A DNA stretch of 64,000 nucleotides from [Lactobacillus] rogosae (GTDB taxonomy: Bacteria; Bacillota; Clostridia; Lachnospirales; Lachnospiraceae): assembly GCA_900112995.1 (NCBI GenBank), contig FONU01000019.1, positions 1 to 64,000 on the forward strand, given 5' to 3'. The position numbers and the translations under genes are program-made. Below the pieces are notes generated by a model. The model was not told where the DNA came from. It saw nothing but the letters and a program-made list of their open reading frames with translations, and made no database searches. Below, piece by piece: positions 1-64,000 of this stretch (the first letter of the stretch is position 1; every line of letters begins with the position of its first letter).

Positions 1-4
1 TTAG

Positions 5-146
5 AAGTTTCTTCGAAACTTCGGATGCGTGGAAAAGCAACGCAGGGCATATGATATAATGAGCACTAATGTGCTCATCTTAAAAGTTCCTTACGAAACT
101 TTATATTCGCTGAAAAACTGCACAAAATTTATGATATAATATCAGA
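5..146 (+). repeat. Two tandem diverged copies of a leader element
   Basis: Two segments (about 5-63 and 83-146) share the same order of parts: an inverted repeat of the type AAGTTTCTTCGAAACTT (5-21; imperfect in the second copy), then an AAAA-containing stretch, then ATGATATAAT (51-60 and 131-140). The first copy is followed by a small hairpin (GAGCAC-TAAT-GTGCTC, 61-76). The second copy directly precedes the glycosyltransferase at 176. The TATAAT parts resemble sigma-A -10 boxes, but I see no good -35 box. The duplication may be the trace of a local gene duplication, or two tandem promoters. Confidence 0.4.
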
Positions 147-175
147 GATAAAATAAAAATAATACGAGGAATACT

Positions 176-1342
176 ATGAGAATTCTTGAATTTGAGAACC
201 ACCACTTTGGTGTTGAAGATATTAAAGAAGCCCTTACTGAGATGGGGCATGAATTAACAGTTGTATCAACTCCACTTTTTCTGGAAAGAGCAAGCGAAGA
301 GTTTGATAAGCTTTTTGAAGAACAGATTACAGGACAGCACTACGATGCCGTATTCAGCTTTAATTACAGTGCCGCCGTATCTACTAACTGCAACCGCCAC
401 AACATTCCATACATATCATGGATATACGACAGCCCGCTTCTTACACTGTATTCATACACTATAACCAACCCCTGCAATTACATATTCTTATTCGACAGTG
501 AACAATATCTACAGCTTAAGAATGGGGGAATAAATACAGTATATTATATGCCTCTTGCTGTCAACACTGCACGTCTTGACCGTATGCCAATGAACACCAG
601 GGTTCATCAGGTATTTGACAGTGATGTATCATTTGTCGGCTCTATGTACAACGAAAAAGGCAATTTCTATGAAAGACTAGAGAATATATCTCCATATGTT
701 AAGGGCTACCTCGATGCTGTAATAAATGCACAACAGCGTATATATGGTGCTAATTTCCTTGAAGATGTACTTTCTCCTGACATAATTAAAGCCATACAGG
801 AAATAACACCTTACACACCTAATAAAGATGGCATTGAAACTCCTTCTTATGTATATGCGAATTATTTTCTTGCAAGAAAGGTCACACAGAATGAACGCTT
901 TGAGATATTAAAGGCTGTATCTGACCATTTTACAACCAAACTTTATACACACAACCCAACTCCAGAGCTTCCTGATGTGATTAACAAAGGACCTATTGAT
1001 TTCTACGACAATATGCCTTATGTATTCAAATGCAGCAAAATCAACCTGAATATCACTCTGAGAAGCATTAAATCAGGTATTCCGCTCCGCTGTATGGATA
1101 TTATGGGTGCCGGTGGATTTCTACTCACTAATTATCAGGCAGATTTCCTTGAATACTTCACACCTGATAAGGACTTTGTATATTACGAATCAATTGATGA
1201 CCTTATCAGAAAATGTGATTACTACATAAAGCACGAAGATGAACGTAAGGCTATCGCGCTAAATGGTTACAATAAAGTTAAAGAATTCCACAATTATAAG
1301 GTCAGGTTAAATGATATATTCAAAATTGCTGGGTTGATTTAA
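176..1342 (+). CDS. CgeB/DUF3880-like glycosyltransferase
   Basis: This 388-residue protein has the two-domain layout of CgeB-like glycosyltransferases. The N-terminal DUF3880-type Rossmann half contains PYISWIYDSPLLTLYS at about residue 80 and the DVSFVGSMYNEKG junction at about residue 150. The C-terminal GT-B half (Glyco_trans_1_2 type) contains KINLNITLRSIKSGIPLR and GAGGFLLTNYQADFLEYF. Such proteins are presumed nucleotide-sugar transferases; donor and acceptor cannot be read from the sequence. It has paralogues at 3396 and 38667 with nearly the same motifs. The start has a CGAGGA ribosome site six bases upstream. It is cytosolic, with no signal peptide. Convergent with the next gene. 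Confidence 0.85.
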   Translation: MRILEFENHHFGVEDIKEALTEMGHELTVVSTPLFLERASEEFDKLFEEQITGQHYDAVFSFNYSAAVSTNCNRHNIPYISWIYDSPLLTLYSYTITNPCNYIFLFDSEQYLQLKNGGINTVYYMPLAVNTARLDRMPMNTRVHQVFDSDVSFVGSMYNEKGNFYERLENISPYVKGYLDAVINAQQRIYGANFLEDVLSPDIIKAIQEITPYTPNKDGIETPSYVYANYFLARKVTQNERFEILKAVSDHFTTKLYTHNPTPELPDVINKGPIDFYDNMPYVFKCSKINLNITLRSIKSGIPLRCMDIMGAGGFLLTNYQADFLEYFTPDKDFVYYESIDDLIRKCDYYIKHEDERKAIALNGYNKVKEFHNYKVRLNDIFKIAGLI

Positions 1343-1357
1343 TATCATAATTGTAAT

Positions 1358-3247
1358 TTATAAGCCTCTTAAGATACTCTCTGCCCTATTATCCCAAATA
1401 TGTTCTTTAGAGGCTTTTATATATGCGTTCTGTGCTATACTCTCTCTTAAGCTGTCATTTGCAAGTAATTCTCTTACTACATCTGGCAGCTTTTCAAGAT
1501 GTTCAAGATTAAACGTAACAATATCCTCATAATTGTTAAATTCTCTATCCAGATATTCTGTTCTCTCACTTAAGCATACCGCACCAGACAGGCATATATT
1601 AGCTATTCTTTCCGTCATTCCTGCCTTATGCCAGGTCATCACATTAAGTCCTATCTTAGATCTGCCCCATATTTCAAGGGACTCATCTACATTTACAGCA
1701 TCATGCTTTATGAGATTATCTTTGCCAAGTCCCGAATATCTGTCCCAGGTATCTCCAAATACATCAATCTTAATACCTGCTGCCAAAAGTGTCTCAAGCA
1801 CCTTCGTCCTATAGTAATTAACTATATTGCGGCATACATCCTGCAAAGAATCAAGCAGTGAAAGAAACTTTTGCTCATCAATATTAAAATCTTTGTATAC
1901 AAGAAGCTCTTTAAGCCCCTGTTCAAATGTTATATTAGGATGTGCTTTCATATACTCATAATATTCTTTTTGAAACTCATCTTTAATAACACTCTCATCT
2001 ACATAATTACACGCCCCGATAAACACTATATCAAATGGTCTGTCCTTATTAGCCGCCCAGCCAGCATCTTCTCCTGCTGGTGGAAGCTGCAAAGCATTGA
2101 CCGCGCCAAAATGCTCCTCTATAAATTCAGCATAATATCTATCCTGGCACAAAAGATAATATTTATCATCTATTCCTTCAAACAGATTTCCAAAATACAT
2201 TGGATTATCAAACCAGAAAATGTACTTAGGACATTTCATCTTTCTAAAATAGTCTTTAAATAACACAATAGACTGAAAACCTATAAAACCCTTTAATGAA
2301 TTATCCTCAATATCAGATAGATTTACAGTCATTCCATAACTTCCATCAGATGTTATTACAGCCTGTCCTTTTTTGATAAGAGACCTGGTTATATCACCTG
2401 CAAATCTTCTTAATACTCCATGGCACGTATTATCGCCCATAATTACATAAAATGGTGCTGTATTAATCTTAATCTTTGCAAACAGCTCATCATTATTAAG
2501 AATTTCCAATAACTGTCCGTTGTATAAATCTGCACACCCTTTACTGTCAGCATATGCCTTCATTGCATATATTGCATTTTCAAGCAGTCCTTTGTGTGTC
2601 AATTCTTTCATATAAAGCTTTAAAACATAAGCATATGTAAGGAATTGGGCAGCTGTCTGTTCATCTGATATGCCTGTCACATTATACGCTTCCTGTACGT
2701 CTGATGAACCCGCTGCATTATCTGCTTCCTGTACGTCTGATGAACCCGCTGCATTATCTGCTTCCTGTATGTCTGATGAGCCTGCTTCCTGTGAAAATAA
2801 GTTCTCTTCGCTTGAACACAGCACGCCATATATTCCATTGTAATTATACTTTTCTGCATAATATGCCACTCTTACCGCAAGCTCATAATCTATGCCAGCC
2901 GTTAATTCTTCATTATAACAGCCTGTATACACGAGTATGCTTTTCTTAATGACCACACCATATACATTCATTTTAAAATAATCAATTATGTTATTAAAAT
3001 CTATTTCTCCGTCTTGCACATTTTCTCCAAATATAGCCATACCATAATCCAGCAGGAAATCATTTTCCGTGATTATCTGTCTTATCTCTTCCTCACTTGT
3101 TACATTTTCATCAGCCAGTATCACATAATCTGCCTCTTCTGCCCCAATCATAAGATTTCTTTTAGCCGGACTTTTAAAATCCTCTCTATTAAAATCAAAC
3201 CCTTTAATTATATCATTGTGATAACTGCTGTTTTCCATATTATCCAT
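1358..3247 (-). CDS. Large CgeB-like glycosyltransferase with a repeat-containing N-terminal half
   Basis: This 629-residue protein is much longer than its relatives (about 390). The C-terminal half is a CgeB-type glycosyltransferase: RPFDIVFIGACNYVDES, then KIGLNVMTWHKAGMTERIAN and a typical final helix region. The N-terminal half of about 250 residues is unrecognised. It carries a 12-residue tandem repeat (unit GSSDVQEADNAA, about residues 155-190), encoded by a 36-bp DNA repeat at 2689-2780, which may work as a flexible linker. The family's usual role is sugar transfer to a surface glycan; donor unknown. An alternative start nine bases downstream (MENSS) is possible. It lies between two plus-strand paralogue-type genes. 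Confidence 0.75.
   Translation of the reverse strand: MDNMENSSYHNDIIKGFDFNREDFKSPAKRNLMIGAEEADYVILADENVTSEEEIRQIITENDFLLDYGMAIFGENVQDGEIDFNNIIDYFKMNVYGVVIKKSILVYTGCYNEELTAGIDYELAVRVAYYAEKYNYNGIYGVLCSSEENLFSQEAGSSDIQEADNAAGSSDVQEADNAAGSSDVQEAYNVTGISDEQTAAQFLTYAYVLKLYMKELTHKGLLENAIYAMKAYADSKGCADLYNGQLLEILNNDELFAKIKINTAPFYVIMGDNTCHGVLRRFAGDITRSLIKKGQAVITSDGSYGMTVNLSDIEDNSLKGFIGFQSIVLFKDYFRKMKCPKYIFWFDNPMYFGNLFEGIDDKYYLLCQDRYYAEFIEEHFGAVNALQLPPAGEDAGWAANKDRPFDIVFIGACNYVDESVIKDEFQKEYYEYMKAHPNITFEQGLKELLVYKDFNIDEQKFLSLLDSLQDVCRNIVNYYRTKVLETLLAAGIKIDVFGDTWDRYSGLGKDNLIKHDAVNVDESLEIWGRSKIGLNVMTWHKAGMTERIANICLSGAVCLSERTEYLDREFNNYEDIVTFNLEHLEKLPDVVRELLANDSLRESIAQNAYIKASKEHIWDNRAESILRGL
2689..2780. repeat. 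36-bp in-frame tandem repeat (about 2.5 units)
   Basis: The unit beginning CTTCCTGTACGTCTGATGAA at 2689 is repeated at 2725 and, with a few changes and truncated, at 2761. The length is a multiple of three, so copy changes keep the reading frame of the glycosyltransferase at 1358-3247 and only alter the length of a hydrophilic linker. A degenerate further unit may precede it (residues YNVTGISDEQ). Confidence 0.85.
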
Positions 3248-3395
3248 CTCACTTTCTTATCTTTCCTATAAGAATTCTTATATTTATGTATATAACTTCG
3301 CCAGCTGCTTTACGCTTTCTTACTGGCAACACGTCTTTGTTTATGATAAAATATAATTCTCAATTACTTATATAGTATATATGCAAAGGAGAATT

Positions 3396-4574
3396 ATGAA
3401 CATACTTTTTTATAGATATGGAAGTATATGCGAACCCGACATTATCGCTTCCTTTAAACACCTAGGTTTCAATATAACAGAAGATACAAGAGAAGTATAC
3501 AACAAACAGCTTCTTCCATCAGACTGCATTAAGGGGCTTAACGAGCTTTTAAAGCAGGACACTTATTCTTTTATATTCTCAATTAACTTTTTTCCTTCAG
3601 TATCTGATGTATGTAATATATGGGGTATTCCGTATCTGTGCCTTATCGTGGACAGCCCTGTACTTGAATTATTCTCAACTTCATTAGCTAATCCCTGCAA
3701 TAAGGTATTCTTATTCGACAGACAGTTGTACAACGATTTCCACCACATCAACCCTGACGGAATATTTCATATTCCACTTGCTACCAACGTCCGTGACAAT
3801 TACGCTACTGCAACTATGGCAAGTGCTGCTGACAGAGCCAGATTTTCATCAGATATATCATTTATCGGCTCTTTATATTCAGAGAAATGTCTATATAACC
3901 AAATTACTCTTCCTGAAAAAATGCGTGGCTATGTAGACGGACTTATTGAAGCGCAGCTACTTGTATATGGATATAACTTCATCGAGGAATGTGTAACCCC
4001 TGAACTAATAGAAGCATTTTGCAAAGTCAGACCTGAGCTTATCAACTTTCCTGACAGTATGAAGGTTGATACAAAAGCTGTAATTGCACAGCACATTATA
4101 AGTGTAAAGGTGGCTGAACAGGAGCGGCTTCGTTACCTGAAAGCCTTATCTGAACATTTCAACGTAGACTTGTATACAGGCAGTGATACATACTCAATGC
4201 CACTAATTCATAATCGTGGTTTTGCTAAGACAAACACAGAAATGCCTATTATATTCCACCAAAGTAAAATCAACCTTAACTTAACAGCCAAATCAATACG
4301 AAGTGGTCTGTCTCTTCGCATATTTGACGTACTTGGCTGTGAAGGTTTTCTTATAACTAACTATCAGGCAGAACTGCCAGAACATTTTAATATAGGTGAA
4401 GATCTGGAAGCATATACAAGTCTTGATGACTTAATGGGAAAATGTGAATACTACCTTTCACACGATAAAGAACGCAGGGAAATAGCACATAATGGCTTTG
4501 AAAAAGTTAAAAAGTACCATACATATGATATCAGGCTTACTCAGATGCTGGAGATTGCGTTTGGGCTTAAATAA
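3396..4574 (+). CDS. CgeB/DUF3880-like glycosyltransferase
   Basis: A 392-residue paralogue of the gene at 176. It shows LCLIVDSPVLELFSTSLANP in the N-terminal half, the DISFIGSLYSEKC junction, and KINLNLTAKSIRSGLSLRIF followed by GCEGFLITNYQAELPEHF in the C-terminal half. I start it at 3396 rather than the upstream in-frame ATG at 3381, because AAAGGAG (3385-3391) is a well-placed ribosome site and overlaps the earlier codon. A TATAAT at 3352-3357 may be its -10 box. The next gene (GT8) follows 52 bases downstream on the same strand and is probably co-transcribed. Donor and acceptor unknown; surface or flagellar glycan assembly is inferred from position. Confidence 0.85.
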   Translation: MNILFYRYGSICEPDIIASFKHLGFNITEDTREVYNKQLLPSDCIKGLNELLKQDTYSFIFSINFFPSVSDVCNIWGIPYLCLIVDSPVLELFSTSLANPCNKVFLFDRQLYNDFHHINPDGIFHIPLATNVRDNYATATMASAADRARFSSDISFIGSLYSEKCLYNQITLPEKMRGYVDGLIEAQLLVYGYNFIEECVTPELIEAFCKVRPELINFPDSMKVDTKAVIAQHIISVKVAEQERLRYLKALSEHFNVDLYTGSDTYSMPLIHNRGFAKTNTEMPIIFHQSKINLNLTAKSIRSGLSLRIFDVLGCEGFLITNYQAELPEHFNIGEDLEAYTSLDDLMGKCEYYLSHDKERREIAHNGFEKVKKYHTYDIRLTQMLEIAFGLK

Positions 4575-4626
4575 TACGCTGCATTATAAAACATATTATA
4601 TAAAAATTCTAATGGGAGATTTAATT

Positions 4627-5589
4627 ATGAATATTGCAACTGCACTAAACAGAAAATACCTCGAATACACAGTCGTTATGCTATGTTCATTATGTGAAAA
4701 TAACAATGAACATATTGATGCCTATCTTCTACATAGTGAACTTACACCACAAGATATTGACCTTATTAAAAATTCTCTATCAAAATATAATATTACAATA
4801 ATTTCAGTTGAAATAAACAAATCTGATTTTGATGACAGACTTCCAAGAAATACACAATGGAGCATTGAAACTTATTATAGACTTATGTTAATGGATATAC
4901 TCCCTGAAAGCGTAGACCGACTAATGTATCTTGATGTCGATTTAATAATAAATGGCTCTATAGAAGAACTTTACCACGTTGATTTTGCTGGTGATGACGT
5001 CATTGCCGCCGATGATAGTAATGGAAAACGTACATTAGATACATTTGGTTCAAAACAAATTGAAATGTTCCGTGATATGCTTGCCCAAGGTTTTCGCTAT
5101 TTTAACGCAGGCGTTATGCTTTTTAACGTTGCTCAAATCCGAAAAACACATAATTTCAATACTTATATGGCTGCTGTAAAAGAATGGAACTATGAAATGG
5201 AGGCTCCTGATCAGGATATACTCAACTATGTACATGGATATAAAGCTGGATATGTTGATTACAAAGAATTTAATCTTTTTGCAAGGATTGCCCACAATCA
5301 AAAATATTCATATAACGATGTTAAAAATTCTGTTAAAATTATTCATTTTGCAGGTGACAAGCCTTGGAATAATACTAACTGTCATTATGATATTGAACAA
5401 TTATGGTGGGATTACGCTAAAAAGACACCTTTCTATCATTCTCTTCTTGAACAGCTTCAACAAAATCTTATGTCAGATAACACTTTAGAAGCAATTTTTG
5501 ACAATCTTATTAAAGAAAATGGAGAGCTCAAAGACAAAGTATCATCTCTGCTCTCCATTAATGAAAAACTTATAACTATGGTAAAATAA
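4627..5589 (+). CDS. Family 8 glycosyltransferase (GT-A, DxD)
   Basis: This 320-residue protein matches family GT8 (LgtC/GspA type retaining galactosyl- or glucosyltransferases). It has the metal-binding DxD in MYLDVDLIINGSIEELY (D103 and D105), the NAGVMLFN motif near residue 160, the QDILNY motif near residue 197, and the HFAGDKPW C-terminal signature near residue 240. A short coiled-coil tail follows. I start at 4627 because a GGGAG ribosome site lies at 4613-4617; the upstream frame is open into the preceding gene but lacks family similarity. It sits 52 bases after the DUF3880-type gene. A hairpin terminator follows at 5620. Confidence 0.88.
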   Translation: MNIATALNRKYLEYTVVMLCSLCENNNEHIDAYLLHSELTPQDIDLIKNSLSKYNITIISVEINKSDFDDRLPRNTQWSIETYYRLMLMDILPESVDRLMYLDVDLIINGSIEELYHVDFAGDDVIAADDSNGKRTLDTFGSKQIEMFRDMLAQGFRYFNAGVMLFNVAQIRKTHNFNTYMAAVKEWNYEMEAPDQDILNYVHGYKAGYVDYKEFNLFARIAHNQKYSYNDVKNSVKIIHFAGDKPWNNTNCHYDIEQLWWDYAKKTPFYHSLLEQLQQNLMSDNTLEAIFDNLIKENGELKDKVSSLLSINEKLITMVK

Positions 5590-5619
5590 ATATATTTATT
5601 ATTAATTTAGCAATAATAA

Positions 5620-5648
5620 CAGCGGGAACATATCTTCCCGCTGTCTTA
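5620..5648 (+). terminator. Probable Rho-independent terminator after the GT8 gene
   Basis: The inverted repeat CAGCGGGA (5620-5627) pairs with TCCCGCTG (5635-5642) around a short AT loop. It lies 30 bases after the GT8 stop. The following T-tract (TCTTAATTGT) is weak. Confidence 0.6.
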
Positions 5649-5650
5649 AT

Positions 5651-5880
5651 TGTCATAGAGTATTACAATCCATTTCAGTTCTACTACTATTGCCGATTTA
5701 TTAACATTATTCCTTGGGACGAAGACCATTGCTGCAATCCAATCTGCACCTCCTGATTAGGTATTGCCACCTTCTTATTATCAAAGTCATAAGTCAGATA
5801 TCCAAGATGTACAAGTAATGTTAAAACATCATCAGAACTCTCAAGGTAAACGCTCCAACCCATGTACCTACAAACGCCCC
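5651..5880 (-). pseudogene. Remnant of a PD-(D/E)XK nuclease / predicted AAA-ATPase family protein
   Basis: Read on the minus strand, two separate frames give family-typical pieces. One is SSDDVLTLLVHLGYLTYDFD followed by NKKVAIPNQEVQ; the other, after stops and a frame change, is NKSAIVVELKW, the E-x-K half of the PD-(D/E)XK site. In intact members of this large family (AAA-ATPase_like plus PDDEXK_9, DUF1703) these segments are separated by roughly 80-100 residues that are missing here. No start, no ATPase part and several stops: a dead fragment. The identification is from remembered family motifs. Confidence 0.6.
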
Positions 5881-5918
5881 GGAAAATTTGATATAACCAT
5901 AATAATCCAGTTGCACAA

Positions 5919-5955
5919 GTTGTACGATTTTAACGAATTGTACAATTCGTACAAC
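5919..5955. promoter_or_regulatory. Nested palindromes, possible operator
   Basis: GTTGTACGA (5919-5927) is a perfect inverted repeat of TCGTACAAC (5947-5955). Inside lies a perfect 14-base palindrome, GAATTGTACAATTC (5935-5948). A further AGTACAA follows at about 5958-5964. The repeated (T/C)GTAC core looks like an operator with several half-sites. It sits just upstream of a GGGGAGG ribosome site and a mini-ORF. Confidence 0.45.
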
Positions 5956-5986
5956 CAGTACAAATTTTTTGGGGAGGTTATAATTA

Positions 5987-6055
5987 TTGAATGCTAAAGA
6001 GCTGGAAACACATCACAATCTTAAAAAGTTGGCATCCCTAATAGCGGATAGCTGA
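5987..6055 (+). CDS. Mini-ORF behind a strong ribosome site (22 codons, probably truncated)
   Basis: A GGGGAGG sequence (5971-5977) is followed nine bases later by a TTG codon opening a 22-residue frame, MNAKELETHHNLKKLASLIA then DS, and a stop. The frame begins directly after the palindromic operator-like site. The arrangement (operator, ribosome site, short frame, terminator at 6067) looks like a small regulator, or antitoxin, gene cut off early by mutation or deletion. I recognise no family. Coding status is uncertain. Confidence 0.3.
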   Translation: MNAKELETHHNLKKLASLIADS

Positions 6056-6066
6056 TATCATATGAG

Positions 6067-6103
6067 CGGACGAGCGGTATCGCTCGTCCGTATAAGAGGT
6101 TTT
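6067..6103 (+). terminator. Rho-independent terminator
   Basis: A perfect 10-bp stem, CGGACGAGCG (6067-6076) with CGCTCGTCCG (6081-6090), has a GTAT loop. It is followed by TATAAGAGGTTTTTC. It ends the operator/mini-ORF unit. A hairpin with the same CGGACGAG core occurs at 11573-11597. Confidence 0.75.
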
Positions 6104-6124
6104 TCAACTGCATATTATTCAAAT

Positions 6125-6330
6125 TTAATTAATTTTCTTTAAATCAACAACAACACTATCTTCTTTTAATTCAAATTTTCCAACCATTACATAATCATAC
6201 GTACCAGCTCTCACCTCATATATCGTAATTTAGCATCATTTACCAGATACAAGCATCCAATTCCTCGTGCACTAGCTCGACCATATGTAGTCTTATCAAT
6301 TGGAGGTACACCAATTTTCTTTATTGAAAT
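6125..6330 (-). pseudogene. Frameshifted RES-domain remnant
   Basis: On the minus strand the first frame gives KKIGVPPIDKTTYGRASARG followed by IGCLYLVNDAK. After a one-base shift at about 6229-6233 the next frame gives TIYEVRAGTYDYVMVGKFEL and ends VVVDLKKIN-stop. This order (GR-x-G-I-x-x-LYL, then E-x-R, then V-x-DL) is the hallmark of the RES domain, known from NAD-degrading toxins of Xre-RES toxin-antitoxin systems and from larger RES proteins. Here the frame is broken and the N-terminus is missing or unrecognisable up to about 6440. Not functional as it stands. Confidence 0.65.
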
Positions 6331-6447
6331 TACTTCTTACAAATTCAAAGATAAATATTAGTATAATCAAATATATTCCCACTAAGTACGAATCATAAGT
6401 TCACTATTCACAATACAATTTTCAACTTTGTATCAAATATTTTGTAA

Positions 6448-7371
6448 TTAATTATACACATATGCTTCACTAATCAAGCAATAACATAAATTATAATTTG
6501 CAGTCGTTGCCTCTACCTTTAAAGTTGAACAACTGTTAATAGCTACATCTGTTACTTTAATTGGTTCATCTAATTTTGATATTTCAGTTGAATATATTAC
6601 ATTTTCATTTTCATCCTTTAAAGAAACCGTCACATTATTAGTATTACTACTTCCATCTGCAATTGATATTATAAAACTTATATAATTATATTTTTTATCA
6701 GTATTATATATTATATATGAATTATTATAGGTCAATTGCAAAGCATTTGATCTATTATTTCCTCTGGAGTCCTTCTTTGAAACATTTACATCACAATTCT
6801 TCTTATCTACAACCCATATTTTATCTGAAAACAAGCTTGTTCTGTCTGATACTTTTTTCCCAATATACATATAATTATCGTCTGTCGTAATAGTTTTATT
6901 GTTTCCAACTATTCCTTCAATTACACTTTTTGCATAATATTCCTTACCATCAATAACTGCTTGTGATTTATCCGATGCGATTGAAATATTACTACTATCA
7001 ACATATAATCCAAGATTCCTATAAACAACATAACTTCTATCATTTAATTGATTTTTTAATAATTCATTTTGCTCTTTAATTTCAACATAGTTTTTATAAT
7101 ACTCTGTATTCTGATCATTCAATTTTTCATTATCTTGTATCGTCTTTTGATAATCTTTTATAAATTCATCTACATTATTAAAACTTACTACATTACCATC
7201 TCCTATAACACTCGAATTAATATTTTTATAAATTTTCTTTTCCTCATATGTGCTTCCTCCTAAAGCACCCACTATAGCTGTAGCAATTATAATAATCAAC
7301 TTCCATTTCTTATTTTTTATTTTAAGTTCTTCTTTTTTTATTTCCTTTTCTTTTATCTCTACATCTGACAT
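6448..7371 (-). CDS. Membrane-anchored protein with stalk-like and NPCBM-like domains
   Basis: 307 residues. A lysine/glutamate-rich start precedes one transmembrane segment (KLIIIIATAIVGALGG, about 24-40), so the bulk is probably outside the cell. Then come a predicted coiled coil (about 65-112), a small stalk-like module (GLYVDSSNISIASDKSQ to DDNYMYIGKKV, about 120-175), and a C-terminal beta-rich domain like the NPCBM/NEW2 carbohydrate-binding-associated fold (YNYISFIISIADGS, then IKVTDVAINSCSTLKVEATT). The architecture is common in clostridial cell-surface and phage-linked proteins; the exact role is unknown. AAAGGAG lies seven bases before the ATG. The gene at 11639 carries the same stalk-like module but stops right after it. 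Confidence 0.7.
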   Translation of the reverse strand: MSDVEIKEKEIKKEELKIKNKKWKLIIIIATAIVGALGGSTYEEKKIYKNINSSVIGDGNVVSFNNVDEFIKDYQKTIQDNEKLNDQNTEYYKNYVEIKEQNELLKNQLNDRSYVVYRNLGLYVDSSNISIASDKSQAVIDGKEYYAKSVIEGIVGNNKTITTDDNYMYIGKKVSDRTSLFSDKIWVVDKKNCDVNVSKKDSRGNNRSNALQLTYNNSYIIYNTDKKYNYISFIISIADGSSNTNNVTVSLKDENENVIYSTEISKLDEPIKVTDVAINSCSTLKVEATTANYNLCYCLISEAYVYN

Positions 7372-7707
7372 ATTAATCTCCTTTTATCTTAACATTGTAC
7401 TTTACATTTTCTTAAATATGTTCCCCCCCACTTCCTATTTTAGCTTAAAATACTTTTAATCTACTAAAAGCAACAAGCCACCCGAATCCTAACGGACCGA
7501 ATGGCTTATAATTCTATTATATATATTATGTATTGCCCCACTACAACCATTAGAATTCCTATCAATCCCATCTTTATTATCTTAATTAGAGTATAAAGCA
7601 CCTAAATTTATTTTGCAATAATTTACTAAGTATATACTCTTCAATATTATGTATACTTTAATCTCTACTTAAAGCAAAATATCTAAAAGCTTATTATTAT
7701 AATATCT
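7372..7707. other. Intergenic stretch with a G7 tract and one hairpin
   Basis: Between two minus-strand genes. It holds a run of seven C on the plus strand (7423-7429, G7 on the coding strand), 52 bases ahead of the membrane-protein start, in the context AAGTGGGGGGGAAC. An inverted repeat AAGCCA (7475-7480) / TGGCTT (7502-7507) with partial inner pairing could be a terminator for the upstream minus-strand gene, since TTGCTTTTAG follows on that strand. I see no gene in the rest, which is AT-rich. Confidence 0.5.
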
Positions 7708-8520
7708 TTATACTAATACTAATTCCAACATTTTTAAAATCTGTTCATATATACCAACTTTCTGGGCATCCTGAAGTATTATTTCTACACGATGATTGAA
7801 CATCCCGGTTTTTATATAATCATTTTTATATTTTCCAAGTAATTTACAGCTTGATACTAAATAGTTATATGAATTCGACGAAATTCCATCACTAGAAATA
7901 GCTGCATCAACTAATACTCCATCGACAAAGCCAGCCTTATAATTTTTTGCTATACGTAATACAAAATCATAATCCTCTAATGCCGAAAAGCTATTATCCA
8001 TCTTTCCTACAGCATTAAGACAATTTTTTTTAACCACTAAACTTGAAAATGGTATTAAATTATCCCATAATAGTTGGTTATATATATTTCCTATTTTATT
8101 ATCATACGATATTCTCTCATCCGGCAGAATCATACTATGTGTATCATCAATCTTATATCTCAACTTACTGTAAACAAAATCTAATTGCTCATTAAGTTCA
8201 AACAATTTCATCTGCCTTTCCAGCTTATCAGCAACCCACATATCATCAGAATCCTGAAAAGCTATATATTCTCCTTTTGATACTTTTATTCCATAATTTC
8301 TTGCCGCACATACCCCTGAATTTGTAACAAATTTATGATAAATAATCCTATCATCATTAATTTCATTTATGACATTCTCAGTTTCATCTATAGAACCATC
8401 ATCTACAATAATTAATTCATAGTCTTTATATGTTTGATCTAATATACTCCTTATAGAATTCTTTATAATATATGCTCGATTATATGTGGGTAATATTACA
8501 CTAACTTTTCTTTTCTCCAT
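7708..8520 (-). CDS. Family 2 glycosyltransferase
   Basis: 270 residues with a GT2 GT-A fold: KVSVILPTYNRAYIIKNSIR at the start, ELIIVDDGS near residue 36, CAARNYGI near residue 72 and the DxD-type DSDDMWVADKLERQ near residue 91. The protein ends shortly after the core, without membrane segments, so it is a soluble sugar transferase acting at the membrane or on a protein. Donor and acceptor unknown. AAGGA lies eight bases before the ATG. It follows the CgeB-like gene at 8599-9771 in the same direction. Confidence 0.88.
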   Translation of the reverse strand: MEKRKVSVILPTYNRAYIIKNSIRSILDQTYKDYELIIVDDGSIDETENVINEINDDRIIYHKFVTNSGVCAARNYGIKVSKGEYIAFQDSDDMWVADKLERQMKLFELNEQLDFVYSKLRYKIDDTHSMILPDERISYDNKIGNIYNQLLWDNLIPFSSLVVKKNCLNAVGKMDNSFSALEDYDFVLRIAKNYKAGFVDGVLVDAAISSDGISSNSYNYLVSSCKLLGKYKNDYIKTGMFNHRVEIILQDAQKVGIYEQILKMLELVLV

Positions 8521-8598
8521 ATTTCTAATCCTTAATTTTAGCTCTGATATTTATATCAATTTAATATATTGGAATTTTTAATACATACTTTATATAGT

Positions 8599-9771
8599 TC
8601 ACACATTTCTTATCAACTGTTCCACAATATTACTCCACACATAATTGTCTGCCACAATATCAAAACCATTCTGAATTATTGCTTTCGCTTCATCAGAATT
8701 ATCCAGATAATACTTTATTAACTGAGGTATTTCTTCACACGCATCAAGCTTATAGTAAACAATATCTTGTTTATCTTTGAAATGCTTCTTAAGCCATTCA
8801 CTTGAATCCGTCAATGGTAAAGAACCTGACAGCAGGATATTAAATATTCTATCGTGAGTACCCGCCTTAAACCACGGCATAACATTAAGATTAATCTTTG
8901 CCTCTGCCATAACTGGAAGTGTCCTCGCAAATGGGACACGGTCATTAATAATATGCACATTACTTAAATTAGCAGAAGGGTGATTTTCCCAGCCTCTTCC
9001 TAACAACCATATATCAATTCCTGCTTCGGCTATTATTGAAATAATCTTCTCCCTGTAATACATTCTCGCCATCCAGTCTATAGGTTCAGAAAATCTAAAC
9101 AACTGCTTAACCTGCTCCTGTGCTAATGAAAGCTCCATCATATCAATAACATCAAGCACCGCCTGCTCCGTTGTTATACTATTATTGTCAATCATATACT
9201 CAGCAAGATTGTGATAAAATATCCTAAGCAGTTCATTATCTTTAAATGTATTGTCAATCTGTTCCAGATAACCCTGTGGTCTGTAATATGTCCCGGAAAA
9301 TAACACATCATATGGACGTTTATCATAACCTTCAAGATTTAACTTTCCATTATAAGTACCCGCGTGTGGCATAAATTCTACTCTGCCTACAGTACCACCA
9401 AAATATTTCTTAACATAATCAACGTGATTATCATCACAGCAGAACTGCACATAATTTCTTGGATGCTTCTGCATAGTCGGATGAAATCTCAATGGGTGAT
9501 CCATCAAAATATTAAGTGCTACCGTATCCATAGAATCCCACAGCTCTATAAACATATCGTCTTTTAAGCCTATTCCATCAAATCCTATAGCCGCATCTGC
9601 TCTTACCGAAAGGAACTCCGTAAACGCCTTAAAGGAATGACTCTCATCCTGCGTGCTGTTAGTTAAATCTAATATAAAGCACTCGTGATTTCTTTTTTTT
9701 AATTCTTCCACAATTCTATCCGTAAAATAGTTGAAAGATTCTACAGTGGAGTAAAATAATACGAAACGCAT
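8599..9771 (-). CDS. CgeB-like glycosyltransferase
   Basis: 390 residues. The N-terminal half has MRFVLFYSTVESFNYFTDRI and NILMDHPLRFHPTMQKHP; the centre has YDVLFSGTYYRPQGYLE. The C-terminal GT-B half has INLNVMPWFKAGTHDRIFNI and a GSLPLTDSSEWLK segment. The INLNVMPWFKAGxHDRI motif links it to the large gene at 1358 (LNVMTWHKAGMTERI) more than to the 176/3396/38667 subgroup. Presumed surface-glycan sugar transferase. AAAGGA stands six bases before the ATG. Confidence 0.82.
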   Translation of the reverse strand: MRFVLFYSTVESFNYFTDRIVEELKKRNHECFILDLTNSTQDESHSFKAFTEFLSVRADAAIGFDGIGLKDDMFIELWDSMDTVALNILMDHPLRFHPTMQKHPRNYVQFCCDDNHVDYVKKYFGGTVGRVEFMPHAGTYNGKLNLEGYDKRPYDVLFSGTYYRPQGYLEQIDNTFKDNELLRIFYHNLAEYMIDNNSITTEQAVLDVIDMMELSLAQEQVKQLFRFSEPIDWMARMYYREKIISIIAEAGIDIWLLGRGWENHPSANLSNVHIINDRVPFARTLPVMAEAKINLNVMPWFKAGTHDRIFNILLSGSLPLTDSSEWLKKHFKDKQDIVYYKLDACEEIPQLIKYYLDNSDEAKAIIQNGFDIVADNYVWSNIVEQLIRNV

Positions 9772-9803
9772 AGGTAATCCTTTCTCTCTTTAAAAATATA
9801 CGC

Positions 9804-10280
9804 TTATTTGTGTTGGCGTTTTAGTGAATCGCATTTCTTTTTATATCTATATAATTTCACACCTATAAATGGCTGTGCAACATTATCATTTTTCAGTTCC
9901 TTTTCAAGAATATCTATCTTTGATTGCAAAAAAGTTGACGTCAGACACTTCTTCTTCTCCCATCTTGCAAACTCTGTACTCACACTATCATACATACTTC
10001 TACATGTTGCCACTATTTTTGTAGATGTATCTCTTATTATCCTGCCTGAAGCATCAAAATTAATACTTCTCATACAATAAGCACATATCCCATGCTGTTC
10101 TTTAAATAAATTTTCTCTTATTTCATTTTTAGGCATTCTTTCAAATAACTCTCTAAGCTTAGACGTGTCACCTGGAAGACTAATTGCTCTATAGCCACTA
10201 GCTGGATCCTTTTTTATATTATCAGATGCTTTTTTTATTGATATAGGGGTTCTTCTCTTTCTAATGTATATCATTATCAT
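9804..10280 (-). pseudogene. PtuB-like HNH protein lacking its histidine half
   Basis: The 158-residue open frame resembles PtuB/TIGR02646 proteins, the HNH partners of Septu anti-phage systems. It has an N-terminal region with the first zinc pair (GICAYCMRSIN, about residues 64-74) and a typical C-terminal helix with PFIGVKLYRYKKK. What is missing is the family's central E-H-x-x-P and second cysteine/histidine stretch: between CAYC and the last three residues there is no histidine at all. The frame is shorter than the roughly 200 residues usual for the family. It looks like an in-frame internal deletion, so nuclease activity is unlikely. It overlaps the end of the PtuA-like frame by 20 bases, the typical ptuAB order. 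Confidence 0.6.
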
Positions 10281-11450
10281 TTCCCACTTCTAATTTATAT
10301 TCCGATTTTAAAGCAATAACTTTTGCATGTTCCTGTCCTAACAGTTTCTCTAAACTATTTAACGCTGATTTTGCCTCATCAAAATTTTCTTCATCCAACT
10401 CATTTTCAAATTTTTCTATAAGATTTTCTATTATTGCTGGCTGCATATGATATCCTAACATATCTCTTAATATTTCATTTACCGAATAAGCATAACTATC
10501 TGATATATACTCAATTTCTCCATCACTAATGTTTATAATATGAGCATTCTTACAAGATGATATAATAATTGGAGAATGCGTAGCTGCAATAAATTGAACA
10601 TTTGGAAAAATTTGTGTAATCGCCTCAACTATTTTCCATTGCCATTTTGGATGTAAATTTGAATCGATTTCATCTATAAGTACAATTCCTTCCACTTTTG
10701 ATATATTGTCCCCAATATCCGGATTAAGCACAGATATACGATATGCCAAATCAATTATAAGACTCAATATTGATTGATATCCCGCACTCAAATCTTCAAT
10801 TTCTTTACAGATGCCTTTTTCAACATATAATAATTTACGAGAATTTACATCATATATGACTTCGCTTTCCACCCCATCTGCATACACCAATCATATACAG
10901 AATTAAGATTAAGTTTTCTGTCAAGACATCCTAAATATCCACATCTCCTATCATGTAGCTGCTTTATTTTTTTTACATCTGCATCTGCCCTTGCTGTTAG
11001 CCAATGTCTTGCCGCACTCTGATAACTTATCAATGGAAGCACTGCCTGCATTGAATTAATAAGCTTTTGCGATACATCCTGTATGTCTTTAGGATTCATA
11101 GTTGTTTTAGTTGAACTACTTGAATTCTTCTTCGCCCTCACCCATTCATAAGATTTATCATTATATTTTAAAACACTACGAATTTGTGTTGATTCATCAT
11201 TATATATTTTATTAGGAATACCCATACTATCTTTAACAATTTCATATCTAACATCCTGCTTATAGATGTTTCTTGTCGGTACATCTTCCATTCCCGTTAA
11301 AAACCCCGAAATAGCCACTGAAGCTGCTTCTAAAATTGTCGTTTTACCTACTCCATTATCGCCTAATATAATGTTAAATCCTGGCTCGAACTCTAATTTA
11401 ATATTATCAAACATTTTATAATTTGATATTTCTAATTTTTCTAAATACAT
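10261..11450 (-). pseudogene. Broken PtuA-like AAA ATPase (Septu system)
   Basis: Two overlapping frames make one ABC-type (SMC-like) ATPase. The first (10845-11450) has the Walker A GDNGVGKTT at about residues 30-38. The second (10261-10890) has the signature-like DLSAGYQSILS, Walker B GIVLIDEIDSNLHPKW and the H-loop AATHSPIIISS. The join at about 10860-10880 is a frameshift, and the two parts total about 395 residues, less than usual for PtuA. A segment of perhaps 50-60 residues seems lost after VYDWCMQM. The upstream start is sound (GGAGAGG before ATG). The ptuB-like frame follows with overlap. In intact Septu systems PtuA senses and activates PtuB; here both parts are damaged. Confidence 0.65.
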
Positions 11451-11557
11451 TTTTACCTCTCCACAATATAAAGTACTGTTTTATATTCTATCACTTATAG
11501 TAAAACTCTTAATATTTATTATTAAGTATATACTTTTTCATTTAATCATACAAGTAC

Positions 11558-11600
11558 AATTGTAATCGGACGAGTAATAACGTACTCGTCCTACTATTAA
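11558..11600. terminator. Hairpin with a GGACGAGTA stem
   Basis: GGACGAGTA pairs with TACTCGTCC around a short loop at about 11573-11597, between the Septu remnant and the small membrane protein. T-tracts are weak on both sides. It shares the CGGACGAG core with the terminator at 6067, so both may derive from the same element. Confidence 0.4.
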
Positions 11601-11638
11601 TTTATCTTTAAATAATATATGTATCTTATTAACATTCA

Positions 11639-12049
11639 TCATTCACAACTAATTTTATTCTTTAAAATATATATTACATTATCTTCATCAACAGTAATAT
11701 CAGAATCTTCTCCTATAATAGCTTTTAAAATCTCAAAAGAGTAATATGGTATATCATTAATTCTAACCATAGAATTAATAAAATTATCTGATTTCACTTG
11801 TATTCCATCTACTGTTACTCCAACATTTGAAAATAACAAATTTAAATTCTCATCGCTAATTAACTGTGTTTTTTCATATACTGTGTTATTTTTTGCATTA
11901 GTATCATCATTGAATGCTATAGTTTTATTACAATTTGTAAATAAAAACATTAATAACATTAATATAATTACATTAACAGGCATAATAATTTTTACCATTG
12001 TATGTTTTTTTAATTTTTTCATCTTATTTTTCTTTAATTTCATTTTCAT
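11639..12049 (-). CDS. Small membrane-anchored protein, truncated relative of the 6448 gene
   Basis: 136 residues. A very lysine-rich N-terminus is followed by one hydrophobic segment (VNVIILMLLMFLFTNCNK, about 26-43), which could be a signal anchor or lipoprotein-like signal (FTNC). The rest contains a module, VTVDGIQVKSDNFINSMVRI to ITVDEDNVIYILKNK, that lines up with the stalk-like module of the protein at 6448-7371 (SD..., YY, I-G-x-x-x-x-IT, then YI-x-K-K). The frame stops straight after the module, so the NPCBM-like C-terminal domain is absent. No clear ribosome site is visible; a later ATG (MKKLKKHTM) is possible. Function unknown. Confidence 0.45.
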   Translation of the reverse strand: MKMKLKKNKMKKLKKHTMVKIIMPVNVIILMLLMFLFTNCNKTIAFNDDTNAKNNTVYEKTQLISDENLNLLFSNVGVTVDGIQVKSDNFINSMVRINDIPYYSFEILKAIIGEDSDITVDEDNVIYILKNKISCE

Positions 12050-12412
12050 AATAATACAACACTTACCCTTTCTTGATGATAATGATACAACTGCTTTATA
12101 TTACCTCCTTCATTTTGCAGTTATTAATTTTATTGCTTAATGCAGCATATAGTATATCTGAATTTTTTAAAATGTCAAGTACTATTTTCAATTTTTTTTT
12201 CGTTTTTGCTTTTATTTTTCTACAATTGTCTTTATTTTTTTATTTTTTCTGATATTTTTCTATTTATTTTTTCATATTTTTTTTGATAAAACAACTCAAT
12301 ATTCAACATAATATTATATTATTAGCAATTATATCTATGCATTATCAATTAACTATACAAATAGTATCCTGAGTTCTATCTAAATATAAAAAAAAATTAC
12401 TTTTAATTATTT
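12050..12412. other. Very T-rich intergenic stretch
   Basis: No gene seen. From about 12160 to 12300 the plus strand is almost pure T/A with long T runs (A-rich on the minus strand, upstream of the small membrane protein). This could act as an UP-like promoter element or simply be low-complexity filler. The -10-like and -35-like matches are too many in such composition to choose one. Confidence 0.5.
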
Positions 12413-12458
12413 TATATAAAAAAAGACTTTTATGATTTACTATGTCATCATAAAAGTC
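12413..12458 (-). terminator. Strong terminator ending the 24-kb minus-strand gene array
   Basis: A perfect 12-bp stem, GACTTTTATGAT (12425-12436) with ATCATAAAAGTC (12447-12458), is followed on the minus strand by an unbroken run of T (A run 12417-12424 on the plus strand). It lies 30 bases after the stop of the DUF6492-like gene. Confidence 0.88.
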
Positions 12459-12486
12459 CTACTTAATTATTTGTCATAACATTCTG

Positions 12487-13437
12487 CTAATCCCATATCT
12501 CCTCATAACCTTCTTCAGCCTCCTCCTGTGCAATCTCTACCATCTGTCTAGCCGTAAGTTTACTTTGATAAACAGGATTATTAAAAAGATTTTCGTGGTC
12601 CTCCCTTACTGAATGCGATTTTTCAAATGATATAGCAAAAAAATCCTTTGCGAGCCAGTTATAATCTCTTTGTGTCATTGCCTCTGGGTGGAAAAAATAT
12701 CCCCCGTAACGAAATGAATGCCAATCACGGTAATTATACACATCTGGATAATTAATAGTCATATATGTACCAAATGTTTCAAATTCACTAAAACTATTTT
12801 CCTGTATATGTTCTAATCTTATTGAATGTAATATCTTCTCCCAAAATGTCACACCTTCAATATTTTCATTACTTTCTATATCTTCCAGCATTTTAACCAG
12901 ATACTTACAATTGAATATCATATGTTCTGATATAAACGATTTGTCAATAGTTTTATCGAGATTAGGAAGAAGCTTATTCATAGTTATAAAATACTCCTGA
13001 TGGAATTCGTGTTTTAAATCAAAATATGGTCTTCCATCATCACTAAACATTGAAAAATTCTTACAAGGTACCGTATCCCCATCCCACGACATATAATATT
13101 CATCTTTACACATCCTAGCATACTGCAATTTCAAAAATTGTTGATAATACCATCCAACAAGTCCTCTTGGAAGCTCTCTTCCCAATAGAATATCTGCCAT
13201 TATATCTTTAAGACAATTATATACATCATCAAAAGATATAATATCATTTTCATCAACAAATCCTGCTTTATCACCAAGTGATGATTGCTCCACCAATTCA
13301 CCTAATTCTTTGCTTCCAACAAATAAAACTTTTCTTACTGGAAGATATTCAACTATTCTTTTGTTATTACTTTCAACTCTTTTAAAATCCTTTGGCGTTA
13401 CTACTACAATTGCATCATACAATTTTATATCTGACAT
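12487..13437 (-). CDS. DUF6492-like putative glycosyltransferase
   Basis: 316 residues. The N-terminus (YDAIVVVTPKDFKRVESNNK) and the central GLVGWYYQQFLKLQYA, followed by YYMSWDGDTVPCKNFSMF with a DxD, match the DUF6492 group of uncharacterised proteins that resemble GT-A glycosyltransferases and occur in polysaccharide loci. No membrane segment. An AAGGAGG site lies five bases before the ATG. It is the last gene of the long minus-strand array and starts 18 bases after the stop of the CDP-glycerol-transferase-like gene. Donor unknown. Confidence 0.7.
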   Translation of the reverse strand: MSDIKLYDAIVVVTPKDFKRVESNNKRIVEYLPVRKVLFVGSKELGELVEQSSLGDKAGFVDENDIISFDDVYNCLKDIMADILLGRELPRGLVGWYYQQFLKLQYARMCKDEYYMSWDGDTVPCKNFSMFSDDGRPYFDLKHEFHQEYFITMNKLLPNLDKTIDKSFISEHMIFNCKYLVKMLEDIESNENIEGVTFWEKILHSIRLEHIQENSFSEFETFGTYMTINYPDVYNYRDWHSFRYGGYFFHPEAMTQRDYNWLAKDFFAISFEKSHSVREDHENLFNNPVYQSKLTARQMVEIAQEEAEEGYEEIWD

Positions 13438-13455
13438 ATCTTCCTCCTTGAATTA

Positions 13456-14985
13456 TTATTTATCTAAGTCATCAATTATAAATTTATGAATGTTTTCGCC
13501 TGCCGTTCCATCCAGATTACTAGCTATATCTTTAACTGCTTCAAGCTGCTTCTTCTTTATAGACACTAATTTATCATTAATTATGTCCTCCATAAAATCA
13601 TAAATGCTATATTCATATGACTCTTCACACGCAAAATATCCCAACTCACTCTTTTTTAGAAATACATCTTCAGGACTCTTTTTTATGGCATTTTTTGATA
13701 ATTGCTTATTATATATATGCTTGCTATCAAATAAATATATAGGTCTTCCACTTACTTCAAATAAATTTATAATCGAACTATATCTTGAACCTATATAACC
13801 ATCGCATAAAGCAATTGCTGTCGAAATATCTGCTGATTCATCAAAAATACCAATATTATTCTGCACATAATAATTTACTAATTCTGTATACTTTTCTATA
13901 TATTGAGGACGCATTGCCTTCACTGTTCCTTCTAATAATGGATGAGGTCTCCACACTATAACTAAATTATTATAATCACCAACAACATCAAATAAATAAC
14001 GTAGTTTATTCATAAGAAGCTCTCCATTTTCAAGGAAATCCGATAGTGTAGTATTAAGCATAAGTGCTTTTTTACCTGTTAAATCAATATTCCAGCTCTC
14101 AGGAGCTGCTGGTCTATTATTTACAAGTTCAATTATCTTATCAAATTTAGGTGAACCCAAAGCATATATTCGATCATAATAATCATATCCCTTACAGCTC
14201 TCCTTAGTTCTTTCCGATTGAAAAAACAAATAGTCCGCTCTATGTAATAATGGCAAATCTATATAACCATCTGAAATAAATCCTGCATTTACGTAATATG
14301 GAACATATGCTAATTTTTTACAATTCTTTTTTAATTCTTCTGAAAAGTAAGCCGGATGCATTGTAGTAACATAATTATTATTGTCAAATGGATAATGCAT
14401 AAATACAACATCTGGTTTTTTATCTCCTAGTAAATAATCTTGGAAATACGTTACTGGTACATAATCCGGATATTTACCACCATCGTATTTAGCTTCCCAT
14501 TCATTAGTCTTTCTATTTGCCTCAAAATAAGGTATTGGAACTACCGTTGTTTCACATCTTTTATCGTTATAAAAAGCTTGCCATATACTTTCTAAACTGT
14601 CCCACATTGCCGCTTTATATGGTAAAAATACTATTCTGTATGTTACAGGAATATCTCTAATCAGCTGTTCTATTTTATCCAAATCACTTACTAAATTGAT
14701 TACATCCTGCTGTACTATCATTTTTTGTGTACATAGATATATAGATTCACAGAATTTTTCTAATTCTAATACAATATTATTATTTTTCACTGCTTCAATA
14801 TCATATTCATAAACACATTTCTCAAGGCTATCACCTATTACCAATGCACTTTCCTGACACTTAATAAGGATTTCAGTCTGTAACTCTTTATTACCAACTT
14901 CCAATAACCTATTACTCATTTTTCTTATAATACTGATTAAATTAACCAACCTGTTCTTTTCTTCATTAAGCATAAGATTTACCAT
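13456..14985 (-). CDS. CDP-glycerol:glycerophosphotransferase-like protein
   Basis: 509 residues. The first 130 or so are helical and unrecognised. The rest resembles the CDP-glycerol glycerophosphotransferase superfamily (TagB/TagF/TarL GT-B fold): VTYRIVFLPYKAAMWDSLES, KLAYVPYYVNAGFISDGY, IYALGSPKFDKIIEL, KKALMLNTTLSDFL, LVIVWRPHPLL and DGYIGSRYSSIINLFEVSG (donor-site region). These enzymes move a glycerol- or ribitol-phosphate unit from CDP to a growing chain. The gene at 29520-31028 is a full-length paralogue. Two ATGs (14985 and 14973) are possible; neither has a strong ribosome site. The context of cytidylyltransferases supports a phospho-alcohol donor. Confidence 0.75.
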   Translation of the reverse strand: MVNLMLNEEKNRLVNLISIIRKMSNRLLEVGNKELQTEILIKCQESALVIGDSLEKCVYEYDIEAVKNNNIVLELEKFCESIYLCTQKMIVQQDVINLVSDLDKIEQLIRDIPVTYRIVFLPYKAAMWDSLESIWQAFYNDKRCETTVVPIPYFEANRKTNEWEAKYDGGKYPDYVPVTYFQDYLLGDKKPDVVFMHYPFDNNNYVTTMHPAYFSEELKKNCKKLAYVPYYVNAGFISDGYIDLPLLHRADYLFFQSERTKESCKGYDYYDRIYALGSPKFDKIIELVNNRPAAPESWNIDLTGKKALMLNTTLSDFLENGELLMNKLRYLFDVVGDYNNLVIVWRPHPLLEGTVKAMRPQYIEKYTELVNYYVQNNIGIFDESADISTAIALCDGYIGSRYSSIINLFEVSGRPIYLFDSKHIYNKQLSKNAIKKSPEDVFLKKSELGYFACEESYEYSIYDFMEDIINDKLVSIKKKQLEAVKDIASNLDGTAGENIHKFIIDDLDK

Positions 14986-15011
14986 ACTTTCTAAATTAAT
15001 TCTGTACTTTA

Positions 15012-15707
15012 TTAATCCTGTCCGTAATATGCATCTTTTCCGTGCTTTCTTAGATAATGCTTATCAAGAATATATTTATTCATATATGCATCCTGATTTA
15101 TTAATAACGTTTTTAATGCCATTTCTGCTACTTTCTCCATAACAACAGCATTATATACTGCATTTTCTGGACTATTACCCCAGGCAAAAGGTCCGTGATT
15201 CTTTACTAATACTCCAGGGATAGTCATTGTATCTGATTTATTTTTCTCTATAGTTTCAATGATTACCTTTCCTGTATTTATTTCATAATCATTCATAACC
15301 TCCTGTCTGGTTAACTCACGTGTACAAGGTATATCTCCATAAAAGTAATCTGCGTGTGTCGTTCCTAATGCAGGAATACCTATGCCGGCCTGTGCAAATG
15401 CTACTGCATTCACTGAATGAGTGTGTGCTATTCCATTAATATTCTTATATATACGATATAACTCTAAGTGTGTTGGAGTATCTGAGGATGGTTTCCATTT
15501 TCCTTCTACTTTGCATCCACTTTCAATATCTACAACAACCATATCATCAGACGACATTCCTTTATAATCTACACCTGATGGTTTTATTACCATATATTTT
15601 CTATCATCTGATATACCACTAACATTTCCCCAGGTATAGATTACAACTCCTTTTTCACAAAGGTCTAAATTAGCAGCACATACTTTTTCTTTGAGTTCTT
15701 CCAGCAT
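15012..15707 (-). CDS. araD: L-ribulose-5-phosphate 4-epimerase
   Basis: 231 residues, the full length of the class II aldolase/epimerase AraD family. It interconverts L-ribulose 5-phosphate and D-xylulose 5-phosphate with a bound metal ion. Visible are GNVSGI near residue 28, KPSGVDYK near residue 42, SSDTPTHLELY near residue 74, the metal ligands in GIAHTHS (about 92-98) and VKNHGPFAWG with the third histidine (about 168-177). AAAGGG stands seven bases before the ATG. In a glycan locus without arabinose-catabolism genes it more likely feeds a pentose-phosphate to an activated pentitol or ketopentose (inference). UlaF/SgbE-type specificity cannot be excluded. Confidence 0.88.
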   Translation of the reverse strand: MLEELKEKVCAANLDLCEKGVVIYTWGNVSGISDDRKYMVIKPSGVDYKGMSSDDMVVVDIESGCKVEGKWKPSSDTPTHLELYRIYKNINGIAHTHSVNAVAFAQAGIGIPALGTTHADYFYGDIPCTRELTRQEVMNDYEINTGKVIIETIEKNKSDTMTIPGVLVKNHGPFAWGNSPENAVYNAVVMEKVAEMALKTLLINQDAYMNKYILDKHYLRKHGKDAYYGQD

Positions 15708-15818
15708 CTATATTCCCTTTCCTGTATTACAATTTCATACTAAAAATAAAGGTATAAAATCCTTTGAAAGTTTACAAATAATTTTATGAAATTTGCAGCA
15801 AGTTGTTACATATAACAC

Positions 15819-15841
15819 AGGCGCCATTTTCATTGGTGCCT
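15819..15841 (-). terminator. Hairpin between radical SAM gene and araD
   Basis: AGGCGCCA (15819-15826) pairs with TGGTGCCT (15834-15841). There is no T-tract on the minus side, so it may be a weak terminator, an attenuator or an RNA-processing hairpin in the 143-base gap. Confidence 0.4.
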
Positions 15842-15850
15842 TCAAACAAT

Positions 15851-17242
15851 TTAAATATCTAACATTACGACCGAATTAATAAACTTATCCATTTCAAATA
15901 ACTTACCCTTAAAGCCTAATATTTCCAAATCTTTTCTAATAATATCTATATATTTATAGTTAATAACTATAATATTATCTTCTAAAGCTGGTTTATAGTC
16001 GCAAATATTTATTACTGGAATTCCACATATTTCTTTACGACATATATCTCTGGCTATAAATCCCTTAACATTTACTATATCTTTCAAAATGTTATATATG
16101 AATGTACTAAGCTGCTCATCTCCATAAATATAAATACTGTTTATATCATTATCTTTCAAATATTTTCCAATCTTTTCAGGTAACTTTTCATCCTCCATAC
16201 ATTTAATTACCATATCCAATTGCTCTTTATACTTATATGCTGGATGTGGTACGGCTGGATGAAGATTATGTGCTCCCCAGAAGAACACCTTTTCATTCTT
16301 AAATATAGGATGCTTTAACACTTCCATATACTCTTTATGATATGGATGCATTGGGTTCAAAATATCTTTCTGCCAATACAAATCTTCTGAAAGCCCAAAC
16401 CAGTGATACAATGGTTTTATAACCACCTGATCTGCTCCAAAATCTTCTATGCAACGTTTTGCAAACTCTGGAACTTCCATAAAATTACGATCCTGTACGA
16501 CAATAGAAATATTATATTCATTGACCAATTCCTGCTCCCTAAGTTGCTTAATAAAATACAAATTGTGTATCATCTTGTCATATGTATCATGTCCACCATT
16601 TAAATACTTATATGTACTAGGGACAAAACTATTTGGGGTAACTGTTACAGTAAGATTATGTTCTCCCAAATGCTTAATCTTTTCCCAATGTTCCTCATCA
16701 AATAATACACCATTGGTCTTAATTCCAAATCTGCTTTCTTTTCTTGCAAACCTAATTTCCTGCATCATTCTCATAATTGATGGACTTGCAAACGCATCTC
16801 CATTACCATCAGTCAAAACATAATCTGCTTTATCTAAATATGGTAATAATTTATCAATCATAATATTAACATTTTCAGTATATTTACTATCTCCCACAAA
16901 TACTTTTTCTCTGCACGAAGGACAGCTATGATTACATACATAATCACACGCTACACTAAAATCAACAGGTGCATCAGATGTAACTGTTTTTCTATCAAAT
17001 TCTTCTTCATCTAAATCTGGCAAAGTATCATTTTCTAAAAAAGGACATGAAGTTTTTCTGCAAAATGCAAATGAACCATTTCTAATAGCATCTCTTTGTA
17101 TTTCTGCCTTTTCACCCTTCCATATTTCATCAAGATCCTGTTCAATTAAATTTCCAATAGTTCCATCTGTCCATCCACATATTCTTACTCTTCCATCTGG
17201 CAAAACATAACAATGTTCAAAAGGTCTATTACAGTATTTCAT
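15851..17242 (-). CDS. Radical SAM protein with SPASM-like part in front and a Rossmann-like tail
   Basis: 463 residues. The order of parts is unusual. Residues 1-70 look like a SPASM-type iron-sulfur segment (C4, C11 in CYVLPDGRVRICG, C22, C61, C66, with the typical GNLIEQDLDEIWKGE). A radical SAM core follows with the CxxxCxxC cluster motif CNHSCPSC (C103, C107, C110) and barrel motifs such as GIKTNGVLF. From about residue 370 comes a small Rossmann-like module (INSIYIYGDEQLSTFIYNIL). Radical SAM/SPASM enzymes cleave SAM to modify peptides, sugars or cofactors; the substrate here is unknown. GGAAGG precedes the ATG. It lies between methyltransferases and araD in the array. Confidence 0.78.
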   Translation of the reverse strand: MKYCNRPFEHCYVLPDGRVRICGWTDGTIGNLIEQDLDEIWKGEKAEIQRDAIRNGSFAFCRKTSCPFLENDTLPDLDEEEFDRKTVTSDAPVDFSVACDYVCNHSCPSCREKVFVGDSKYTENVNIMIDKLLPYLDKADYVLTDGNGDAFASPSIMRMMQEIRFARKESRFGIKTNGVLFDEEHWEKIKHLGEHNLTVTVTPNSFVPSTYKYLNGGHDTYDKMIHNLYFIKQLREQELVNEYNISIVVQDRNFMEVPEFAKRCIEDFGADQVVIKPLYHWFGLSEDLYWQKDILNPMHPYHKEYMEVLKHPIFKNEKVFFWGAHNLHPAVPHPAYKYKEQLDMVIKCMEDEKLPEKIGKYLKDNDINSIYIYGDEQLSTFIYNILKDIVNVKGFIARDICRKEICGIPVINICDYKPALEDNIIVINYKYIDIIRKDLEILGFKGKLFEMDKFINSVVMLDI

Positions 17243-17477
17243 TCTTCTTACCTTCCTATTCTTTTAATCTTAAATTTATTGTTTTTTATATTTGATTATT
17301 ATATTAGTTATTTTATTGCAGGTTTTATCATCTCCATTTTATATGTAAAATTATTTTATTAAGTGCTGTATTATTTTTGCTTTATAAATGTATATATTTA
17401 TAGAGCATCTCATAAAAGCATAAAATATACAATTAAAGCACATCTCAAACAATATTTAGTTAGACATTTTTAACAAT

Positions 17478-18344
17478 CTACGCTTGATAAGATGAATTTA
17501 TAAATAAGAAATAATATTCATCTCTCTCTTTATAGTTCCATATCATTTTTTTACATACAAACCCCTCCTCAAACATATCAGTTATTAAATTCGATATATA
17601 ATATGGTTTAATACCAAAATCCATATATCCCGCATCTGTAACTTTATCATCCAATCTTATAAATCTCTCGTTTCTCGTCTTGCTTAAAATTACATATTTA
17701 GCTTTATTAAGCTGTTTAATAAATTGCGGTATATTTTCAACATAATCAATTACACCTGCAATATAATACAGATCAACATCTATTTGTGGCAATCTGTTTT
17801 TGTTTATATCACACACAATTGTATCATCTGTTCTTTTTTGATAATCCACACCATAATATTTAATATTTTGTGATAAAAATTCCTTCAACAAGCACTCACC
17901 GCACCCTATATCCATAACAGATTTTACATCACAAGGTATTAATTGTGCTAAACTTCTAGCTCTCCTTTGCCACCCTGCACGCTGTCTTGCCAATGCATTA
18001 TTGTCTTTTTCTTCAAATTCAATCCAATTTTTATCATCATACACTTTATAATAAAAATTACTATCTAATTTCCAACCATTAAAAAAATGCTCATTTTCCT
18101 TCAATCCATATTCTTCTAACTTAATTTTTATTTCTGTATATCTTCTTGTATCATTAATAATAACAATTATATTGTCTATATTTTCTTCTCTTAAATAACT
18201 ATAATCATATACCTGTTTTTTTAATCCGTCATAACCAAATTCTCCTTCTTCATCATCCAAAAAATATGATAGTTTCTCAAACCTATCCAACGTATACAAT
18301 TTTTTTGCCCATTCTCCTGTCGGACAACCAATTAATTTTTTCAT
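17478..18344 (-). CDS. SAM-dependent methyltransferase with an N-terminal Rossmann-like module
   Basis: 288 residues from the second ATG (the frame opens two codons earlier). The first 100 or so form a small nucleotide-binding-like module (KKLIGCPTGEWAKKLYTL, NIIVIINDTRRYTEIKIKLE). A class I methyltransferase follows with motif I SVMDIGCGECLLKEFL near residue 143, YYGVDYQ and a DLYYIAGVIDYV motif-II region. The acceptor is unknown; a glycan or its amino substituent is likely from the context. GAAAGAGAG lies upstream. It is preceded by another, frame-broken, methyltransferase gene in the same direction. Confidence 0.72.
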   Translation of the reverse strand: MKKLIGCPTGEWAKKLYTLDRFEKLSYFLDDEEGEFGYDGLKKQVYDYSYLREENIDNIIVIINDTRRYTEIKIKLEEYGLKENEHFFNGWKLDSNFYYKVYDDKNWIEFEEKDNNALARQRAGWQRRARSLAQLIPCDVKSVMDIGCGECLLKEFLSQNIKYYGVDYQKRTDDTIVCDINKNRLPQIDVDLYYIAGVIDYVENIPQFIKQLNKAKYVILSKTRNERFIRLDDKVTDAGYMDFGIKPYYISNLITDMFEEGFVCKKMIWNYKERDEYYFLFINSSYQA

Positions 18345-18392
18345 AATCATTCACTCTCTTTCATTTAATTTAAATTATACATTACACATCTT

Positions 18393-19162
18393 TTATTTAC
18401 GTGCCACAATAAAAGCATAGCCCCAGCCATTTAATTGTCGTTTATATATCTTCTTAACTGACAGCAATACGCATATTTTACTAAAGAATAAATACAACTT
18501 GCTTTTATTGCATTCTATCCTACTCTTATTTTTATAAAATAATTTTGCTATTCTTCTTTCAAACAACATTCTGTGAACATTAAAATCTATTCGAAAAGAC
18601 TCGTTATTTTTATATATAAAACCTTTATTTTCTAACTCTGCAACATATCTTTCAAATGTTCTTCTTTTCCAACCACTGCCTTGCAATTCATATGGTGCTA
18701 TTTGTTCACATATACACAATACCCCCCCACTTTTAATTTGTTATATGCGTTTTGTATTAATTCATTTACTGTATCATCAGTTATATGCGCCAAAACGGCT
18801 ACAATATATATCATATCATAACTCTCATCACCTTTAATTCCATCTCCTGAACATTCAAAATTCACATTAGAATACTCTTTACATCGCTCTTTCGCTACTT
18901 TTAACATTTCACTTGAAATATCAACCCCTGTGAATTTATAATTATCATTATATAATATTCGTAAATATTCACCATCTCCGCAACCTAAATCTGCTATTTT
19001 TTTCACTTTATATTTTTTTATTAGTCTTCTTAGTGTTCTTATAATTATTTCTCTTCTTTTCACATAATAAGGTGCTGCTGTAATCGTATATAATTTTTCA
19101 CCTTTGTATTGATATTCCCTTAATGCACGAGCAGACCAATAATCCTCATTCTTCTCTATCAT
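18393..19162 (-). pseudogene. Methyltransferase gene, out of frame at a G7 tract (probably phase-variable)
   Basis: The first frame (19162 down to 18698) has class I methyltransferase motif I IADLGCGDGEYLRIL (about 56-70), FTGVDISSEMLKVAKER and NKLKVGG. It then enters a run of seven G (plus-strand C7 at 18722-18728) and soon stops. The second frame continues the fold seamlessly as VLCICEQIAPYELQGSGWKR and runs to 18393. With eight G the whole gene reads as one protein of about 255 residues. So this copy is OFF by one base in a homopolymer, the classic layout of slipped-strand phase variation. It starts inside the stop codon of the cobalamin gene (ATGA overlap), so translation is coupled. A sequencing error in the tract is the other explanation. 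Confidence 0.75.
18722..18728 (-). repeat. G7 homopolymer inside the methyltransferase gene
   Basis: Seven C on the plus strand, read as G7 in AAAAGTGGGGGGGTATTG on the coding strand. Runs of G this long stand out in such an AT-rich genome. Seven G gives an early stop; eight (or five) joins the two methyltransferase halves. Confidence 0.9.
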
Positions 19163-21060
19163 AGTCTTTTATCTCCATACTTACTTTTAAATATATATTC
19201 TGCCTTTTTAATATTTTCTATACACTTATTTATTCTGGAATCAACCGACATTATTAAACCATCTTTTTCTATTGCTAAACCACCATTACTCATTTGAATC
19301 TGCCATTGTTTAGCCATTTTAAACTCATCAGAATCTAACCATAATTGTGGTACAGGAAGCCACCCAGCCACAAATGCAATATAAAGTCCTTTTGCAGAAT
19401 ATAAGTTAGGAATACTATTTTCCATTACTTTTAATAATTTTCTTGTATCATTTTCAAGCTGCATCATTCTTACTGCAATTTTATCTTCTGCCTCTGTAAT
19501 AATATCTAATTCTTTTTTCTTATTCCTATATTCATGCAATGCTTTACGAGTAATTTTTATACTATCATTTATTATATCCGGTGTTGCCAAATATAAAGCC
19601 TCACTGTAACTTACCACATGAATTATTTCTGGATTACATATATTATACGGATCAATATCATCCATCATAGCAGTAACTGCTGCTAATTGAATCTTCGCCT
19701 CTTCAATATCAGGTTTAAAATAATCCAATCCAGCTCTCGTCTGAAATATTACTCTAAAATTACTATCTTCTAATTCTTTAATCAGCTTCAGCACTACTCT
19801 TGATTTTGCAAGATCCTGTATTCCCCAGGTGCTACGTGGCGTATTTAACATATTTTGTAATATAAAATATTTAACACCACATTTTTTTGCCATTTTCGCT
19901 GCCAAAACTTCTGCCAGTATATATGTTACGTCATCACAACCTCGAAATGCAAAATGATGTGACACATTTGTCTCAACCGGTGTATTATTAACCGCAACAT
20001 ATTTCATTGTATCAATATGTTCATTTAGATTTTGATACAAGTTATTAACACCTCTTCCATCTAACTCATCAAACCACCATAATGAAAGAGCATGCCAGGC
20101 AATATGTATTGTTCTTTCGTACATTTCAGCCATATTTCTAACATTTTTTGTTGCTGAATATGTCCTTACAAGCATAGGTTTTGCTGCATTCCAAATATCT
20201 ATATATTCTTTTTCTGAATTGACAGGTACTCCTCCTCCATTAATTTTACCACTCCAATTTTCACCAAAATTAGATTGTGATAACTGTGACGAACCTATCG
20301 ATAATATATCCAAATATCCTGAATTGGCAAGTATCCTGCACCATTCTAAATACTGTTTCAAACAATCTTCTCTTGTCATATCTGGTGAATATGGACCTGA
20401 ATGTGCCCTTATTAATGGTGCAAATCCACAATTAAATCCATTATCTAATCGCTTGATTAATGAATCTGTTGTTTTTCCATAATCACTATATTTCTTTTTA
20501 TCTAAAGGTTTTTCATTTTTATAAGCACCATCTGTTATAATACTTTTTCCAAATTTCAATATTTCACGATCATATTTACAGCCTGACACAATATTTTCTG
20601 GCATTTCTTCTTCAGGTACTCCCATTACCGCCAGTGTTTCTTCTGCTGACTCTCCACCTTTAAATGTACTAATTCTTCCGTTATACTCTTTTTCTATCAT
20701 TTCACAAGCAGGCTTTAATCCAGCAAAATATATGCTCTTGACTACAGCCTCTAAACATTCATAGCATCTTTGATCTTTTAATAGTGTAACAAAACGACCT
20801 ACTATATTTACAGCATCATTAGGATCTAAGCGATATGAAATACCAATATGTTTTATTTCATTTTCTTTAATCCATTCTACAATTATTTTTTTACTTTCTT
20901 CACTTTCCAAAGATTCCAAGGCTCTTTCTTCTCTTGCCGTTGACATAATCACCGTATACCCACAGTCTTTTAATAGTGCTGCTGCTGCATATACTCCCAT
21001 CGTATGTGCATCAATCAGTGTTTTTATTAATCCAAATTTTTCATTCTTTTGAGCTTTCAT
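19159..21060 (-). CDS. Cobalamin-binding, mutase-like protein (fused B12 domain and barrel)
   Basis: 633 residues. The N-terminal 150 carry the B12-binding signature of base-off/His-on enzymes: LIDAHTMGVYAAAALL with D17-x-H19-x-x-G22, then ISYRL (S75 to L78), then STFKGGES (G135-G136). The next 420 residues look like a TIM-barrel catalytic part: LDILSIGSSQLSQSNFGENW, INGGGVPVNSEKEYIDIW, TPVETNVSHHFAFRGCDDVT, KYFILQNMLNTPRS and RVIFQTRAGLDYF. The layout recalls adenosylcobalamin-dependent carbon-skeleton mutases, with a faint likeness to the glutamate mutase barrel (GlmE); similarity is too weak to name a reaction. AAGAGG precedes the ATG. It sits 12 bases after the opine-dehydrogenase-like gene and overlaps the next methyltransferase. 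Confidence 0.65.
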   Translation of the reverse strand: MKAQKNEKFGLIKTLIDAHTMGVYAAAALLKDCGYTVIMSTAREERALESLESEESKKIIVEWIKENEIKHIGISYRLDPNDAVNIVGRFVTLLKDQRCYECLEAVVKSIYFAGLKPACEMIEKEYNGRISTFKGGESAEETLAVMGVPEEEMPENIVSGCKYDREILKFGKSIITDGAYKNEKPLDKKKYSDYGKTTDSLIKRLDNGFNCGFAPLIRAHSGPYSPDMTREDCLKQYLEWCRILANSGYLDILSIGSSQLSQSNFGENWSGKINGGGVPVNSEKEYIDIWNAAKPMLVRTYSATKNVRNMAEMYERTIHIAWHALSLWWFDELDGRGVNNLYQNLNEHIDTMKYVAVNNTPVETNVSHHFAFRGCDDVTYILAEVLAAKMAKKCGVKYFILQNMLNTPRSTWGIQDLAKSRVVLKLIKELEDSNFRVIFQTRAGLDYFKPDIEEAKIQLAAVTAMMDDIDPYNICNPEIIHVVSYSEALYLATPDIINDSIKITRKALHEYRNKKKELDIITEAEDKIAVRMMQLENDTRKLLKVMENSIPNLYSAKGLYIAFVAGWLPVPQLWLDSDEFKMAKQWQIQMSNGGLAIEKDGLIMSVDSRINKCIENIKKAEYIFKSKYGDKRL

Positions 21061-21072
21061 AATTCAAACCTC

Positions 21073-22131
21073 TTATTTTTCACTATATGATTTTATAATG
21101 CACAATGGAAATGTTCTTCCACTTTTTCTAAAATCTGTTTCATATACCGCATTAGCTAATTCAATAATATTGGTAATATGTGGAGTTTCCACTTTTAATT
21201 CACTTGCAATATGTTCTATTGGAACTAACCCATTAGGAACATCTTCTAATATATATCTGCTATTCAAAGATGGAGGTGCATCAATTTCCTTATATGCACA
21301 ATTATTTTTTATGCACTCATATAAGTTATCACCTGTTATCTCATATGTTCTTCTAAGCCAATCAGCTACTGTTTCTATAGAATACCCTATTTTATTCGCA
21401 ACTGCTAATCTTTCACCATCCATTTTTTCAAGATATTTTGCAACAGTTTTTGATATTCCATCATAATAATATTTAAATGCAACTTTATCATTTTCAATCC
21501 AACCAATATTCATAAGTACAGGTGCGCAATGTAATATCATTCCTACATTCGACAATGAGATTCTCATTATACTATCATCTACAAGAAAATATTTCTTTAA
21601 TGAAGCCGGCATTTTGTCCATTACCATATGCATATTACAATTAGACAATCCTGCTATCTTAACATCTTTTTTCATCGCAAATATAGTTACCTCATTCAAT
21701 TCACTTCTTCTACAAGTATAAACAATTGTCTGCGTTTCTGCTATCTGTGGCAGTTCTTTTACTCCACATTTTTTTAATTCTTCTGCAAAATGTATTGCCC
21801 CAAATGTTCTTCCTGGATTAAGCACTATAATTGTTTTTTTATTAATATATGGTGCAATCTTTTTGGCTATATCTGCATATGCATTACTTGGAACTGTCAC
21901 TAATATATAATCTGAAATTACCTCTTCTATTATATCTGAAGCCTTTTCAATTTTTGCAATTCCTTCTATTTCACCTAAACAATGTATTGTTCCATCATTT
22001 ATAACATCTTTTATATGTTCTCTTGTTCGATTCCACAATGTAACTTTTTCACCATTCAGCGAAAGGTATGCTGCCATCGCAAGTCCCTGATGACCACCAC
22101 CACATACAAAATATGTCCGTTGTTCTTCCAT
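21073..22131 (-). CDS. Octopine/nopaline dehydrogenase-like NAD(P) protein
   Basis: 352 residues. The N-terminal Rossmann fold starts with YFVCGGGHQGLAMAAYLSLN (GGGHQG, 11-16) and VTLWNR at the end of beta 2. The C-terminal helical domain resembles the octopine/nopaline dehydrogenase family: NVGMILHCAPVLMNIG with the conserved N and H, then a YYDGIS segment. Family members reductively join an amino acid and a 2-oxo acid, giving N-(carboxyalkyl) amino acids. In this neighbourhood an N-carboxyalkyl substituent or another amino-acid derivative for a glycan is plausible but unproven. GAGGAT lies before the ATG, and the gap to the ATP-grasp stop is four bases. Confidence 0.8.
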   Translation of the reverse strand: MEEQRTYFVCGGGHQGLAMAAYLSLNGEKVTLWNRTREHIKDVINDGTIHCLGEIEGIAKIEKASDIIEEVISDYILVTVPSNAYADIAKKIAPYINKKTIIVLNPGRTFGAIHFAEELKKCGVKELPQIAETQTIVYTCRRSELNEVTIFAMKKDVKIAGLSNCNMHMVMDKMPASLKKYFLVDDSIMRISLSNVGMILHCAPVLMNIGWIENDKVAFKYYYDGISKTVAKYLEKMDGERLAVANKIGYSIETVADWLRRTYEITGDNLYECIKNNCAYKEIDAPPSLNSRYILEDVPNGLVPIEHIASELKVETPHITNIIELANAVYETDFRKSGRTFPLCIIKSYSEK

Positions 22132-22135
22132 TTAC

Positions 22136-23389
22136 TTATCCTCTTATATCAAAACATTCCCTATACATTATGTCTTTCCCATTAGTAGCTATGATTTGGG
22201 TCATTTCCAGTAGTTTTTTTCTTTTCTCTAATATTTCTTCAACAGACTCTGCTTCTAATAACACTCCCATAACTCTATCGCTGCTTACAAGTCGCTGTCT
22301 TATTTCAGAATTTTTTTCTTTATATTGAAAAAACTCTTTTATAATATCTTCCTGCTTTGCTTTTTCAAAGCCATCAATTCTTTCAATCACTCCATTATAA
22401 GCATATATATAATCCATTTCATATAACTTTTTCTTATTTGATAACTTAATATCCGAATTAATGTTATCAACAACAAAATCTGTATACAATTTCATTATAT
22501 CTACATCTGTAATATATTCTATAAGTTTATATTTTGAACCTCCTCCCATTCTGGCACTGAATTCTAATACGAATATATCATTATCCTGAACAATAGCCTG
22601 AACCAGCATTGGTCCATCTTTTATATCAAATGTTTTACTTATTTTTTTTGATATTTCATATATCTGATGTTGTAAATCATACGAAATGTCATCTATTGAA
22701 TAAAAGCTTTGATATATTGTAAATGCCCCTGTCCCTGCATTCATTTTATTAGTTCTGGTAACATCTAAAATTAATGGTTCATATTCTTTTACCCATATAT
22801 CTATTGAAATTTCATACCCACTTAAATACTTTTCCACTACAATTTTGCTGCTTCTGCTTAGGGAAAAAGCTGTATCGACTGCACCTTTTAACTGTTCTAT
22901 ATTCTCAACTTTTTTAACGCCCTTTGAGCTGTTGCAATCACAAGGTTTCACTACATATGGAAAATCATTAAACTTTTGAAATTCCTCTTTATCTATTTTG
23001 TTTTCATATAATTTATACATTGCTGTTGGAATGTTATTTTCTTCAAACCTTTGTTTCATATAAAACTTATTAGTTACACTTTCTGCACAAGCTTTAGACA
23101 AATAAAATGGCATATGCAGCTTTTCAGATACATTGGCTACCGTTAGTAACGCCTGGTCAGTGCATGCAGTAATAATAGTATCAACCTGTTCTGTCTTGGC
23201 AATATCATATATTGCTTGTTCATCTAAAGTACTTACTTGCATAAAACAATCCGCTTCCTTTTTGGCTGGAGGATTATCCAAATAATCTGCAAGAATAATA
23301 TAGTATTTTTTTTGTTTTAATTCATTAATTAAGGCAATTTGATCATATCCCCCGGCTAAAACAAGAGCTTTCTTTTTATTATTATTCAA
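22136..23389 (-). CDS. ATP-grasp carboxylate-amine ligase
   Basis: 417 residues. An N-terminal pre-ATP-grasp Rossmann part (KALVLAGGYDQIALINELKQ) is followed by the ATP-grasp fold: FPYVVKPCDCNSSKGVKKV near residue 142, VEKYLSGYEISIDIWV near residue 185, and the metal-binding VLEFSARMGGGSKYKLIEYI near residue 272. Such ligases activate a carboxylate as acyl-phosphate and join it to an amine, here perhaps the amino group made by the adjacent DegT enzyme. The start is TTG at 23389: GGGAGAG stands well placed inside the last codons of the DegT gene, and no better ATG exists. Tightly coupled on both sides. Confidence 0.82.
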   Translation of the reverse strand: MNNNKKKALVLAGGYDQIALINELKQKKYYIILADYLDNPPAKKEADCFMQVSTLDEQAIYDIAKTEQVDTIITACTDQALLTVANVSEKLHMPFYLSKACAESVTNKFYMKQRFEENNIPTAMYKLYENKIDKEEFQKFNDFPYVVKPCDCNSSKGVKKVENIEQLKGAVDTAFSLSRSSKIVVEKYLSGYEISIDIWVKEYEPLILDVTRTNKMNAGTGAFTIYQSFYSIDDISYDLQHQIYEISKKISKTFDIKDGPMLVQAIVQDNDIFVLEFSARMGGGSKYKLIEYITDVDIMKLYTDFVVDNINSDIKLSNKKKLYEMDYIYAYNGVIERIDGFEKAKQEDIIKEFFQYKEKNSEIRQRLVSSDRVMGVLLEAESVEEILEKRKKLLEMTQIIATNGKDIMYRECFDIRG

Positions 23390-23391
23390 AA

Positions 23392-24519
23392 TTAATCTCT
23401 CCCAATATTAACATATTCATATATACCATCAATTACTCTATCCATTTCACTCTTCTGTATATCTTCATAAAATGGAAGAACCAATATTTTATCAGATAGT
23501 TCTCTAGCATTGTCTAATTGATTATTTCTATATTTATTCTTAAAACAAGCTTGATCAGCTGTTATTGGATAAAAATATTTTCTTGAATAAATCTCTTTAC
23601 TGCGCAAATATTTGTATAACCCATCCCTTGATATACCATCTGTTTTATTATCTACAATGATTGGATAGTAAGCATAATTAGTTACTACATTATCTATTTT
23701 ATTAAACAAGTGAATATCTTTTAATTCACTTATTTTTTCATTATAATAGCTACATCTTTTCTCTCTGGCTTTTATCGTTTCATCTATATGTTTCAAATTA
23801 CAAAGCCCCATAATAGCTGAAAATTCATTCATTTTCGCATTAGCACCTATTGAAACTACTAGTTCCTCGCCACGTATACCAAAATTTTTCAAATTATATA
23901 ATTTATCATATAATTTTACATCCGAAAATGTAACAGCACCACCTTCAATGGTATTAAAAACCTTAGTTGCATGAAAGCTAAATATACTGGCATCACCATA
24001 ATTGCCTATGCCTTTTCCATTGTACTTAATTCCAAAGGCGTGTGCTGCATCATAAATAACTTTTAAATTATATTTGTCTGCTATTCTTTGAATTTCATCT
24101 ACATTACATACATTTCCATATACATGTACCGGAAGAATTGCCACTGTATTTTCTGTAATTAAATCTTCTATTTTAGTTTCATCTATTGTTCCATCACTTT
24201 GTTTTATATCACAAAATACCGGTTTTAACCTGTTCCTAACGATTGCATGTGTTGTAGATATAAATGTAAAAGGAGTTGTTATAATTTCTGAACCCTCGGG
24301 AAAATCAAAAGCTTGAATTGCAAGTTCCAAACCCATATGTCCATTTACCATTAATGATAAACTCGGTACCTCAAGATAATTCTTTAATTTTTCTTCTAAC
24401 TGCTGATGATATGTTCCCATATTTGTAATCCAATGCGAATCCCATAATGATTTTATTTCATTTACATATTCTTCAAATGGTGGCATTGATGGTCTGGTTA
24501 CTAATATTTTATCTTCCAT
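23392..24519 (-). CDS. DegT/DnrJ/EryC1-type PLP aminotransferase
   Basis: 375 residues. Family marks are VNGHMGLELAIQAFDFPEGS near residue 58, ITTPFTFISTTHAIVR, ILPVHVYGNVCNVDEIQ, VIYDAAHAFG (cofactor-binding Asp near 156) and SIFSFHATKVFNTIEGGAV with the PLP lysine at K186. These enzymes transaminate keto-sugars of nucleotide-activated sugars. I start at the ATG at 24519 because GGAG lies nine bases before it; the ATG at 24534 overlaps that site. It opens the cassette of DegT, ATP-grasp, opine-dehydrogenase-like, cobalamin and methyltransferase genes, all spaced within a dozen bases or overlapping. Confidence 0.88.
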   Translation of the reverse strand: MEDKILVTRPSMPPFEEYVNEIKSLWDSHWITNMGTYHQQLEEKLKNYLEVPSLSLMVNGHMGLELAIQAFDFPEGSEIITTPFTFISTTHAIVRNRLKPVFCDIKQSDGTIDETKIEDLITENTVAILPVHVYGNVCNVDEIQRIADKYNLKVIYDAAHAFGIKYNGKGIGNYGDASIFSFHATKVFNTIEGGAVTFSDVKLYDKLYNLKNFGIRGEELVVSIGANAKMNEFSAIMGLCNLKHIDETIKAREKRCSYYNEKISELKDIHLFNKIDNVVTNYAYYPIIVDNKTDGISRDGLYKYLRSKEIYSRKYFYPITADQACFKNKYRNNQLDNARELSDKILVLPFYEDIQKSEMDRVIDGIYEYVNIGRD

Positions 24520-24560
24520 GATTTTCATCTCCATTTATTAAATATTCATTTCTAATATTT

Positions 24561-24641
24561 ACATAGTCTCTAATGCTTCATTAATTAACATCGTCATCTT
24601 ATTCGCACCTAAATCTGACAAGTGCTTTCTGGTCTTATCCT
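24561..24641 (-). pseudogene. C-terminal gene scrap, possibly an SGNH-hydrolase tail
   Basis: Directly after the stop of the preceding glycosyltransferase a short frame reads DKTRKHLSDLGANKMTMLIN followed by EALETM and a stop. The HLSDLGANKMTxLI pattern resembles the last helix of SGNH/GDSL-type hydrolases with the catalytic histidine. There is no start or upstream body, so this would be the leftover of a deleted gene. The match is short and uncertain. Confidence 0.3.
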
Positions 24642-24644
24642 ATT

Positions 24645-25895
24645 CTATAATATCGACCATATAAAATCAGAAAAGCCATTATCTTTTAAGGAGTTCTCTA
24701 TTTCTTCCTGATATCTCTTCTTTATCGCAATTATCACTCCTATATCATCTTTATTACCTTTTACATCTTGTAAATGCAGTACCTTTTTACCACAAAATAC
24801 TCCATTAGTGCTTTGATTATTTGAAATGACATATCCATCAAATTTCAATCCTCTTTTATCCAGAAATTCTGTTATAATCCCAGACACATCTCCTGTTCCC
24901 ATCACATATACCTGATTATGCTGTTCTATATACTGTATCATTCTTTCAATTTCATTTTTATATTCATATTTATATTGTATTAATTCATTCCAATACATAT
25001 CAACATCAAATAGTAATCTGTCATTTACTCTATCTTTCAATTCTGATAAAGCTTCATCCTTAATTTCATTATTTAGCAGAAAGAAAGCTGCCCCTTTATA
25101 GAATCCATTTATAATGCCATCTACCTGTTCTTTATATTCATTCTTGGTATATACATTTAACTCAGTAAAAAAACGTGCCATATCTAGAGAAAATGTTATA
25201 TAATTTTCTAATTCATTAATTTTTTTTGACCACGATCCTGCTGTCATATATCTATATACAGACATAATCCTGTTAAAATAATGTATTTCCCCTTTTGTCG
25301 CACAATATATCATTAATGTCCAATCTCCTATACTACATTCCTTAAAAGGCTTGTCCATTATAAACATATTTTTTTTCATAATCATAGATGCTGTCGGGAA
25401 ACAATTTTTCTTATGAATAAGGATTTCCTGCATCGATACATCTTTATCCTCATCGAAACCATCTATAGCTTCCATTTCTCCTGTTCTGCAATCATAACAT
25501 ATTCCGTTATGTGCAGTCATAACACAATCCTTGTGATTTTCTAAATAGTCAAGCTGCAATTGAACTTTATAGTTATCAATCCAATAATCGTCACCCTCAC
25601 ACCAGGCTAAATAATCCCCCTTTGCATAATTTTCTACAATATTATAAAGTTCAGCCCCAAGCATTTTCTCTCTATGTTTATTTTTCTGCTCATAAAACAC
25701 CTTAATAATATCAGGATAGTTCTTTTCGTACTCTTTTAAAATATCTATAGTCCCATCTGTTGAAGCATCATCGTGAATAAGTATTTCATATTTGTATTCA
25801 GTTTTTTGGTTTAAAAAGCTTTCTATTGTTCTTCTAATATAATCTTTATGATTATATACTACACATAAAATTGTTAATTTTACATTATTTTCCAT
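24645..25895 (-). CDS. Family 2 glycosyltransferase with a C-terminal Rossmann-like module
   Basis: 416 residues. The first 230 form a GT2 domain: VKLTILCVVYNHKDYIRRTI, ILIHDDASTDGT near residue 39 and WCEGDDYWIDNYKVQLQLD (DD near residue 102). After a helical linker, residues from about 325 form a small Rossmann-like module (NQVYVMGTGDVSGIITEFLD, GYVISNNQ, IGVIIAIKKRYQEEIE) of the kind also fused to the radical SAM protein at 15851 and the methyltransferase at 17478. The role of the extra module is unknown. AGGAG stands before the ATG. Confidence 0.82.
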   Translation of the reverse strand: MENNVKLTILCVVYNHKDYIRRTIESFLNQKTEYKYEILIHDDASTDGTIDILKEYEKNYPDIIKVFYEQKNKHREKMLGAELYNIVENYAKGDYLAWCEGDDYWIDNYKVQLQLDYLENHKDCVMTAHNGICYDCRTGEMEAIDGFDEDKDVSMQEILIHKKNCFPTASMIMKKNMFIMDKPFKECSIGDWTLMIYCATKGEIHYFNRIMSVYRYMTAGSWSKKINELENYITFSLDMARFFTELNVYTKNEYKEQVDGIINGFYKGAAFFLLNNEIKDEALSELKDRVNDRLLFDVDMYWNELIQYKYEYKNEIERMIQYIEQHNQVYVMGTGDVSGIITEFLDKRGLKFDGYVISNNQSTNGVFCGKKVLHLQDVKGNKDDIGVIIAIKKRYQEEIENSLKDNGFSDFIWSIL

Positions 25896-25924
25896 AGTCT
25901 TCTCCTAATATTATTAAGTGTTTA

Positions 25925-26965
25925 TTATTTTAATATATTAAGTACACTTCTAATTCCTTCTTCTATTCCATATGACGGCTTCCACCCAAGATTACATAGC
26001 TTTTCTGCATTCAATATCTGGTTTCTTATCGGACTTCTATTAGCAATATCCCGATTAGTTGGATTTTCCATTATAACCTTTGTACCGGCTATTTGAGCTA
26101 TTGTTTTAGCAAAATCTGCTATAGTCAGCACACTATCAGGATTAGAACAATTATATGCCTCTGCGCTTTTACCATTAATTAATGCTGTTAATATACCAGC
26201 AGCACAATCTGCAACATAGCAATATGAACGCATCTGCTCACCAGAACTTTTTAATACTATGTTTTTTCCTTCCATAGCATTTCTTATAAACTGGGCATTA
26301 GCCCTGTTATCATTCTTTGTAATAGTTGGACCGTACGTATGACAAGGTCTTACTATCACCACATCAGTCCCATATTCTTTATTATAAGAAACACAGAGAT
26401 TTTCTGTCGTTCTTTTACTCAATGGATAACATGATCTTGACATAAGAACATCTACATTTCCAAGCTGTTCTTCTTTAACTCCATTTATATCAGCACTTAT
26501 ATTCCCGTATACTTCACCCGAAGAAACGTATAATACCCTTCTCGTGCTATGCTTTCTTGCATACTCTAATATGTTATATGTGCTATTTACATTACCAACT
26601 ATTGTTTCCACTGGATTATTAGTAAAAGCTGTAGGATATGCATTACCTGCTGCGTGTATTATATAGTCAATATCCATATCGAATTTTATGTCTTTTAACA
26701 TATCATATTCTACATAATGTACTTTATATGGACACTGGCTGAATCTTTCACTATATCTATCATTATTTCTGCACGCAGCATACACGCATATATTAGCATT
26801 ATATATCTGACTATATGCCAGTATTGTATCCACTATATATGAGCCAATAGTCCCTGTTGCACCTGTCACCAATATCTTTTTGTTTTTTAACTGTTCTATT
26901 CCTACTGTCATACCTATGGTAATTTTTAAATCTTCCATATAAACAGCATTATTATATATCTTCAT
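25925..26965 (-). CDS. NAD-dependent sugar epimerase/dehydratase (extended SDR)
   Basis: 346 residues. An extended short-chain dehydrogenase with the cofactor loop GATGTIGSYIVD near residue 34, YIIHAAGNAYPTAF, the catalytic serine region VLYVSSGEVYG, and the YxxxK pair in SRSCYPLSKRTTENL near residue 185. It is similar to UDP-glucose epimerase and dTDP-glucose dehydratase types. Because it directly follows an IspD/TarI-type cytidylyltransferase (four bases between them), a CDP-linked substrate is a reasonable guess. AAAGGGA precedes the ATG. Exact reaction unknown. Confidence 0.85.
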   Translation of the reverse strand: MKIYNNAVYMEDLKITIGMTVGIEQLKNKKILVTGATGTIGSYIVDTILAYSQIYNANICVYAACRNNDRYSERFSQCPYKVHYVEYDMLKDIKFDMDIDYIIHAAGNAYPTAFTNNPVETIVGNVNSTYNILEYARKHSTRRVLYVSSGEVYGNISADINGVKEEQLGNVDVLMSRSCYPLSKRTTENLCVSYNKEYGTDVVIVRPCHTYGPTITKNDNRANAQFIRNAMEGKNIVLKSSGEQMRSYCYVADCAAGILTALINGKSAEAYNCSNPDSVLTIADFAKTIAQIAGTKVIMENPTNRDIANRSPIRNQILNAEKLCNLGWKPSYGIEEGIRSVLNILK

Positions 26966-26968
26966 ATG

Positions 26969-27685
26969 TTATCCCTTTAACCAGTCAGATCTCTTTGCCA
27001 ATAACAACGCTTTAAATATATCTATATCATCAACTGTCGTTAACTTTATATTCTTTTCAGAACCTGCTGAAAAATAAACCTGCTCACCCATTTCTATCTT
27101 AAGCGTACACGAAGCTATTGAATTAGTTATTCCTGCTTCAAGCGCCCTCTTGTGTAAATCACATATATCACCAAGATAAAATCCTTGTGGTGTCTGTGTT
27201 CTCTTTAGATTATCCCTCGGATAACTTCCTGTTGAAATTTTACCATCTTCAGTACTTAACATAGCTTCTGCACAAGGTATTGTAGCTATAGCACAACCAT
27301 ACTGCTTTGTCTTAACTATGCAGTCTGATATAATCTCCTGTGATACCATCGGTCTGATTGCATCGTGAATAAGCACTATATCATCTTTATTAAAATGCTG
27401 CGCAAGTTCATATACGCCATTTCTTATAGAACCTTGTCCATTATCTCCACCTTTTACAATATATTCCAATTTGGATATATTAAACTGATTAGCATACGCT
27501 CTTAATACCTGTTCCCAGCCTTCAAGACAAACTACAGCTATACTGTCTATATCCGCGTGATTTTGAAATGCTTCTAATGTATAGACTATTACTGGTTTTT
27601 CGTTAACTGTAAGAAACTGCTTAGGTATGTCCTGATGCATACGTACACCCGAACCACCTGCTATTATTAATGCAATATTTGCCAT
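26969..27685 (-). CDS. IspD/TarI-type cytidylyltransferase
   Basis: 238 residues, full length for the IspD/TarI family (CTP plus an alcohol phosphate gives a CDP-alcohol). The CTP-binding start is NIALIIAGGSGVRMHQDIPK, followed by the conserved VLIHDAIRPMVSQEII and RTQTPQGFYLGDI. IspD makes CDP-methylerythritol and TarI makes CDP-ribitol. Placement among LicD proteins and sugar enzymes, away from isoprenoid genes, favours a TarI-like role in activating a pentitol or related phosphate (inference). AAAGGTG lies before the ATG. It is followed by the epimerase and preceded by a LicD gene, all closely spaced. Confidence 0.85.
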   Translation of the reverse strand: MANIALIIAGGSGVRMHQDIPKQFLTVNEKPVIVYTLEAFQNHADIDSIAVVCLEGWEQVLRAYANQFNISKLEYIVKGGDNGQGSIRNGVYELAQHFNKDDIVLIHDAIRPMVSQEIISDCIVKTKQYGCAIATIPCAEAMLSTEDGKISTGSYPRDNLKRTQTPQGFYLGDICDLHKRALEAGITNSIASCTLKIEMGEQVYFSAGSEKNIKLTTVDDIDIFKALLLAKRSDWLKG

Positions 27686-27701
27686 ATTATCACACCTTTT
27701 G

Positions 27702-28580
27702 TTATATATTTTCTTTTTTATATCTATCCTGTATTTCCTGTAACGTAATTTCTTTAGTTAATATTTTTGATGCAGCAACATTTAGACTATTACGGTCTTT
27801 TTCAGGTGGTGGCGTCATATAATCACCATATAATAATGTAAGATATCTATCATAATCTTTTATTGCTTTAAACTTCATGCCTTCAAATTCCAGCTCTATA
27901 TATTCTGAAAAACATTCTGCTGGCATTCCATATTTACAATCCTTTTTAGGATATGGATAAAGTAAATGACTTACAAGTTCTGTATCTTTCTTGTTACATT
28001 TATATGCAACTGCATTTCTCATCTTAAATACTACATTTCTAGGAACTCTGTACAAAAGATTATATATACTTCTAAGTAATATATTATTCCCCTTATCCTT
28101 ACCTATTTCTGAATATAATATTTTTCTAAGCAAAACATTGTATATATAAAATAAACTCCTACCTATTTTATTATCAGGTACATTATCCACAACAAATACA
28201 TCTATGCATATTCCTGTTTTATATTTTAAATGCTCCTGCCCACTTCTTACATATTCAGTATCTTTATGTCTTAATTTGGCATAGCCCCATCTATAATATG
28301 GGTCTGTCCTATATTCCTGTAAAAAGAATTCATTCTTTTTTAATTCTTTTTTACAAGCTCTGTAAAATTTAGCGTATTCATGTCTTGTAAAGATAACATC
28401 TGCATCTTCATCCCACGGAACGAATCCTTTATGTCTTACCGCTCCTAACAGTGTTCCTCCATCAAGAGAATAATCTATATTGTATTTTCTACATATTCTA
28501 TCTACTTCAACAATTAACTCAAGCTCGTTTAACTGTAGATTTCTATGCTGTTCATCTGATAACTTTACAATTGTATTCAT
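27702..28580 (-). CDS. LicD-family phosphotransferase (copy 1)
   Basis: 292 residues. The LicD/fukutin-type nucleotidyltransferase-fold signature is clear: YSLDGGTLLGAVRHKGFVPW then DEDADVIFTRHEYAKF, and near the C-terminus YDRYLTLLYGDYMTPPPEKD. LicD proteins move a phospho-alcohol such as phosphocholine, and fukutin-type relatives ribitol-phosphate, from CDP to a glycan. It differs from the other three copies in having DEDAD rather than DDDID after the PW. AGAGG precedes the ATG. It sits directly upstream of the TarI-like gene. Confidence 0.87.
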   Translation of the reverse strand: MNTIVKLSDEQHRNLQLNELELIVEVDRICRKYNIDYSLDGGTLLGAVRHKGFVPWDEDADVIFTRHEYAKFYRACKKELKKNEFFLQEYRTDPYYRWGYAKLRHKDTEYVRSGQEHLKYKTGICIDVFVVDNVPDNKIGRSLFYIYNVLLRKILYSEIGKDKGNNILLRSIYNLLYRVPRNVVFKMRNAVAYKCNKKDTELVSHLLYPYPKKDCKYGMPAECFSEYIELEFEGMKFKAIKDYDRYLTLLYGDYMTPPPEKDRNSLNVAASKILTKEITLQEIQDRYKKENI

Positions 28581-28612
28581 TATAAATTACCTCTTTCTAA
28601 TCTGTGGAAACT

Positions 28613-29518
28613 TTAATTACCACGCATTTCTTGTATTATTTTATCCTGTTCTTTATAAAATGGATAATTATGAGTAATCTCCTTAATTGGAGTCATATAA
28701 TTATCTCCGAATTTAATTCTTAAAATTTTATCATATTCCCTAGGTACTGGCACTGTTACTGTTTCAAACGGAATTTCAATCAAATCATCAAACCATTCCT
28801 TAGGAAAATGAAAATTATTCTGCCAGATTAATCTCCATATTCCAGCAACTTCATCTGCATCTTCCGGACCATATATACTGCATAATTTCTCCGCTAATCT
28901 AAGTAATGCTATTTTAAGAGGAACTGTCCTATCTATTGCAGTACCTGTTAACTGCTCTACCTGTCTTATATAATCATCTACATCTTCTTTAGAAATATCT
29001 GGAGATGCAACATTTTCAATAGCTCCTAATATAATATTTACAACTTCTATATGAAGTTCTCTTTCTTCCTTATCTCTTGACAGATAATCAAGTGGAAATA
29101 TATCAATGCCCAATACATATGGACAACCATGATATTTTTTCATTCTGGCTTCATCATCAGATATCGTAGTCGAATTAACAACCCTTACGATTAATGAATC
29201 ATACTCTGGTTCTAAATCCATACATAAAATCTTATATTCCTCTGGCAGTTCATCTTTTCCATACTTAATAAAATTCTGTAAGTCATCTCTTTTCATTCCG
29301 ATATCGATATCATCGTCCCAGGGTATAAATCCTTTATGTCTTACCGCCCCCAATAATGTCCCATAATCTGCAAACCACTTTATATTATGTCTTTCACAAA
29401 CCTTGCGTATCTCTTCCATAACTTCTATTTGACCTGCCCACGCACGCTTCATCATTGACTGGACTTCAAATCCTTCTCGAATTTCTGTTTCAAAATAACT
29501 ATCTGGAAATACTGCCAT
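28613..29518 (-). CDS. LicD-family phosphotransferase (copy 2)
   Basis: 301 residues from the ATG at 29518, chosen because AAGGAGG lies just upstream; the frame is open further back but runs into the preceding gene. The signature is WFADYGTLLGAVRHKGFIPW followed by DDDIDIGMKRDDL, with YDKILRIKFGDNYMTPIKE at the end. The N-terminal motif (SYFETEIREGFEVQSMMKRA) is shared with the copies at 31036 and 34442. Presumed transfer of a CDP-linked phospho-alcohol to a surface glycan. The start overlaps nothing; the stop of the preceding gene is two bases upstream. Confidence 0.88.
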   Translation of the reverse strand: MAVFPDSYFETEIREGFEVQSMMKRAWAGQIEVMEEIRKVCERHNIKWFADYGTLLGAVRHKGFIPWDDDIDIGMKRDDLQNFIKYGKDELPEEYKILCMDLEPEYDSLIVRVVNSTTISDDEARMKKYHGCPYVLGIDIFPLDYLSRDKEERELHIEVVNIILGAIENVASPDISKEDVDDYIRQVEQLTGTAIDRTVPLKIALLRLAEKLCSIYGPEDADEVAGIWRLIWQNNFHFPKEWFDDLIEIPFETVTVPVPREYDKILRIKFGDNYMTPIKEITHNYPFYKEQDKIIQEMRGN

Positions 29519-29519
29519 T

Positions 29520-31028
29520 CTAAATTTCCTCCTTAATGAGCTTTTCAGAAAAATATCTATAAATCTTCTCTCCACAAGTGCCATCTAAATTTTCTGCCAA
29601 GTTCCTGCTCTCAACAATTTCTTTCTCTGTTACATTTTCTAAATTATCATTTACAAGATCATCCAAAAAATTATTAATTGCATATTCTTCTGACTCTCTG
29701 GCTGCAAAATACGCATATACAGATGGCTTACTAAATGCCTTATCTGCTGGTAAACTGCCTTTTGAATTATCATATATAATATTACTATTTAACAAATAAA
29801 TAGGTTTCCCTAATACCTCAAACATATTGATAACGGAGCTGTAATCAGAACCTATATATGCATCTGAATATATTATTGTATTGGATACATCTCCTGTTTT
29901 GTCATATATTCCATAATCGCAACTGATAAATTCATTTATTAATGCATTATAATCTTCTATCAGCTCTACTCTTAGTGATTTAATTGTTGCTTCCAGCAAT
30001 GGATGTGGACGCCATATAATAACAACATCCTTTCTTTGTGAAACTATATCAAATAAATTTCTTAATTTATTAATCAAAGACTTATCATTGCCCTCAAATC
30101 CTAACAAATCACTTATAGTTGTATTCAACATAATCTTTTTCTTATCTGCTGATTTTTGAATCCATTCTTCTGGCACGCTGACTTTATCTTTACTATTAAT
30201 TAATTTATCAAATTTGGGTGAGCCTAAAGCTATTACCTTATCAAAAAATCTTTCTTTCTCACACGATTTTTTAGCTGATTTTGATTGGACAACTATGCTG
30301 TCACACCTTAATAATGCTGGCAGCTGCTTATATTGGTCTGATATAAAACCTGAATTAACATAATAAGGAACATACACTAAATGCTTTATATATTTCTTTA
30401 ATTCCACTGTATAATAATCAGGATGAACCGATGTAACAAGATTATATTTATCAAATGGATTATGTATAAACGCTAAATCCGGCTGCATTTCTCCAAGATT
30501 ATATTCCTCAAAAGGTACTATCGGTACATTCTTTGGAAATCTAAGTGCATCATAACGTGGCTCCCATTGCCCAGTCTGTCTATTTGCATCAAAATATGGT
30601 ATTGCAACAACCTTACAGTCGAATCTGTTATCCTTTGCAAATTCAACCCATATACTTTCAAGGCTGTCCCACATATCTGCTTTATATGGAAGAAACACTA
30701 CTCTATATTTAACCTTAACTTCTTTAATCTGCTTAATAACACTATTAACTATATCATTTATCAGCTTGAAATATTTTTCTATTTCAGCATAACTGTCTGT
30801 CTGTGAAATACTATATATAATCTCACAATACTGCTCTAATTCACTGACAATATACTTTAAATCTGAATCATTCTTTTCAATTTCATTTCCAACACTAATA
30901 GCTGCTTCCTGACATTTGATAAGACATTCATTCAATTCTTCTTTCGTATTGATGTTTATTATGCTTTTCTGAAAATTCAGCAGCGTATTCAGCAGCTGTA
31001 AAATATCTTTTTGAGTCCGGTTAAACAT
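29520..31028 (-). CDS. CDP-glycerol:glycerophosphotransferase-like protein (second copy)
   Basis: 502 residues, a paralogue of the gene at 13456 along its whole length. It has a helical N-terminal 120 residues, then VKYRVVFLPYKADMWDSLES, LVYVPYYVNSGFISDQYK, VIALGSPKFDKLIN, KKIMLNTTISDLL, VVIIWRPHPLLEA and DAYIGSDYSSVINMFEVLGK. The GT-B phosphotransferase fold suggests transfer of a phospho-alcohol or sugar unit. It lies between two LicD genes, which strengthens a CDP-donor reading. The ribosome site is weak (AGG shortly before the ATG); the gap to the upstream LicD stop is seven bases. Confidence 0.75.
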   Translation of the reverse strand: MFNRTQKDILQLLNTLLNFQKSIININTKEELNECLIKCQEAAISVGNEIEKNDSDLKYIVSELEQYCEIIYSISQTDSYAEIEKYFKLINDIVNSVIKQIKEVKVKYRVVFLPYKADMWDSLESIWVEFAKDNRFDCKVVAIPYFDANRQTGQWEPRYDALRFPKNVPIVPFEEYNLGEMQPDLAFIHNPFDKYNLVTSVHPDYYTVELKKYIKHLVYVPYYVNSGFISDQYKQLPALLRCDSIVVQSKSAKKSCEKERFFDKVIALGSPKFDKLINSKDKVSVPEEWIQKSADKKKIMLNTTISDLLGFEGNDKSLINKLRNLFDIVSQRKDVVIIWRPHPLLEATIKSLRVELIEDYNALINEFISCDYGIYDKTGDVSNTIIYSDAYIGSDYSSVINMFEVLGKPIYLLNSNIIYDNSKGSLPADKAFSKPSVYAYFAARESEEYAINNFLDDLVNDNLENVTEKEIVESRNLAENLDGTCGEKIYRYFSEKLIKEEI

Positions 31029-31035
31029 ATTATAC

Positions 31036-31926
31036 CTATTGTTCCTTCTTTAAATAATCTGTATATGGTTTAAATGGATCTATCAATGCTCCTTTATGAC
31101 ATCCACCACCCTGTCTTGGTGTCATATAATCTCCATACCATTTTTTTAGCACCTCATCATACCCTGCTGGTACTGGCATCTTAAAGCCTTCAAAATCCAT
31201 ATAAATTGTTTCATTAAATGCTGCTTTGGAAAAATATCTGTCATTGTCTCTTACTTCATCTACATAATATCCAACCATATCTGACTGCCCCCAATTATCT
31301 AATGTTAATTGCTCAAATATATGCTCTGCACTTATATAATCATTTGATAATTGGACGACTGTATCTGTGTCCATTGTAAATTTTTCTCCAGCAAGCACCC
31401 CTTTTAACATTTTTATAGGATTGTTTATGCAGTCAAATAGTTCTCTTTGAACCTTCTTAAATACTTTATCAGTATTAACACCATCATCAAATTCATCTAA
31501 CGCATTAATATCTATAAACATTCCCTGATTAAATTCTTTTCCCTTATCTGGAAATTCTATTGCTGTAGTACTACTGTTCCTAAGCTTTGAAAAACACCAG
31601 GTTCTGCCACAGGAATTATACCAGTCCTGAAAATAATAAGGCTCTTTAAACACATCTTTTGCAACTAATTTTAATTTCTCATAATCATCACGCATCATAC
31701 ATAAATCAATATCATCATCCCAAGGTATAAACCCTTTATGTCTTACAGCCCCGAGTAATGTTCCATATGCTGCATAATATTTTAAATTATGTTTCCTGCA
31801 AACTGAATCAAATTGCTGCCATAAATCGAGTCCAACTGCCCATATATGTTTCATTTCTTCCGACACATAATAATCTGCTCGAACCTCCGCTTTATAAAAT
31901 GCCTCATCAAGTAATAATTCAGTCAT
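31036..31926 (-). CDS. LicD-family phosphotransferase (copy 3)
   Basis: 296 residues. KYYAAYGTLLGAVRHKGFIP then WDDDIDLCMMRDDYEKLKLV is the LicD core, followed by WCFSKLRNSSTTAIEFPDKG and GMFIDINALDEF, and YDEVLKKWYGDYMTPRQGGG at the end. The N-terminus (YKAEVRADYYVSEEMKHIWA) is the same type as copies 2 and 4. Likely a soluble transferase of a CDP-activated phospho-alcohol. AAGAGAAG stands just before the ATG. It lies 21 bases after the aminotransferase gene. Confidence 0.88.
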   Translation of the reverse strand: MTELLLDEAFYKAEVRADYYVSEEMKHIWAVGLDLWQQFDSVCRKHNLKYYAAYGTLLGAVRHKGFIPWDDDIDLCMMRDDYEKLKLVAKDVFKEPYYFQDWYNSCGRTWCFSKLRNSSTTAIEFPDKGKEFNQGMFIDINALDEFDDGVNTDKVFKKVQRELFDCINNPIKMLKGVLAGEKFTMDTDTVVQLSNDYISAEHIFEQLTLDNWGQSDMVGYYVDEVRDNDRYFSKAAFNETIYMDFEGFKMPVPAGYDEVLKKWYGDYMTPRQGGGCHKGALIDPFKPYTDYLKKEQ

Positions 31927-31947
31927 AATCTTCTCTTTTCTAATAAA

Positions 31948-33009
31948 TTATCTATCAATATCCAATAATGCTTCTAAGAACTGTTCCATATACTGTCTTT
32001 CACCTGTTGTAACTCTTAAGCATTTTCCAAGTGAGCCAATACCAGAATAAGATTTTATTAATATCTTCTTTTCATTTTTCATCTTATTCACTATTTCATC
32101 AGCATCTACATTTCTTGGTTTTATAAATATAAAATTGCCCTCCTTAGCATTAACCTTATATCCATTAGCCACTAACTGGTCAATTATATATTTCTTTCCT
32201 GTTAACTGCTTCTCAATCAGATCATCTAACATTCCATCTTTTTCTATTATTGCCTGTGCAAATTTCATTGCAAATGCATTAGTATTATGAGGCGTGCAAA
32301 GATTAGCAATCATCTTTACTTCCTGTGGCTGGCCCACAACATATCCAAGTCTTAAACTTCCAAGTGAGAACAACTTTGAAAATGTTCTTGTCAATAATAT
32401 ATGTGGATTATTAACCGCATATTGGATAAATGAGTTATCATAAAAATACATATACGCTTCATCAACTAAAATAGTAATTTCATATTTCTTAGCTGCTTCA
32501 AGTATCTTTTCAAATTCTTCATTACTATATGCATTTCCCACTGGATTGTTAGGATTTAACAGCACTAATAAATCTACATCCTCGTTAAGTGCATCTATTA
32601 TCGTGTCTGCTGATATTGTTAAATCATCATCATATTTAACCTGTATGAATTCTCTGCCATACATCTGTGCATACACCTGATACATAGCATATGATGGAAC
32701 AACACCGACTATTTTTCCTCCCGGTGCTGAAAATGCTTCAATAATATGTCTTATTCCTTCTGATGAGCCATTAACAAGACATATATTGTCATTATTTACA
32801 TTTAAAAATTGAGCTAAGCATGTTTCAAACTCTAATGTCTCTGGATACTGTGATACAAACTTTGGTGTAATATCTTTTAATACTTCATCAATAAATTCCT
32901 GAGGAAGTCCTCCTGGATTTTCATTTAAGTCTAATCTTAAATACTGTTTTCTATTATTCTGATAAACTATTCTATGTAAATTAACTAAATTGGGGTTCAC
33001 ATAATACAT
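31948..33009 (-). CDS. HisC-like class I/II aminotransferase
   Basis: 353 residues, the length of histidinol-phosphate aminotransferases. PLP fold type I marks: LRLDLNENPGGLP near residue 24, VNGSSEGIRHIIEAF near residue 79, VLLNPNNPVGNAYSNEEF near residue 150, VDEAYMYFYD, and the PLP lysine in LTRTFSKLFSLGSLRLGYV (about 203-221). No other histidine gene is near, so it probably makes an amino-alcohol phosphate or another amine for the adjacent cytidylyltransferase (inference). AAAGGTGG precedes the ATG. It starts 14 bases after the stop of the cytidylyltransferase-oxidoreductase fusion. Confidence 0.85.
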   Translation of the reverse strand: MYYVNPNLVNLHRIVYQNNRKQYLRLDLNENPGGLPQEFIDEVLKDITPKFVSQYPETLEFETCLAQFLNVNNDNICLVNGSSEGIRHIIEAFSAPGGKIVGVVPSYAMYQVYAQMYGREFIQVKYDDDLTISADTIIDALNEDVDLLVLLNPNNPVGNAYSNEEFEKILEAAKKYEITILVDEAYMYFYDNSFIQYAVNNPHILLTRTFSKLFSLGSLRLGYVVGQPQEVKMIANLCTPHNTNAFAMKFAQAIIEKDGMLDDLIEKQLTGKKYIIDQLVANGYKVNAKEGNFIFIKPRNVDADEIVNKMKNEKKILIKSYSGIGSLGKCLRVTTGERQYMEQFLEALLDIDR

Positions 33010-33023
33010 TTACTTTTCCACCT

Positions 33024-34373
33024 TTAAATAATATTCTTTTTCTTAACAAATTCTTCAACTATTGCTGTTATTGCAATAGATTCACCAGCTGTAAGCTTGT
33101 ATGACTTTTCTCCATTTCCTCTTATCTTAGCAACGAACTCACTTATTTCATATCTAAGTCCATCGCCTACAAATTTAGGTTCATAATGGTCTATTATTGT
33201 TTCATCCTCATACCTTACATCGAATTTCTCTGTAAGCCACCAAGGTGACTGTGCTATAACATAGCCTTTTGTTCCTGCAACTATAAGCTGTCCTTCTGAT
33301 TTAACCGCCATACCAACCTTTGCAGTTGCCATAGCATTTTCATATCTTATCTGAATTTTTGTATAATCATCTGTACCCAATTCATTATTAATACTGTCAA
33401 AAGACACTGATTTATAATCTTTGCCCAATATTTTTATTATTGGCATAAGTGCATTACCACCATATTCAAGAAATGCTCCGCCATACTTTGCATCTGTCCT
33501 TTCTCTTGAATTAACAGATGCAATTCTTGAAAAACAGGCCTCCACATCACATATTTCTCCTATTTTTCCACTTTGAACAACATTAAGCAGCTGCTGAAAT
33601 CCTGGACAATATGCCGCCTTTATAGCTTCCATAAGTACAACATTGTTATCAGAAGCAATATCATATAGCTCTTCACTGTCTTTCTTGGTAAACGCTAATG
33701 GTTTTTCACATAGAACATGTTTATGTGCAAGTAATGCTTTCTTTACATAGTCATAATGAGTCTCGTGTGTAGATGCTATATATACAGCATCTACATTTTC
33801 CAGAAATCTATCATACTGTTCTGTTTCAATTGCAATTTCATATTCAGAACACTTTTTCTTGAATTTATTCACGCTCTCTATATCCGGATTATAGGCACTT
33901 GTAACAATAAGCCCACTTGCATATCTTGCCTCGGCAACAAATCTTTCTGCAATACGCCCTGTTCCTACTATACCCATTTTAGTAATTTTATAATTGCTTC
34001 CTCTAAGCATTGTTGACGATATATTAGGTGTCCTATCCAAATAAACAACATCACAGAATGCTTTTAAATAATCAAATGTTCCTACCCAGTCTGAACCAAC
34101 CGTAAATATATCTACACCATATTTCTGAATGTCCTCTATCTTCTGACCTTCGTGATCTTCAACTATAATCATATCCGCAAAGCCAGTCTTTTTGACATTT
34201 TCTATTCTTTTCATAATAGGGTCAACTACATTTATTTTTCCACGCCACTCATCAAAATGTTCTGTTGTAACACCAACTATAAGATAATCTCCTAATGCCT
34301 TAGCTCTTTCAAGCAATTTATAATGTCCTTCATGGAACAAATCATATGTTCCATATGTAATAACTTTCTTCAT
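33024..34373 (-). CDS. TagD-like cytidylyltransferase fused to a Gfo/Idh/MocA oxidoreductase
   Basis: 449 residues with two domains. The first 130 are a glycerol-3-phosphate/phosphocholine-type cytidylyltransferase: VITYGTYDLFHEGHYKLLER with H-x-G-H, then DRTPNISSTMLR carrying the ISSTxxR motif. From about residue 134 the Gfo/Idh/MocA fold begins: KMGIVGTGRIAERFVAEARY, then HVLCEKPLAFTKKDSEELYD with the EKP motif, and YGGAFLEYGGNALM. The start is at 34373, where GGAGG lies seven bases upstream, not the in-frame ATG at 34397. One polypeptide could oxidise or reduce a substrate and load its phosphate on CTP. The substrate is unknown; the neighbour is a HisC-like aminotransferase. Confidence 0.87.
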   Translation of the reverse strand: MKKVITYGTYDLFHEGHYKLLERAKALGDYLIVGVTTEHFDEWRGKINVVDPIMKRIENVKKTGFADMIIVEDHEGQKIEDIQKYGVDIFTVGSDWVGTFDYLKAFCDVVYLDRTPNISSTMLRGSNYKITKMGIVGTGRIAERFVAEARYASGLIVTSAYNPDIESVNKFKKKCSEYEIAIETEQYDRFLENVDAVYIASTHETHYDYVKKALLAHKHVLCEKPLAFTKKDSEELYDIASDNNVVLMEAIKAAYCPGFQQLLNVVQSGKIGEICDVEACFSRIASVNSRERTDAKYGGAFLEYGGNALMPIIKILGKDYKSVSFDSINNELGTDDYTKIQIRYENAMATAKVGMAVKSEGQLIVAGTKGYVIAQSPWWLTEKFDVRYEDETIIDHYEPKFVGDGLRYEISEFVAKIRGNGEKSYKLTAGESIAITAIVEEFVKKKNII

Positions 34374-34441
34374 TAATAATCCTCCATGATTATGCATTCA
34401 GATTAACTAAATGTATTCTCACAACAATTTACAGCTTATAT

Positions 34442-35347
34442 TTATGTATGCTGTTCCAAATATTCCTGCTGTTTCTTATAAAATGGGTAACTATGTGCCG
34501 CTCCCGTTCTCCTTGGTTTCATATATTCTTCACCATAATTAAGTCTCAATATACCATCATACCCTTTAGGTACTGGGACTTTGATATACTCAAATGGAAC
34601 CCATTCTGTTTCATCAAACCATTCAAGAGGCATAATATAATTCATCTGTCCACGAATTCTTCGACCCATTTCACATAAATAATCTGACTCTTCCCTATTT
34701 GATAACATTGCAATATTGTCCGACATTCTCCATAACTGCTGTTTTAATGTATTATCTCTTATAAATTTAGTTTTACATATATCTTCTATCTTAACTAACC
34801 TTGACTCTAATTCGCCATTTTTACTCAGCTCTTCATATCTTTGTGCAACGTCATATATAATTCCATAAACAAGCAACTGTGTTTCAGCAAACTCTTTATC
34901 TCTCGGAACATAATCCATCGGATTAATATCTATTCCTGCAACATATGGAAAATTGTAGAATTTATTTTGAATTTCCAGAGGCAGAGGCACTTTATTATAA
35001 TTCATAATCGCAGCGCTTGGCTGACAATGCGTTCCCTCTGTATATAGACTGCTTACATAGAAATCAGTATAAATATCCTTATTCTTAAATATATCCAGCA
35101 ACTTCATATAGTCTTCTCTTGGCATATCAAAGTCTATATCATCATCCCAGGGAATAAACCCTTTATGTCTTACAGCTCCTAAAAGAGTTCCCCAGGATGC
35201 ATATATTCTAAGTCCATACTGATTACATATATCCAATAATTCACAGGCAAGTTCCATCTCTACAACCCACGCACGCTTCATCATAGATGAAATCTTAAAC
35301 CCACATCTTTCTTCTTCCTTGAAATAATTATCATCCAACTCCAGCAT
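34442..35347 (-). CDS. LicD-family phosphotransferase (copy 4)
   Basis: 301 residues. IYASWGTLLGAVRHKGFIPW then DDDIDFDMPREDYMKLLDIF is the LicD core. The N-terminus (YFKEEERCGFKISSMMKRAW) and the C-terminus (YDGILRLNYGEEYMKPRRTG) pair it closely with copy 2. The predicted job is transfer of a phospho-alcohol from CDP to a glycan. AGAGG lies eight bases before the ATG. It follows a GT2 gene (35360) by 12 bases and precedes the cytidylyltransferase fusion by 68 bases. Confidence 0.88.
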   Translation of the reverse strand: MLELDDNYFKEEERCGFKISSMMKRAWVVEMELACELLDICNQYGLRIYASWGTLLGAVRHKGFIPWDDDIDFDMPREDYMKLLDIFKNKDIYTDFYVSSLYTEGTHCQPSAAIMNYNKVPLPLEIQNKFYNFPYVAGIDINPMDYVPRDKEFAETQLLVYGIIYDVAQRYEELSKNGELESRLVKIEDICKTKFIRDNTLKQQLWRMSDNIAMLSNREESDYLCEMGRRIRGQMNYIMPLEWFDETEWVPFEYIKVPVPKGYDGILRLNYGEEYMKPRRTGAAHSYPFYKKQQEYLEQHT

Positions 35348-35359
35348 CCTTGCTACCTC

Positions 35360-36373
35360 TTAAATCTTATCAATATATCCAATATACTGCTGTCTAGTAA
35401 GTCCACTCTCAATCAGCTTATATAATGCCATCTGTTTAACAAGTATTGCACTATATGGCGACTTCGTTATATCTTTAACCTCGCTTAATGCTTTCTTAGC
35501 AAGTGGAACATATCGCTCATAATCTATTGTTATTTCTCTCTGCTTTGCAAAATCAAGAATTTCATATAAATATGTATGAAGAAAATACAGCTTAATCTCC
35601 TCATAATATTCTTTAAAATATGAAGTATTCTTCATAAACTCCCAGACCATTAACTGAACCTGGCTATGCTGAAATAAAGTTTCTTTCTCCTTCATATCAT
35701 TACGCATAGTTCCGTTATTGTTCTGTCTATATATATATAATTTATCGGCCATTTTCACCAATTTATTAGCATAAAAGAGTAATGGATACACAAATAATGG
35801 TTCTTCGTATATAACATTTTCTGCAAATGCTGTATTGGCATCAATAACCATTGACCTTTTATACAGCTTATTCCAGCATCCATATGTGAATTTTTCCATA
35901 ACAAGCATCTTTTTTCTATCGTCTGATGACTTTATTTCAAAATACTCATCAGTCACTTCATTCTTATTAGGAATAATGCCAACATTTTCAAAATAATAAT
36001 TATAATTAAACTGTACTATATCAGCATCTTTCTCTTTCGCCCTGGAATATGTCTTTTCAAATAATTCCGCTTCCACCCAGTCATCTGCATCAACAAATGC
36101 TATATATTCACCGGAAGCATACTTTAACCCTTCATTTCTTGCACCGCCCTGTCTTCTATTATGAGGAAGGTCTATTATTATTATAGATTCCGGATATGCC
36201 TTTTCTATTTCATTAAGCATATTCCACGTCTGTCCATCGTCCGTGGAGGCATCATTAACAAATATCAATTCCAGATTATCGATTCCAATGCTCTGTCCTA
36301 CAAGTGACATAAAGCACTTAGGCAGCCACTTTACGGCATTATAGCACGGAATAATCACGCTTACTTTTTTCAT
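35360..36373 (-). CDS. Family 2 glycosyltransferase
   Basis: 337 residues. The GT2 core reads KKVSVIIPCYNAVKWLPKCF, LELIFVNDASTDDGQTW near residue 35, GGARNEGLKYASGEYIAFVD and ADDWVEAELFEKTY (the DADDW metal site near residue 95). A C-terminal helical part of about 130 residues follows, as in TagF/CpsJ-like GT2 enzymes. It is the first gene of the 24-kb minus-strand array (36373 to 12487). GAGG stands close before the ATG. Donor and acceptor unknown. Confidence 0.88.
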   Translation of the reverse strand: MKKVSVIIPCYNAVKWLPKCFMSLVGQSIGIDNLELIFVNDASTDDGQTWNMLNEIEKAYPESIIIIDLPHNRRQGGARNEGLKYASGEYIAFVDADDWVEAELFEKTYSRAKEKDADIVQFNYNYYFENVGIIPNKNEVTDEYFEIKSSDDRKKMLVMEKFTYGCWNKLYKRSMVIDANTAFAENVIYEEPLFVYPLLFYANKLVKMADKLYIYRQNNNGTMRNDMKEKETLFQHSQVQLMVWEFMKNTSYFKEYYEEIKLYFLHTYLYEILDFAKQREITIDYERYVPLAKKALSEVKDITKSPYSAILVKQMALYKLIESGLTRQQYIGYIDKI

Positions 36374-36623
36374 ATTTCCTCATTTCTACTACAATATATT
36401 TATGGTTAATATTCCTTACACCCAGCAAGGCACCATCCATCTTGTCGCTAATTGTGCTCATACCACTCTTAATTTCTACGCACATTTTATTCTTAACTAT
36501 TTTTACATATATGTGCAGACACAAAGCCCCATACGGAAATTTATTTCCACACTCATCTCCATTTATCATTAAGTATATGTTATAATAATTTTATCACATA
36601 TATCAGGGAGGATAAAGTTTAAT
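36374..36623. promoter_or_regulatory. Divergent promoter region between two GT2 genes
   Basis: The region separates the start of the long minus-strand array from the plus-strand GT2 gene. A TATAAT box lies at 36581-36586 on the plus strand, with no clear -35 box. GGGAGG precedes the plus-strand ATG. No convincing gene lies inside. Confidence 0.4.
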
Positions 36624-37595
36624 ATGCCAAAAGTATCTGTTATTATGCCAGTTTACAATTCTGAAATGACTCTTATTGACAGCTTAAGCAGTCTTGTCAC
36701 CCAGACTCTTACGGATATTGAGTTAATTCTTGTAAATGATTACTCAACTGACAATTCACTGAAAATACTTGCTGACTGCGAAGCACAATTTTCTGACAAA
36801 GTTCTTTTAATTAATCTTGATGAGAACCACGGTGCTGGCGGTGCAAGAAACATCGGTTTATCGTATGCTTCCGGCGATTATATTGGTTTTATGGATAGTG
36901 ATGATATCGCAGTTCCTGATATGTTTGAGAAAATGTATGCTAAAGCAATCTCAGGCAATTATGATATTGTTGATTGTGGATATTATAACGAAGCAAAAGA
37001 TTCAGCCATTGTCCACGCTTCTGATGAATTAACCGGTGAACTCAATGGCTATAAAAGAAGTGAATTAATCGCAAGTGGTGGATATTTCTGGTCAAAGCTT
37101 ATTAAGAAATCTTTTCTTGACCGCATAGGACTTCAATTCAGGGAACACTGCATACTTGAAGATTTTGAAACACTTATGTATTTATTCGCTACAGCTTCCA
37201 GCATAGGCAATGTTAAAGAAATCCTTTATTGCTATAAGAATAGTGCAGCTTCAATCTCTAAGCATATTGACTACAACAACTATTACAATAACGTCATCAG
37301 TGCTATTGAAGCAGCTTACAGCCAGTTATCTGTTCTGCCTGATTATACAGATATTCAATATGCTGTTGAATACGGAATATATAATCTATGCTCCTTAGCC
37401 CTTAACTGCTGTCTTAATTCCAGCAATTCAGTTCCTGCATACATACTAAAGAACAGAATTACCGATATTAAGAATTATATAAATAAATATATTAAGCTTC
37501 CTGTAAAGTCCAATAAATTCATTAATAATAAAATTGATAAACAGGATTTACATTTATTATCTGATATTGATAAGATTATTTCACAGCTTGGCTAA
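36624..37595 (+). CDS. Family 2 glycosyltransferase
   Basis: 323 residues. KVSVIMPVYNSEMTLIDSLS, IELILVNDYSTDNSLKIL near residue 32, GGARNIGLSYASGDYIGFMD and SDDIAVPDMFEKMYAK make a standard GT2 core with a DSDD metal site near residue 91. The helical tail is short. GGGAGG lies upstream. It reads towards the GT2-TPR gene at 37592; the two stop codons overlap by four bases, inside a hairpin. Surface-glycan role inferred from the neighbourhood. Confidence 0.88.
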   Translation: MPKVSVIMPVYNSEMTLIDSLSSLVTQTLTDIELILVNDYSTDNSLKILADCEAQFSDKVLLINLDENHGAGGARNIGLSYASGDYIGFMDSDDIAVPDMFEKMYAKAISGNYDIVDCGYYNEAKDSAIVHASDELTGELNGYKRSELIASGGYFWSKLIKKSFLDRIGLQFREHCILEDFETLMYLFATASSIGNVKEILYCYKNSAASISKHIDYNNYYNNVISAIEAAYSQLSVLPDYTDIQYAVEYGIYNLCSLALNCCLNSSNSVPAYILKNRITDIKNYINKYIKLPVKSNKFINNKIDKQDLHLLSDIDKIISQLG

Positions 37596-37613
37596 TTACA
37601 GCCAAGCCTTTTT
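37586..37613. terminator. Bidirectional terminator within overlapping gene ends
   Basis: GCTTGGCT (37586-37593) pairs with AGCCAAGC (37600-37607), followed by TTTTTA on the plus strand. The stem includes the last codons of both convergent genes. Confidence 0.8.
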
Positions 37614-38650
37614 AATCCTTTTAATGCCGGTTCATAACTTTGACATTTCTTATAACTTAATACCGCCTTTGCTGTATCGCCAAGACACTCATATATAACG
37701 CCAATATTATAATCAGCTTTATAACTGTTACAACCATCAATCTTACATAATTTATATGACTTAGCCTTATTAAATTCCTCTATCGCCTTATCAAACAATC
37801 CATTGTTCATATATGCAAGTCCCATTAAAAATACATAATCTGCACTTACCGCAAACTCACTATATATATTCTGAAGAAACATCATTTCAGGAATTCTCTT
37901 CTCATTAAGCAGTGAATATCCATATGTTTCAATCATATCCTGAACATACTCAAGCTTTGGATCTAAATCAAAGGATAAGCCCTTTTCAAAATTCCCAGAT
38001 GCATTTTTATAATCTCCCTGCATATAATAGCTCTTACCCAACTGGTAATATATATATGCATCCGGACCATTTTCTTTTAATTCAAGCTCTAACAGCCTTA
38101 TGTTACGCTCTGCCTTTTTCTTCTTATTATCAACGCTTCCCATATATCCTGAATGACCAACTGTTATCGGAACATCTACGGCTGTAACTACATTTTTATC
38201 AATACTTACAACCTGCTCGTGGATTCTTCCCTCATAATGACACCGCTTTCTGTTAAACAGGCGTGTTATTCTCTCTACACCCCTGGTCAATTCATTATCA
38301 TAATTAATATTATTAATTAGTTCTATTTTCCCCGTACAATTCACTGATTGATTGCTTATAATAGCAGCTACTTCATCTATATTCATCTTTTCAATCCATT
38401 CATCGCTGTCAAGTACGAGAATCCAGTCATTACCTGCAAGGCTGATTGAATAATTTCTCGCCTTTGAAAAATCATCACACCACTTATAGCTGCCACTTAT
38501 ATCTGCATATTTATCAATAATTACAGATGTATTATCTGTTGAACCAGTATCAACTACAACTATTTGTAAATTATATTTTTTTAATGAAAGCAGACACTTT
38601 TCCAGCTTGTCTGCTTCATTCTTAGTAATTATACATACTGATATATCCAA
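37592..38650 (-). CDS. Family 2 glycosyltransferase with TPR repeats
   Basis: 352 residues from a TTG start at 38650, where GGAGGG lies six bases upstream; the open frame begins with a GTG at 38677 that overlaps the preceding stop. The GT2 domain is of the SunS/WaaE-like type: DISVCIITKNEADKLEKCLL, IVVVDTGSTDNTSVI, WILVLDSDEWIEKM and YEGRIHEQVV. From about residue 200 tetratricopeptide-like repeats follow (DAYIYYQLGKSYYMQGDYKN, VFLMGLAYMNNGLFDKAIEE, DYNIGVIYECLGDTAKAV), suggesting protein-acceptor binding. Enzymes of this layout glycosylate peptides or cell-surface molecules, which fits its place next to the flagellin genes. Confidence 0.87.
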   Translation of the reverse strand: MDISVCIITKNEADKLEKCLLSLKKYNLQIVVVDTGSTDNTSVIIDKYADISGSYKWCDDFSKARNYSISLAGNDWILVLDSDEWIEKMNIDEVAAIISNQSVNCTGKIELINNINYDNELTRGVERITRLFNRKRCHYEGRIHEQVVSIDKNVVTAVDVPITVGHSGYMGSVDNKKKKAERNIRLLELELKENGPDAYIYYQLGKSYYMQGDYKNASGNFEKGLSFDLDPKLEYVQDMIETYGYSLLNEKRIPEMMFLQNIYSEFAVSADYVFLMGLAYMNNGLFDKAIEEFNKAKSYKLCKIDGCNSYKADYNIGVIYECLGDTAKAVLSYKKCQSYEPALKGLKRLGCN

Positions 38651-38666
38651 TATTATCCCTCCAATA

Positions 38667-39812
38667 CTAATCAACACCTAATATATGCTTCAATACATAA
38701 ATGTAATCAAACTTTTTAACAGCTCTATGACCATTAACAGCTATTTCCATCCTTTCTTTTTCGTGGCACATATAATAATCTATCTTATTAAGCATATCAT
38801 TCTCACCAGTAAACATAACCAGTTCTTCACCATTTTTAAATAACTGTTCAATATCTTCCTGATAATTAGTAAGGCAGAATCCTCCTGCACCTAATATATC
38901 ATATACTCTGAGCGGAATACCTGTAGTAATTGAACGAAGGGTTATATTTAAATTAATTCTGGACTTTCTGAATATTACTGGCATTTCACTATAATAATCT
39001 ACACCACTATGAATATCAGCATTAGCAATATCTAAATCCCTGCTTCCTGTAAATATATCCACCATATATTTATCAGCTATCTTTCTTAATAAATTGACCC
39101 TCTCAACTCCTGTCACATATTTATTAATCTGGGAAGACAGCACATGTTCGTGTGGCACAGCAATATTATCCATATCAGCACACGCTGCATATAAATATTT
39201 ATCTACGAACTCACTATCCACAATATCATTAATTATATTGTATCCATATATTTTTTGCTGTGCATTAGCAAGTCCATTAATGTAGCCTTCATAATATGAA
39301 GATACATCTTTGCTCATCAATACACTTTTCAGGTCAGGATTCATATTTCCCACAAAGCTTATATCATACTCATAGCTTGTATTATCAATATCTTTTCCTA
39401 ATTGCCTGTCAAGCCTGTCTGTATCAACTGCAAGACTTGCATACTGTATATTACCCATACCATATTTTGATAATAATTTAATCCCATCTCTCTCAAACAA
39501 ATATATTTCATTGCATTTATTATATATTGCCTTGGAATATAACGTATAATTAGGCCAATCATATATCCACGAAATATACGTTATTCCATAATTACTGCAT
39601 GTATCTGATAACATAGGAAGAAAATCAAACGATATAACAACATCTATTCCATTAGATAATATGTCTATAACTTCATACTCAACTTCTTTGTTATCCCCAA
39701 TATACTCCTTAACGCTATGCTCTATAACAAACACTTCATCTGCTAATATATCAAGTGCTTTAACCATATCCTTCTTGGAATTCTCATACCAGCTGCAATA
39801 TAATACCTTCAT
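38667..39812 (-). CDS. CgeB/DUF3880-like glycosyltransferase next to flagellin genes
   Basis: 381 residues, a paralogue of 176 and 3396: ITYISWIYDWPNYTLYSKAI, DISFVGNMNPDLKSV, RINLNITLRSITTGIPLRVY and GAGGFCLTNYQEDIEQLF. GAGG lies five bases before the ATG. It lies just downstream of the last flagellin gene and its terminator and is followed by the GT2-TPR gene, with which it shares direction and close spacing. Position makes this pair the best candidates in the window for flagellin glycosyltransferases (inference). Confidence 0.86.
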   Translation of the reverse strand: MKVLYCSWYENSKKDMVKALDILADEVFVIEHSVKEYIGDNKEVEYEVIDILSNGIDVVISFDFLPMLSDTCSNYGITYISWIYDWPNYTLYSKAIYNKCNEIYLFERDGIKLLSKYGMGNIQYASLAVDTDRLDRQLGKDIDNTSYEYDISFVGNMNPDLKSVLMSKDVSSYYEGYINGLANAQQKIYGYNIINDIVDSEFVDKYLYAACADMDNIAVPHEHVLSSQINKYVTGVERVNLLRKIADKYMVDIFTGSRDLDIANADIHSGVDYYSEMPVIFRKSRINLNITLRSITTGIPLRVYDILGAGGFCLTNYQEDIEQLFKNGEELVMFTGENDMLNKIDYYMCHEKERMEIAVNGHRAVKKFDYIYVLKHILGVD

Positions 39813-39824
39813 CGAAACCTCATT

Positions 39825-39859
39825 ATAAAAAAGGACTGCCAGATATAATGACAGTCCTT
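39825..39859 (-). terminator. Terminator of the downstream flagellin gene
   Basis: AAGGACTG (39831-39838) pairs with CAGTCCTT (39852-39859). On the minus strand the stem is followed by a T run (AAAAAA on the plus strand at 39827-39832). Confidence 0.85.
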
Positions 39860-39883
39860 GTATTAATATATATTCTTTTAATA

Positions 39884-40696
39884 TTACTGAAGAAGTGAAA
39901 GAACACCCTGTGTAGCCTGATTAGCCTGTGCAAGCATAGACTGTCCAGCCTGTGCAAGAATGTTATTCTTGCTGTATTCAACCATCTCTGTAGCCATATC
40001 CACGTCACGGATACGTGATTCAGCTGCTGATGTATTCTCACTTGTTGTGTTAAGGTTGTTAATTGTATGCTCAAGTCTGTTCTGAATAGCACCAAGCTTA
40101 GATCTCTGAACAGATACTGAATTAATAGCCTTCTGAATAGCTGCCATTGCTTTTCCTGCTGATGAGAATGAGCTAACCTTAAGTCCGCTAATCTTAAGTG
40201 AAGATGCATTCATATTATCAATAGAAATTACAATACTCTGTCCTGATAATGCACCTACCTGCAGCTTCATATTTTTGAATGTACCATCAAGTAAGTTCAT
40301 TGAGTTGAACTGAGTTGTTGAACGGATTCTATCAATCTCTGATGTAAGCTGATCCATCTCCTTCTGAATAGAAGCTCTATCTGTTGATGTATTAGTATCG
40401 TTAGCTGCCTGTGTTGCTAATTCATTCATTCTCTGTAAGATTGAATGTGTCTCGTTAAGAGCACCTTCAGCTACCTGTACTAATGAAATACCATCCTGTG
40501 AGTTAGAAGCAGCCTTGTCAAGACCTCTAATCTGGCTTCTTAACTTCTCTGAAATAGAAAGACCTGCTGCATCATCTGCGGCTCTGTTAATTCTATAACC
40601 TGATGATAACTTCTCTGTTGACTTAGCCTGTGCACTTGTTACTCCACTTAACTGTCTGTTAGCGTTCATTGCTGTAAGATTATGCTGTACTACCAT
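39884..40696 (-). CDS. fliC: Flagellin (copy A)
   Basis: 270 residues, a short flagellin made almost only of the conserved D0/D1 ends: MVVQHNLTAMNANRQLSGV, STEKLSSGYRINRAADDAAG and the C-terminal ENTSAAESRIRDVDMATEMV with NNILAQAGQSMLAQANQ. Exported by the flagellar type III system and polymerised into the filament. It has its own sigma-D-type promoter (40788-40814), a GGGAGG ribosome site and a terminator at 39825. About four fifths of its residues match copy B just upstream; differences cluster in the middle (residues 130-180). Confidence 0.97.
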   Translation of the reverse strand: MVVQHNLTAMNANRQLSGVTSAQAKSTEKLSSGYRINRAADDAAGLSISEKLRSQIRGLDKAASNSQDGISLVQVAEGALNETHSILQRMNELATQAANDTNTSTDRASIQKEMDQLTSEIDRIRSTTQFNSMNLLDGTFKNMKLQVGALSGQSIVISIDNMNASSLKISGLKVSSFSSAGKAMAAIQKAINSVSVQRSKLGAIQNRLEHTINNLNTTSENTSAAESRIRDVDMATEMVEYSKNNILAQAGQSMLAQANQATQGVLSLLQ

Positions 40697-40787
40697 TAAT
40701 AATTCCTCCCTGAATGTCTTACTTATCCTTAAATATATATTGTAATTAATAAAATGTATATAAGTCTTCCAAAACTTAACTGCAATA

Positions 40788-40814
40788 TATATCGGATATT
40801 TTGATATAGACTTA
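40788..40814 (-). promoter_or_regulatory. Sigma-D (FliA-type) promoter of flagellin copy A
   Basis: On the minus strand TAAG, a 15-base spacer and CCGATATA match the TAAA-N15-GCCGATAA pattern of motility sigma factors, about 90 bases before the start codon. Confidence 0.78.
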
Positions 40815-40833
40815 ACCCCTTAATTTAAAAATT

Positions 40834-40880
40834 TTAAAAAAGGCTGTGACAATAACAAATACTTGTTAAAGTCACAGCCT
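40834..40880 (-). terminator. Terminator of flagellin copy B
   Basis: AGGCTGTGAC (40841-40850) pairs perfectly with GTCACAGCCT (40871-40880). On the minus strand it is followed by TTTTTTAAAA. Confidence 0.88.
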
Positions 40881-40911
40881 CTATGATAGTATTATAACTT
40901 CAACTACCTAA

Positions 40912-41724
40912 TTAGCCTAAGAGTGAAAGAACACCCTGATTAGCCTGATTAGCCTGTGCAAGCATAGACTGTCCAGCCTGAGCAAGAATATTGTTCTTGC
41001 TGTATTCAACCATCTCTGTAGCCATATCTACATCACGGATACGTGATTCAGCTGCTGATGTATTCTCACTTGTTGTGTTAAGGTTGTTGATTGTATGCTC
41101 AAGTCTGTTCTGAAGAGCACCAAGCTTAGATCTCTGAGTAGAAACTGAATTAATAGCCTTCTGAATAGCTGCCATTGCCTTTCCTGCTGATGAGAATGAG
41201 CTAACCTTAAGTCCGCTAATCTTAAGCTTAGAAGAATTCATATTACCAATTGAGATAGAAATCTTCTGTCCTGATAATGCACCTACCTGTAATTCCTTTC
41301 CTGTGAAAGAACCATCAAGTAAGTTCATTGAGTTGAACTGAGTTGTAGAACGAATTCTATCGATTTCTGATGTAAGCTGATCCATTTCCTTCTGAAGAGC
41401 ATTTCTATCTGTTGATGTATTAGTATCGTTAGCTGCCTGTGTTGCTAATTCGTTCATTCTCTGAAGAATTGAATGTGTCTCGTTAAGAGCACCTTCAGCT
41501 ACCTGTACTAATGAGATACCATCCTGAGCATTAGAAACAGCCTTATTAAGACCTCTGATCTGACTTCTCATCTTTTCTGAAATTGAAAGACCTGCAGCAT
41601 CATCACCAGCTCTGTTAATTCTGTAACCAGATGATAACTTCTCTGTTGACTTCTGCTGTGCACTCTGAACTCCACTTAACTGTCTGTTAGCGTTCATTGC
41701 TGTAAGATTGTGTTGTACTACCAT
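40912..41724 (-). CDS. fliC: Flagellin (copy B)
   Basis: 270 residues, same design and length as copy A: MVVQHNLTAMNANRQLSGVQ, STEKLSSGYRINRAGDDAAG and an almost identical C-terminal half. Filament subunit. It has a sigma-D-type promoter (41803-41830), an AAGGAGG ribosome site, and a GC-rich hairpin in its leader whose loop shows GGA (41748-41765), the layout of a CsrA target. A perfect 10-bp terminator separates it from copy A, so the two copies are separate transcription units. Confidence 0.97.
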   Translation of the reverse strand: MVVQHNLTAMNANRQLSGVQSAQQKSTEKLSSGYRINRAGDDAAGLSISEKMRSQIRGLNKAVSNAQDGISLVQVAEGALNETHSILQRMNELATQAANDTNTSTDRNALQKEMDQLTSEIDRIRSTTQFNSMNLLDGSFTGKELQVGALSGQKISISIGNMNSSKLKISGLKVSSFSSAGKAMAAIQKAINSVSTQRSKLGALQNRLEHTINNLNTTSENTSAAESRIRDVDMATEMVEYSKNNILAQAGQSMLAQANQANQGVLSLLG

Positions 41725-41730
41725 AATAGT

Positions 41731-41765
41731 TTCCTCCTTGAATTCTTGGTGGCGTCCCTGCCACC
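41731..41765 (-). promoter_or_regulatory. Probable CsrA-binding leader of flagellin copy B
   Basis: In the mRNA leader GGTGGC and GCCACC form a 6-bp GC stem (41748-41753 with 41760-41765) around the loop AGGGAC, which exposes GGA. A second GGA lies in the AAGGAGGAA ribosome site (41731-41739), eight bases further. CsrA dimers typically bridge one GGA hairpin and one GGA in the ribosome site. csrA and its antagonist fliW lie 4 kb away. Confidence 0.6.
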
Positions 41766-41802
41766 CATAATTAAATTGTTCAGGATTGCTCCTGTTATAT
41801 AT

Positions 41803-41830
41803 TATATCGGACTGTTGTTTATTAACTTTA
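41803..41830 (-). promoter_or_regulatory. Sigma-D (FliA-type) promoter of flagellin copy B
   Basis: On the minus strand TAAA, 16 bases and CCGATATA fit the motility sigma factor pattern, about 80 bases before the start codon. Confidence 0.82.
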
Positions 41831-41930
41831 GCCCTAATATAAACTTATTTTAATATTTTTTAATGCAAATGTCAAAATACTGAAATATACTTATTACCTA
41901 GCTGCATTAAAATATTGGTAAATATATGTA

Positions 41931-42407
41931 TTATTTCTTCTGATCCATAAACTGCGGTTCAGAACTTACCCTGCTCATATTCTGATAATACTTATTAGCC
42001 ATACTTACACTTCGCTTGGCTGTCTTAGCATTATCCTTTAACTGCCTGAACTTAATATCAACTCTGACTTTGTTTCTTGATTCCTGTGCCTGTATAGTCG
42101 CACTTAAGGATGTAGCTTCTCTTATAAGCTCCTGTAATCTAATTATTAATTCCTTATAATCAGCCTTATACTCTTCTACATCTTCTTTTACTCTGTCAAA
42201 TACAGCTTGAAAGCCCTCATCAAGTGAATTAAGCTCATCTATATATGCAGCTTTACTCTCCATATTACTCTGAAGCTTATCTCCATCGAATTCTTTATCA
42301 TCAAGCAAAGCACTCTGTTGTTCATTCAGTTCAGATACTTTCTTAAGTATCTCTATCTTCTTAAGCAGACTATCTATCATTATCTGAAGATAATTCTCTG
42401 TAATCAT
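41931..42407 (-). CDS. FliT/FlgN-like coiled-coil flagellar chaperone candidate
   Basis: 158 residues, almost entirely helical and rich in E, K and Q, with no cysteine, membrane segment or enzyme motif. It lies between fliS and the flagellins, the usual place of fliT-like export chaperones in clostridia. The C-terminal region (KRSVSMANKYYQNMSRVSSE) may be the substrate- or FlhA-binding tail. A hairpin at 42435-42470 separates it from fliS. The ribosome site is GGTGG. Function is inferred from place and shape, not from a recognised motif. Confidence 0.55.
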   Translation of the reverse strand: MITENYLQIMIDSLLKKIEILKKVSELNEQQSALLDDKEFDGDKLQSNMESKAAYIDELNSLDEGFQAVFDRVKEDVEEYKADYKELIIRLQELIREATSLSATIQAQESRNKVRVDIKFRQLKDNAKTAKRSVSMANKYYQNMSRVSSEPQFMDQKK

Positions 42408-42434
42408 ATACTATTACCACCATCTTGATATCAT

Positions 42435-42470
42435 AAAGGTATAGTTAAATTACTATTTGACTATACCTTT
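42435..42470. terminator. Hairpin between fliS and the chaperone-like gene
   Basis: AAAGGTATAGT (42435-42445) is a perfect 11-bp inverted repeat of ACTATACCTTT (42460-42470). The T-tract is weak, so it could be a terminator, an attenuator or an RNA-stability hairpin. Confidence 0.5.
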
Positions 42471-42476
42471 ATATTA

Positions 42477-42854
42477 TTAATTACCAGCTTTTGCCATAAC
42501 TTCTTTCCAAGTATCTCTCATTCCTCTTAATTCAACTAATGCCTGATCAAGAACTTGTGTATCTTTCTTCATATTAGCGTCAACTAAAAGGCTGTAGATA
42601 TACTTGTACACATTATCAAAATCCTCTGCTACCGGGTATTTACGATTAAGTGTTGACTGAAGCTCTTCTATAATCATCTCTGCCTTTACTATATTAGTAT
42701 GTGCCTTTTCTGTATCATTCTTTTCTATTGCAACCTGAGCAATATTACAAAACTTAATTGCACCTTCATATAATAATAACGTAAGCTCAGCCGGTGTCGC
42801 TGTTAATATCTTATTGCGGTTATACTGCTGTGCCATATTCTGATTATATATCAT
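42477..42854 (-). CDS. fliS: Flagellar export chaperone FliS
   Basis: 125 residues, full length. YNQNMAQQYNRNKILTATPA, ELTLLLYEGAIKFCNIA and a four-helix pattern are typical of FliS, which holds the flagellin C-terminus unfolded before export. It follows fliD by 87 bases and has a GGAGAGAGG ribosome site. Belongs to the flaG-fliD-fliS unit behind the sigma-D promoter at 45675. Soluble, cytosolic. Confidence 0.95.
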   Translation of the reverse strand: MIYNQNMAQQYNRNKILTATPAELTLLLYEGAIKFCNIAQVAIEKNDTEKAHTNIVKAEMIIEELQSTLNRKYPVAEDFDNVYKYIYSLLVDANMKKDTQVLDQALVELRGMRDTWKEVMAKAGN

Positions 42855-42941
42855 AACTTGTCCTCTCTCCTGATGTCATAAACACCTTATATTCCTATTA
42901 CCATATTATCCTTAATATAGAATTAAATCAATACCCAATTA

Positions 42942-45086
42942 TCAATTTCCAAATAAACCAGACATTGATGATGTCTGCGAGTTAAGCTTTGATAAAGCTG
43001 ATTCCATAGCTGAGAATTTACTATAATAGTAATCTTCCCAAGTTGTAATCTTAGTCTCTGCATCACTTATCTTAGTTGTATATTCTGAATATTGCTTAGT
43101 CATCTGCTTGTCATTATATACTGTATAAGCACTGCTCACTGAAGATGTAGCCATCTTATTACCTAAATCTGTATAAAGCTTTGTAGCAAGCTGTGAGAAG
43201 AACGAAACTACAGTCTCCGGATCACTTGCTATTGCCGCCCTTAACTTATCATCATTACCCGATGAAACAGAGTCATCTGAATCACCATCAATATGATATA
43301 CACCTTTTTCATTCTCACCTGATGAGAAATATCCCTGTGTTGCTATACCAAAGCTTGATAAAGCATACGACTTTCCGTTAATTGTAAATGATGAAGCCAT
43401 ATCATTCTTCATAGTATTGATAATACTGCTTAAAGTATCATCCTTTCTAAGAAGTGAGTCCTTAATCTTAGTCTCCCACTTTTCAACTTCATCATCCGTC
43501 ATTGCGGACTTCTCGTCATCTGTAAGTGGTTCATAACCCTTAGAGCTGTCTGCATTGTATGCTTCATCCATTGACTTAATCAGCTTATTATAATCTGTAA
43601 ACATATCTTTAATAGACTTATAGATTGCATCTACATCTGTATCTGTAGTTATTGTAACCTGCTCATCATCCTTAGTCTTAGCGGTTACCTGTATTGTAAT
43701 GCCATTAATCGAATAGTTATTGCTATTACTTGTAAATGTAGCACCATTAAGCTCAATTTCTGAATCCTGTCCTACTTTTCTTGATGCGCCCTTAGAAAAC
43801 TTATGTGCTGCGTTAATCATATCATAGCTATTCTTTGCTTTGTTCTGATACTGTGTTGTAAGGTCTGCCTTAATCTTAGTATTCCTGTCAGCAGTCTCAG
43901 CAGCTATATTGGCAACTCCAGCAGCTGAATCTGTCTCTTTTAGAGCTGATACAGTTGTCTTGCCATCTTTCACCTCAATATTAACATAATTTTTAAGGTC
44001 TTCCATTGATTTCTTAGCTGTATCGTAGTTAGCTATGTCTGATTTAAGTGTTTCTACAGAACTTGTAAGGGTTTTATATTGTTCTTTTTCTTCGTCTGTA
44101 AGTTTACTTTCATCAAAATCACTATCATTATCTCCGCCTTTGCCTTTTAAAATAAGTGCATCAAGCTGTGCCTGTTTTGATGTAAGCTGTGCCTTAGCAT
44201 TATCTTCAGCTGTGACACCTGTATCTGACATATATTTAGTATTAAAACTATCAACTGTAGCAGAAGCTTTACTATATGCTGCAAGCTTTTCCTGTGCTAC
44301 TGTATCAAAGCTTATCTTATTACTCTCATAAGCACTATTAATAATATCATCAAGTGCTGATGTATATGTACCATCCGCAGCATTATAATAGCCAGCCCAT
44401 TTTGTATACTCTGCTGTAGATGTCTTATCATCTGTATAAAGTCCCAATTCATACAAAGAGTCTCTACCAGCTGTATCATTAGCTACTAATGAAAAATCGC
44501 CATCTTTACCAGAAGTCTTGGAACTTATAAAGAATCTCTGGTTCGCCTCATCAAAGCTTGCCTGTACACCAGCATCCTTAAGCTTTACTAAGAACTGATT
44601 AACTGTCATATCATCTGTAAGTTCTATATTAGTTGACTTACCATCAACAGAAAGTGTAACACTTCCCTGTCCTGACGTCTTACCTGTTATAGCTGATAAC
44701 TTGCTTGAACCTGTTATCTTTGATGTGCTGTCTGATTTATTAGTAACTTCACCACCTGTAAGATAACCCGATGATGCAAGTTCTTTAACCTTTAATGTCT
44801 GGTCTCCAGCTACCGCACTTGAACTTGCTGTAACTGTAGCTACACTTGAATTAGATACAGTTGACTTCTTAAGGCTGTATGCTTTACCAAACCTCGCTGA
44901 TGAAAGCTTTCCACTATAAAAGCTATATATGCTTGTATTCATAGTCTTCCACTTTTCCTGTTTCCAGGAAAGCTTAGTCTGAGCCTTTACAAGATTGTCT
45001 TTCTTTAACTGATATCCTGATACAAGTGCTGTTACAAGCGACTCTGTATCCATACCTGAAACCATACCTGATAATCTTATTGGCAT
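42942..45086 (-). CDS. fliD: Flagellar hook-associated protein 2 / filament cap FliD
   Basis: 714 residues, longer than the usual 450-500. The N-terminus RLSGMVSGMDTESLVTALVS and SWKQEKWKTMNTSIYSFYSG, then STVSNSSVATVTASSSAVAG, is typical FliD; the C-terminal domain has FTINGKSYALSSFGIATQGY and the DDKLRAAIASDPETVVSFFS signature. The extra length lies in the middle (about 215-430), a lysine/alanine-rich coiled-coil-like insertion. Caps the growing filament and folds flagellin. AGGAGG precedes the ATG; 11 bases after flaG. Confidence 0.96.
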   Translation of the reverse strand: MPIRLSGMVSGMDTESLVTALVSGYQLKKDNLVKAQTKLSWKQEKWKTMNTSIYSFYSGKLSSARFGKAYSLKKSTVSNSSVATVTASSSAVAGDQTLKVKELASSGYLTGGEVTNKSDSTSKITGSSKLSAITGKTSGQGSVTLSVDGKSTNIELTDDMTVNQFLVKLKDAGVQASFDEANQRFFISSKTSGKDGDFSLVANDTAGRDSLYELGLYTDDKTSTAEYTKWAGYYNAADGTYTSALDDIINSAYESNKISFDTVAQEKLAAYSKASATVDSFNTKYMSDTGVTAEDNAKAQLTSKQAQLDALILKGKGGDNDSDFDESKLTDEEKEQYKTLTSSVETLKSDIANYDTAKKSMEDLKNYVNIEVKDGKTTVSALKETDSAAGVANIAAETADRNTKIKADLTTQYQNKAKNSYDMINAAHKFSKGASRKVGQDSEIELNGATFTSNSNNYSINGITIQVTAKTKDDEQVTITTDTDVDAIYKSIKDMFTDYNKLIKSMDEAYNADSSKGYEPLTDDEKSAMTDDEVEKWETKIKDSLLRKDDTLSSIINTMKNDMASSFTINGKSYALSSFGIATQGYFSSGENEKGVYHIDGDSDDSVSSGNDDKLRAAIASDPETVVSFFSQLATKLYTDLGNKMATSSVSSAYTVYNDKQMTKQYSEYTTKISDAETKITTWEDYYYSKFSAMESALSKLNSQTSSMSGLFGN

Positions 45087-45097
45087 AATATTACCTC

Positions 45098-45535
45098 CTA
45101 TCTCTTCTCATCAACAAGGATACCAGCAAGCTCCCAGGCTTTTGCAAGCATTTCAAGAGCCTTCTCTGATGGTATCTCCTTGATGACTTCATCAGTGTCC
45201 TTATCTTTAATCTTAATAGTAATACGGTTAGTTGGCTCATTATAACCAAATTCTGCTATTGTATTTCTATTAATTACTTTCTGTATATCTTTGAGTTCCT
45301 TGATACTTGCTTCTTTCTTCTCATTCTGCTGTGCAAGATTAGATTCGCCATTGTCAGTACCACTCTTCTGTGTATTGGTTATCTGCACTGTCGATGCTGT
45401 ACTGACTTTACTATCTGCTGTCATCTCCTTTGCTGCTGTATCAGAAGAAGTCTGAACATTAACCTTATTAATCTGTGTTGCCTGAACTGCCTGATTATGG
45501 TAATTGGCAGCTATGCTCATTTTATCAATTCCCAT
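45098..45535 (-). CDS. flaG: FlaG family flagellar protein
   Basis: 145 residues. The C-terminal 70 match FlaG: IKELKDIQKVINRNTIAEFG, NRITIKIKDKDTDEVIKEIP and EKALEMLAKAWELAGILVDE. The N-terminal half is low-complexity (S, T, Q, N). FlaG influences filament length in several bacteria. GGAGGTG stands seven bases before the ATG. First gene of flaG-fliD-fliS, with a sigma-D promoter and a long leader (about 130 bases) containing several GGA motifs. Confidence 0.9.
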   Translation of the reverse strand: MGIDKMSIAANYHNQAVQATQINKVNVQTSSDTAAKEMTADSKVSTASTVQITNTQKSGTDNGESNLAQQNEKKEASIKELKDIQKVINRNTIAEFGYNEPTNRITIKIKDKDTDEVIKEIPSEKALEMLAKAWELAGILVDEKR

Positions 45536-45674
45536 TATCCTTCACCTCCGTGTGGTTGTAAAAAATGTTCTCAAACCGATATTAACCAATATTACAATTC
45601 TGCAATATATATCCTAGTGCAGTAAAGAAATCCTTTTCCCGTATTTATTGCACTTTACTCAGTTTCTAAACCCT

Positions 45675-45701
45675 ATATCGGCATTCTAATGCCATAATAT
45701 A
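45675..45701 (-). promoter_or_regulatory. Sigma-D (FliA-type) promoter of flaG-fliD-fliS
   Basis: On the minus strand TATA, 15 bases and GCCGATAT fit the motility sigma pattern; the -10 part is an almost perfect match, the -35 part is weaker. Confidence 0.68.
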
Positions 45702-45761
45702 ATATTATATATTAATTATATTCATTATAAATCATTACAATTGTTATAACAAATGTAACTA

Positions 45762-45986
45762 TCATTTCTTAAAGAGCTGGTTAAGTGCCTTAACATCAAT
45801 TGCCTGTTGTGTAGCTTCCTTATTAGCATCCTTTATCTGTACATATACTTCTTTTCTGTAGATTGGAACAGACTTAGGTGCTGTTATTCCAAGCTTAACC
45901 TGATCTCCTTTAATCTCGATAACTGTGACTTCTACGTCATCGTTAATTATTATAGCTTCATCTTTTTTCCTTGATAATGCCAGCAT
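45762..45986 (-). CDS. csrA: Carbon storage regulator CsrA
   Basis: 74 residues from the ATG at 45986 (MLALSRKKDEAIIINDDVEV); the frame is open further upstream into fliW, but GGTGAG lies just before this ATG. The KLGITAPKSVPIYRKEVYVQ stretch carries the conserved RNA-contacting residues. CsrA binds GGA motifs in leaders, classically repressing flagellin translation until FliW sequesters it. A C-terminal extension of about 15 residues (QQAIDVKALNQLFKK) follows the core. Starts two bases after the fliW stop, so the pair is translationally coupled. Confidence 0.96.
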   Translation of the reverse strand: MLALSRKKDEAIIINDDVEVTVIEIKGDQVKLGITAPKSVPIYRKEVYVQIKDANKEATQQAIDVKALNQLFKK

Positions 45987-45987
45987 T

Positions 45988-46446
45988 CTACTCACCTTTC
46001 CTTTCTTCAAGAATTGAATAAATAGGATATCTGACTTCATAATCATTGTTGTCGGCTATAAGCTGTACACCCTTTAATGTATCAGCATTGACAATGATTG
46101 GAGCTTTGAAATTAATTGTCATCTTAGTAATATCTGCCGGAACAGTAAGTACACAAAACACTATAAGATCAGCTTCTTTAATATCACTTCCAAGAGCCTT
46201 TAACATCTCATCTTCAACTATCGGATCATAGTCTTCTTTAATAAGCTCCGGCTTTAACATTGGAAGAGCAAGTTCTGGCTCATCTAATGACTGTAACCAC
46301 ATTATTGATGCCTCGTCTCCCTTATCCACATCGTATATAAGTGTAAACTTTTTACAGTCCTCAAAGCCAATAACCCCAAGGTCAAATGTTATAATCTTCT
46401 CATCATCAATATCAATCGTTCCAAACCATCTAGTATCTACCTTCAC
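45988..46446 (-). CDS. fliW: Flagellar assembly factor FliW
   Basis: 152 residues from a GTG at 46446 (MKVDTRWFGTIDIDDEKIIT). I prefer it to the in-frame ATG at 46461 because GGAGGG stands seven bases before the GTG and overlaps the first codons of the longer frame. Family marks: GVIGFEDCKKFTLIYD, WLQSLDEPELALPML, CVLTVPADITKMTINFKAPI and the LEERKGE end. FliW binds both flagellin and CsrA, coupling flagellin synthesis to export. Lies between flgL and csrA. Confidence 0.95.
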   Translation of the reverse strand: MKVDTRWFGTIDIDDEKIITFDLGVIGFEDCKKFTLIYDVDKGDEASIMWLQSLDEPELALPMLKPELIKEDYDPIVEDEMLKALGSDIKEADLIVFCVLTVPADITKMTINFKAPIIVNADTLKGVQLIADNNDYEVRYPIYSILEERKGE

Positions 46447-46484
46447 CTTAATACCCTCCATTAAAACGCTTTGATTATCATTTT

Positions 46485-48095
46485 CTATCCAATAAAATCA
46501 AGTAATGTCTGCTGTACTACCTTGCTTGCTGCTGACAGTGCCGCATTATATACAAGCTGGGCAGAAGTATAAGATATAACAACCTCCTCAAGGTCAATAT
46601 CTTCATTCTCAGACTTAAGACTTGTAAAATTAGTCTTCTGTTCTGTGAGTCTTGACTTAGTAAGGTCAAGTCTTGTAATTCTGTTACCCACATCAGCCTT
46701 GGCATTAGAAATCTGTTCCTGATATCCCTGCATCTGCCCGATACCACTCTCAAAAGCTTTAGTCATCTGGCTTTTTGCTAATTCCTGCTGCTTAGTAAGT
46801 CCTTCAAGAATATCACTTAAACTCTTCTGGTCTGCATCTGATGAATATCTTTCCTCTTTCATCATACTTTCAACCTTTGACATCTGGCTCTCTATATCAA
46901 GAACATTCTGTACTGCTGATGTGAGGTCATCTATATTTCTTCCAAAATATATATTAAACGCTTCATCTGCCTGAGTATTAACCTTTAACTTCTGTGTAAA
47001 ATTAATATTATACTCTATATCTTCATCCTTCTTAACATAAGTAACGCCTGTAACATTATCAACACAGTCAAAATACATTGTTGGATTAACATCACCCTTT
47101 TTAAAATTAGATTTATCATACTGCACTGAGAATGAATTGCTTGTATATACGTCCTTATATACATTTTCTCCAAGAAGAACTTCACCAACCTGTGAATTAA
47201 TAACTATCTCATCATCACCTGGTATATAATTAGTATCTGATGTAAATGATACTGTAACTGCATTGCCACTTCCATCACTAAAGAAGTTACCTGTAACGCC
47301 TGTTATATTACCATTGGCATCTGTATTAGTTGTAACACCTGTAACTGCATTACCATCTGCATCTGTTACTGATATTGTTCCGTCTGTGTTCTTAGTTATT
47401 GAAGCCGTATTGCCCTGACTGTCTGTAATCTTAAATGTTCCATTAGCATCAACCTCTGAATAAGCAAGCTGTAATCTGTGTACTGTCTGCACATTTGGTG
47501 TAATAATCTTGCCATTAGCATCTTTTTTAACTGACAGATTCATAATATCATCATTAGAATAGGCATTAGTATATACAGTCTTACTGCTAAGTGCATCTCT
47601 TGTAAAGTTCTGTGTTATTGTATAGTCCACATCCTTAGCATCTGCATCTGACTGATATGTCAGAGGCTTGTCTGTTGCATAACCTGTGAATACATATCTT
47701 CCAGCATAATCTACATCTCCCTGTGTATAGAATGAATCCTTTAGCTTATTAAGTGTCTCAACAATTGTATTACGTTCCGAAGGAGAATAAGAATCTGTTG
47801 CACCCTGATTACAATAGCTGTAAAGCTGTGATACTATATTGTAACTCTGGTCAAGAGCATCGTGTGTTACCGAAAGCCATGATGAAGCATCTGGTATATT
47901 CTTATTAATATACTGTGTAACCTGATCAAGACTTGAACGAAGTCTTAATGCTCTGATTGCAATAATTGGGTCATCAGAAGGCTTGTTAATCTTCTTCTGT
48001 GTAGATAACTGTGTATCCATTGTATTAATCTGACTTTTATTAGTCTGTATATTAGCTATAGAGCTGTTTATCATCATCTGATTAGTTATTCTCAT
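46485..48095 (-). CDS. flgL: Flagellar hook-associated protein 3 FlgL, enlarged
   Basis: 536 residues, against about 300 in typical FlgL. The ends are classical: MRITNQMMINSSIANIQTNK and STQKKINKPSDDPIIAIRAL at the front; ITRLDLTKSRLTEQKTNFTS and DLEEVVISYTSAQLVYNAAL at the back. The middle (about 190-300) holds a repetitive G/N/D/T-rich beta-type insertion (ITDSQGNTASITKNTDGTIS, TNTDANGNITGV), which would form an outward-facing domain at the hook-filament junction. GGAGG precedes the ATG. Confidence 0.94.
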   Translation of the reverse strand: MRITNQMMINSSIANIQTNKSQINTMDTQLSTQKKINKPSDDPIIAIRALRLRSSLDQVTQYINKNIPDASSWLSVTHDALDQSYNIVSQLYSYCNQGATDSYSPSERNTIVETLNKLKDSFYTQGDVDYAGRYVFTGYATDKPLTYQSDADAKDVDYTITQNFTRDALSSKTVYTNAYSNDDIMNLSVKKDANGKIITPNVQTVHRLQLAYSEVDANGTFKITDSQGNTASITKNTDGTISVTDADGNAVTGVTTNTDANGNITGVTGNFFSDGSGNAVTVSFTSDTNYIPGDDEIVINSQVGEVLLGENVYKDVYTSNSFSVQYDKSNFKKGDVNPTMYFDCVDNVTGVTYVKKDEDIEYNINFTQKLKVNTQADEAFNIYFGRNIDDLTSAVQNVLDIESQMSKVESMMKEERYSSDADQKSLSDILEGLTKQQELAKSQMTKAFESGIGQMQGYQEQISNAKADVGNRITRLDLTKSRLTEQKTNFTSLKSENEDIDLEEVVISYTSAQLVYNAALSAASKVVQQTLLDFIG

Positions 48096-48136
48096 ACTAT
48101 TCCTCCATTCATTTACAGATATGCTATGTGAACTAA

Positions 48137-49711
48137 TTATAAGCCCGTCTGGTTAATAAGCTTGTCGTATATCTCGTTCATAACCGACATCATCTTAGAG
48201 TTAAGATTGTAAGCCTGCTGGAACTTCATAAGATCCATAGCTTCTTCATCAGTATCAACACCCATAACCGATAATCTCTGGTTCTGAATTGTTGTCTTCA
48301 TATTATTATAGTTAGAAAGAAATGTCTTAGCCTTACTTGAATCAATTGATACATCACTGACAATACTTTCAAGGAAGTAAGCACCTGTACCACCATCAAA
48401 TATCTTTTTCTTCTGAAGTGCATTAATCTGTTCAATCAGATCGCACTGTGATTCGCCGTCCCCTACATTTGACTTTGTCGCAAGCTTATCAGCATCCTCT
48501 AAAAGAGCCGAATTAACAGATACTGTTGTTGCTGTAAGAACTCCAGAACCATCCTGAACAACAAAAAGTGGTATACCTTTATTCTTAGCATCAGTTGTAT
48601 CCGCATCTGATACATAGCCACTTTCAAATATGCTGTTAACTGCCTGTGCAAATGTCTGTATAAACGTATTAAGCTGTACCTGATAATATGGAACACCCTT
48701 ATAATTAATATTCTCGCCTGCCTGTGCATTAGTCTCTGTTACGATATTACCATCAATATCTGTCTTGTATGTTCCATCATCATTCTTAGCATAAGACTCA
48801 ATCTCTCCATTACAGCCATCTCTTATATCTATAAGTGCTTTTAACTGTCCTCCAAGTGAGTCACTGTATATATTAAAATCAGATCCGTCATTCCACTTTA
48901 TATCATAAAGTCCATCTGCATCGCTTGTATTTCTTACTTCACCTCTTGCCACAACCTCTAATGTCCTGTAACTGTAATCATTAACAAGTGACTGTCCATT
49001 AATTGTTATCTGGAATGATGTAAGACCATTCTGGATTTCTGTCTCGCTTACTGTTATATTAACTGCCTTTGAAAGCTCATCAACTAATGCATTTCTCTGG
49101 TCACGAAGATCATTAGCATCACCATAGCACGCCTCAATCTGGTTAATCTGCTTATTAAGTGCTGTTATGTTCTGTGCAAGTGTATTAATATGCTCAACAG
49201 TATCCTTTACTTCGTTATTGGCATCTGCCTGTACATTTCTTAAGTTATTAGCTAATGTATTAAAGTAATCTGTCATACTCTTGGCATTATTAATAAGCTG
49301 GTTCTTTGCAGAAGTGTCAGCTGGTGTAATTGTAAGCTGGTTAACTGCATCAAAGAAATTGCCGTATTCCTTTGAGAAACCTGAAAGAAGAAATTCATTA
49401 AGATAATCCTCAACCTGTGTCATATAATTATTCTTAGCTTCGTACTGTCCATAGTTAGCACAGTTGTTACGATATTTCTCATCATAATAAGAATCTCTTG
49501 TCTGTTTAATCTCTACAACATTAACACCTGAACCAATTGTTCCGTATGTTGAATATGTTCTTAAAGCATCTGATGCCTGTAAAAGCACGCTCTGCTTAGT
49601 ATATCCATCAGTATTAATATTAGAAAGGTTGTGTGCTGTTGTTGTAATAGATGTCTGTGCCGCCTGAAGTCCTTTGTATGAGATTGATAATCCAAAAAAT
49701 GTAGATGCCAT
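48137..49711 (-). CDS. flgK: FlgK-type hook-associated protein (second copy)
   Basis: 524 residues from the ATG at 49711, preceded by GGAGAG; the open frame upstream lacks a site. The N-terminal STFFGLSISYKGLQAAQTSI and TAHNLSNINTDGYTKQSVLL is the FlgK rod-like motif; the FlgK helical domain follows (YLNEFLLSGFSKEYGNFFDA, QINQIEACYGDANDLRDQRN) and the C-terminal LMKFQQAYNLNSKMMSVMNE. It is distinct from the larger flgK at 49807 and follows it by 95 bases. Which of the two forms the hook-filament junction, or whether both do, cannot be told. Confidence 0.88.
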   Translation of the reverse strand: MASTFFGLSISYKGLQAAQTSITTTAHNLSNINTDGYTKQSVLLQASDALRTYSTYGTIGSGVNVVEIKQTRDSYYDEKYRNNCANYGQYEAKNNYMTQVEDYLNEFLLSGFSKEYGNFFDAVNQLTITPADTSAKNQLINNAKSMTDYFNTLANNLRNVQADANNEVKDTVEHINTLAQNITALNKQINQIEACYGDANDLRDQRNALVDELSKAVNITVSETEIQNGLTSFQITINGQSLVNDYSYRTLEVVARGEVRNTSDADGLYDIKWNDGSDFNIYSDSLGGQLKALIDIRDGCNGEIESYAKNDDGTYKTDIDGNIVTETNAQAGENINYKGVPYYQVQLNTFIQTFAQAVNSIFESGYVSDADTTDAKNKGIPLFVVQDGSGVLTATTVSVNSALLEDADKLATKSNVGDGESQCDLIEQINALQKKKIFDGGTGAYFLESIVSDVSIDSSKAKTFLSNYNNMKTTIQNQRLSVMGVDTDEEAMDLMKFQQAYNLNSKMMSVMNEIYDKLINQTGL

Positions 49712-49806
49712 ATTAACTCTCCATTCTGCACCTTTATACCAGTGCATTATTTACATTGTTGTATTAAACATCAATTATAATTCAATATAATCTGTAATTA
49801 ATATAA

Positions 49807-51741
49807 TCAAGAACCAAGTGATGTAACAAGATGTTCTATCATCTCACTTACAACATTAATATATCTTGATGCCGCATTATATGCGTGCTGATATTTTATC
49901 ATCTTCTCAAGTTCTTCATCTGAAGATACACCTGATGTCTGTAATCTCTGGTTATCATAACCATCAACCATTGATGTCTGGTTATTAACAAATCTTGAAA
50001 GTACCTTACCAACTGTAGCAAACTCACCTATATAATCATTATAGAATGAATTAAAGTCTGCCTTGGCATATGAATCAGGATTAAGCGATGCGAACTTTTT
50101 GCTGAATGCATCAATAAGTTCATTAGCTTTAGAAAAATCTTCCTTGCCCTGTATTGTTGATAATGGAATTCTGTCAACATGCTGTGAAGCTTCTGGATTA
50201 ACTAAAAGCTTACCAAGTGTATAATCTGTTTCATAATCTGCTGTGTTAAGATTATTACGGACATAAGTCTTAGTTCCGTCTGCCGCTGTTATCTGGATGT
50301 ATCTTTCTGTTCCCTCTCTCTTGAACAATTCAACACCCATAGTCATATCCTTATCCATACCGAAACCAGCCTTGTCTGTGTCAAGTACAGAATACTTCAT
50401 ATTATCAATAGTCTCAGCTGTTGTTCCTGCCTGGTCAACATAAAGCTTCTCACCTGATGAATAACTGTAAGTTCCATCACCATTGGCAACACCTTTAACT
50501 TCCTTACCATATCTGTCATAAAGTGTTGCATTGACTGAAGCATTATATATGTACTCATCAGCCTGTAATACATTACCGTCATTATCTGTAAGCTCTTTTG
50601 TTGTTTCTATTGTCTTTTCTGGACAAAGAATATCATTAAGGGAAGTAACTATTCCATTAACAAGCTTATCAAATCCAGCTATCGCACTAAGTATTGCTGA
50701 TGGTTCAATATATTTGTTGTAATATTCCTGCTTCTCGTTATATGCATCCATTGCATCATTATAAGCCTGAAGTCCGTCTGCTGTTGTAAGATCGTAATCT
50801 TCCTTCTCCGGCATAACAGGTACATCTGTATAATTAACTTCTATAGAACCTCTTGCTACTAAAAGACCTTTGAGTTCTCCCTTGTCTGTATCCTTCATAT
50901 TATTAATATTAGAAAGATTAAATACATCCCTGTCATAACCTGGCCAGATTGGGATTAACAGTGCACTATTATCAACCTGTCTTGTTCCCATCTCAGTAAC
51001 CTGTGCCGATGTAACAAATGGTACATTCTCAGCAGTTACAATCACCTCACCATGTTCATTCTCATAATAATCAAAATCAATATAACCACTTAATTCATCT
51101 AACGCATTATCTCTTGTATCTCTTAAATCATTAGCACGTTCACCACTTCCAGATTCAACCTTGGCTATCTCTTTATTAAGGTCATATATCTTTTGTCCAA
51201 GATTGTTAATCTTATTTACCATATTATTAATATCTGTGTTAAGAGTTACCTGATAATCCTTAAGCCCAGCATATATTGCTTCAGACCTGTCTATAAATGC
51301 TGTTGCATTCTGGATAAGCGAAGATCTTGCAATTGTACTTGTTGGATTCTTAGTAAGTTCATTAATTGCGTTATACAGATTCGTTATCTGTGTCTGGTAT
51401 GTAACGCCCTGCATTTCTCCAAATAAATCTTCTACTTCTTCTACTGCCTTATACTGGCTTTCATAATATCCAAGTCTTGCATTCTCTGTTCTGTATGACT
51501 TATCTATAAAATCATTTCTTATTCTGCTTATAGCATCAACATCAACACCAAGTCCACACTTGCCTGTGCTGTTTCCTGTTCCGAACACATTAACATACGT
51601 ACTGTCTGCAAATGTAATCTGCTGTCTTGTGTATCCTGTTGTATTAACATTTGACAGATTGTGTGCCGTTGTATTAAGTGCTGTCTGTGATGTTTTAAGT
51701 CCTGACGCTCCTACCATAAGCGATGCCATTCCGTTAGCCAT
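49807..51741 (-). CDS. flgK: Flagellar hook-associated protein 1 FlgK (first copy)
   Basis: 644 residues. MASLMVGASGLKTSQTALNT, TAHNLSNVNTTGYTRQQITF and the helical domain with VEEVEDLFGEMQGVTYQTQI and ERANDLRDTRDNALDELSGY are FlgK; the C-terminal SSDEELEKMIKYQHAYNAAS ends the family. A central beta domain of some 250 residues (about 290-540) makes it longer than the second copy. GGAGG precedes the ATG. A terminator-like hairpin lies immediately upstream (51765-51819). Confidence 0.93.
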   Translation of the reverse strand: MANGMASLMVGASGLKTSQTALNTTAHNLSNVNTTGYTRQQITFADSTYVNVFGTGNSTGKCGLGVDVDAISRIRNDFIDKSYRTENARLGYYESQYKAVEEVEDLFGEMQGVTYQTQITNLYNAINELTKNPTSTIARSSLIQNATAFIDRSEAIYAGLKDYQVTLNTDINNMVNKINNLGQKIYDLNKEIAKVESGSGERANDLRDTRDNALDELSGYIDFDYYENEHGEVIVTAENVPFVTSAQVTEMGTRQVDNSALLIPIWPGYDRDVFNLSNINNMKDTDKGELKGLLVARGSIEVNYTDVPVMPEKEDYDLTTADGLQAYNDAMDAYNEKQEYYNKYIEPSAILSAIAGFDKLVNGIVTSLNDILCPEKTIETTKELTDNDGNVLQADEYIYNASVNATLYDRYGKEVKGVANGDGTYSYSSGEKLYVDQAGTTAETIDNMKYSVLDTDKAGFGMDKDMTMGVELFKREGTERYIQITAADGTKTYVRNNLNTADYETDYTLGKLLVNPEASQHVDRIPLSTIQGKEDFSKANELIDAFSKKFASLNPDSYAKADFNSFYNDYIGEFATVGKVLSRFVNNQTSMVDGYDNQRLQTSGVSSDEELEKMIKYQHAYNAASRYINVVSEMIEHLVTSLGS

Positions 51742-51764
51742 AATTCCTCCATATCCTAAACCCA

Positions 51765-51819
51765 GAAAAAAATCACATTCTCAAAGAAAAATCCCAATTC
51801 ATTCCTTTGAAAATGTGAC
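51765..51819 (-). terminator. Terminator-like hairpin between flgN and flgK
   Basis: TCACATTCTCAAAG (51773-51786) and CTTTGAAAATGTGA (51805-51818) pair with one mismatch, and on the minus strand the stem is followed by seven T. It lies 24 bases upstream of the flgK start, within the flagellar gene series. It may end flgM-flgN transcripts or act as an attenuator. Confidence 0.75.
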
Positions 51820-51905
51820 CCTTAATTCCGAATAATATTACTTAATCTATATTGTGTAATAATCAGAGTCAATCCGTTTCTTCTGATTATTAGTCCGGAT
51901 TATAT

Positions 51906-52418
51906 TTATTGTTTTGCATCAAATCCTGTCGCTCCAGTAATCCCCTGTTCCTCATAAGCTGTTCTTCCATAATTGGAAGTCTGTGGATCCATAACTGAAT
52001 TCTTGGCAAGATCAAGCTCAAACTGTATCATATCCATTGATTCCTTGAGAAGCAGCTTATTATTATCATTAACTGTTGTAAGCTGGTTCAAAGTTCTTTT
52101 AAGTCTGAGATATACTTCTTCTAGTGCATCGTGCTCTTTAGGCTTCTTCTCAAGTATCTGTACTATATGTTCTACTCTTATCTGCTCATATGGAAGCCTT
52201 AGTATCGAGCATATCTCTTTCACATCTTCCTGTCTTTTCTGTTCAACGGTTTCAAGTTCTTCTATTAACTTCTGTTCCTGTAGGAATATCTTTTGTAATT
52301 CATCAACATCTCCCTTAACAATTGCGGAAGTCTTATCATTGGACAAGTCCAGAAGCTTATTATATCCTGTATCCTCATTATTCAAATCATCGATTAATAG
52401 ATCTATTAAACTTGCCAT
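51906..52418 (-). CDS. flgN: FlgN family flagellar export chaperone
   Basis: 170 residues, mostly coiled coil: LIDDLNNEDTGYNKLLDLSN, IFLQEQKLIEELETVEQKRQ and LLLKESMDMIQFELDLAKNS, with the C-terminal YGRTAYEEQGITGATGFDAK tail typical of Firmicute FlgN. It guards FlgK and FlgL before export, consistent with the genes that follow. It starts 12 bases after flgM; TGAGG precedes the ATG. Confidence 0.9.
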   Translation of the reverse strand: MASLIDLLIDDLNNEDTGYNKLLDLSNDKTSAIVKGDVDELQKIFLQEQKLIEELETVEQKRQEDVKEICSILRLPYEQIRVEHIVQILEKKPKEHDALEEVYLRLKRTLNQLTTVNDNNKLLLKESMDMIQFELDLAKNSVMDPQTSNYGRTAYEEQGITGATGFDAKQ

Positions 52419-52430
52419 GCTTTAACCTCA

Positions 52431-52712
52431 CTAAAATGTTAATGTTGAAATTCTGTCAAGTATCTTATCCGCAACATCTTCAGAACTTATATTATATGTT
52501 CCGGCCTGAATACGTGCCTTAACATCATTAACCATATCCATTCTGACATCTGATGTAGAAGCCACTGCTGACTTCGCTACCTGATACAGCTTAGCTGTAT
52601 CTGAAATCTCATACTTGTCATTCTCTTTCTTATTAGTAACAACCTTATTATTCTTAGAATAAGAACTTGTCTTATATATCTGACTCACAGCATTATAAGC
52701 ATCTATACGCAT
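52431..52712 (-). CDS. flgM: Anti-sigma-D factor FlgM
   Basis: 93 residues from the ATG at 52712 (MRIDAYNAVSQIYKTSSYSK), chosen because GAGGCGG lies just upstream; the open frame starts nine codons earlier. The unstructured N-terminus and the C-terminal sigma-binding helices (VRMDMVNDVKARIQAGTYNI, SSEDVADKILDRI) are typical. FlgM holds sigma-D until exported through the finished hook. It is itself behind a sigma-D promoter (52833), giving autoregulation. Confidence 0.93.
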   Translation of the reverse strand: MRIDAYNAVSQIYKTSSYSKNNKVVTNKKENDKYEISDTAKLYQVAKSAVASTSDVRMDMVNDVKARIQAGTYNISSEDVADKILDRISTLTF

Positions 52713-52832
52713 ACTTACCGCCTCACTTTCTATCTTCAAAGTCTTGTAAGAACCGTTATCAAAGGTGTCTGCAACAAATATTCCAGTCCTTAACTGCCTT
52801 ATTACAGCTCAGTTCTCTGCTTTATGATTAAG

Positions 52833-52859
52833 TTATCGGTAATAATCTGTTATCTCTTA
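52833..52859 (-). promoter_or_regulatory. Sigma-D (FliA-type) promoter of flgM-flgN
   Basis: On the minus strand TAAG, exactly 15 bases and ACCGATAA match the motility sigma consensus well, about 120 bases before flgM. Confidence 0.82.
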
Positions 52860-52894
52860 ACCCCATTTTATAATTAATTTAGATACAAATACAA

Positions 52895-53317
52895 TTAGTT
52901 CTTATCAAGAAATCTCATCTTGGCATCGGCTGACGATAATCTCTTTTCCATATGTTCAACAGCGGCATTAGACTCACCATACATTGAGCCAAGGTTATTA
53001 GCCATTTTATTCTTACATCTTTCACAGAAACGTCCACTTTTTATCGATGCTCCACATCTCTCACATGTAATTCCAATCGGAGAATCATCAGCTATTACAA
53101 GCCTCTCGTCTCTTATCCACTGTTCAATCTGTCTTGTGCTTACGTCACATTCCTCTGCAACCTCTGTCATTGTTGCATTATGGTGATCCTGTATGTATTC
53201 CTTAACTTCAAGATACTTTTCTTCAATCTTCTCTATGCAATTAGGGCAAAGATTACGATATGGACCTCCTATATAATTATATAATTTGCCACAGCCTCTG
53301 CAATTTCTTACTTCCAT
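52895..53317 (-). CDS. Flagellar operon protein YvyF (TIGR03826-type)
   Basis: 140 residues. An N-terminal zinc-ribbon-like part (NCRGCGKLYNYIGGPYRNLC, C-x-x-C pairs) is followed by a helix-turn-helix-like segment (TMTEVAEECDVSTRQIEQWI) and a second zinc-ribbon-like part (CERCGASIKSGRFCERCKNK). This is the YvyF family found before flgM in Firmicutes, thought to regulate flagellar genes. GGAGG precedes the ATG. Located between comF and flgM, as in Bacillus. Confidence 0.88.
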   Translation of the reverse strand: MEVRNCRGCGKLYNYIGGPYRNLCPNCIEKIEEKYLEVKEYIQDHHNATMTEVAEECDVSTRQIEQWIRDERLVIADDSPIGITCERCGASIKSGRFCERCKNKMANNLGSMYGESNAAVEHMEKRLSSADAKMRFLDKN

Positions 53318-53345
53318 AATATTCCTCCGTTCTTGTTACCTGTAG

Positions 53346-54092
53346 TCAAAATCCTCTGCCAACGCAGAGTGTAACAGCATATACTTCTTTTACTCCTGCC
53401 CTCTTAAGACATTCTGCACACGCATCAATAGTTGTTCCCGTTGTATATATGTCATCTACTATTAATACTTTATTATATATTATAACATTACCAGCTATTT
53501 TAAAAGCCTTTTCAAGATTTTTAGTTCTCTGGATATCATTAAGATCTTTCATCGGGCTTGTGGCCCTTGTTCTAATCAGACTATGTTCATTGTATTCTAT
53601 ATTAAGCTTCTTACTAAGGCTTTCCGCTATAAGTCCTGCCTGATTATAGCCTCGTGACTTTAATTTGGATACATGAATTGGAACCGGCATAATCACATCA
53701 GGCTGCCACATATTTATTACATCACCGTACCTGCCTGATATTTCATCTGCGTATACCTCTGCATATTCACGCTTATTATGATATTTAAAATTATAGATAG
53801 ATTGTTTTATCCCCTCTGAATACTCATACACACTCACTGCCTGATTAAACAAATGCTGTTTATCCGTGCAGTCCTTACAATATTCCCTGTTATCGTCCTC
53901 TAATGCTTTGCCGCATTTAAGGCATGCAGGCTCTTTAATATATGTTATATATTTAAGACACCACGGACATATATTTACCTTCCTGTTATCAATAACAGGC
54001 CTGGGATTTGAACATATCGGACACGCAGGCGGAAACAATATATCTTTCACACCCGCTGCTATCCTTTTATATATTATGTCGTATTTATTCAA
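53346..54092 (-). CDS. comFC: ComF family protein (amidophosphoribosyltransferase fold)
   Basis: 248 residues. N-terminal zinc-binding part (CPICSNPRP, CPWCLKYI, CLKCGKAL, CKDC) and C-terminal phosphoribosyltransferase fold with the VLIVDDIYTTGTTIDACAEC motif. ComFC helps natural DNA uptake and has a wider DNA-processing role. The start is a TTG overlapping the recD2 stop; AAAGGAAA is a loosely spaced ribosome site. A comFA homologue is not next to it. RecD2 and ComF stand together here inside flagellar genes, an order seen in related Clostridia. Confidence 0.88.
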   Translation of the reverse strand: MNKYDIIYKRIAAGVKDILFPPACPICSNPRPVIDNRKVNICPWCLKYITYIKEPACLKCGKALEDDNREYCKDCTDKQHLFNQAVSVYEYSEGIKQSIYNFKYHNKREYAEVYADEISGRYGDVINMWQPDVIMPVPIHVSKLKSRGYNQAGLIAESLSKKLNIEYNEHSLIRTRATSPMKDLNDIQRTKNLEKAFKIAGNVIIYNKVLIVDDIYTTGTTIDACAECLKRAGVKEVYAVTLCVGRGF

Positions 54093-56349
54093 TATTTTTT
54101 ATTTCCTTTATCCTCTCATCTAAAGACGAATATCTTCTTGTTTCAGATACATTTTCTGCCATCTGGTTAAAAATTCGTTCATCACCTATCATACATACAC
54201 ACTTTCTTGCCCTTGTAACAGCCGTATAAAGTATGTTTCTGTTCATAAGCATTCTTGGTCCCTGATACATCGGTATTATAACCGCAGGATATTCACTTCC
54301 CTGTGCCTTATGTACAGTTATCGCATATGCAAGTTCAAGCTCATCAAGCTGTGTAAACTCATAATCAACATATCTTCCATCTTCAAATTTGACAGTAACA
54401 CTCTGATTATAATTGTTGATATCATCAATAATTCCAGTATCACCATTAAACACTCCACTGCCTTGCTCTATCGCAATGCCATAGCGGTTCTTTTTCTCCC
54501 ATTCGAGCTGATAGTCATTCTTAATCTGCATAACCTTATCGCCCTCACGGAATATCGTATCGCCAACTTTCTTCTCCATTTTGCCACTGTCCGGCGGATT
54601 AAGATATTCCTGCATTACAGTGTTAAGCCTGTCAACTCCGACAGATGATTTTCTTGATGGTGTCAAAATCTGAAGTTCACTCACATCTGCATTAACATAC
54701 TTTGGAAGCTTCTCACTTATAACAGTCTTCATAGCCGCAATTATTGCATCTGGTCCATTTCTATGTATAAACAGGAAATCCTTACTGTATTTATTAAGTG
54801 TCACCTTATCGCCTTTATTAATCTTATGGGCATTAGTTATAATCTCGCTCTCAGCCGCCTGCCTGAATATCTTTTCAAGCTTAACAACAGGAAAGCACTC
54901 AGATGCTATTATGTCTTTAAGAACATTTCCTGGTCCAACACTTGGAAGCTGGTCAACATCACCTACAAGTATAAGTCTTGTTCCAACTGCTACTGCTTTA
55001 AGAAGCGAATTCATAATATTAATATCAACCATTGACATCTCATCTACAATTATTACATCTGCTTCCAACGGGTTGTCTTCATTTCTGTCAAAGCTCATTC
55101 CAAGGCTTGATGTCTGATTTTTCTTGTCTTCTTTATCAGCCATAGTGCTTCCAACTATTTCAAGAAGTCTGTGAATTGTCTGTGCCTCAAAACCACACGT
55201 TTCTGTCATTCTCTTGGCAGCTCTTCCTGTCGGTGCCGCAAGCCTTATCTCAAGACCTTCCATCTCAAAATATTTAATTATCGTATTAATTGTTGTTGTC
55301 TTACCGGTTCCCGGTCCACCTGTTATTATAACAAGTCCGTTAAGTGCAGCTTTTACAACAGCTTCTTTTTGTATGTCATCAAGCACAATGCCCTCTGATC
55401 GTTCAATCCCTGCTATTCTGTTATTGACCTCGTTGATATTTTCATCGCATTTTATATCAAGTCCTGCCAATGCCCTTGCAACATTCTGTTCCATATAGAA
55501 ATACATCGCAGAATACACATTTTTAGATTCTCCCTCTGTTCTTACAACAATCTTCTTATCTATAGCAAGATCCATAAGAAACTTATCATAATCAGCAATG
55601 TCAATAAGCAGAAGTGATGATACCTGCCTCTTTAATTCTTCATAAGGAAGATACACGTGTCCCTGCAATGCCGCCTGATTAAGGCAATAAAACATTCCGC
55701 TTCTTATTCTGAACTCCGAATCAACCTTAATTCCAACTCTGGAAGCGATCTCATCAGCCGTCTTAAAGCCTACGCCCTCAATATCATCAGCCAGCCTGTA
55801 CGGATTTTGTTCTATGATTGTGTAAATATCATTGCCATATCTTTTAAATATTTTATTGGCTAAATTCATCTGGATTCCATAATTCTGCAGAAACATCATC
55901 GCACGACGCATATCGTGCTTATCCGCAAGCTGGTTAGCAATGTCCATTGCTTTAGCTATGCTTATCCCTTTAATCTCTGCAAGACGTTCTGGTTCATCTT
56001 CCATAATGCGGAATGTATCATCGCCAAATGTATCTACTATACGTTCAGCCATCTTGCTGCCTATTCCTTTAACTGCACCAGAACTTAGATAACGCCTCAC
56101 TGACTCCTTGTCCGCCGGCGCCTTGAATTCATAAGAAGAAATCTTAAACTGCATATAATATACTGCGTGTTTGACAAATTCGCCATTCGCAGTAATAAAT
56201 TCACCTGTGTTGATATAACTTAACGTACCAACACAGGTGACATCTTCACCCTGATATATTATCTCAAATACTGTATATCCATTGTCTTCATTACGATAAA
56301 TTATATTATCTATAAATCCTTCAACGTATTTAACAGACTCGTAATCCAA
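54085..56349 (-). CDS. recD2: RecD2-type ATP-dependent DNA helicase
   Basis: 754 residues, full length. It has the N-terminal OB-like and helix-hairpin-helix parts of RecD2 (VKGIGSKMAERIVDTFGDDT, GVGFKTADEIASRVGI), Walker A ITGGPGTGKTTTINTI near residue 340, DVIIVDEMSMVDINIMNSLL (Walker B), and the UvrD-like C-terminal motif AITVHKAQGSEYPAVIIPMY. 5'-3' helicase in DNA repair. GAGAGGG stands before the ATG. Its stop overlaps the comFC start by eight bases. Confidence 0.95.
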   Translation of the reverse strand: MDYESVKYVEGFIDNIIYRNEDNGYTVFEIIYQGEDVTCVGTLSYINTGEFITANGEFVKHAVYYMQFKISSYEFKAPADKESVRRYLSSGAVKGIGSKMAERIVDTFGDDTFRIMEDEPERLAEIKGISIAKAMDIANQLADKHDMRRAMMFLQNYGIQMNLANKIFKRYGNDIYTIIEQNPYRLADDIEGVGFKTADEIASRVGIKVDSEFRIRSGMFYCLNQAALQGHVYLPYEELKRQVSSLLLIDIADYDKFLMDLAIDKKIVVRTEGESKNVYSAMYFYMEQNVARALAGLDIKCDENINEVNNRIAGIERSEGIVLDDIQKEAVVKAALNGLVIITGGPGTGKTTTINTIIKYFEMEGLEIRLAAPTGRAAKRMTETCGFEAQTIHRLLEIVGSTMADKEDKKNQTSSLGMSFDRNEDNPLEADVIIVDEMSMVDINIMNSLLKAVAVGTRLILVGDVDQLPSVGPGNVLKDIIASECFPVVKLEKIFRQAAESEIITNAHKINKGDKVTLNKYSKDFLFIHRNGPDAIIAAMKTVISEKLPKYVNADVSELQILTPSRKSSVGVDRLNTVMQEYLNPPDSGKMEKKVGDTIFREGDKVMQIKNDYQLEWEKKNRYGIAIEQGSGVFNGDTGIIDDINNYNQSVTVKFEDGRYVDYEFTQLDELELAYAITVHKAQGSEYPAVIIPMYQGPRMLMNRNILYTAVTRARKCVCMIGDERIFNQMAENVSETRRYSSLDERIKEIKNIE

Positions 56350-56432
56350 TCTGCTTCCCTCTCTTTAATAATATATTAATATTAAAACCACATTGTGTTT
56401 AATAAAACCGTCCACTTAAAACACACTGCAAT

Positions 56433-56840
56433 CTATAAATCTGAAGAATAATTACGCTTCATCTGTTCATATAATGTCTGGGCTATTCCAAGTCCTTTCC
56501 CATTATTAGACTCTGTAAATACTTCTGCGTAGTTCTTTATCATCTCATCGCCAAAGTAACTTCCCATTGTACTCATAGCCGAATCCGAACTGCCTGAAAT
56601 AGATGCCATACTGCTGAATAAAGATGAGTCGTCGTCATCATCTGCATCTATCTTAGCCATTTTCTGCATTGACTTTAACATCTGCTCAACAAAGTAGCTT
56701 TCAAAGTCCTTGCACACGCTCATAAGTTCATCGTCTGATGCCTGTGAGAAATCTGTACTTGTAAGCTTATCACTAAGCTGTGATGAAGTTTTATCATATG
56801 TATCTGCATAACTTGTACTTATTGATGTTGAATAATCCAT
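56433..56840 (-). CDS. flgJ: FlgJ-type rod-binding protein without muramidase domain
   Basis: 135 residues corresponding to the N-terminal rod-binding half of FlgJ: ELMSVCKDFESYFVEQMLKS, MGSYFGDEMIKNYAEVFTES and GLGIAQTLYEQMKRNY. The peptidoglycan hydrolase half is absent, as is common in Firmicutes. An acidic run (DADDDDDSS) lies in the middle. GGGAG precedes the ATG. Follows flgG and is presumably exported with the rod. Confidence 0.9.
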   Translation of the reverse strand: MDYSTSISTSYADTYDKTSSQLSDKLTSTDFSQASDDELMSVCKDFESYFVEQMLKSMQKMAKIDADDDDDSSLFSSMASISGSSDSAMSTMGSYFGDEMIKNYAEVFTESNNGKGLGIAQTLYEQMKRNYSSDL

Positions 56841-56883
56841 ACCTATTCTCCCTTGTCATTACTGCAAATCATATCTATTTTAT

Positions 56884-57699
56884 TTATCTCTTTAATGAGT
56901 TAGCCTGTTCCATCATTGTATCTGATGTTGTGATTGCCTTAGAACATAACTCATATGCTCTCTGTGCTGTAATAAGGTTAACCATCTCTGTTGCCACCTG
57001 TACATTTGACGCTTCAAGATAATTCTGCTTTAACTGACTCTTCTTAGCAACTCCGTCAGTCTCCTCATTCATTGGAACTCCTGATGCTTCAGTCTCTGCA
57101 AGATAGTTACCACCAAGCTTATCAAGACCTGATGGATTAGCGAACTGGAAAAGTCCTATCTTAACACCTATATTAGCAAGATTACCATCTTCACCTGGAT
57201 ACATAAGGTCACCCTCTGATGATACCTTAATATTAGCCGCATTGTAATCTGATGATAATACGATTGGCTGTCCATCTGTGCTAAGTACAGGATAACCATC
57301 TGCTGTACATAACATCATTCCTTCTGTTGCTGTTGAGAAGTAGAAATTACCATTACGTGTATATACTGTCTCACCTTCTTCATTCTGTACAGCAAATAAT
57401 CCGTCACCACTAATCGCAAAATCAGTTGAGCTGTCACTTGCATTCATAGCACCCTGTGTAAAATGTGATGTAACTGACGCAACTCTTGCACCAAGTCCTA
57501 CCTGTGCAGCTACCGGCTTATATTCTCCATTCGCAGATGTTGTTCTCGACTGGAGATTCTGATATAATAATGATTTAAATTCTGTTGATTCTGACTTATA
57601 ACCGACCGTATTAACATTAGCCAGATTATTAGATATTGTATCTACACTTGTCTGCTGTGCCATCATTCCTGATGCAGCAGTCCATAATGATCTCATCAT
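56884..57699 (-). CDS. flgG: Flagellar rod protein FlgG
   Basis: 271 residues, full length. MRSLWTAASGMMAQQTSVDT then ISNNLANVNTVGYKSESTEF is the FlgG N-terminus; the C-terminal QLKQNYLEASNVQVATEMVN and LITAQRAYELCSKAITTSD are conserved. Forms the distal rod. GGAGG lies before a double ATG; the first is used here. It follows flgF by 20 bases. Confidence 0.96.
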   Translation of the reverse strand: MMRSLWTAASGMMAQQTSVDTISNNLANVNTVGYKSESTEFKSLLYQNLQSRTTSANGEYKPVAAQVGLGARVASVTSHFTQGAMNASDSSTDFAISGDGLFAVQNEEGETVYTRNGNFYFSTATEGMMLCTADGYPVLSTDGQPIVLSSDYNAANIKVSSEGDLMYPGEDGNLANIGVKIGLFQFANPSGLDKLGGNYLAETEASGVPMNEETDGVAKKSQLKQNYLEASNVQVATEMVNLITAQRAYELCSKAITTSDTMMEQANSLKR

Positions 57700-57719
57700 A
57701 ATCTTATCCTCCTATGTGA

Positions 57720-58493
57720 TTACAATTCGGAAATACTTACCATCTTGCCAAGCATTTCATCAATCGAATTAACAATCTTCTGATTACTTTCAAATTCTCT
57801 TGCTATGTTAATCATATCGACCATTTCTGATACAACATTAATATTAGATGTTTCAAGATACCCCTGATTAACACTTGCTGTTGAATCTTTAAATGTTGCA
57901 CCGTCTACAGCTCTGTAAAGATTTTCTCCATATGCTTCTATGTAATCATAATCTTCAAAATCTACAATTCCAAATGTATCTACATACTGTCCGTCTGCAT
58001 ATATTCTTCCTGTAGAATCAACTGTAAGCTTGGATATGTCTGTTGGAAGAACGATTGGATCTCCACTCTCTCCAAGCACATAATCACCATCCTTGGTAAC
58101 CAGATAGCCTTCGCTGTTCATCTGGAACGATCCATCCCTGGTATAAAGTGTTGATGTCTCACCTGCTTTGTTAGTGAATGATATAGAGAAAAAGCCATCG
58201 CCTGCAAGTGCAAAATCATAAGAACTCTCAGTATTCTTTAAAGAACCCTGATCCCAGCTTCTGTAAGTTTCTCCTATCTTTACTCCAAGACTCATCTTGC
58301 CTATATTCTGATTCATATAACCAACTGTCTCATCTTTAACCTTAATCCCATATACTGAATCAAAGCTCTGGGTAGTCATGCCCTCTTTCTTGTAACCTGT
58401 TGTTGTAGAATTTGCCAGATTATTAGATACAATGTCCAGTCTCTTCTGCTGATTCACCAATCCAGTATAAGCAGTATATAAACCTCTTACCAT
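57720..58493 (-). CDS. flgF: Flagellar rod protein FlgF-type (FlhO-like)
   Basis: 257 residues. VRGLYTAYTGLVNQQKRLDI then VSNNLANSTTTGYKKEGMTT is the shared rod/hook motif; NQGYLETSNINVVSEMVDMI closes it. Length and order before flgG fit FlgF/FlhO, the proximal-rod protein of Firmicutes. AAGGGG precedes the ATG. It lies 21 bases after the mbl-like gene and ahead of flgG and flgJ, as in the mbl-flhO-flhP order of Bacillus. Confidence 0.92.
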   Translation of the reverse strand: MVRGLYTAYTGLVNQQKRLDIVSNNLANSTTTGYKKEGMTTQSFDSVYGIKVKDETVGYMNQNIGKMSLGVKIGETYRSWDQGSLKNTESSYDFALAGDGFFSISFTNKAGETSTLYTRDGSFQMNSEGYLVTKDGDYVLGESGDPIVLPTDISKLTVDSTGRIYADGQYVDTFGIVDFEDYDYIEAYGENLYRAVDGATFKDSTASVNQGYLETSNINVVSEMVDMINIAREFESNQKIVNSIDEMLGKMVSISEL

Positions 58494-58514
58494 ACCTGAC
58501 CCCTTTTCTTAAAT

Positions 58515-59507
58515 CTATTCTTCTCTGTATCCTGAAAGGAATTCAATAAACTTACCAGTTCCTATAGCAACTGCTGTCATAGGGTCTTCTGCTGTCATTG
58601 TGTTAATTCCTGTTTTAGACTCTATAAGATCTTCAAGACCTGAAAGAAGACTTCCGCCTCCTGTAAGAACAATACCTCTGTCTGCAATATCAGATGCAAG
58701 TTCTGGAGGTGTCTTTTCTAATACGCTGTGTACAGCTTCAACAATCTGTGAAGTAGCTTCTCTTAATGCTTCTTCTGTCTCTTCAGATGTAACTTCAACT
58801 GTCTTTGGAAGACCTGTAACAAGATTACGTCCTCTTACATTCATTGTAACTACTTCTGGTCTTGGATACGCTGATCCTATCTTTATCTTAATATCTTCGG
58901 CTGTTCTTTCACCGATAAGAAGGTTGTGCTTCTTTCTCATATATCTAACAAGTGCTTCATCGAAATCATCACCTGCAATCTTTATAGATGTACTAACAAC
59001 AGTACCTCCAAGTGAAATAACAGCGATATCTGTAGTACCACCACCGATATCAACTATCATATTACCGCAAGGTCTTGAAATATCAATACCTGCTCCAATA
59101 GCTGCCGCAATTGGCTCTTCGATAATTGCAACTTCTCTTGCTCCTGCCTGAAGAGTTGCATCCTCAACCGCCTTCTTCTCAACTTCTGTAACTCCTGATG
59201 GAACACATACGCTTATTCTAGGCTTCTTTAACATTCTTCTACCAATTGCTTTCTGAATGAAATATTTAAGCATCTTTTCTGTTACTGTGTAATCAGAAAT
59301 AACGCCCTGACGAAGAGGTCGTACAGCGACAATATTACCAGGTGTTCTACCAAGCATAAGTCTTGCTTCCTCTCCGATAGCTTTAATCTTATTAGTATCT
59401 CTGTCAAAGGCAACAACTGATGGCTCTTTTAACACAACACCCTTTCCTTTTATATATACAAGAATACTTGCAGTACCTAAATCAATACCAATATCAGTAG
59501 ATAACAT
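58515..59507 (-). CDS. mbl: MreB/Mbl-type actin-like cell-shape protein
   Basis: 330 residues, full length. The phosphate-1 region DIGIDLGTASILVYIKGKGV, PRISVCVPSGVTEVEKKAV, the phosphate-2 region NMIVDIGGGTTDIAVISLGG and the adenosine region GIVLTGGGSLLSGLEDLIES are complete. Forms membrane-bound filaments guiding wall synthesis. The place next to flhO/flgF favours the Mbl branch. GGGAGG precedes the ATG. Confidence 0.93.
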   Translation of the reverse strand: MLSTDIGIDLGTASILVYIKGKGVVLKEPSVVAFDRDTNKIKAIGEEARLMLGRTPGNIVAVRPLRQGVISDYTVTEKMLKYFIQKAIGRRMLKKPRISVCVPSGVTEVEKKAVEDATLQAGAREVAIIEEPIAAAIGAGIDISRPCGNMIVDIGGGTTDIAVISLGGTVVSTSIKIAGDDFDEALVRYMRKKHNLLIGERTAEDIKIKIGSAYPRPEVVTMNVRGRNLVTGLPKTVEVTSEETEEALREATSQIVEAVHSVLEKTPPELASDIADRGIVLTGGGSLLSGLEDLIESKTGINTMTAEDPMTAVAIGTGKFIEFLSGYREE

Positions 59508-59912
59508 ACTGTTCTCCTCCCTAATCTTCTATAATTATCCAATCTATTACATAATTCTGTTAAAGCACTATACATTAAATACTATAAGTACTATACATTG
59601 TAAAATGCTATACTATATTAAGTATAAAATACTATATACCAGCATCACACTTTAACTTTTCCAACAATTATATCTTGTTAATATACCTGCTATCAAAAAC
59701 ATTTTTCATAGCTAATCAACATTATATACATAAATACAGAATTTTAAAAGTCCTAAACGCTAAAAAAAGAAAAATTTTTTTAAAAGCATAAAATAGCATT
59801 AGATTTGTGTTCGATATTCTTGATATAACACCGAAATAATGAAAAACTCACATTATTGACAAAACCTACATAGCAGAAAATTTACATTTGCATTCTTACA
59901 AAAAATCAAAAT
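59508..59912. other. Intergenic stretch upstream of mbl
   Basis: No gene seen. From 59560 to 59640 short AT-rich direct repeats of the type ACTATACATT / ACTATA occur five or more times. They may be promoter duplicates for the minus-strand mbl transcript, but no single promoter is clear. Confidence 0.5.
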
Positions 59913-59953
59913 ATGGCGGATACATTTTACTAATTCTAAAATGTATCCGCCAT
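59913..59953 (-). terminator. Strong terminator after metK
   Basis: ATGGCGGATACATTTTA (59913-59929) is a perfect 17-bp inverted repeat of 59937-59953. On the minus strand TTTTGATTTTTTG follows the stem. Confidence 0.9.
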
Positions 59954-60018
59954 ATATCCATTATAATTATATTAATTCCTATAATTTAACTAATTTAATC
60001 CATCCAATTATATCTTTA

Positions 60019-61200
60019 TTAAAGATACTTCTTAAGTGCATCAACCTTATCTAACTGCTCCCAAGGAAGGTTAAGATCTGTACGTCCAAAGTGGCCATAG
60101 CTTGCTGTCTGCTTGTAGATAGGTCTTCTTAAGTCAAGCATCTTGATAATTCCGTTTGGTCTTAAATCGAAGTTCTCTCTTATGATTTCTACAATCTTCT
60201 CATCGCTTAACTTACCTGTGCCAAATGTATCAACACATATAGATGTTGGATGTGCAACACCTATAGCATATGAAAGCTGGATTTCACATCTGTCGGCGAT
60301 ACCTGCTGCAACTAAGTTCTTAGCTACATAACGGGCTGCGTATGCTGCCGAACGGTCAACCTTAGTGCAGTCCTTACCAGAGAAAGCTCCACCACCATGT
60401 CTTGCAGCTCCACCGTAAGTATCTACGATAATCTTTCTACCTGTAAGGCCTGAATCCCCATTTGGACCACCTATAACGAAACGTCCTGTTGGATTGATGA
60501 ATATCTTAGTATCTGCATCTACCATAGCCTGGTCAACGATTGCATCGATAACATACTTCTTGATATCTTCGTGAATCTGTTCCTGTGTTACATCCGGTGC
60601 ATGCTGTGACGAAACAACAATTGCATCGAGACGGATTGGCTTGTTGTTCTCATCATATTCAACAGTTACCTGTGTCTTTCCATCTGGTCTTAAGTAGCTT
60701 AATGTACCATCCTTGCGAACCTTTGTAAGCTGCTTGGAAAGCTTCTGTGCAAGTGCTGCTGAGTATGGCATATATTCTTCTGTCTCGTTAGTAGCATAAC
60801 CAAACATCATACCCTGATCTCCAGCACCAAGGTCATCATCTTCCTTATCTACACCTTCCTTTGCTTCAAGTGCCTTATCAACACCCATAGCTATATCTGC
60901 TGACTGCTTATCAAGTGCAACCATAACAGCACAAGTATTACCATCAAAGCCTTTTTCTGAACTATCATAACCAATCTCTACAACTGTATCACGTACAATC
61001 TGAGGAATATCAACATTTGCCTTAGTTGTAATCTCACCCATAACCATAACGAAACCTGTGTTAGTAAGTGTCTCGCAGGCTACTCTTGAATATGGATCCT
61101 GTGCATAAAGTGCATCAAGCACTGCATCTGAAATCTGGTCGCAGATTTTGTCAGGATGTCCTTCAGTTACTGATTCTGATGTAAATAATCTTTTTTCCAT
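60019..61200 (-). CDS. metK: S-adenosylmethionine synthetase
   Basis: 393 residues, full length. [40 protein letters not shown], the P-loop-like [20 protein letters not shown] and [20 protein letters not shown] are all present. Makes SAM from methionine and ATP, the methyl and radical donor for the methyltransferases and the radical SAM protein in this window. AAGGAG precedes the ATG. Controlled by the SAM-I riboswitch upstream and ended by a perfect hairpin terminator. Confidence 0.97.
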
Positions 61201-61295
61201 TCTTTGTCTTTCTCCTTCTTAATATCTAATCCTTTAGTCACTGTGATTAATATCACTTATCGTCCTTGGTGTTTCCGACTTTTTAAATGTAATAG

Positions 61296-61324
61296 CAAAA
61301 ACCGGAGCCCCCTAAGGGACCCCG
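61296..61324 (-). terminator. Riboswitch expression-platform terminator
   Basis: On the minus strand CGGGGTCCC pairs with GGGGCTCCG (with two G-U pairs), followed by GTTTTTGC. It would end transcription before metK when SAM is bound. Confidence 0.85.
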
Positions 61325-61328
61325 ATTG

Positions 61329-61442
61329 TTTATCTCGAAATCCTCTCATTGTTCGAATTCTCTCGCTCAGGTTGGCACCTTCCTAAAAAGGGGTTGCCGG
61401 GCTTCATAGATCCTATGTATCTCCACCGCTCTAAATAAGGGA
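61329..61442 (-). ncRNA. SAM-I (S-box) riboswitch of metK
   Basis: The minus strand shows the conserved S-box core in order: TTTAGAGCGGTGGAG, ATGAAGCCCGGCAACC, AAGGTGCCAACCTGAGCGAG and CAATGAGAGGA. A closing stem between about 61430-61442 and 61329-61336 is plausible. With the following terminator it makes a standard transcriptional OFF switch for metK. Confidence 0.93.
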
Positions 61443-61472
61443 TATAATCATTATTTAATTAACTGCATATAG

Positions 61473-61501
61473 ATACTACACAATTGATGCTAATACGTCA
61501 A
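61473..61501 (-). promoter_or_regulatory. Sigma-A promoter of metK
   Basis: On the minus strand TTGACG, 17 bases and TAGTAT; the start would lie just upstream of the riboswitch. Confidence 0.6.
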
Positions 61502-61507
61502 GTCTAA

Positions 61508-61536
61508 TTGACTTTTTTATATATTAAATTTATAAT
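61508..61536 (+). promoter_or_regulatory. Sigma-A promoter of the HD-GYP gene
   Basis: TTGACT (61508-61513), a 17-base spacer and TATAAT (61531-61536), 63 bases before the start codon. A near-consensus match. Confidence 0.8.
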
Positions 61537-61598
61537 ATTTTTATCATTTAATCGTATTATGATTACTAATATTCAAGCCATATAAGAGGATTTAACTA

Positions 61599-62741
61599 AT
61601 GAACGAACTTACAATATTTATATTTGATGCAGAAGAAGGAATGGAACTTTCCCGTGACGTAATACTTAATGATGGTTCTGTCCTTTTGACAAAAGGAACT
61701 GTCCTTAATCTTGACCTCATTTCAAGAATTTCAGGACATCATATTCTTGAAATATCTGTATATGATAAGACTGAGGCTGATTCTGCCATAGATAATCGTA
61801 CTATAAGTAGCATTTCTGCTGTAGACGAAGCTAAAGAAGCTGCCAAAGCCGCTGATGATGAGAACACCAAATACTACGAAACTGTCCGTAATTCAGAAGA
61901 ATTCAAGACATTTGAAGAACATTACAATGAACATATTGACACTTTCAAAGATGACTTAAAGAAGTTAATCTCATCTGATGATGAAGTTAACACAAAATCT
62001 TTAGTCAAAAATACTATTGACATCGTTGCTGAGTCTAACAACTCATTACAGTTATTTGATATGCTTCACGCTATGCGTGACGTTGATGACCTTACATATG
62101 TCCACTCTATGAATGTCGCTTTAATCGCTTCTGTCATTGGCAAATGGATGGGCTACAATCAGGAGAAGATTAAGGTGCTTACACTCGCTGGACTTATGCA
62201 CGATATTGGTAAGCTCCTTATACCTGAGAAGATTCTTAACAAGCCCGGAAATCTTACTGATAACGAATACGAAATCATGAAAAAGCACGTCAACTTAGGT
62301 TACGAGCAGGTTAAGAACAAGTTTATGCCTATGTCTGTTAAGGAAGCTATTCTTCTCCATCACGAAAAATGTGACGGAACTGGTTATCCTTTCGGACTCA
62401 AGAGCGATAAAATACCTGAAACAGCCAAGATTATTGCAATAGCTGATGTATATGATGCAATGACTTCAAGCCGTATATACAGAGCTCCTATATGTCCATT
62501 TGAGGTAGTACGCCTTATGTATGAAGACGCATTTACCAAGTTTGACCCTGTATTTGCAATACCTTTCCTTAAAAATGTAGCTTCATCTTACATTCACACT
62601 GATGTACGTCTGTCTGACGGACGTGTAGGAAAGGTCATACTTATTAATGACAGTGCACTTCACAAGCCAGTTGTGCAGGTTGATGGGGAATATATTGATC
62701 TTTCTAAGAAGAAGGATTTGAATATTACGGCACTGTTATAG
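61599..62741 (+). CDS. HD-GYP domain protein, probable c-di-GMP phosphodiesterase
   Basis: 380 residues. The N-terminal 130 include a small beta-rich part ([20 protein letters not shown]) and an acidic linker. The HD-GYP domain follows: [40 protein letters not shown] with the HD pair at H201-D202, [20 protein letters not shown] with the GYP motif near residue 262, and [18 protein letters not shown]. Such enzymes break down cyclic di-GMP, linking surface life and motility. The C-terminal 60 residues form a small domain. AGAGG precedes the ATG. Confidence 0.93.
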
Positions 62742-62857
62742 AAGCGTTCCGAAAATGTCTCATCTAAGTATGAAGATATTGCCGAATTACAGATTTAACC
62801 AATTAAAGGATTGAGAAATAACTCAATTACAGTTTTGCTAATTTGTGGATTGACAAC
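62742..62857. other. Short untranslated stretch after the HD-GYP gene
   Basis: No gene seen. A TTGACA at 62849 could be the -35 box of a transcript running into the structured element at 62863, but no firm -10 box follows outside the stem. Confidence 0.4.
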
Positions 62858-63010
62858 AGACGCAGCAAGGACTGCTATATTACCGCCGGGCACGTTCGCA
62901 CTGCTTGCAGCCATAGCTGACACATAAGCGGTTAAAATACAGACGCTAAGTGCCGACGGCTGCAAAAGCACCCAGCTTGTAATATAGCAGTTCTTGATGC
63001 TGTTTTTATT
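62858..63010 (+). ncRNA. GC-rich, highly structured element, candidate non-coding RNA
   Basis: The 62871-62883 segment (ACTGCTATATTAC) is a perfect 13-bp inverted repeat of 62979-62991, extended outward by AAGG/TCTT and CAGC/GCTG to about 21 bp. Inside, TGCAGCC (62906-62912) pairs with GGCTGCA (62958-62964), AGCG with CGCT, and GGCAC (62889-62893) with GTGCC (62950-62954), the last crossing the inner stem like a pseudoknot. The element is far richer in G+C than its flanks, and TGTTTTTATTCTTT follows on the plus strand like a terminator tail. No coding frame. I cannot assign it to a known family. The opposite strand is possible. Confidence 0.5.
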
Positions 63011-63146
63011 CTTTATTTACTATCTGTTAATTGAATATATCGGACATTTTTTACAGTCTGCATAATAACCAGACTTTGGATTTTCTGTATACAATATGCT
63101 AATATTGTATACAGTTTTTTATTTAATCTCTTTATGTCTTGTTTGA

Positions 63147-64000
63147 CTATTTTCCAAAAGCTTCTATGCCGGCGTATGTGGCGGACTCGCCTAGTTCGTC
63201 TTCTATTTGTAGGAGTCGGTTGTATTTGGCGATACGCTCGGCTCTTGATGGTGCACCTGTCTTTATCTGACCCATATTAAGAGCAACTGCCAGATCTGCT
63301 ATTGTTGTATCATCTGTTTCACCTGAGCGATGGCTGGCAATTGCTGTGTACCCGTATCTATGTGCCATTTTTACTGCCTCTAATGTCTCTGATAATGTTC
63401 CAATCTGGTTAGGCTTTATAAGAATTGAATTCGCACAACCCATCTCAATTCCTTTCTTTAATCTTACTGTATTAGTTACGAATAAATCATCTCCCACAAT
63501 CTGTACTTTTTCCCCAAGTCTTTCTGTAATGCTTTTCCAGCCACTCCAATCTTCCTCATTAAGAGGGTCTTCAATTGAAATAATTGGAAATTTATTAACC
63601 AGCATTTCATAATAATTAATTAATTCTTCAGTACTCCTTTTTATTCCGCCATCGGCTGAGTTTCCAAGAGCTGCGTATTCTCTTGCAAATTCATATAATC
63701 CGCTCTCTGTATTGTAAAGTTCTGATGCCGCAGCATCCATAGCAAAATACACATCCTTACCCGGTTCATATCCTGCTGCCATAACTGCTTCCTGCAACAC
63801 AGCAAACACTTCATCTGCCTTTGTTATGGCAGGTGCAAATCCGCCCTCGTCACCAACAGTTGTAACATATCCCCTCTGTGAAAGTATGTCCCTTAATGAA
63901 TGAAACACTTCTGTTCCCATTCTTAAAGCTTCCCTGAAACAAGGTGCTCCTGCTGGAACTATCATATACTCCTGAAAATCGCTTCCAACGGCATGTCTTC
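63147..64000 (-). CDS. eno: Enolase, 3' part (continues beyond the window)
   Basis: About 284 residues of the roughly 430 of enolase; the frame stays open to the window edge ([17 protein letters not shown] just inside it). [79 protein letters not shown] with the catalytic lysine, and [20 protein letters not shown] are intact. Interconverts 2-phosphoglycerate and phosphoenolpyruvate in glycolysis. Read on the minus strand, so the missing part is the N-terminus. Confidence 0.97.

Follow-up and report, generated by a model that had tools for sequence, protein, structure and literature searches.

A methyltransferase gene split by a G7 tract in a putative Lachnospiraceae surface-glycan cluster as a candidate phase-variable locus

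Phase variation driven by simple repeats has mostly been described in mucosal pathogens. In Campylobacter jejuni, cj1426 encodes a capsule heptose 6-O-methyltransferase with a poly-G tract, and a reporter of this gene switched at about 2.5e-2 (PMC8437040). The SAM-dependent methyltransferases of Campylobacter fetus carry tracts of G7-10, and the Campylobacter survey that included them used a cut-off of seven G, admitting tracts that may switch at <1e-5 (PMC6321876). Among commensals, Bifidobacterium breve carries a G tract of G11-12 in a sortase-pilus gene, in which length variation was measured directly; G tracts in promoter spacers were also mentioned (PMC9187656). Gut Lachnospiraceae are abundant commensals. 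No relevant description of repeat-driven phase variation in this family was found in the open-access literature, which is weak evidence with subscription papers outside the scope of the search.

The window was a 64,000-nucleotide stretch of [Lactobacillus] rogosae (contig FONU01000019.1, positions 1 to 64,000). A methyltransferase gene on its minus strand was off frame as assembled, and its parts were defined as follows:

18393..19162, minus strand: complete methyltransferase gene, out of frame in the assembly, 256 aa with G8; full-length homology to a Parablautia muri ortholog
18722..18728, minus strand: G7 tract (C7 on the plus strand), the frame switch point, in the KVGG turn of the methyltransferase
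18698..19162, minus strand: off-state open reading frame, 154 aa, the SAM-binding half of a class I methyltransferase (Methyltransf_25, 62 bits)
18393..18719, minus strand: downstream frame, the C-terminal part of the methyltransferase, undecayed; without internal stop and 36% identical to the P. muri downstream frame

From sequence comparison, the gene at 18393-19162 is a candidate intragenic poly-G contingency locus subject to slipped-strand phase variation, and we consider it likely that the tract is a reversible switch rather than the mark of a dead gene or a sequencing slip.

The first-pass annotation had placed a methyltransferase-splitting G7 tract at 18722-18728, and the plus strand read C7 at exactly those positions. 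Its claim that one added G joins the two frames was borne out when tract length was varied in silico. On the coding strand the tract read GTG-GGG-GGG-TAT, and seven G gave a product that stopped at 154 aa with the C-terminus ...NKLKVGGYCVYVNK. Eight G gave a 256-aa methyltransferase reading ...KLKVGGVLCICEQIAPYELQGSGW... across the tract, while six and nine G gave products of 151 and 152 aa, respectively. The frame was thus set by tract length alone, and one class of lengths modulo three gave an intact protein. Decay of the downstream frame had been named as a sign that would speak against a switch. None was seen: the approximately 109 codons contained no stops, the other two forward frames contained 6 and 17, and the gene carried no second lesion besides the tract-caused frame break.

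Codon usage was compiled from 30 window genes, in which GGG made up 7.8% of Gly codons and GTG 12% of Val codons. Given this usage, GTG-GGG-GGG at a Val-Gly-Gly position had a probability of about 7e-4, and none of the 41 Gly-Gly pairs in these genes was spelled GGGGGG. The G7 tract is therefore unlikely to have arisen by chance. Its length equals the seven-G cut-off for poly-G contingency loci (PMC6321876), and it lies inside a reading frame.

Genome-wide G tracts were located by pattern search. In total, the 2.8 Mb genome contained nine tracts of at least seven G (one G10, two G9, one G8, and five G7), most of them intergenic, and the methyltransferase was the clearest tract-split reading frame among the frames examined. 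The second G7 tract of the window (7423-7429, minus strand) was intergenic, approximately 50 nt upstream of a gene for a 307-aa membrane protein (6448-7371). As a promoter tract it was rejected; no promoter-like site was found around it.

The N-terminal half of the protein was assigned to the class I SAM methyltransferases by a Methyltransf_25 match of 62 bits (cut-off 27) and contained the SAM-binding motif DLGCGDGEY. The match stopped at residue 147, in the LKxGG turn, which is also the place of the truncation. Solved relatives of a two-sequence profile, e.g., phosphoethanolamine N-methyltransferases (profile 50-204), extended beyond the truncation point. As the truncation removes the rest of the Rossmann fold, including the final sheet strands, the 154-aa product should be inactive; this prediction draws on the domain match and on what is known of the class I fold. 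Reinitiation at a TTG just past the tract was considered unlikely, this codon lying 2 nt from the tract without a separate ribosome site; its product would be without the SAM-binding half. Assignment to the CpaM corrinoid protein-associated methyltransferases (NF043040) was also rejected, the truncated half scoring 46.9 bits vs. a curated cut-off of 180.

The methyltransferase gene was found within a run of minus-strand genes, listed here with its neighbors:

17478..18350, minus strand: second methyltransferase-like gene, next downstream, a possible polarity target; weak methyltransferase match, 52% homolog in Selenomonas bovis (L059)
19159..21060, minus strand: cobalamin-type protein, 633 aa, with a 4-nt overlap between its stop and the start of the methyltransferase; DxHxxG invariant in 10 homologs, B12-binding match weak and below cut-off
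21073..22131, minus strand: opine dehydrogenase-like gene of the cobalamin module, a conserved neighbor (Octopine_DH, 159 bits)
22136..23389, minus strand: ATP-grasp ligase of the cobalamin module, a usual neighbor in related loci
23392..24534, minus strand: DegT-type sugar aminotransferase (DegT_DnrJ_EryC1, 321 bits)

The methyltransferase began with an ATG at 19162, and the 4-nt overlap makes its proposed translational coupling to the cobalamin-type gene plausible. The first-pass annotation had proposed that switching would spare the pathway; the off state would, however, leave approximately 300 nt without translation ahead of the next gene, which makes polarity on the downstream methyltransferase-like gene possible. 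The cluster also encoded LicD proteins, an IspD-like cytidylyltransferase, an epimerase, and a GT2 glycosyltransferase, a content suggestive of a surface glycopolymer that carries an unusual substituent.

The glycan region also held a PtuA/PtuB Septu-like pair (9804-11450, minus strand) in which PtuA had lost about 30 residues and its frame. The two halves of the PtuA-like gene (10261-11450) matched profile positions 1-191 and 222-417, with a stretch missing in addition to the frame break. In contrast to the methyltransferase, this gene represents ordinary decay, that of a decayed defence system.

No confident Pfam or PDB relative was found for the cobalamin-type protein (~630 aa), and no relative was found in phages. 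Its relatives occurred in Lachnospiraceae, Selenomonas, and many Bacteroidales, where they almost always adjoined an opine dehydrogenase-like gene, usually with an ATP-grasp gene near. This conserved module of three genes spanned 19159-23389 (minus strand) in the window and was also present in loci L056-L079. The genes downstream of it varied between loci.

Only one of 26 cobalamin-type loci carried the methyltransferase, that of Parablautia muri D42-62 (L077). Its gene (L077:7941-8763) was 46% identical to the window methyltransferase over its length, occupied the same operon position, and adjoined a cobalamin-type protein 66% identical to that of the window. No further ortholog was found among 98 relatives, 397 family and 391 class genomes, the genome contig collection, IMG/VR, and plasmids. 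A distant match near P. muri (G927) was rejected as an ortholog, being a tract-free methyltransferase that aligned over part of its length only.

The P. muri ortholog was also split off frame, into frames of 173 aa and 119 aa around a G10 tract. This tract was approximately 45 nt further downstream than that of the window, at a place occupied in the window by CAAGGCAGTGGT; at the KVGGV turn encoded by the window tract, the P. muri sequence is GGTGGT. The frame errors were opposite: the P. muri tract had one G in excess, that of the window lacked one, and the downstream frames were intact in both genes. Two off-frame tracts gained independently in orthologs are what selection for switchability predicts, and on this comparison neither one-off decay, nor a shared recoding signal, nor random assembly error would predict them.

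The main rival to a switch is a one-base deletion in a G8 stretch, leaving a young pseudogene without regular reversion. A tract as short as G7 is expected to revert slowly (PMC6321876), and gene loss does occur in the window, where the PtuA-like gene is truly decayed. Lacking a second lesion, and with its ortholog split likewise at an independent tract, the methyltransferase is nevertheless unlikely to be such a pseudogene. Sequencing or assembly error is harder still to credit: here the true tract would be uniformly of another length and the gene on. Homopolymers are error-prone, and in B. breve the annotated G-tract lengths can differ from those in the population (PMC9187656). An off-frame tract is, however, also present in the unrelated assembly of P. 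muri, and a gene with a genuine G8 would itself qualify as a candidate contingency locus. A seven-G run is short for short-read sequencing platforms, which would argue against such an error if a platform of this kind was used.

Full-length protein might also be produced from the G7 gene through programmed -1 ribosomal frameshifting or transcriptional slippage on G_GGG_GGG. Read in the zero frame, the tract does have the form of an X_XXX_XXX slippery heptamer, from which a -1 shift leads into exactly the downstream frame. No downstream stem was present, however, with folding weaker than in shuffles (z = +1.65), and the two genes share no recoding signal, since the ortholog would have to shift in the other direction and at another position. 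The gene was accordingly rejected as a programmed -1 frameshift gene, and recoding in either form is judged very improbable.

Poly-G tracts inside genes were also found elsewhere in the lineage. The genome of P. muri (5.1 Mb) contained 18 tracts of at least eight G, four of them within 22 kb in the methyltransferase locus and all four with G on the coding strand. A simple Poisson estimate would put the chance of such clustering at about 1e-3. Besides the ortholog, the tracts of this locus were in a multi-spanning membrane protein (G9, open) and two methyltransferases (G9 and G8, both open), the G9 methyltransferase adjoining a tract-free paralog 39% identical to it. A fifth methyltransferase, on a different contig, carried a G9 near its start and was out of frame. 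Genes in P. muri and other genomes included:

L112:5667-7712, 9728-10489, and 15755-16429, and L114:404-1387, P. muri: methyltransferases and the membrane protein with intragenic G8-G9 tracts, three open and one out of frame
L116:1250-2852 (G008), genus of the window: MBOAT O-acyltransferase split by G9
L139:931-1599 (G016), genus of the window: hexapeptide acetyltransferase with G9 near its 5' end
L067:1443-2558, Prevotella sp. P5-92: Acyl_transf_3 gene with G11 near its start

Several P. muri tracts broke non-glycan genes too, e.g., an ABC transporter ATPase, and some of the tracts in this genome may thus have no use as switches. The first-pass annotation had regarded poly-G tracts of this kind as less usual in Clostridia; this fits poorly here, as they are common in the lineage of the window.

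Tracts of G8-G11 were also located between TTGACA-like -35 and TAnnAT -10 elements, some of them upstream of secreted proteins. Several tracts of G9-G10 in the genome of the window and in its genus had this position, and the candidate promoter tracts included:

C8:67614-67623 (L010) and C31:131320-131328 (L008): genome of the window
L115, L142, and L148: congeners

The pattern TTGA-N(4-15)-G8-TANNAT matched 50 sites, spread over 36 of the 295 genomes, and the reversed control matched one. Although the pattern required TTGA only, 35 of the 50 sites had a full TTGACA, and spacer lengths were 12 to 21 nt, most often 18. These tracts fit a spacing tuned by slippage and are candidate phase-variable promoters, and the sites suggest that poly-G tracts are put to use elsewhere in the lineage. 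Overall, the tracts in glycan methyltransferase and acyltransferase genes and the G8-G11 tracts set against a -10 box may well constitute an undescribed Lachnospirales poly-G phasome, a reading toward which we lean slightly, with the window methyltransferase as a short-tract member.

The length switching, the loss of activity, the substrate, and the surface effect are the parts of the switch that we infer. Slipped-strand mispairing in replication would alter the length of the methyltransferase tract. With G8 the cell would make the full class I SAM methyltransferase of 256 aa, and with G7, the length assembled, a protein ending at 154 aa after the LKxGG turn. The full enzyme most likely methylates a substituent that comes from the cobalamin/opine-dehydrogenase/ATP-grasp module and is destined for the surface glycopolymer. 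The population would thus be mixed for the methyl mark.

Several observations count against a switch: the G7 is at the low end of tract lengths, a single ortholog is known, and the genome has only nine tracts of at least seven G, mostly intergenic. The comparison covered one genome per species. The earlier proposal of a phase-variable switch held as the best explanation, given the independent off-frame G10 in P. muri and the lineage tracts in glycan genes and promoter spacers, with the qualification that seven G is about the shortest tract expected to switch efficiently.

If the tracts switch, clonal commensal populations would hold several surface-glycan states, which would matter for sensitivity to phages, recognition by antibodies, and the persistence of strains. 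Such tract-split genes would be labelled pseudogenes by automatic annotation.

The mechanism is already known, for example from cj1426 of Campylobacter; the novelty lies in the member, the lineage, and perhaps a poly-G phasome that spans the lineage. Like cj1426, the window gene is a glycan-cluster methyltransferase whose frame depends on an intragenic poly-G tract, and the cj1426 cluster shares with the methyltransferase locus the presence of other phase-variable genes in the same cluster, here as candidates. Unlike cj1426, for which switching was measured, the window tract is shorter and its switching is proposed, the host is an anaerobe of Gram-positive lineage, and the likeness drawn here is one of enzyme type and gene design. 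The C. fetus methyltransferases share the enzyme class and a range of tract lengths that includes seven; they belong to another phylum, and their lengths come from several strains compared with one strain here. B. breve is likewise a gut commensal in which an intragenic G tract splits a surface-related gene, there a pilus gene with G11-12. The closest counterpart is the P. muri gene (L077:7941-8763), an ortholog by sequence with the same operon position and an off-frame poly-G split, in which the tract is G10, at another codon position, and needs the opposite frame correction.
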